Origin: a virus
DNA: 20,949 nt
Strand: one strand, 5' to 3'
IMG/VR virus record: IMGVR_UViG_3300033153_004327
Location: 1-20,949 of that record
Shown here: piece by piece, positions 1-20,949 of the stretch
How positions within the stretch are numbered: position 1 is the stretch's first letter
Layout of the letters: each line of letters starts with the position of its first letter
Notes under the pieces: generated by a model
What the model was told of the DNA's origin: nothing
Databases searched by the model: none
What the model saw: the letters and a program-made list of their open reading frames with translations, nothing else
Program-made: the position numbers and the translations under genes

Positions 1-1
1 A

Positions 2-2035
2 ATTGACACTCCTTTCTATACTCATAACTATAGTGATGATGTAATTGCTCTTCATAAATTAAAAGAATCTTTAGACATGCTGGACACTATTTATAAAACA
101 TGGACTCATGTAGCTTTTGATTATGAAACAACCGGAATTAAACCTCATAGAGAAGGTCATTATATTGATTGTGTTGGTTTTTCTAATGGGATTATAGGTG
201 TGGGGATGCCTTATTTTGATAATCCTGATTTTCATAAGAAAATGAAACTTATTCTCAGAAGTACTAAGATAAAGAAGATCGCTCACTCAAGTAAGTACGA
301 AGATACCTGGACTCACATCAGAGGAATTAAACAACATGTCCGGAATATGTATTGGTGTACTATGATAGGAGCTCACTGTCTACATAATAAAAAAAATGTT
401 GGAGCTAAGTATCTTATCTTTTGTAAACTGGGAATTCTTAATTATGATTCTGAAGTGGATAAATATTTAAAACCTACTGAGGAAGAAGAATTAAAATATG
501 GAAGAAATGCGATTAATCAAATTCATTTAGCTGATACTCATCAAAAACTTTTGTATGTAGCTCGTGACGCCCATCTTGAATATAAATTATTTGAGTACCA
601 GGATTCCAGATTGAAAGGAAAGTTAAGAGAAGGTTTCTTATTTCTTCATAAAGGAACAATGGCTCATGGGATTATGGAAGCTGCTGGTTTTAAAATAAAC
701 ATGAAAGAAGCTGAATTAAATACTGGTTTTGTAAAAGCTAAAATGGATGGTCTCTGGGATCGTATACTTGAATTACCTGAGAGTAAAGGTTGGGACCGGA
801 AGATACAGGGGAAAGGATTCCAATATCATGTTTATGATAAATTAAGATTTGATGTTCCTGTAGGTATGTCTGATGATTTAAAACCCGGAAACAGACCTGA
901 TAATGAAGAAGCTCTTCTCAGTCTTAAAAATGATTTTACTGATACCATTGTTAAAATAAGAAAGCAGAAAAAAATATATGACACTTTAAACAAATATACC
1001 ACTGAAGCCTGTGATGGAATGATCCATCCAATATTCTCTACACACAACGTCCAGACATTCCGTTCAGGCTGTTCTAATCCTAATATCCAAAATCCATTCA
1101 AGAGAAATAAGAAAGCCAGAACAATGTTACGATCAGCTTTAAGACCATCCCCGGGGAATGAGATATGGGAATGGGATTATAAGATGCTGGAAGTTGTAAT
1201 TGCTGGTTGTGTATTTAAAGATCCTGAATGGTTGGCTTATTGTTTTGATCAGGAAAATGCTGACATGCATAAAGATGTAGCTTTTGAAATGCTCTTTCTT
1301 GATGATGAAATTTATGATAAATGGATGGGAGTTACAGATTCTCTTACAGGTGGTAAAGTAGCTAAAGTTGTCAGACAGGCTAGTAAAAACGGTTATGTGT
1401 TCCCGTCTGTCTATGGTGCTGGAGTTGAAAAGACAGCCAGTGGAGTATGGAAACAACTTCCGGATATTACAAAGAAACATTTAGCTAAAATTGGAATGCC
1501 TAATGAAGTAGGAGGTCGTCAGAAAGGATCCCCTATTAATTCTTATGGTCGGTTTAAAGAATGGATGAAAATCTATATCGATTATTACTGGAATGAAAAG
1601 TACCCTACTTATAAAGCCAATAGAGACATCATGTACAAGAAATATTTAAGAGATGGTTATGTGGACATGGTGACTGGATTCAGATACTGGGGGCCTATGA
1701 GTTTTAATAACTTCTGTAATGGTCCGGTCCAGGGACCTGCCAGTCATATTAAATTATGGACTATGGAAAAGACCCAGAAGGAAGCTAAAAAACTTGGACT
1801 TAGATCAAAACAGATTTATGAGATTCACGATAGTATCGGCTGGGATGGCAACCCGGAAGAGAAAGAAATTGTCAGTGAAATAATGTTTAAATTTGGTACT
1901 CAGTATGTTCGGGAACATTGGGATTGGATTATCTCTCCTTTAACTTTAGAAATGGAAGTAAGTGGAATTGATGGAACCTGGAATGATATGTATGAAATAA
2001 GTGATTGGGTTAAAGATGAATGGAGAGAATTATGA
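2..2035 (+). CDS. DNA polymerase, family A (PolA/T7 type) with 3'-5' exonuclease domain; 5' end outside window
   Basis: Replicative phage DNA polymerase. The frame is open from base 2, so the ATG at 77 is internal and the gene begins upstream. Residues below count from that Met. Proofreading exonuclease: motif I FDYETTG (D15, E17), motif II around HSSKYED (D76), motif III YVARD (Y160, D164). Polymerase: TFRSGCSNPNIQNP at 327-340 resembles the conserved T-R-S-x-P-N-x-Q-N-P block, motif A WDYKMLE (D367, E372), motif B R433-x3-K437 through YG (445-446), motif C IHDS (H584, D585). There is no 5'-3' exonuclease domain. Odd points: motif C reads HDS rather than the usual HDE, and motif B has one extra residue between the Lys and the Tyr-Gly compared with Klenow or T7 as I recall them. 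The stop overlaps a small ORF by ATGA. The family call is secure; the exact subfamily is not. Confidence 0.95.
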   Translation: MDTPFYTHNYSDDVIALHKLKESLDMLDTIYKTWTHVAFDYETTGIKPHREGHYIDCVGFSNGIIGVGMPYFDNPDFHKKMKLILRSTKIKKIAHSSKYEDTWTHIRGIKQHVRNMYWCTMIGAHCLHNKKNVGAKYLIFCKLGILNYDSEVDKYLKPTEEEELKYGRNAINQIHLADTHQKLLYVARDAHLEYKLFEYQDSRLKGKLREGFLFLHKGTMAHGIMEAAGFKINMKEAELNTGFVKAKMDGLWDRILELPESKGWDRKIQGKGFQYHVYDKLRFDVPVGMSDDLKPGNRPDNEEALLSLKNDFTDTIVKIRKQKKIYDTLNKYTTEACDGMIHPIFSTHNVQTFRSGCSNPNIQNPFKRNKKARTMLRSALRPSPGNEIWEWDYKMLEVVIAGCVFKDPEWLAYCFDQENADMHKDVAFEMLFLDDEIYDKWMGVTDSLTGGKVAKVVRQASKNGYVFPSVYGAGVEKTASGVWKQLPDITKKHLAKIGMPNEVGGRQKGSPINSYGRFKEWMKIYIDYYWNEKYPTYKANRDIMYKKYLRDGYVDMVTGFRYWGPMSFNNFCNGPVQGPASHIKLWTMEKTQKEAKKLGLRSKQIYEIHDSIGWDGNPEEKEIVSEIMFKFGTQYVREHWDWIISPLTLEMEVSGIDGTWNDMYEISDWVKDEWREL

Positions 2036-2148
2036 TAATCCCAGATAAATCATTTAGAATTTTTAATAAAAAAGAAAACAGATTTCTTAAATGGTTAAAA
2101 AAATTAAAGTTCCTAACATGGAAGAATAATGACCAATATAATTTATGA
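2032..2148 (+). CDS. Possible 38-residue basic peptide
   Basis: A short ORF whose ATG overlaps the polymerase stop (ATGA) and is preceded by GGAGAG at good spacing inside the last polymerase codons. It ends 20 bases inside the next gene. The product is rich in Lys, Phe and Trp (for example RFLKWLKKLKFLTWK), with no domain I recognise. It fits the coupling style of this operon and fills the gap between polymerase and the zinc-ribbon gene, but its length and its overlap with the next gene leave it uncertain. Confidence 0.35.
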   Translation: MIIPDKSFRIFNKKENRFLKWLKKLKFLTWKNNDQYNL

Positions 2149-2311
2149 TCCAAAAATTAAAGAATTGCTATGTTCTAAATGTAAGGACATTGCAAAATGG
2201 AATACTGATGGAGATTTAGAGTGTACAAATTCTGATTGCAGATATGTCTATAAAATGTTTGAAGAAAAAAAGAATAATTGTAACTTTGAACATTGTGTTC
2301 TTTTTAAATAG
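2129..2311 (+). CDS. Small zinc-ribbon-like protein (60 aa)
   Basis: A 60-residue protein with CSKC at 15-18 and C32-x4-C37 on either side of a short beta-like stretch, the spacing of a small zinc ribbon. The tail (KKNNCNFEHC) carries two more Cys and one His. A GGAAG sequence lies four bases before the ATG and supports this start. Tiny zinc ribbons are common in phage replication operons and often act as nucleic-acid or protein-binding adaptors, but nothing shows a specific role here. The fold is inferred from Cys spacing only. Confidence 0.7.
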   Translation: MTNIIYDPKIKELLCSKCKDIAKWNTDGDLECTNSDCRYVYKMFEEKKNNCNFEHCVLFK

Positions 2312-2354
2312 TCCGTAATAGAGCATAGAATCTATAATTATAAAGAGGAGAAAT

Positions 2355-2786
2355 ATGAATAAAGAAATGAAAGATGAATTATTAAAAATCACTAAAGAAA
2401 CTTTAGCTCCTGAATTACCAAAAGAAGAGGAAGCAATAAAGAAGATTAAAAATAAATCTATCATGGCAAACGTCTATCGTCATGGTCCTCCACCGGATAA
2501 TCCGGAGCACATGCATAAACAGCCACATCCTTTAAACAAGAAAAAATCAGTCAGATTTATAAAACAAGAGGGAAGAATGTATTTTAATATGGGTGACTGG
2601 CTTAAACCATATAAGAATAAACTCTTTGAAAGAATGGTGAAAATGACTGTAAAACCTCCAGCAAATAAGAGACTGGATCAATTATGGATGTGGATTGATG
2701 CCTGGCAGTTAATAGAAAAAGCTGTAAAAAAGAATATGGACCCTGTTGAAGTAGTTAAAACCTGGCAATCTGGGAGATTATTCTAA
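2355..2786 (+). CDS. Hypothetical protein between polymerase and clamp loader (143 aa)
   Basis: I do not recognise this family. A strong ribosome binding site (AAAGAGGAG) precedes the ATG. The N-terminal 35 residues are charged and probably helical. Residues 44-60 are rich in Pro and His (RHGPPPDNPEHMHKQPHP) and likely extended. The C-terminal half (about 75-143) holds Trp-rich helical stretches (LDQLWMWIDAWQL). Its stop shares one base with the start of the clamp-loader gene (TAATG), so the two are probably translated together. T4 pairs its clamp-loader ATPase with a small non-ATPase subunit (gp62), and this gene's position invites that idea, but I see no sequence likeness to gp62. Confidence 0.75.
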   Translation: MNKEMKDELLKITKETLAPELPKEEEAIKKIKNKSIMANVYRHGPPPDNPEHMHKQPHPLNKKKSVRFIKQEGRMYFNMGDWLKPYKNKLFERMVKMTVKPPANKRLDQLWMWIDAWQLIEKAVKKNMDPVEVVKTWQSGRLF

Positions 2787-3727
2787 TGGGATATACTAAA
2801 AAATATAGACCTGATACTTTTGAAAAAGTTATTGGTAACAAATCACAGGTGGCAGCCCTGGAAAAAAGTGTCATAAGAGATAATCCTGTACAGGCTTATA
2901 TAATTGTAGGACCTCATGGTGTTGGTAAAACTACTCTGGCAAGAGTGGCCTGTAAAGCTTTAAATATAGATCCTTTCAATATTGTAGAAATGAATTTGGC
3001 TCAGGATGGTCTTAAAAAAGACTCTGAAGAAATTACAAATGCTTGCAACACAGTCAGTATGGGAAATAGAGGTTGGATCCTTGATGAAATGCAAGCTTCC
3101 AGTAAAGCTTTTCAAAATGGCATTCTTAAACTTCTTGAAGAACCTCCTGCTGCAGATTTCTTTTTTATCTGCACTACTGACCCTGCAAAAATCTTAGATA
3201 CTGTCATAAGCCGGTGTACTCCTATTAAACTTACTCTGGTTAAAGATTCTCAAATTAAAAAGTTATTGAAAGGAATCTGCAGAGAAGAGAATTATCTTCT
3301 TGATCCAGAGATATTAGAAATGATTGCAGAAGCTGCTGATGGTCATGTACGGGACGCTGTTAAGTTATTGGATACTGTATCCGGAATGGAAGAAGAGTTT
3401 ATTCAGGAGTACCTTGAGAGTAATGTGGCAGGACTTAATGAAGATATCCCGGAAGTAATAAACTTCTGTAGAACATATTTTACCGGTAATTCTAATAAAT
3501 CTTTAAAAATACTTGGAGAACTTAAGAAAGAAAGAGTAGAGCCTGAAACAGTTAGAAGAACACTACTGAACTATGGTGCATCTATTATACTTAGAGATAG
3601 ATTAAGAGCTGGCAAAAGAATTAACGAAGTAGCTGAAATGTTGGAATGGTTTGAAGAGCCTCTGTTCGATACCGGAACAGCATGGCCTTTATTGATAACA
3701 AGAACTGTAAGAAGTTTTACAGATTAA
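2786..3727 (+). CDS. Sliding-clamp loader ATPase subunit (AAA+, DnaX/RFC/gp44-like)
   Basis: Loads the processivity clamp at primer-template junctions using ATP. Visible motifs: Walker A GPHGVGKTT (residues 42-50), Walker B WILDEMQ (D100, E101), sensor 1 ICTTDPAKI (128-136), the SRC motif with the trans-acting arginine finger (142-144), and a sensor 2 region GHVRDAVKLLD (186-196). The N-terminus KYRPDTFEKVIG is the usual clamp-loader opening. The Cys4 zinc module of bacterial DnaX between Walker A and B is absent, so it resembles RFC small subunit or T4 gp44 more. The C-terminal 200-313 is a helical collar-like region. No sliding clamp gene is visible in the window, so it is either elsewhere or supplied by the host. 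Confidence 0.93.
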   Translation: MGYTKKYRPDTFEKVIGNKSQVAALEKSVIRDNPVQAYIIVGPHGVGKTTLARVACKALNIDPFNIVEMNLAQDGLKKDSEEITNACNTVSMGNRGWILDEMQASSKAFQNGILKLLEEPPAADFFFICTTDPAKILDTVISRCTPIKLTLVKDSQIKKLLKGICREENYLLDPEILEMIAEAADGHVRDAVKLLDTVSGMEEEFIQEYLESNVAGLNEDIPEVINFCRTYFTGNSNKSLKILGELKKERVEPETVRRTLLNYGASIILRDRLRAGKRINEVAEMLEWFEEPLFDTGTAWPLLITRTVRSFTD

Positions 3728-3740
3728 AAAGGAGAAATAG

Positions 3741-4709
3741 ATGGTAGAGATTAGTCGGGACTTAAGAGCCGATAAGCAGATCAATAAAAATCTGTTGGAT
3801 GAAGAAGCAGAGATGCAGCCTTATGTGTATGGTGAATGGGCTGAATTAGTTGTTCAAGCTAAAGAAGATGCTGACAAAGCTAAACTTACTCTGGATAAAG
3901 TTAAATCTGAAAGATTCATGTTCCATAAAACACCAGATGAACCAGGAGAAAAACCTGCTACAGATAAAATGGCAGAACATCTTGTAAATTCTGATCCGGA
4001 AGTTATGAAAGCTCATAAAGCTTATATTACAGCAAATAAAACTTTGGGTTTCTGTAAAGTAGCTGAAGAATCTATGCAACAGAAAAGAAGTATGATTAAA
4101 ATCCTTACAGAACTTCACACTACAAAATATTTTGTAAAGGAAGAAATGGGAGTTGATGTCCGGGAGAATAAAAGAAAAACTAAAGATGCTGCAAATTCTT
4201 CTATGGATGAGAATGTTTCTGAAATGAATAAGAAACGAAAGAAGAAAAAGAAACTTCCTAAACCTGAACCAATTGTTATTGAAGAAGAAGATGAGGAAGA
4301 TGATGATTTATACGGTGATGATCTGGATGAAGATGAAGAGCTTTATGATGAAGCAGAAGGGATTGGCACTACTGATCCGGAACTTGAAGAAGACGATGAT
4401 CTGGATGTAGATATGGAAGAAGATGAGGAAGAAGCTGTTCCTCCTAAAACCAAAAGAACTGTTAAAAAAGGTGTAGATAAAAAACTTGCAGCTAAAAAAG
4501 CACCTAAGAAAAGAACTGTTAAAGAACAGGCTGCTCTTAATCAAATAGAAGGAAAGAAGCTTCAAAAGGAAATAGCTGATAAAAAGAAAACTGAAAAACC
4601 TAAAGGTAAATGTCCTCATGGATATGAGTTTGGAGTTTCATTTGGATTAGAACCTGAATGTGATGAGTGTGATATAGATAACGTCTGCTTTAAAGCAAGA
4701 TCGAAATAA
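3741..4709 (+). CDS. uvsY: UvsY-like recombination mediator with long acidic/basic tail and C-terminal Cys cluster
   Basis: Probable loader of the UvsX recombinase onto SSB-coated DNA. Residues about 15-132 are helical and, as far as I recall T4 UvsY (137 aa), match its layout: a Tyr/Trp-containing first helix (PYVYGEWAEL), a coiled coil, then a segment reading VNSDPEVMKAHKAY...LGFCKVAEESMQQKRSMIKIL that parallels the corresponding UvsY stretch. What follows is not in T4 UvsY: a Lys/Arg-rich patch (163-171), an acidic tract (about 181-231), a Lys-rich stretch (237-290), and a Cys cluster at C291, C307, C310 and C316. The same cluster ends the next gene, an SSB. AAGGAG precedes the ATG. Position next to SSB and near UvsX supports the call; homology rests on remembered sequence and needs a profile search. 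Confidence 0.6.
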   Translation: MVEISRDLRADKQINKNLLDEEAEMQPYVYGEWAELVVQAKEDADKAKLTLDKVKSERFMFHKTPDEPGEKPATDKMAEHLVNSDPEVMKAHKAYITANKTLGFCKVAEESMQQKRSMIKILTELHTTKYFVKEEMGVDVRENKRKTKDAANSSMDENVSEMNKKRKKKKKLPKPEPIVIEEEDEEDDDLYGDDLDEDEELYDEAEGIGTTDPELEEDDDLDVDMEEDEEEAVPPKTKRTVKKGVDKKLAAKKAPKKRTVKEQAALNQIEGKKLQKEIADKKKTEKPKGKCPHGYEFGVSFGLEPECDECDIDNVCFKARSK

Positions 4710-4724
4710 TTAAGGAGAATAATT

Positions 4725-5876
4725 ATGGCTACAAAAAAGAAGAAACATAGAAGAGTTGGAACTGAAAGAGTAGAGTCTCATGTAAGTACCAACAATGCCA
4801 GGGGTATGTCATCTTACACAGGAGTCTTTGATTTCAAAAAATTAAAGAAAAAACCTGAAGTATTCAAAGTTACCAGAGGTAAATCCAACAGATTTAACAT
4901 TATTCCCTTTGAAATTAAATCTGATCTATTCCCAAAAGTAGCTTCCGGGGATTTGTCAATTGGAGATCTCCATTATGCTATGGAATATTATGTCCATAAA
5001 AGTGTGAATAAATCGAAAGACATTCTCTGTCTGCAGAAGAATTATGGAAAACCCTGTGCACTTTGTGATGAATCTCGTAATCTCTGGGATGAATACAATG
5101 AAACCGGCAGTGAGAAAACAAAGAAACTGGCTATTGCTCTGGGAGCTAAAAGAAGATCAGTTTACAATGTCAAACCTGTCACTGGAGAAGACAAAGGTAA
5201 GATCATGTTTTATGAAGCCTCTACATATATCTTCGGTGATGAACTTGCAGAAGCTGCAAAAGAATGTGCTGACGGTGAAGGTGTAGTCGCTTTTTATGAA
5301 ACAGAAGATGAGGGGAAGATTGTAAAATTTCTGGTACCTGAAGATAAGAAAAAACCTTTCAAACAGTTTTCTTTTATTGATAGAAAGAAACCTGTTCCGG
5401 ATTCTGATATCGATAAAGCTTTTTCCTGGGATGAAGCTCTTGTCCTCATGACAAATAAACAGATCAAAGAATTCTACTTCGGTGAAGATGATGAAGTCAC
5501 TGATGATGATGAAGAAGAAGAAGAATTAGATGAAGAAGAAGAGGAGGAAGAAGGTGACGAGCCTGAATCTGATGATGATGACACTGACGAAGATGATGAC
5601 GAGGAAGAGGACGAAGAAGATGATGCTGACGATGATGATTCAGACGGAGAAGATGACGAGGACTCTGATGAGGATGATGACGAGGAAGAAACCCCTGTAA
5701 AAAAGAAAAAGAAATCTACTTCCAGTAAATCCAAATCATCTTCCAAAAAGAAATCTTCCGGAAGTAAATGCCCTGCAGGGCATAAGTTTGGTCCTGACTA
5801 TGGCAAACATTCTGAATGTGATGAATGTGATCTGGAAATGGCCTGTTACAAAGCAAAGAAAGCTAAAAAGAAATAA
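4725..5876 (+). CDS. Single-stranded DNA binding protein, T4 gp32-like, with acidic region and C-terminal Cys cluster
   Basis: Coats single-stranded DNA during replication and recombination. The N-terminus is strongly basic (KKKKHRR), as in the gp32 cooperativity segment. The core (about 30-250) contains H91, C102, C111 and C114 (CLQKNYGKPCALC), close to the His-Cys3 zinc site of gp32. Residues about 254-322 are almost only Asp and Glu, the usual partner-binding acidic tail of SSBs. Unusually, this is followed by a Lys/Ser linker (326-348) and a Cys cluster C349, C365, C368, C374 with the same spacing as in the upstream UvsY-like protein. Length (383 aa) exceeds T4 gp32 (about 301). AAGGAG precedes the ATG, and a terminator follows the stop. 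Confidence 0.85.
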   Translation: MATKKKKHRRVGTERVESHVSTNNARGMSSYTGVFDFKKLKKKPEVFKVTRGKSNRFNIIPFEIKSDLFPKVASGDLSIGDLHYAMEYYVHKSVNKSKDILCLQKNYGKPCALCDESRNLWDEYNETGSEKTKKLAIALGAKRRSVYNVKPVTGEDKGKIMFYEASTYIFGDELAEAAKECADGEGVVAFYETEDEGKIVKFLVPEDKKKPFKQFSFIDRKKPVPDSDIDKAFSWDEALVLMTNKQIKEFYFGEDDEVTDDDEEEEELDEEEEEEEGDEPESDDDDTDEDDDEEEDEEDDADDDDSDGEDDEDSDEDDDEEETPVKKKKKSTSSKSKSSSKKKSSGSKCPAGHKFGPDYGKHSECDECDLEMACYKAKKAKKK

Positions 5877-5897
5877 TCAGATATTCATAAAAATCAG

Positions 5898-5921
5898 AGC
5901 CCTCTGAAAAGGGGGCTTTTT
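5898..5921 (+). terminator. Rho-independent terminator after the SSB gene
   Basis: An 8-bp stem (AGCCCTCT paired with AGGGGGCT, one T-G pair) closed by a GAAA tetraloop and followed by five T. It starts 22 bases after the SSB stop, and the next gene's AAGGAGGAG ribosome binding site begins immediately after the T run. No promoter can fit between, so downstream genes depend on read-through. It likely sets a high level for upstream products (SSB, UvsY-like) relative to the downstream ones. Confidence 0.85.
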
Positions 5922-5932
5922 AAGGAGGAGTC

Positions 5933-6313
5933 ATGTCATCAGAAGTTTATCTTAAAACAGGTGAAGCACTGGCTATGCTTAAACGGTTTAAAGTCGAATA
6001 CACTATTCAAGCTTTACGGCTTCAGCCCTTTGCCTGGAAGAATAAAAAAGACAAACACTGGTATTTCAAACGTGATGAACTGATTAGTTTTTTAAAAATA
6101 AGAAAAGGAACTTCTAAATGGAAATTGATTCCTTATCCCAAAGACAATAATAGAGTTCGTATGTGGAGAATTATTGCTTTGAATCGTTTAAGAGTAGCTA
6201 TTTATCAGAATAAGGATGTGATCCATCATGAAGACTACAAAACCCTCCTTGAACTCCTGGATAGAAAGCCAGGTAGAATCAGTAATAAAGAAGGAAATAA
6301 AAATGAAAACTGA
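5933..6313 (+). CDS. Excisionase/MerR-like winged helix-turn-helix DNA-binding protein (126 aa)
   Basis: The first 55 residues follow the excisionase-type HTH pattern: YLKTGEALAML (recognition of the first helix), a second helix with TIQALRLQPFAW, then a wing ending HWYFKRDELISFL, the usual last helix of this fold. The remaining 70 residues are basic (RVRMWRIIALNRLRVAIY) and unassigned. It is preceded by a very strong ribosome binding site (AAGGAGGAG) directly after a terminator, and its end overlaps the start of the uvsX-like gene by 11 bases. It may act as a regulator or as an accessory DNA-bending protein in recombination. The fold is inferred from pattern only. Confidence 0.65.
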   Translation: MSSEVYLKTGEALAMLKRFKVEYTIQALRLQPFAWKNKKDKHWYFKRDELISFLKIRKGTSKWKLIPYPKDNNRVRMWRIIALNRLRVAIYQNKDVIHHEDYKTLLELLDRKPGRISNKEGNKNEN

Positions 6314-7538
6314 ATTTGCAAGAACAGGATGTCATCTTCTTGACCTTTATTTTGGAGGAGGAAGAGGACTGGGTATTCCTTATGGATGTGCTATCAATCT
6401 ATGTGGTGATACCGGTAGTGGAAAATCTATGCTTGGTAATGAAATGATTGCTGCAGAACATCATCACAGAAAAGATAATTTTGACTGGCAGTATGAAGAT
6501 GGTGAAAATGGTAATAATTTTGACACCACTGAACTATACGGTGTTGATATAATGGGAGGAAATCTTTTACTTGATCATTCTAAAAAATTACCTTTAAAAC
6601 CTAAAACAGTAGAAGATATGGATGCTAGACTTTCTATTTTTCTTGAAATGTTACCTAAAAAACATTTTGGAATATATTTCATGGACAGTTTGGATTCTAT
6701 TTCAGATGAAGATAAATTGAATCGTTCAGAAAAAAGAAAAGAAGAATATGAAAAAGGTAAAACTTTTGATGAAGGTACTTATGGAATGGGAGCTGCAAAA
6801 TTTTTAAGTCAGGAGTTCTTCCGGAATCAAACTGCAAAGCTTCAAGGTAGTAAAGTAATACTGGGTATTGTTAGCCAGGTCCGGGAAAAAATAGGAGCTA
6901 AACAATATCAGAAAAAATTAAAAACTTCCGGTGGAAAAGCAAAAAGACACTGGATGGATTTAGAAGTGTGGTTTACTCCTGTCAGAGACCTTAAAAATGA
7001 AGGTAGTGATTTAGTCAATGGTATCTTTGTAGAAGTAGAAGGTCTTAAATCCCGTGATGGTCGAATGAAAAGAAAAGCTCGTTTTCTCTACTATACTGAT
7101 TTCGGTATTGATGATGTGGGGACCAGTCTTACTTTTCTTTATGGACTCAGAAGTCCCAGTGGAGAATATCGAAAAACTGTAGCTAAAAACATACCTTGGA
7201 ATCCTGGAGATACTGATAAACCTAAACCAGATCTTGATGGTGTTACTGAATGGTTGAAAACTGAAGAAAAAATGTTAGAAACATATAGAGATTTCCGGAA
7301 AAAAATAGATGGTAAAAGAGCTGTTAAAGCCAGTACTGTCATGGAATTTAAAGAAAGGAATAATCATTCAAAAAAATCATTTGAAGATTTCTTTGGTGCT
7401 CCTTCTGATTTTGACACTCTCAGATTGCAGATAATGAAGGATCCAAAAATGAAAAAAGAACTTGATAAAAGAGTTACTGAGAAATGGGAAGCTATTGAAG
7501 CAGCTGCAGCAAGTGGATTAGGGAGGAAATACGGATGA
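6303..7538 (+). CDS. uvsX: UvsX/RecA-like strand-exchange recombinase
   Basis: ATP-dependent recombinase that forms filaments on single-stranded DNA and drives strand invasion. Numbered from the ATG at 6303: Walker A GDTGSGKS (35-42), Walker B IYFMD (124-128), and a RecA loop-2-like block QVREKIGAKQYQKKLKTSGG (192-211) followed by the beta-strand WMDLEVWF, which matches the RecA order of IRMKIG...GG...LDI. The C-terminal 110 residues are helical and specific. I chose 6303 rather than the in-frame ATG at 6228 because AAGGA lies seven bases before it, the UvsX-like sequence starts right there, and the upstream start would overlap the HTH gene by 86 bases. Neighbouring UvsY-like and gp32-like genes complete the trio. 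Confidence 0.85.
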   Translation: MKTEFARTGCHLLDLYFGGGRGLGIPYGCAINLCGDTGSGKSMLGNEMIAAEHHHRKDNFDWQYEDGENGNNFDTTELYGVDIMGGNLLLDHSKKLPLKPKTVEDMDARLSIFLEMLPKKHFGIYFMDSLDSISDEDKLNRSEKRKEEYEKGKTFDEGTYGMGAAKFLSQEFFRNQTAKLQGSKVILGIVSQVREKIGAKQYQKKLKTSGGKAKRHWMDLEVWFTPVRDLKNEGSDLVNGIFVEVEGLKSRDGRMKRKARFLYYTDFGIDDVGTSLTFLYGLRSPSGEYRKTVAKNIPWNPGDTDKPKPDLDGVTEWLKTEEKMLETYRDFRKKIDGKRAVKASTVMEFKERNNHSKKSFEDFFGAPSDFDTLRLQIMKDPKMKKELDKRVTEKWEAIEAAAASGLGRKYG

Positions 7539-7768
7539 AAAATCTCACACAACTGATGAGAGAAAATAGTGTAACTGATAAACAAATGTATGATAAATAT
7601 AAAGCTTTTAAAGTTCACATGAATAACAATCGTAATTTTGGTATGTCTATGAGAATGGCTTTTAATGGTAGTGAACAATTTGTTTTGGCTGCTTTAGGTT
7701 TAAATTATTTGGAAGATGTTTTAGCTCATAGAGAAGAAGACATCCATCAAATGAGATTATTTCAATGA
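7535..7768 (+). CDS. Small hypothetical protein between recombinase and resolvase (77 aa)
   Basis: No family recognised. It is mostly helical, with a charged N-terminal half rich in Lys, Met and Asn and a more hydrophobic helix near FVLAALGLNYLEDVL (49-63). It starts with ATGA overlap on the recombinase stop after GGAGGAAA and ends with ATGA overlap on the resolvase start. Such tight coupling on both sides suggests a role with these recombination proteins, but that is inference from position alone. Confidence 0.75.
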   Translation: MKNLTQLMRENSVTDKQMYDKYKAFKVHMNNNRNFGMSMRMAFNGSEQFVLAALGLNYLEDVLAHREEDIHQMRLFQ

Positions 7769-8289
7769 GTTCAATAATCGTTGCTATAGATCCTGGATTG
7801 ACGGGAGCAATTGCTGTGGTTCAAAGTAGAATAGTTTTAGAAGTCCATGACCTTCCTATTGTAACTACTCTTAAAACAACTAAAACTAAAAGTGGAAAAC
7901 AGAAAAAAAATAATGAATTAGATATTGAAGAATTCTTCATAATGTACAAAGACATCTTGCGAACCTGGAGACCTGAATTAGTGGTGTTAGAAAAAGTCCA
8001 TTCAATGCCGGGACAGGGTGTAGCTTCGATGTTCTCCTTCGGAAGAAATTTTGGACAAATTGAGGGAGTGATCCGAACTACAGGAGGAACTCCCATCCGT
8101 TATATTACTCCTCAATCCTGGAAGAAACATCACAACCTCATTAAAAAAGGAAAAGATGCTTCTGTGATTCTCTGTAGGCTCCTCTATCCCATGATGTTAG
8201 ATACTTTTATGAAGTCAAAAGATGGTAGAGCTGATGCTGTACTCATGGCTGAATACGCCAGAGTAATGACTTTTAAGGAGGGATGGTAA
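7765..8289 (+). CDS. RuvC-like Holliday junction resolvase (RNase H fold)
   Basis: Probable nuclease that cuts four-way DNA junctions or branched replicating DNA before packaging. RuvC-type acidic residues are visible: D9 in VAIDPGLTGA, E76 in VVLEKVHSMPGQG, and D153/D157 in KDGRADAVLMAEYA. Between them FSFGRNFGQIEGV (91-103) is a typical RuvC helix, and ITPQSWKK (114-121) is the usual stretch before the last helices. The length (174 aa) equals that of bacterial RuvC. There is little Shine-Dalgarno sequence before the ATG; the ATGA overlap with the upstream gene suggests translational coupling. It lies directly before the Rad50-like gene. The fold is well supported; the substrate is inferred. 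Confidence 0.88.
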   Translation: MSSIIVAIDPGLTGAIAVVQSRIVLEVHDLPIVTTLKTTKTKSGKQKKNNELDIEEFFIMYKDILRTWRPELVVLEKVHSMPGQGVASMFSFGRNFGQIEGVIRTTGGTPIRYITPQSWKKHHNLIKKGKDASVILCRLLYPMMLDTFMKSKDGRADAVLMAEYARVMTFKEGW

Positions 8290-9536
8290 TGCTTAAATCA
8301 CTTAGATTAGTTAATTTCCAGGCTCATATAGATTCTTTTATTGAATTAGATGAAGGGATCACAAGTTTAACTGGAGAATCACATGAAGGTAAAACAGCTA
8401 TTATGAGAGGATTAAACTGGGCTGTGAACAATGAACCTTCCGGGACCGGCTTTATATCCTACTGGGCTAAACATACAACTAAAAAAGGTTTAGTAGTTCT
8501 CAATACTCCTTGTAAGGTTGAATGCGTCCGGGAAGATGGTTCTGTTCTTATCCGGGAACGATCTGCAGACTTTAATGGTTATCGGATTGATGGAAAAGAT
8601 TTGGCTCGAGCCGGTATAGGAGTTCCTGCAGAAGTGAATAAATGGTTTAATATGGGTGAAGTCAATATTCAAGGCCAACATGATAGTTTATTCCTCTTAC
8701 ATTCGGGCGGTAAGGGAGGACAGGAAGTTGCAAGGTTTCTTAACTCAGTTGTCAAACTGGATGAAATCCCAAGGGCCTTATCAGCAATAGAGAGTAAAAA
8801 ACGATCTACAAAGAAACTGAGAGAAGCTGAAAGTGAAAAAATCATATCCTATGAAAAGAGTATTAAATCTCTTGATTGGGTTTTGACTACTGCACCCATT
8901 TTTAAACGTCTGGAAAAAGTAGAAAAAGATATTGTGGATTTGGAGAATAAAGAAGAAACAATCATTGAAGAGATTAATCGGTATGATGGATTAAAAGGTG
9001 TTTTAGATCTTTTTAAATGGACTGAAGATACTTTACCTTTAGTTGACAGATGGATGCTTAATTATAATAAAGAATCTCATTTAACTGAAGATAAAGATTC
9101 TATTCAATTTTCTCTTACTTCTTTTGAAGACAATCAACAATATCTTGAAGATCATAAATGGCTATCGAAAGCTAAGAAAGCTTTATCTGAAATAATGGAA
9201 GTGGAAAATGACATAAACTTTAGTATCCTTAATGAAAGCACTTTAGAAAGAAATATCCGGAAATATGATATGGATGTTTTATTTCTTGAAAAGAATAAAC
9301 CTTGGTTAGAAGATGCTACTGATAAAATTATGCAATTGGAAATGTTAGATCACACTATTGAAGAGTTGATAAGTAAAGAAACACGTGTCAATAACTCAAG
9401 ATTTGATGTTCATGAACTTGAGAGAGAATTACACTTAAATTATGCAGCTATAAAAACAAATAAAAAACTACTCCCAGATGTCTGCTTGCTTTGTGGAGCT
9501 CCTGTAAAAGAAGGTAAATATGAAAATAGCCGTTAG
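8289..9536 (+). CDS. Rad50/SbcC/gp46-like ATPase, N-terminal half (Walker A, Q-loop, coiled coil, terminal CxxC)
   Basis: N-terminal half of an SMC-type ATPase that works with an Mre11 nuclease at DNA ends. Numbered from the ATG at 8289: a typical opening MLKSLRLVNFQAH, Walker A GESHEGKT (29-36), Q-loop NIQGQHDSLF (126-135), then long helical coiled-coil segments (about 160-390), ending with CLLC (399-402) 13 residues before the stop. No ABC signature, Walker B or H-loop is present; these are on the separate gene at 10659-11291. The CxxC at the tip resembles a zinc hook. The ATG at 8283 is rejected because AAGGAGG (8275-8281) would be only one base away; from 8289 the spacing is seven. Its last 17 bases overlap the nuclease gene. 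Confidence 0.85.
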   Translation: MLKSLRLVNFQAHIDSFIELDEGITSLTGESHEGKTAIMRGLNWAVNNEPSGTGFISYWAKHTTKKGLVVLNTPCKVECVREDGSVLIRERSADFNGYRIDGKDLARAGIGVPAEVNKWFNMGEVNIQGQHDSLFLLHSGGKGGQEVARFLNSVVKLDEIPRALSAIESKKRSTKKLREAESEKIISYEKSIKSLDWVLTTAPIFKRLEKVEKDIVDLENKEETIIEEINRYDGLKGVLDLFKWTEDTLPLVDRWMLNYNKESHLTEDKDSIQFSLTSFEDNQQYLEDHKWLSKAKKALSEIMEVENDINFSILNESTLERNIRKYDMDVLFLEKNKPWLEDATDKIMQLEMLDHTIEELISKETRVNNSRFDVHELERELHLNYAAIKTNKKLLPDVCLLCGAPVKEGKYENSR

Positions 9537-10395
9537 TGCAGATCTGCATCTCCGGAGAGATCGTCCCAGAGTCAGAATAGATGAAGATTGGATCCTCTCC
9601 CAGAAAAATAATGTAAAAGAACTTCTGTTAAAATGTGTAAAGCTTGATGTAGATATGCTTATCTTAGCCGGAGACATCTTTGATTCCTCTAATCAACCCC
9701 CATGGGTAGTGGATATTATCCCCAAAGCTATGCAGGAAGTATTTGATGTTGAACAATCTCTCCCAGAGGTCCATATAATCCCTGGAAACCATGATTTACA
9801 GCATCACCAGTATGCTAACTTGTCAAATAGCAGTATAGGGAACTTAATGAGAATGAAGGGCGTGACGGCCCATGGTGTGAATGAGAAGTTTGAGAATACT
9901 GATTTCTTAGAAGAATTTAGTATTGTAATTGTGCATCGTTTGATAATGCCGGATGCTAATGAAAATCTTGCAAGATTAGCAAATGCAGAAATTGCAGCTG
10001 ATGTTATTGAGTCCTTTCCTACTGCTAAGTTTATTCTCACAGGAGATTATCATAAACATTATGTAGAAATATACGAAGATACCATTCTTTTTAATCCAGG
10101 ATGCCTCAATAGGCAAAGTGCAGATGAAAAAGATTATGAAGTAGGTTTCTATGCTTTTGATACAGAAGATAGCAGTTATGGATTTTTTCCATTAGAAAGT
10201 GATGATGTAACGATGATCGATGACTCTTATTTAGTGGAACAACATGCTCGTGAAGATTCCCTTACAGCTTATGCAGAACAATTAGCCAGTTCCCATGGAA
10301 TGTCTTTTGATCTCTGGGAAGTAGTAAAAGAACTGTCAGTAGATAGTTCACAACTTGAAAAAAATATATTAGAAGAGGTAAGAACTGATGTCTAA
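9520..10395 (+). CDS. Mre11/SbcD/gp47-like metallophosphoesterase nuclease
   Basis: Two-metal nuclease subunit that processes DNA ends with the Rad50-type ATPase. All phosphoesterase motifs are in order: D8-L-H10, LAGDIFD (D52), PGNHD (N90, H91), VHR (H139) and TGDYHKH (D176, H178, H180). The length (291 aa) is short, near T4 gp47 and less than SbcD; the C-terminal region about 240-291 is likely the helical ATPase-binding part. AAGAAGG in the final codons of the upstream gene provides its ribosome binding site. It sits between the two halves of the Rad50-like ATPase, which is the expected partner. Confidence 0.92.
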   Translation: MKIAVSADLHLRRDRPRVRIDEDWILSQKNNVKELLLKCVKLDVDMLILAGDIFDSSNQPPWVVDIIPKAMQEVFDVEQSLPEVHIIPGNHDLQHHQYANLSNSSIGNLMRMKGVTAHGVNEKFENTDFLEEFSIVIVHRLIMPDANENLARLANAEIAADVIESFPTAKFILTGDYHKHYVEIYEDTILFNPGCLNRQSADEKDYEVGFYAFDTEDSSYGFFPLESDDVTMIDDSYLVEQHAREDSLTAYAEQLASSHGMSFDLWEVVKELSVDSSQLEKNILEEVRTDV

Positions 10396-10675
10396 GATTA
10401 AAGAAATGAGCATTGAAGAAGTAGAAGCCCTGCAGAATAAAATAACTGAATTAACTACAGAATGTGCTGAAACTGAGGGAGCTATTAAGCAAATTAAAAC
10501 TCAATGGAAAACAGAGTATGACTGTGATACAAAAGAAGATATGGAAGAGCTGCAGAAAAAGACTGCAGAACGAATCTCTATGCTCCAAGTGAAACGAGAA
10601 GGACTCACAGCTAAGATTCAAGAGATTGTTCCGGAAGATATTCTTGATGAGATAATGGATGATGAAGATGAATAA
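10388..10675 (+). CDS. Small coiled-coil protein (95 aa) inside the Mre11/Rad50 cluster
   Basis: Helical throughout: two heptad-like stretches (about 8-42 and 49-82) around a short linker YDCDTKED, ending in an acidic tail (DEIMDDEDE). It has Cys26 and Cys46 but no CxxC. It overlaps the nuclease gene by 8 bases and the next gene's reading frame by up to 17, so it is translated together with both. Small coiled-coil proteins are common near gp46/gp47 genes in phages. Here it may supply part of the coiled coil of the split Rad50, as its downstream partner has only a short helical stretch; this is inference. Confidence 0.75.
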   Translation: MSKIKEMSIEEVEALQNKITELTTECAETEGAIKQIKTQWKTEYDCDTKEDMEELQKKTAERISMLQVKREGLTAKIQEIVPEDILDEIMDDEDE

Positions 10676-11291
10676 TCTTAAATTAAGAACCTTACTGGAT
10701 AAGAAAAAATATCTCCTGGAAGAAACGGAGAATTATTTAGAGCAAGCTTCATTGAAAAAGGTGAAACTGAGTAAGAAATTAGAAGCTATTGAAAAAGCTC
10801 AATTGATCATTCAGACAGCTGCTCATCAAATTGAGAGCAGTATTGCTTATCATCTTTCAGACTTAGTTAATACTCCCCTGCAGGCTTTGTTTCCGGGAAA
10901 TGTATTTGATATTGAGTTTACTACAAAGAACAATGCCAGCCATGCTGCTATCACTGTGGAGAAAGGTGGAAGTAAACAAGCTCCTTTGGATTCTGCCGGT
11001 GGTGGACTTGCTGATGTAGTTGCTCTGGGATTACGATTAGCGGTATGGAGTATGGGAAAAACTGCTAATTTATTATGCTTGGATGAACCGGCAAAGAATC
11101 TTGATGTTGTTCGTAGTCCTGTAATGACCACATTGCTGAAAGACATTAGTGATCAATTAAAGGTCCAGGTACTTATGAGCACACATAAAGAAGATCAAAT
11201 TGATAGTGCTGATAAGGTATATAAAGTGATTCAAAAATTTAACAAGAAACTGGGATATAAAGTTTCCAGAGTTAATTTAGTGAGGAGTTAA
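10659..11291 (+). CDS. Rad50/SbcC/gp46-like ATPase, C-terminal half (coiled coil, signature, Walker B, H-loop)
   Basis: Complements the gene at 8289-9536 to make one complete ATPase head. Numbered from 10659: a short coiled coil (about 5-62), the ABC signature region DSAGGGLADV (111-120), Walker B LLCLDEP (D142, E143), D-loop NLD (147-149), and H-loop STHKED (H176). No Walker A exists anywhere in the protein. Three in-frame ATGs (10659, 10662, 10668) open the frame and none has a clear Shine-Dalgarno, so the exact start is open and translation probably depends on the overlapping upstream gene. The length (210 aa) fits just the C-terminal lobe of a Rad50-type head. Confidence 0.85.
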   Translation: MMKMNNLKLRTLLDKKKYLLEETENYLEQASLKKVKLSKKLEAIEKAQLIIQTAAHQIESSIAYHLSDLVNTPLQALFPGNVFDIEFTTKNNASHAAITVEKGGSKQAPLDSAGGGLADVVALGLRLAVWSMGKTANLLCLDEPAKNLDVVRSPVMTTLLKDISDQLKVQVLMSTHKEDQIDSADKVYKVIQKFNKKLGYKVSRVNLVRS

Positions 11292-11293
11292 GG

Positions 11294-11677
11294 ATGAATT
11301 GGTTAATTTTATTATTCGCAATTGAATTAGGATGGGCACCAAACTATGAAAGTTATAATATAGCATTACCAGATGCCGAATTGAATGTCACACAGAATAT
11401 AGGATATGTATTATTTGAAGCTGAAGTAGTAGCATGGGATACTTTCTTTATAGGTGGAGCAACTAAAACTTATGTTCAACCAATAACCTTAAATGCTTAT
11501 CATCCTTTTGAATCTGACTATTTATTTAATGCAGGATTACGTTTTGGTGAATTAGAAATAGGTTATAGACATTTTTGTTTACATCCTAATAGACCACATA
11601 ATTTAATATATAATACTAAAGGGGATACAGATGCTGGTTATGAAGAGTTTTACATACGAATAGAGATAAAAAAATAA
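11294..11677 (+). CDS. Putative envelope beta-barrel-like protein, last gene of the replication operon (127 aa)
   Basis: Starts with a hydrophobic stretch MNWLILLFAIELGW that may be a signal peptide, though it lacks a basic N-terminus. The rest alternates polar and hydrophobic or aromatic residues, as in outer-membrane beta strands (for example YLFNAGLRFGELEIGYRHF and EEFYIRIEIKK). A conserved-looking GYRHFCLHP lies at about 93-101. GAGGAG precedes the ATG by a few bases, and the gene follows the Rad50-like gene by two bases. A role in altering the host envelope, for example against other phages, is possible but unproven. It is not a recognisable replication protein. It could alternatively be a small soluble beta protein. 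Confidence 0.6.
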   Translation: MNWLILLFAIELGWAPNYESYNIALPDAELNVTQNIGYVLFEAEVVAWDTFFIGGATKTYVQPITLNAYHPFESDYLFNAGLRFGELEIGYRHFCLHPNRPHNLIYNTKGDTDAGYEEFYIRIEIKK

Positions 11678-11679
11678 AA

Positions 11680-13212
11680 TCATTTAAACCTGTATTGTAA
11701 ATCACCATTATCCCCGTCTGATGGATCTTCTGGATTCATTACTTCAAAATCTGTTACTATCCATTCTTTGTCTACTACTTCTTTAGTTTTATAAATAGTG
11801 ATAAATGGAGTATCAGCATGAGCTGTAGCTAGATAGTTTCCATTGTATGAGAATGACATTCCTGCTACATCATCAGGTGGTGGATCAACTGGATCTGTTA
11901 ATTCTGTGAAAGTGTCACCTGATCTTTTATAAATTGTAATATACGGTGAATCAAAGTAGGCTACTGCCATATATAATCCATCATAGGAGAATACTACTCT
12001 AACTGCTTCTATTGAAGTTGGTAAATCAACTGCACCAGTTAATTCTGTAAACGTATCACCATTTCTTTTGTAAATTATAATATATGGTGAATTAAAGTGA
12101 ACTACTGCTAAATAAGTCCCATCATATGAAAATGCCACTCCGATTCCTGCATCAGCAGGTAGACTTGCAGGATTAGTTAATTTTGTAAACACATCACCTG
12201 ATCTTTTGTAAATTGTAATATACGGTGAAGTAGAATGAACTACTGCTAAATAAGTCCCATCATATGAAAATGTTAATCCAGAGCCTGAACTAGGAGGTAA
12301 ACTTACTGGATTAGTTAATTTAACAAAAGTATCTGTGCCTGCCGTTCTTTTATAAATTGTAACAAATGGTGAAATAGTATGACCTACTGCTAAATAAGTC
12401 CCATCATATGAAAATGATACTGCACGTCCGTCTCCTGTAGGTAGAATTACTGGATTAGTTAATTTTGTAAACACATCACCTGATCTTTTGTAAATTGTAA
12501 TATACGGTGAAGTAGAATGAACTACTGCTAAATAAGTCCCATCATATGAAAATGCCACTCCGACTCCTACACCTGTTGGTAGGTCTACAGGATTATCTAA
12601 TTTTGTAAATACATCTCCATTTCGTTTATAAATTGTAACAAATGGTGTAACATAATGCCCAACCGCTAAATAATTTCCATCGTAAGAAAAACTTACTCCC
12701 TCAGCAATCCCTGTTGGTAAATCAACTGGATTCGTTAATTTAACCATAGGTTCTATAGGACTTAATCCTGTACCTTTATAAACTAATTCAAGTCTCTCTT
12801 TTGAAAACATTTGAACAAATCCACTCGTACCTTTTGTAGTAAAATATTTATTCCTTAAGCTCATCACGTGCTCTGCATCATTCTGAATTATTTTAGGGTA
12901 TCCATCTGATAAGATATCTATTACATCCCCAGCAGTAGGACTTGCAGGTAGTGTTAATTCATGATCCCCTTGAATTAGATACTTTTTCCCTGATACTAAT
13001 GTAGTATCAGAAGAAATAACTTCTCTACTTCCTGCTGTGTATACACCTATAAAAGATGATAACCAAATCTTAAAAGCTAACCAGGTCCAATGTCTATCAA
13101 TTGTCGCTGGAGTACTTTCAGAAGGAAGTACACTGTAAACAACTGCATCATCCGGAAGTACATCAGGATCTACTACTGTATAATCATCTATTCTTTTAAA
13201 TCCACCAGCCAT
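11680..13212 (-). CDS. Tail fibre or receptor-binding protein with a seven-repeat beta-propeller
   Basis: Distal tail protein at the end of the baseplate operon, so a likely receptor-binding protein. Residues 1-150 form an attachment region, including a beta-rich domain (about 63-146, SGKKYLIQGDHELTLPASP) of the type found in phage fibres. Residues about 157-475 hold exactly seven repeats of 46-48 residues, each with F-S-Y-[DN]-G-x-Y-[LM]-A followed by SP[YF]xTIYKR-like sequence; FSY starts at 175, 221, 267, 315, 361, 408 and 454. Seven such repeats fit a closed seven-bladed propeller. The last 35 residues (DKEWIVTDFEV...) follow outside the propeller. AAGGAGATAAATT precedes the ATG. The fold is inferred from repeat number and pattern; the ligand is unknown. 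Confidence 0.8.
   Translation of the reverse strand: MAGGFKRIDDYTVVDPDVLPDDAVVYSVLPSESTPATIDRHWTWLAFKIWLSSFIGVYTAGSREVISSDTTLVSGKKYLIQGDHELTLPASPTAGDVIDILSDGYPKIIQNDAEHVMSLRNKYFTTKGTSGFVQMFSKERLELVYKGTGLSPIEPMVKLTNPVDLPTGIAEGVSFSYDGNYLAVGHYVTPFVTIYKRNGDVFTKLDNPVDLPTGVGVGVAFSYDGTYLAVVHSTSPYITIYKRSGDVFTKLTNPVILPTGDGRAVSFSYDGTYLAVGHTISPFVTIYKRTAGTDTFVKLTNPVSLPPSSGSGLTFSYDGTYLAVVHSTSPYITIYKRSGDVFTKLTNPASLPADAGIGVAFSYDGTYLAVVHFNSPYIIIYKRNGDTFTELTGAVDLPTSIEAVRVVFSYDGLYMAVAYFDSPYITIYKRSGDTFTELTDPVDPPPDDVAGMSFSYNGNYLATAHADTPFITIYKTKEVVDKEWIVTDFEVMNPEDPSDGDNGDLQYRFK
11788..12744 (-). repeat. Seven tandem propeller-blade repeats, about 140 bases each
   Basis: DNA coding for the seven repeats of the fibre gene. 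Divergence varies between copies: 12170-12272 and 12452-12554 are identical over 103 bases at an offset of 282 bases (two blades), while the blade between them differs and carries a short insertion (TAGTD). This points to recent duplication or gene conversion of blades. Confidence 0.9.
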
Positions 13213-13223
13213 AATTTATCTCC

Positions 13224-13763
13224 TTAAGCATCACTATCAATAATAGGGTAGCTATCTGCTCCCACAATAAAATCATCATTATGATCTACAATATAATTTC
13301 CTAAAGCAGGATCTGGCAATAATAAACCAAACACACCAGCTGAAGAAATTACTTCTAATTCACTTTGAATAATGTCTGCATCTGTTGAAATTGTAAATCC
13401 AGCAGGATAAGCTGGAACATAATCTGCAAATGTAGCTCCATAAAGTGATAATAATATATTCTTAATTTCAGAAATCGTACCAGAAATAGAAAGAGATATT
13501 TTAACATAGATACGAGCTTTCAGTTCATCATCTGTTTGTAAACCTCTAGCCTCATCCCATATCACCCCTATTATCGTTAATTCAGGTCCTGTAGCTGTCG
13601 GAAGTACAAAACGTTCCCTTATATCAAATACAGTAGTTTGAAGGTCCATAGCAGCCTCAGCAGCAATTGTGACAAGCTTTTGGATGTCTTCGCTATCTTT
13701 AAATCGTTCAATTAAAAGAGATACAGCTACTGTTGGATAATCTATAACTTCAAGTTCTGCCAT
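13224..13763 (-). CDS. Baseplate protein, Mu gp48/DUF2612-like
   Basis: A baseplate component that follows the J protein and precedes the fibre, the usual place of Mu gp48 or P2 gpI-type proteins linking fibres to the wedge. The central part (about 60-115) has the DUF2612-like pattern: LTIIGVIWDEARGLQTDDELKARIYVKI then SGTISEIKNILLSLYG. The C-terminal 40 residues look beta-rich and end in a run of Asp. I prefer the ATG at 13763, with AGAGGG at proper spacing, over the adjacent GTG at 13766. The assignment rests on pattern and order. Confidence 0.75.
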   Translation of the reverse strand: MAELEVIDYPTVAVSLLIERFKDSEDIQKLVTIAAEAAMDLQTTVFDIRERFVLPTATGPELTIIGVIWDEARGLQTDDELKARIYVKISLSISGTISEIKNILLSLYGATFADYVPAYPAGFTISTDADIIQSELEVISSAGVFGLLLPDPALGNYIVDHNDDFIVGADSYPIIDSDA

Positions 13764-13765
13764 CA

Positions 13766-15208
13766 CTATCCCTCTATCATCGTAATACGGTCTAAAATAA
13801 TCTCTGCATTCTCTCTGTTAATTACTATTATATCATCTTCAGCATAACTTGGAGTGCCTTCTGGAGTTGCTGTCTCAGCTATTTCTATTGTTAAATCTCC
13901 AGATCCCGGAACCTGATAAACAGGAATTGATAATCTTAAGCGTATAACATCAATCCCCTGACCCCAATTCTCTTCAGCCCAGGCAACAATTGCTGCTTTC
14001 ACACGATTATCACCATCACTGGGATAAGTTTCTTCAGTATTTGGAATTCGAGTTATACGAGCCCATATGTAAACAGGAGTAGGTCTACTGAAATCAATAG
14101 TAGTTTCACTTGCATCATACTGATCTGTAGCTAATCCTGAAGCATTTACACCATAAGCTTCTATACCTCCAGGCATGCTTTCATAAATAGCCTGTGCTAT
14201 ATCATCATCATCTCCACCACTTACAACAACTTCAAAAGCTTTTGCTGGAATATCATCTGCATCTGTAACTAATGTTCGATTACTGAAAACAGCTACAGCT
14301 GTAACATCTTCGACATCATTAACATCTTTCCAAATAGCATTATCTGTACTCTTTCCAGAGATAAGTTCTTTTACTCTTCTGATTCTTAAAACAGGATCAC
14401 TTTCAGCAGCAGTACCAGTCTCTCCAGCAGAAGTATTATTGACAGAATCCCATCCTGAAATCGGTGTTACAATCACTACAAGAGCATTTGCAGGAGCTGA
14501 TATCACTCCAGCTGTATTTGATTGAAAGTTTCCAGCTGAAGCTTGATAATCCAACGTCCAAAGAACATTATTATCAAATGAAAAATCTGCAGTTGCAAAT
14601 ATTTCTAAAGTACCATCTACTTTAGTTCCGGTCACATTGCTTGGTAACTCAGCAATCATACCATCTATGATCTCATCTACAGTAGGATCAGCATCTGCAA
14701 TAACCTGATAAATAACACTGTCTATAGTTATTTCATATTCATCTGAAGCACTGGGAGCATCGGGAGTAAAAATAGCTTTCCGGGTTTTTGTCTTTGTTAT
14801 AGTAACTTCATCCACTAAAGCAAAATATAAATCAGCAGCCGGTGAAAATTCAGAGGATAATGTTATACGAGTCTCATCTGCTCCAAGAACTGTTCCTTCA
14901 TCACCGTAACAGAGTACTCCCTGAGCTACTGTAAAAGAAGCACCTTTTCGTCTGGTTCCAGTCTCAGCACTAATCCTATCAAGACTAACACCTGTAGCCC
15001 CATCAGGATCTCTGGATAAATATATTTCTTCTGAGATTTCATCCTGATCAGCCATTACTTTGGCACTGATAGCAACTAACTGTCCAAAGGGACCACTGGG
15101 ATCAAGATCAACATCATCTCCAAATTCTTCTTTGAAAAGATCTTCAACCTTTATTTTCCATTCTGCCAGAGATTCTTTCTGATAACCAGAATCTGTAAAT
15201 AAACCCAC
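13766..15208 (-). CDS. Baseplate J-like wedge protein (Mu gp47/P2 gpJ family)
   Basis: Main wedge protein of simple contractile baseplates. The N-terminal sequence shows the family pattern: a helix with LFKEEFGDDVDLDPSGPFGQ (28-47), then LSRDPDGATGVSLDRISAETG (64-84). A beta-rich middle (about 95-240) is followed by TSAGETGTAAESDPVLRIRRV (267-287), typical of the baseplate J signature, and a helical-beta C-terminus. The length (480 aa) is within the family range. It begins with GTG, sharing one base with the TAG of the gene before, after a GGGGG ribosome binding site. Confidence 0.92.
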   Translation of the reverse strand: MGLFTDSGYQKESLAEWKIKVEDLFKEEFGDDVDLDPSGPFGQLVAISAKVMADQDEISEEIYLSRDPDGATGVSLDRISAETGTRRKGASFTVAQGVLCYGDEGTVLGADETRITLSSEFSPAADLYFALVDEVTITKTKTRKAIFTPDAPSASDEYEITIDSVIYQVIADADPTVDEIIDGMIAELPSNVTGTKVDGTLEIFATADFSFDNNVLWTLDYQASAGNFQSNTAGVISAPANALVVIVTPISGWDSVNNTSAGETGTAAESDPVLRIRRVKELISGKSTDNAIWKDVNDVEDVTAVAVFSNRTLVTDADDIPAKAFEVVVSGGDDDDIAQAIYESMPGGIEAYGVNASGLATDQYDASETTIDFSRPTPVYIWARITRIPNTEETYPSDGDNRVKAAIVAWAEENWGQGIDVIRLRLSIPVYQVPGSGDLTIEIAETATPEGTPSYAEDDIIVINRENAEIILDRITMIEG

Positions 15209-15573
15209 TAGAATACCCCCAAAACAGTATTTCTGGATATCTCACCCAGATCTGTATCAACTGTAAATTTAATTTCGTATGTTCTGGTAGCTTCTATATA
15301 CTCCCCTGAATAAGAAATAATAGAGTTCACACCTTCTGTTTCTAATAACATATTTTTAAAAAAAGAATCTACTAATGATTTATCACTTGTTTTTACAAAC
15401 ACTTGAGAAATATAAGGGATACCTAATGTTTTATCCAGGAAATAATCACCTTCAATTACAAGTAAACGACTTTCACATAATTGGGCAAGAGCTTCTATGT
15501 CTGAAGCCACAGTGAGATTTCTTTTATTTAATATGATATCATTTGTATCAGGATCAATTGCTAAGTTTATCAT
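15208..15573 (-). CDS. Baseplate wedge protein, T4 gp25/Mu gp46-like
   Basis: A 121-residue protein directly before baseplate J, the conserved place of gp25-like wedge proteins. Features: ALAQLCESRLLVIEGDYFLD (28-47) and then KTLGIPY, matching the family's helix plus G-x-P element that clamps sheath to baseplate, and a C-terminal beta part (TRTYEIKFTVDTDLGE). The N-terminus NLAIDPDTNDIILNKRNLTV is the usual beta opening of Mu gp46-type members. ATGA overlap with the spike gene and an AAGGTGA ribosome binding site support the start. Confidence 0.85.
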   Translation of the reverse strand: MINLAIDPDTNDIILNKRNLTVASDIEALAQLCESRLLVIEGDYFLDKTLGIPYISQVFVKTSDKSLVDSFFKNMLLETEGVNSIISYSGEYIEATRTYEIKFTVDTDLGEISRNTVLGVF

Positions 15574-16202
15574 TCTGCACTCACCTTTGTACTTTGCAAT
15601 CCTGAAAGAGTTGCTTTAGCTGCAGTCGCTGATAATTGTAAAGCTGTTAAAATTGCAGCATTTTGCACTACAGTACCAGCTGGTAACAACATCCATGAAT
15701 CATTCAATAGAGTATTAAAAAAAGTATCTAAAGCATCCCCTTTTACAAATGGAGAAGATCCGGAACCTATGGTCATTTTTCCTGTCTTATTAATATACAT
15801 TTCAAGTGCTGGCTCTATAACTTTTGGACTCAAACCTAAAATAGCAATAGCATCTGTTTCAGAAAATCTATGTTTACCTTCCGGAGAAACTTGTTTACTT
15901 CCATTTGAATTAACCCAAGCTCCTAAAGCAGCCTCAGAAAAAACTAATAAAACACCATCTCCTTTCTGCACTTCCCATGATAATTTAAAAGCTTGACCAG
16001 AAGGAAATATGACAGGCACTCCTGGAATTACTGGGAGAGCTACCTCTGTATTCTTTATTGTTATTTTACTTAAAAGAGGGAGTACATCAGCAGTTTCTGT
16101 GACTTCATCATACTTTTCTATTTTACCAGGAATAGCTGTATGAACATCTTCAAATTTAGAGTTTAACCATATAGTCATTGCTTCTACTAAATCTGTTCTC
16201 AC
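15570..16202 (-). CDS. Baseplate central spike protein, Gp138/gp45-like
   Basis: The puncturing spike under the hub. Residues about 20-110 fit the Gp138 N-terminal OB-type domain: GKIEKYDEVTETADVLPLLSK, then LPVIPGVPVIFPSGQ and WEVQKGDGVLLVFSE. The following GKHRFSETDAIAILGL (108-123) is the usual bridge. The C-terminal part has KTGKMTIGSGSS, a short beta-helix-like element, and a low-complexity Ala/Thr/Ser tail. Start is GTG at 16202, overlapping the hub stop as GTGA, after GGAGAGGGGG. The position between hub and gp25-like genes agrees. Confidence 0.85.
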   Translation of the reverse strand: MRTDLVEAMTIWLNSKFEDVHTAIPGKIEKYDEVTETADVLPLLSKITIKNTEVALPVIPGVPVIFPSGQAFKLSWEVQKGDGVLLVFSEAALGAWVNSNGSKQVSPEGKHRFSETDAIAILGLSPKVIEPALEMYINKTGKMTIGSGSSPFVKGDALDTFFNTLLNDSWMLLPAGTVVQNAAILTALQLSATAAKATLSGLQSTKVSAE

Positions 16203-17047
16203 GTTACCCCCTCTCCAGTAGCTATAAATGCTCCTCCATAATTATTACCTGAAAACGATACTTTTTCAAGTACAAAAGTTCCTTCAACTGTACTCTTATC
16301 TATCACTATAACACCATTGGGATTTAAACTGGGATTCAAAAGAGATTTAAAAGATACTCTTAAAGGGAATTCTTCTTCCGGATTACCAGCTTTACTCGAA
16401 TCAGTTAATTTAGCAGTTCCTATCAATCCTGTCTCCGGAGTGAGATAAACTACTTTGAATCTGGTATTTGCAGTATTCTTCTTAAAGACTACAACTGTAG
16501 TGTTATCAATAAAAAGATCCATACCATTAGCAATTAAAATATCTTTACATCTGGCAAAAGCTGCTTTAGCAGAACCTGCAAAAGAAAAACCATTAGACAA
16601 TTTTATATTATTAGCTATTTCAAATCCATAAGTAGTAAGTCCTAAAGCTGTGGTAATATCTTTTAAAGGAGTTGTAATTGCTGTATTTCGTTTATACGAA
16701 AGACTGACTGTGATATATTCTAAATCTCTATTTGCATTTTGAATACTCCCAGCTACAATATCTACAATACGATTAGGACCTTCTTTATAAGCGACACTTT
16801 CAGTGATCTGACCTACATAAATAACTCCGGAACCTTCATCATCATAGCCAGCAGTAACAATAACACTGGCTCCTTTCTTTAGAAACTTTTCCTGAGTATC
16901 AAGAGCAGGATTATATATTTTTAATTTTGCAGAATTTGCAGAAAAATCAATAGATCTTTCTATCTGAAAATCGATATTAAGATCTGAAATAAGAATTCCC
17001 GTGTGTTCAAATCCCACTTTCACATTTAAAATTCTATTGAAAGCCAT
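16199..17047 (-). CDS. Baseplate hub protein (gp27/gpD-like)
   Basis: The hub connects tail tube and spike. It opens with beta strands (ILNVKVGFEHTGILISDLNIDFQIERS), then SANSAKLKIYNP (36-47), the common hub pattern in which strands of a tube-like domain cross. A helical insertion FARCKDILIANGMDL (163-177) and a C-terminal beta part (KSTVEGTFVLEKVSFSG) follow. GGAAGG precedes the ATG; its first 14 bases overlap the plug gene. The call rests on pattern and on order between plug and spike genes. Confidence 0.8.
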   Translation of the reverse strand: MAFNRILNVKVGFEHTGILISDLNIDFQIERSIDFSANSAKLKIYNPALDTQEKFLKKGASVIVTAGYDDEGSGVIYVGQITESVAYKEGPNRIVDIVAGSIQNANRDLEYITVSLSYKRNTAITTPLKDITTALGLTTYGFEIANNIKLSNGFSFAGSAKAAFARCKDILIANGMDLFIDNTTVVVFKKNTANTRFKVVYLTPETGLIGTAKLTDSSKAGNPEEEFPLRVSFKSLLNPSLNPNGVIVIDKSTVEGTFVLEKVSFSGNNYGGAFIATGEGVT

Positions 17048-17387
17048 TTACTACCTTCCATCCAGCAAACTCTTCTTCTGAAAGATAAAAAAGATTGTGA
17101 CCATTTCCAAAACTATTATAAGTAATCTCAGAGCTTAAAGAAGAATCCTGCTGTAAGATTATAAGCTGACCGGGAAGAGTTACAGGAAACTGATATAGAA
17201 TAGGATAATCAAGAACAATTTTAATACCATTTAATTTTATTCCGGAATCTATTTCTTCATAAGTATTTAACATCCAATATTGACTTTTAGTATTCCAGGC
17301 GAATCTTAAACTTATTAAGACATTATCCAGAGTTACTCTTTCTGTAAAATCAGCTGATTGATCTTGAAATATTGGTATCTTAAGCAT
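17034..17387 (-). CDS. Baseplate plug protein, Pam3 gp18-like
   Basis: A 117-residue protein with the plug-domain pattern known from cyanophage Pam3: an early beta segment FTERVTLDNVLISLRFAWNTKSQYWMLN with the diagnostic W-N...W pair, IKLNGIKIVLDYPIL (49-63), and a later GQLIILQQD (73-81). In that phage the plug closes the hub. The gene sits between the Dit-like protein and the hub, as expected. The ATG shares one base with the stop of the gene before (TAATG). Confidence 0.75.
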   Translation of the reverse strand: MLKIPIFQDQSADFTERVTLDNVLISLRFAWNTKSQYWMLNTYEEIDSGIKLNGIKIVLDYPILYQFPVTLPGQLIILQQDSSLSSEITYNSFGNGHNLFYLSEEEFAGWKVVNGFQ

Positions 17388-17998
17388 TATAAATCACTCT
17401 CCCAATCTTCATAAACAGATAATTCTTCTTTGCTTAAAGTATCTTCCCAATCTTCTTCAATAGGAGATTGCTCTCCTAATTCTACAGGAGGAGAAGCTTG
17501 TTGACTCTCTTCAGTTTCTAACTCAGTTATTATAATACTAGCATCTACAGATATTTTTTTAAGTCTTACAATTCGGAATTCCGTAAAAGATACTTCAAAA
17601 GTACCAGCTTCTCCTGTTCCTGCACTCCGGGAAATGCTTACACTTGTAATAGCTACATTTTTATAAACTTCAAGATCAGTTACTAAAGTAACTAATTGTT
17701 TTGATTTCCACAATTGTTTAAATAGATCATACACATCCTGTACTCTATTTGTTTCTAATTCTCCAATTTTCAAACTGTAATTGGAAATGAAAAATGAAGA
17801 GGATCCGGAACGTAATTTCCTTTCTATGTGATCTGAAATAGGGGAGCCACCTTCTACCGGATGATTAGTAACATCACTATTAAATGAATGAGATTCAGAT
17901 ATTTGAAGATCAAACACTAAACTGAATGAATTACTTTTAATTGATTTACTTCGTTTACGTCCACCGAAAAGCATAGCTGGAATCTTTAAATTACCCAT
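17387..17998 (-). CDS. Dit-like tail protein / tail-hub adaptor
   Basis: Residues about 22-160 show the Dit-like phage tail protein N-terminal pattern: SLVFDLQISESHSFNSDVTNHPVEGG with the telltale HPVE.G, ISDHIERKLRSG, then an LVTLVTDLEVYKNVAITSVS strand pair and a FEVSFTEFRIV strand. The C-terminal 40 residues are acidic (for example SPIEEDWEDTLSKEELSVYEDWESDL in parts) and probably unstructured. AGGA in the last codons of the tape measure gene is the ribosome binding site. It most likely caps the tail tube above the hub. Confidence 0.75.
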   Translation of the reverse strand: MGNLKIPAMLFGGRKRSKSIKSNSFSLVFDLQISESHSFNSDVTNHPVEGGSPISDHIERKLRSGSSSFFISNYSLKIGELETNRVQDVYDLFKQLWKSKQLVTLVTDLEVYKNVAITSVSISRSAGTGEAGTFEVSFTEFRIVRLKKISVDASIIITELETEESQQASPPVELGEQSPIEEDWEDTLSKEELSVYEDWESDL

Positions 17999-17999
17999 A

Positions 18000-20243
18000 T
18001 TAAATTCCTGCCTCTATAAGTATTTTTCTGACTTCAATTGCTACAGCTGATCTGGCAGCTGCAGCTACAGCTCCTGCATTATTAGGATCCACTCCTGTGA
18101 TGTTTACAGTAGTGTCTACAGCTGTATTTGTAGTAGAACTGGTTGAAGTGCCTCCCGAACCCAACATATCTCCTGCTGGAGAACTTATAGAAGTAGAATC
18201 TTTACTGAAAAAATCTTTAAACTTACTGAAAAAACCAGTTAATTTATCTATAAGACCAGTAATCCATTTTATGATAGAAGCCAACGGTCCCGTTTCAATA
18301 TTCACCATCCAATCAAAAAATTGACGGATATATCCCATTAGTCCATTGAAAAATCCCAACAACTTTTCAAAAGGCCATAATAATCCCTTCACAAGGGCTC
18401 CACCCACAAGAACAGCCTGTTGAGCTAAACCTTTAAATATCACTCCTGCAACTGTAAGTAATGTCATCAATACTCTGAGTACAAAAACAATAGGCCGTAA
18501 AGCCAATCCAATCATATCAATCAATGGAGGAAATACATCTGATGCAAATCGAACAATATCTTCAAAGAGTTTATCAAGTCCGGAATTCTTCATGAATTTA
18601 ACAGCAGAAGCTCCCATCCTGGACTTGAATTGTTTGACAGCTCCACTCAACCCTTTAAAAGCAAACCCTGCCATCTTAGCAGCTGTTCCTCCAGATCTTT
18701 CCAATTCATCATTAAATTGAGCCACAGCTTCAGCACTACCTGTTATGATTGGAGATAAAGCTTGCCAAGTTCTTTCATCTAAACTAGCCAAAAATGATTT
18801 TTTGGAAACAGCATCCATGTTCTCCATAGCCATCAGAAAAGCATCAATATCTTGAATATTACCAGTAGCATCTACAAAATCAGCTATAGCTACTCCACCA
18901 GCTGCCATAGCTTTTGCCATTTTCTCTGAGGGATTCACTAAATCCTTTATTGCATTACGGACCATAGTACCAGCTCTTTCACCTCTGACACCATTGTTAG
19001 CAAGTACTCCTAACCAAGCACTGAGATTTTCAACACTAAGTCCTGCAAGTCTACCAGCAGGTCCTATCTTAGAAATAGCAGCTCCCAACTGAACAATGTC
19101 AGTATTAGCATTAGCTGCTGTAAAAGCCATTACATCATTTATTCGTGTCAAATCTTCTACTGCTAAAGCATTTGAAGACATAATATTAGTTGCAATATCT
19201 GCTGCAGTAGCTAAATCCATTTCTCCAGCGGCAGCTAATTGAAGTGTTCCGGGTAAAGCTGCCATAGTTTCTTTAACAGAAAGACCAGCCATTGCTAGAA
19301 ATTTTTGAGCATTAGCCGCTTCTTTTACTGTAAAAATGCTGGCCTCACCGGCTCGCATAGCAGAAGATTCTAATTGTCCCATCTCCCGAGCAGAAGCTAA
19401 TGTTACTTTTTGAACACCCTTCATAGCAGTTTCAAACTCAATAAATTGTCTGGTAGCTGAAGCTATTGCTTTAATGGCCTTAACCACTACGAAAATACCG
19501 GCAACTACTAAACCAAGAGCAGCTACAGCTCCTAAAGCAAAAGCAGGAATTCCAGCTAAAGCTTTACCTAATATCGGTATATTAGCAGTAGCTCCCTTTA
19601 TTCCTTTTCCGAACTTAGCTAATTTAGGATTAAAAAAACCACCTACTTTCTGAAATCCAGAAATCATTCCCTTAAGAAATTTATTATTTCCAGCCATTAC
19701 AGCCGTTACTATACCATTCCATGTTTTTGTGATCCAAGTTTTTAATTTTAATAAATTAGTTCTTATAAGAGGACCCAATTGAGTGAGCCCACTCTTTGTG
19801 GCTGCCCAAATACCAGCCATATGCCCTTTAAAATTAACCCATAATTGTTTCCATCCTGTTCTCATCAAATGCATCCAGGACCGTACTGAACTTCGTATGC
19901 GAGTTATAAGTAATCCGAATCTATTCATTGGAAGCATTATTCCTGTTACAGCTTTACTTATACCTTTAAATACACCTCCAAATGGAAGTTTACTTAAAAT
20001 TTGAAATGTATTTTTAAATCCATTTAGAAAAACCCGTGATCTATTAAAAGTAGTGATGAATCCGGACATACTCTGAAACCACTGATTAGGAATTCCTTTT
20101 TTTAACTGATCTTGAAACCTTTCAAAAGCACTGTCTGCACCGAACGTTTTTTCCTTGGCTTCATCCATTTTCTTAGAAAAATTATGAACTTTGGAAGTGT
20201 CAGCTTTAAAAGAAAACTTTGATATAAACTCTTCAATAACCAC
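18000..20243 (-). CDS. Tail tape measure protein
   Basis: Sets tail length and is injected or ejected with the DNA. Residues about 270-545 carry the TP901-type tape measure core: ESSAMRAGEASIFTVKEAAN, FLAMAGLSVKET, and NNGVRGERAGTMVRNAIKDL. Hydrophobic segments at about 225-260 and 577-620 could cross the host membrane. The N-terminal 200 residues are helical and basic; the C-terminus has a Ser/Thr/Gly linker then Ala-rich helix. At 747 residues, the rule of about 0.15 nm per residue gives a tail near 110 nm, a rough inference. The start is GTG at 20243 after AAGGGGAAG. Confidence 0.93.
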   Translation of the reverse strand: MVIEEFISKFSFKADTSKVHNFSKKMDEAKEKTFGADSAFERFQDQLKKGIPNQWFQSMSGFITTFNRSRVFLNGFKNTFQILSKLPFGGVFKGISKAVTGIMLPMNRFGLLITRIRSSVRSWMHLMRTGWKQLWVNFKGHMAGIWAATKSGLTQLGPLIRTNLLKLKTWITKTWNGIVTAVMAGNNKFLKGMISGFQKVGGFFNPKLAKFGKGIKGATANIPILGKALAGIPAFALGAVAALGLVVAGIFVVVKAIKAIASATRQFIEFETAMKGVQKVTLASAREMGQLESSAMRAGEASIFTVKEAANAQKFLAMAGLSVKETMAALPGTLQLAAAGEMDLATAADIATNIMSSNALAVEDLTRINDVMAFTAANANTDIVQLGAAISKIGPAGRLAGLSVENLSAWLGVLANNGVRGERAGTMVRNAIKDLVNPSEKMAKAMAAGGVAIADFVDATGNIQDIDAFLMAMENMDAVSKKSFLASLDERTWQALSPIITGSAEAVAQFNDELERSGGTAAKMAGFAFKGLSGAVKQFKSRMGASAVKFMKNSGLDKLFEDIVRFASDVFPPLIDMIGLALRPIVFVLRVLMTLLTVAGVIFKGLAQQAVLVGGALVKGLLWPFEKLLGFFNGLMGYIRQFFDWMVNIETGPLASIIKWITGLIDKLTGFFSKFKDFFSKDSTSISSPAGDMLGSGGTSTSSTTNTAVDTTVNITGVDPNNAGAVAAAARSAVAIEVRKILIEAGI

Positions 20244-20255
20244 TGCACTTCCCCT

Positions 20256-20567
20256 TTACTTATTTGTCTTATCCTGCTTCATGGCTTGTAATCCACTATC
20301 AGCAGTTTGATAATCTTGCTCCATGTCTAATAAAGCATTTACTTTAAAGACATCATCTAAAGACCATTCAGTCTCTATTTGTTCTCGACTAATCTGGTAA
20401 TTCGATTCTTTTATTATTCTCCAGACTAACCATTCTTCTTCAAACTCCTTTTCAAGAGTTCCCACTTCTCCCAGAGTTTTTATGTGCTTTCTTCGGTCTC
20501 TACTACCTCTGGAGTAGTAAGGATTCCGTTCATTAACTCTCCAGTATCGCCCTCCATGTCCCTCACT
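20256..20567 (-). CDS. Tail assembly chaperone frameshift extension (GT-type, 103 aa)
   Basis: Second half of the chaperone pair that precedes the tape measure gene in most long-tailed phages. The frame is open from well upstream of the first chaperone's stop and is -1 relative to it. A slip at CCCTTTA (20573-20567) joins 120 residues of the first protein to 103 of this one, for 223 in all. The extension has a basic start (SRGSRDRRKHIK) and an acidic helical end (EEEWLVWRII...IETEWSLDDVF), as seen in GT extensions that bind the tape measure. A GTG at 20465 could start a separate 69-residue protein, but its ribosome binding site (GGGAG) is too close. The fusion is inferred. Confidence 0.75.
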   Translation of the reverse strand, partial: SEGHGGRYWRVNERNPYYSRGSRDRRKHIKTLGEVGTLEKEFEEEWLVWRIIKESNYQISREQIETEWSLDDVFKVNALLDMEQDYQTADSGLQAMKQDKTNK

Positions 20568-20926
20568 AAAGGGAACCGATTGTGCCTCATCACATCAAAT
20601 CCAACAATAAAAATAGCATCCGGATCCAATCCCATAAATGCAGAATTGAAAGATGCTTCTGAGTCAATTTGAAATGGAGGTTTTCCGGCTGGAACAACCT
20701 GCACACATGAAAAAAGTTGAAGCCATAGAATATTTAGATCTTTATCTTCTAACGTATTGAGAGCTGGCCCTAAAGCAGCAAACACTTCTGTCTGCTTTTC
20801 GGCACTGAATGCTGTTCCAATAATTCCAGTCAATTTTTTTAAAACAGCCATGGCTGTAAGAGGAGAAAGAGTTCCAATGTGAAACTCTGTTCCCTCCACA
20901 GTTATTATCTTTGCTTTTTTAATCAT
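20480..20926 (-). CDS. Tail assembly chaperone (G-type, 148 aa)
   Basis: Protein translated before the tape measure gene, the standard place of tail assembly chaperones that keep the tape measure soluble during tail assembly. It is a mixed alpha-beta protein: IITVEGTEFHIGTLSPLTAMAVLKKL at the start, DKDLNILWLQLFSCV (62-76), and DSEASFNSAFMGLDPDAIFIVGFDVMRHNRFP (88-119), the pattern common in this family. The ATG is preceded by four AAGG repeats. Most ribosomes should end at its TAA; some are expected to shift frame at codons 119-120. Confidence 0.8.
   Translation of the reverse strand: MIKKAKIITVEGTEFHIGTLSPLTAMAVLKKLTGIIGTAFSAEKQTEVFAALGPALNTLEDKDLNILWLQLFSCVQVVPAGKPPFQIDSEASFNSAFMGLDPDAIFIVGFDVMRHNRFPLVRDMEGDTGELMNGILTTPEVVETEEST
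20567..20573 (-). promoter_or_regulatory. Slippery heptamer CCCTTTA for programmed -1 frameshift
   Basis: On the minus strand the codons read TTC CCT TTA, so C-CCT-TTA is an X-XXY-YYZ heptamer in the correct register of the chaperone frame. The -1 frame is open from about 20597 to 20256. About 22 bases downstream, CTGGAG and CTCCAG can pair (6 bp, loop about 24), a weak candidate stimulator. Confidence 0.75.
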
Positions 20927-20929
20927 TTT

Positions 20930-20945
20930 CCTTCCTTCCTTCCTT
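20930..20945 (-). repeat. (AAGG)4 tetranucleotide repeat forming the chaperone ribosome binding site
   Basis: Four AAGG units end three bases before the ATG at 20926 (read on the minus strand). Each unit offers part of a Shine-Dalgarno, so several overlapping sites exist. Copy number change would alter spacing but not frame, as it lies outside the coding region. Confidence 0.8.
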
Positions 20946-20949
20946 AATG

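Follow-up and report, generated by a model that had tools for sequence, protein, structure and literature searches.

A four-cysteine C-terminal module of gp32-like phage single-stranded DNA-binding proteins, present also on the adjacent UvsY-like mediator in one lineage

Two adjacent proteins from the replication cluster of a phage, a UvsY-like recombination mediator and a gp32-like single-stranded DNA-binding protein (SSB), end with the same tail containing four Cys, which is present at the C-terminus of SSBs from more than 200 other contigs, nearly all of them from phages, and which we found on UvsY only in the lineage of this phage. We favor, with moderate confidence, the explanation that the tail is a small, all-Cys and probably metal-binding docking module that was copied to UvsY and kept for a common partner; metal binding, docking, the shared partner and a role in the hand-off from SSB to recombinase are all putative.

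The stretch of DNA analyzed here (20,949 nt; hereafter, the window) is a fragment of a myovirus-like phage with a replication-recombination cluster on the plus strand, whose relevant features are:

77–2035, plus strand: family A DNA polymerase (Pfam DNA_pol_A, PHROGs 17); candidate partner of the tail
2786–3727, plus strand: clamp loader ATPase (PHROGs 5846, E 2e-48); candidate partner of the tail
3741–4709, plus strand: UvsY-like recombination mediator, 322 aa (PHROGs 231, profile from relatives)
4170–4610, plus strand: lineage-specific UvsY extension, basic, acidic, then Lys-rich linker (aa 144–290); absent from UvsY elsewhere
4611–4706, plus strand: Cys module of UvsY (C291, C307, C310, C316; pattern, tail profile)
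4725–5876, plus strand: gp32-like SSB, 383 aa (Pfam gp32, over the curated cut-off)
5490–5768, plus strand: acidic tract, then Lys/Ser-rich linker, of the SSB (aa 256–348); same layout in relatives
5769–5873, plus strand: Cys module of the SSB (C349, C365, C368, C374; pattern, tail profile, AlphaFold2; dN/dS 0.06–0.16)
6228–7538, plus strand: UvsX/RecA-like recombinase (PHROGs 97, E 9e-19); candidate partner of the tail

The ORFs following the UvsX/RecA-like gene are presumably RuvC-like and SbcC/SbcD-like, names given from reading of the sequence alone. The cluster also contains a 60-aa ORF (2129–2311, plus strand) with two CxxC-like pairs (CSKC, C...C), a candidate for a small zinc ribbon, and a 510-aa ORF in the tail/baseplate gene region (11680–13212, minus strand) has several propeller-like repeats of around 45 residues (FSYDGTYLAV...SPYITIYKR...).

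The identities proposed for both proteins in a preliminary description of this DNA agree with profile comparisons, though less firmly for the UvsY-like protein than for the SSB. The window SSB matched Pfam gp32 (PF08804) with 33.8 bits, over the cut-off of 26.8 (E 4e-8), and PHROGs 1192 (E 2e-7), and the gp32-type metal site of its core (H91, C102, C111, and C114) is invariant in an alignment with 34 diverse relatives; the diversity of this alignment precluded its use in a pattern scan. Its assignment as a gp32-like SSB, with predicted ssDNA binding, therefore holds. The UvsY-like protein matched PHROGs 231 (E 1.2e-5) and, only under the curated cut-off (19.7 versus 22.8 bits), Pfam UvsY (PF11056); a profile built from relatives matched aa 7–142, and the UvsY core comprises approximately aa 1–143. 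The UvsY-like gene adjoins the SSB gene, and this synteny is conserved.

The UvsY-like protein ends in ...KCPHGYEFGVSFGLEPECDECDIDNVCFKARSK and the SSB in ...KCPAGHKFGPDYGKHSECDECDLEMACYKAKKAKKK, both with an exact C-P-x4-F-G-x8-C-x2-C-x5-C, whose last residue is located six residues before the stop in the UvsY-like protein and nine in the SSB. All the elements that had been described as common to the two ends (CPxG, FG, ECDECD, and C[FY]KA, with spacing C-x15-C-x2-C-x5-C) are present in both, as are the acidic tract and the Lys-rich linker that precede the tail; the range assigned to this feature, 4610–5867, runs from tail to tail and therefore includes the whole SSB core. A DNA pattern for the module has exactly two matches in the window (4611–4688 and 5769–5846) and none in 100 dinucleotide shuffles of it, rejecting a chance origin for the pair.

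Scanning of IMG/VR with this DNA pattern retrieved at least 120 stretches, nearly all with the module in frame, and further sampling (a stricter pattern on GTDB genomes plus two more scans of IMG/VR) brought the loci read to around 300. A tail profile identified in them at least 299 tail-bearing ORFs: 261 with an SSB core, four UvsY-like and 34 with neither, the latter being SSB fragments at contig ends, tails split off by a frame change or a stop, three kinds of small proteins and two weak matches in cellular contigs. There were 227 distinct tailed SSBs among the matches listed. The module lies no more than 20 residues from the C-terminal end in 214 of 260 tailed SSBs, and is preceded by 90 residues with 33% Asp/Glu, the last 25 of which contain 27% Lys/Arg. 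With the stricter pattern, GTDB genomes contained only 24 matches, 16 of them on SSBs (15 beside a UvsY gene) and the remainder on contig-edge fragments, weak or out of frame; these few and mostly SSB matches indicate that the module is essentially an element of phage SSBs.

Since choosing SSBs by their tail could mislead, they were also sought by their core. With the core from L112, the tail was found in every SSB of this near subfamily that was not cut by a contig end, and the window core retrieved four SSBs, all tailed, including a shortened form in L004 (5900–6017; C-F-G-x7-C-x2-C-x5-C). Conversely, a few of the SSBs retrieved with the more distant core from L028 had the tail or a variant, and no tail was found in the most distant of them (L362 and L366–L370, all metagenomic), although their loci have the same kind of replication cluster, or in a cultured relative, Edwardsiella phage vB_EpM_ZHS, with the same gene order and replication cluster. 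The tail thus marks an SSB clade.

Scans of the whole records of 38 contigs of 40–115 kb revealed a single tail per record, on the SSB, with the exceptions of tandem tails in two SSBs (L223 and L282) and a second carrier in L252; one more match (E 0.002) was taken as noise. The two long contigs of the window lineage contained two tails each, on the SSB and UvsY. When named phages were searched by tblastn with these short sequences, no match was obtained even at E 10; low-complexity filtering may hide tails in this search, which therefore does not count as evidence of absence. The locus survey and the whole-record scans together reject a random occurrence of the tail on unrelated proteins, which the preliminary description had considered incompatible with its proposal, as it had the loss of Cys in close relatives: the tail is nearly confined to SSBs and a few of their cluster neighbors, and its Cys are kept in relatives.

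A UvsY-like profile matched 245 ORFs in the loci read, and the tail and the extension, of around 180 residues with the tail, occur in only three distinct genomes, those of the window, L001 and L002, from which L003 does not differ in these genes; neither was found in UvsY from some 240 other loci, and only the window lineage has UvsY-like proteins longer than 232 residues. The UvsY tail is therefore derived, as are the acidic tract and the basic linker that precede it, and the module is not equally a feature of both proteins, as had been assumed, but ancestral on the SSB. Among 228 distinct SSB tails, the nearest to the window UvsY tail are the three of its own lineage, and the own SSB tail ranks first for the UvsY tail from L001 and second for that from L002. 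Likewise, of 259 tails, only the six from this lineage have [FY]G at tail positions 11–12, four residues after the start block of the FG motif. The simplest reading of these comparisons is that the C-terminal region of the SSB was partly copied onto the adjacent UvsY gene and then put to use. The two window tails are identical in 57 of 87 bases, and therefore the copy is old or gene-converted. A duplication had been suggested initially as the alternative to a docking tag; it is supported to the extent that the UvsY tail is a copy of the SSB tail from its own lineage, but the two are not mutually exclusive.

The confinement of the UvsY tail to one lineage could also be expected from a neutral relic of this duplication. 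However, its four Cys are all kept at 69% protein identity, and its dN/dS (0.05–0.35) is well below 1 and mostly lower than that of the linker preceding it (0.10–0.54), although values are rough for such short stretches. Judged from these alignments, the UvsY tail is under purifying selection; a neutral relic is very improbable, and was rejected on dN/dS.

Three further lineages contained a second tail on another protein from the same replication cluster:

L060 (3587–4048), L088, and L104: 155-aa ORF with a second tail, between the clamp loader and UvsY
L037 (5415–5975) and L192: 196-aa ORF with a second tail, between the clamp loader and UvsY
L252 (2214–2723): small protein with a second tail, downstream of UvsX

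Compared to the tail from the 155-aa protein of L060, the tail of its own SSB ranked 174 of 227, so duplication within the same genome is not general for second carriers. The module is then portable, but all its carriers belong to the replication cluster, as would be expected from an address tag for this machinery more than from a domain of general use.

There was also variation among the SSBs themselves. Eight of them (L184, L189, L223, L246, L271, L272, L278, and L282) have two tandem Cys modules, 19–38 residues apart; six of the 227 tailed SSBs (L020, L032, L087, L122, L201, and L250) have DDIPF, DDIPY or EDIPF ends after the Cys module, resembling the docking tip of E. coli SSB; 25 SSB ORFs (L008, L016, L032, and L122, among others) contain a pair of DnaJ-like CxxCxGxG motifs in the linker upstream of the tail; and the SSBs from L363 and L364 end with the variant C-P-x4-F-G-x8-C-x2-C-x7-C. 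Additionally, the SSB core and the Cys tail are in different frames in L016, L063, L129, L161, L229, L255, and L274. In all seven genes a −1 shift would be required to join the two, and the Lys-rich linker contains A AAA AAG, or a run of A, in phase; A AAA AAG is the slippery site known from E. coli dnaX. The frame-split arrangement is common to L129, L229, L255, and L274 in spite of a core identity of only 40–59%, so recoding or transcriptional slippage, producing tailed and untailed SSB, is possible; the rival explanation is that these genes contain homopolymer indels. An eighth frame-split SSB, from L168, is shifted +1 instead.

No family from Pfam, NCBIfam or PHROGs covers the tail and a sequence search of PDB gave no match, in agreement with the initial view that it is not a named domain; weak Pfam matches to DUF7563, C7_FIM2 and Furin-like were dismissed as chance similarities of Cys-rich sequence. 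In an AlphaFold2 model of the 39-residue tail, built on 90 tails and of moderate confidence (mean pLDDT 80, pTM 0.52), the first half is extended and is followed by a short helix near C-x2-C (20–23) and a helix with the last Cys (27–38); the model contains no strands, and its two helices cover the last three Cys. Foldseek comparisons of this model found no match in PDB, and a search of BFVD gave no useful match. The four invariant Cys probably form a metal site; they were part of the search pattern, but the case has independent support from their full conservation in SSBs selected by core and from an aromatic residue between the third and fourth Cys, which was not in the pattern and is present in 237 of 259 tails. 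Also, a D follows FG in 249 of the 259 tails. Both tails of the window lineage lack the aromatic residue, and its UvsY tail lacks the D.

The metal had been proposed to be zinc, which is not supported as stated: a [4Fe-4S] cluster is at least as likely, and we give zinc and iron-sulfur about even chances for the predicted site. An explanation with the same architecture but with [4Fe-4S], where docking would be redox-dependent or operate via cluster delivery, departs from our preferred one solely by its metal and its switchability, and is a real possibility, if somewhat short of probable. A distant Cys followed by C-x2-C-x5-C is the ligand pattern of WhiB1, whose C9, C37, C40, and C46 are all required for its [4Fe-4S] cluster (PMC6282962, PMC3390391), and C-x2-C-x5-C forms an oxygen-sensitive [4Fe-4S] cluster in RseC (PMC11729352). 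The strandless helical model, unlike a zinc ribbon, would fit this cluster at least as well, and there are weak matches to the EndIII_4Fe-2S, WhiB, and RseC profiles; nevertheless, these are far under the family cut-offs, the tail lacks the G[VI]WGG motif of WhiB and the hosts include more than anaerobes.

Whichever the metal, the same tail on SSB and UvsY suggests that both dock on one partner. The module is the usual ending of the SSBs in a large clade of gp32-like phage proteins. Under the docking explanation that we favor, their flexible arm, acidic and then basic, would bear a compact acidic helical knob for this partner, with the polymerase, the clamp loader, UvsX or a host protein as candidates. 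In the window lineage, the adjacent UvsY gene would have received at its own 3′ end a copy of the 3′ portion of the SSB gene, which selection has since kept, and the tailed UvsY would be brought to the partner and place of the SSB, or would compete with it, while the recombinase replaces the SSB. The C-terminal domain of gp32 from T4 is bound by UvsX, UvsY, gp59, and Dda, and it is through UvsY that UvsX takes the place of gp32 (PMC3016280, PMC11551737); the SSB arm in this clade may, by analogy, have the Cys module as its docking head. The shared docking tag of the preliminary description is thus strengthened by the near-restriction of the tail to SSBs and cluster carriers, by purifying selection and by the analogy with T4 gp32, its partner still being a prediction. 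As vB_EpM_ZHS and the distant SSBs lack the tail, its function must be dispensable or met otherwise.

Alternatively, the tail could act in cis, the arm and module folding onto the ssDNA-binding face and adjusting binding or cooperativity without the need for an external partner and, in UvsY, tuning ssDNA binding or hexamer formation. An arm with around one third Asp/Glu is consistent with this, but the acidic arm alone would suffice, leaving unexplained why a folded Cys module is strictly conserved at the very end and why small, unrelated proteins (L060, L037, and L252) acquired it; this possibility is unlikely. Even less likely, the tails of SSB and UvsY could pair homotypically via a shared metal or Cys, joining the mediator to the SSB: the two tails are paralogous, their proteins encounter each other on ssDNA, and some SSBs have tandem tails, but nearly all genomes have the tail only on the SSB, where it must be of use without a tailed UvsY. 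A rather speculative scenario, which we put above these two but still regard as doubtful, is that the SSBs of this clade are redox-sensitive ssDNA hubs with a [4Fe-4S] cluster, the tail being a portable tag on SSB, UvsY, and small proteins, and that some lineages set the fraction of tagged SSB by −1 frameshifting at A AAA AAG.

We found no description of the tail module, its spread or its transfer to a mediator in the open-access full-text literature; a C-terminal docking arm in SSBs is a known principle. The analysis defines an unnamed module, strictly conserved, in over 200 SSBs from phages, as well as a natural experiment in which one lineage put the module of its SSB on the recombination mediator and kept it. 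The two proteins are independent baits for one partner, which should make it easy to find, and recruitment by the SSB tail is directly testable. Should the site contain iron and sulfur, such a cluster would be an unforeseen feature for an SSB from a phage.

Among known systems, T4 UvsY shares core homology with aa 1–143 of the window protein, and we know of no extension or Cys module in it; the UvsY of the window lineage has both, whereas all the other UvsY-like proteins surveyed have neither. The A domain of T4 gp32, also a Pfam gp32 SSB, is likewise C-terminal, acidic and flexible, and a hub for partner proteins, and its tail has to our knowledge no Cys module. The E. coli SSB-Ct (...DDDIPF) is a linear peptide without Cys, a short and conserved docking end on a disordered linker, and in this layout it resembles the tail, although the window proteins lack a DDIPF-like tip. 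The docking role would be alike for the T4 gp32 C-terminal domain and the E. coli SSB tip, but their sequences are unrelated to the Cys tail, and the only metal of T4 gp32 sits in its core (PMC3016280). WhiB-like (Wbl) proteins share C-xn-C-x2-C-x5-C with the tail, with x27 in WhiB1 versus x15; membership in this family (PF02467) was rejected because the tail has no match over the cut-off and no G[VI]WGG, and the proteins end 6–9 residues past the last Cys. Endonuclease III and the N-terminal domain of RseC have C-x2-C-x5-C in common with the tail, but all the context differs. The first Cys is spaced by x6 in endonuclease III, whose loop (PF10576) was rejected on this spacing, the absence of an HhH glycosylase domain and a best profile E of 0.29 (90 tails), while in RseC the spacing is x5 and that Cys is dispensable.
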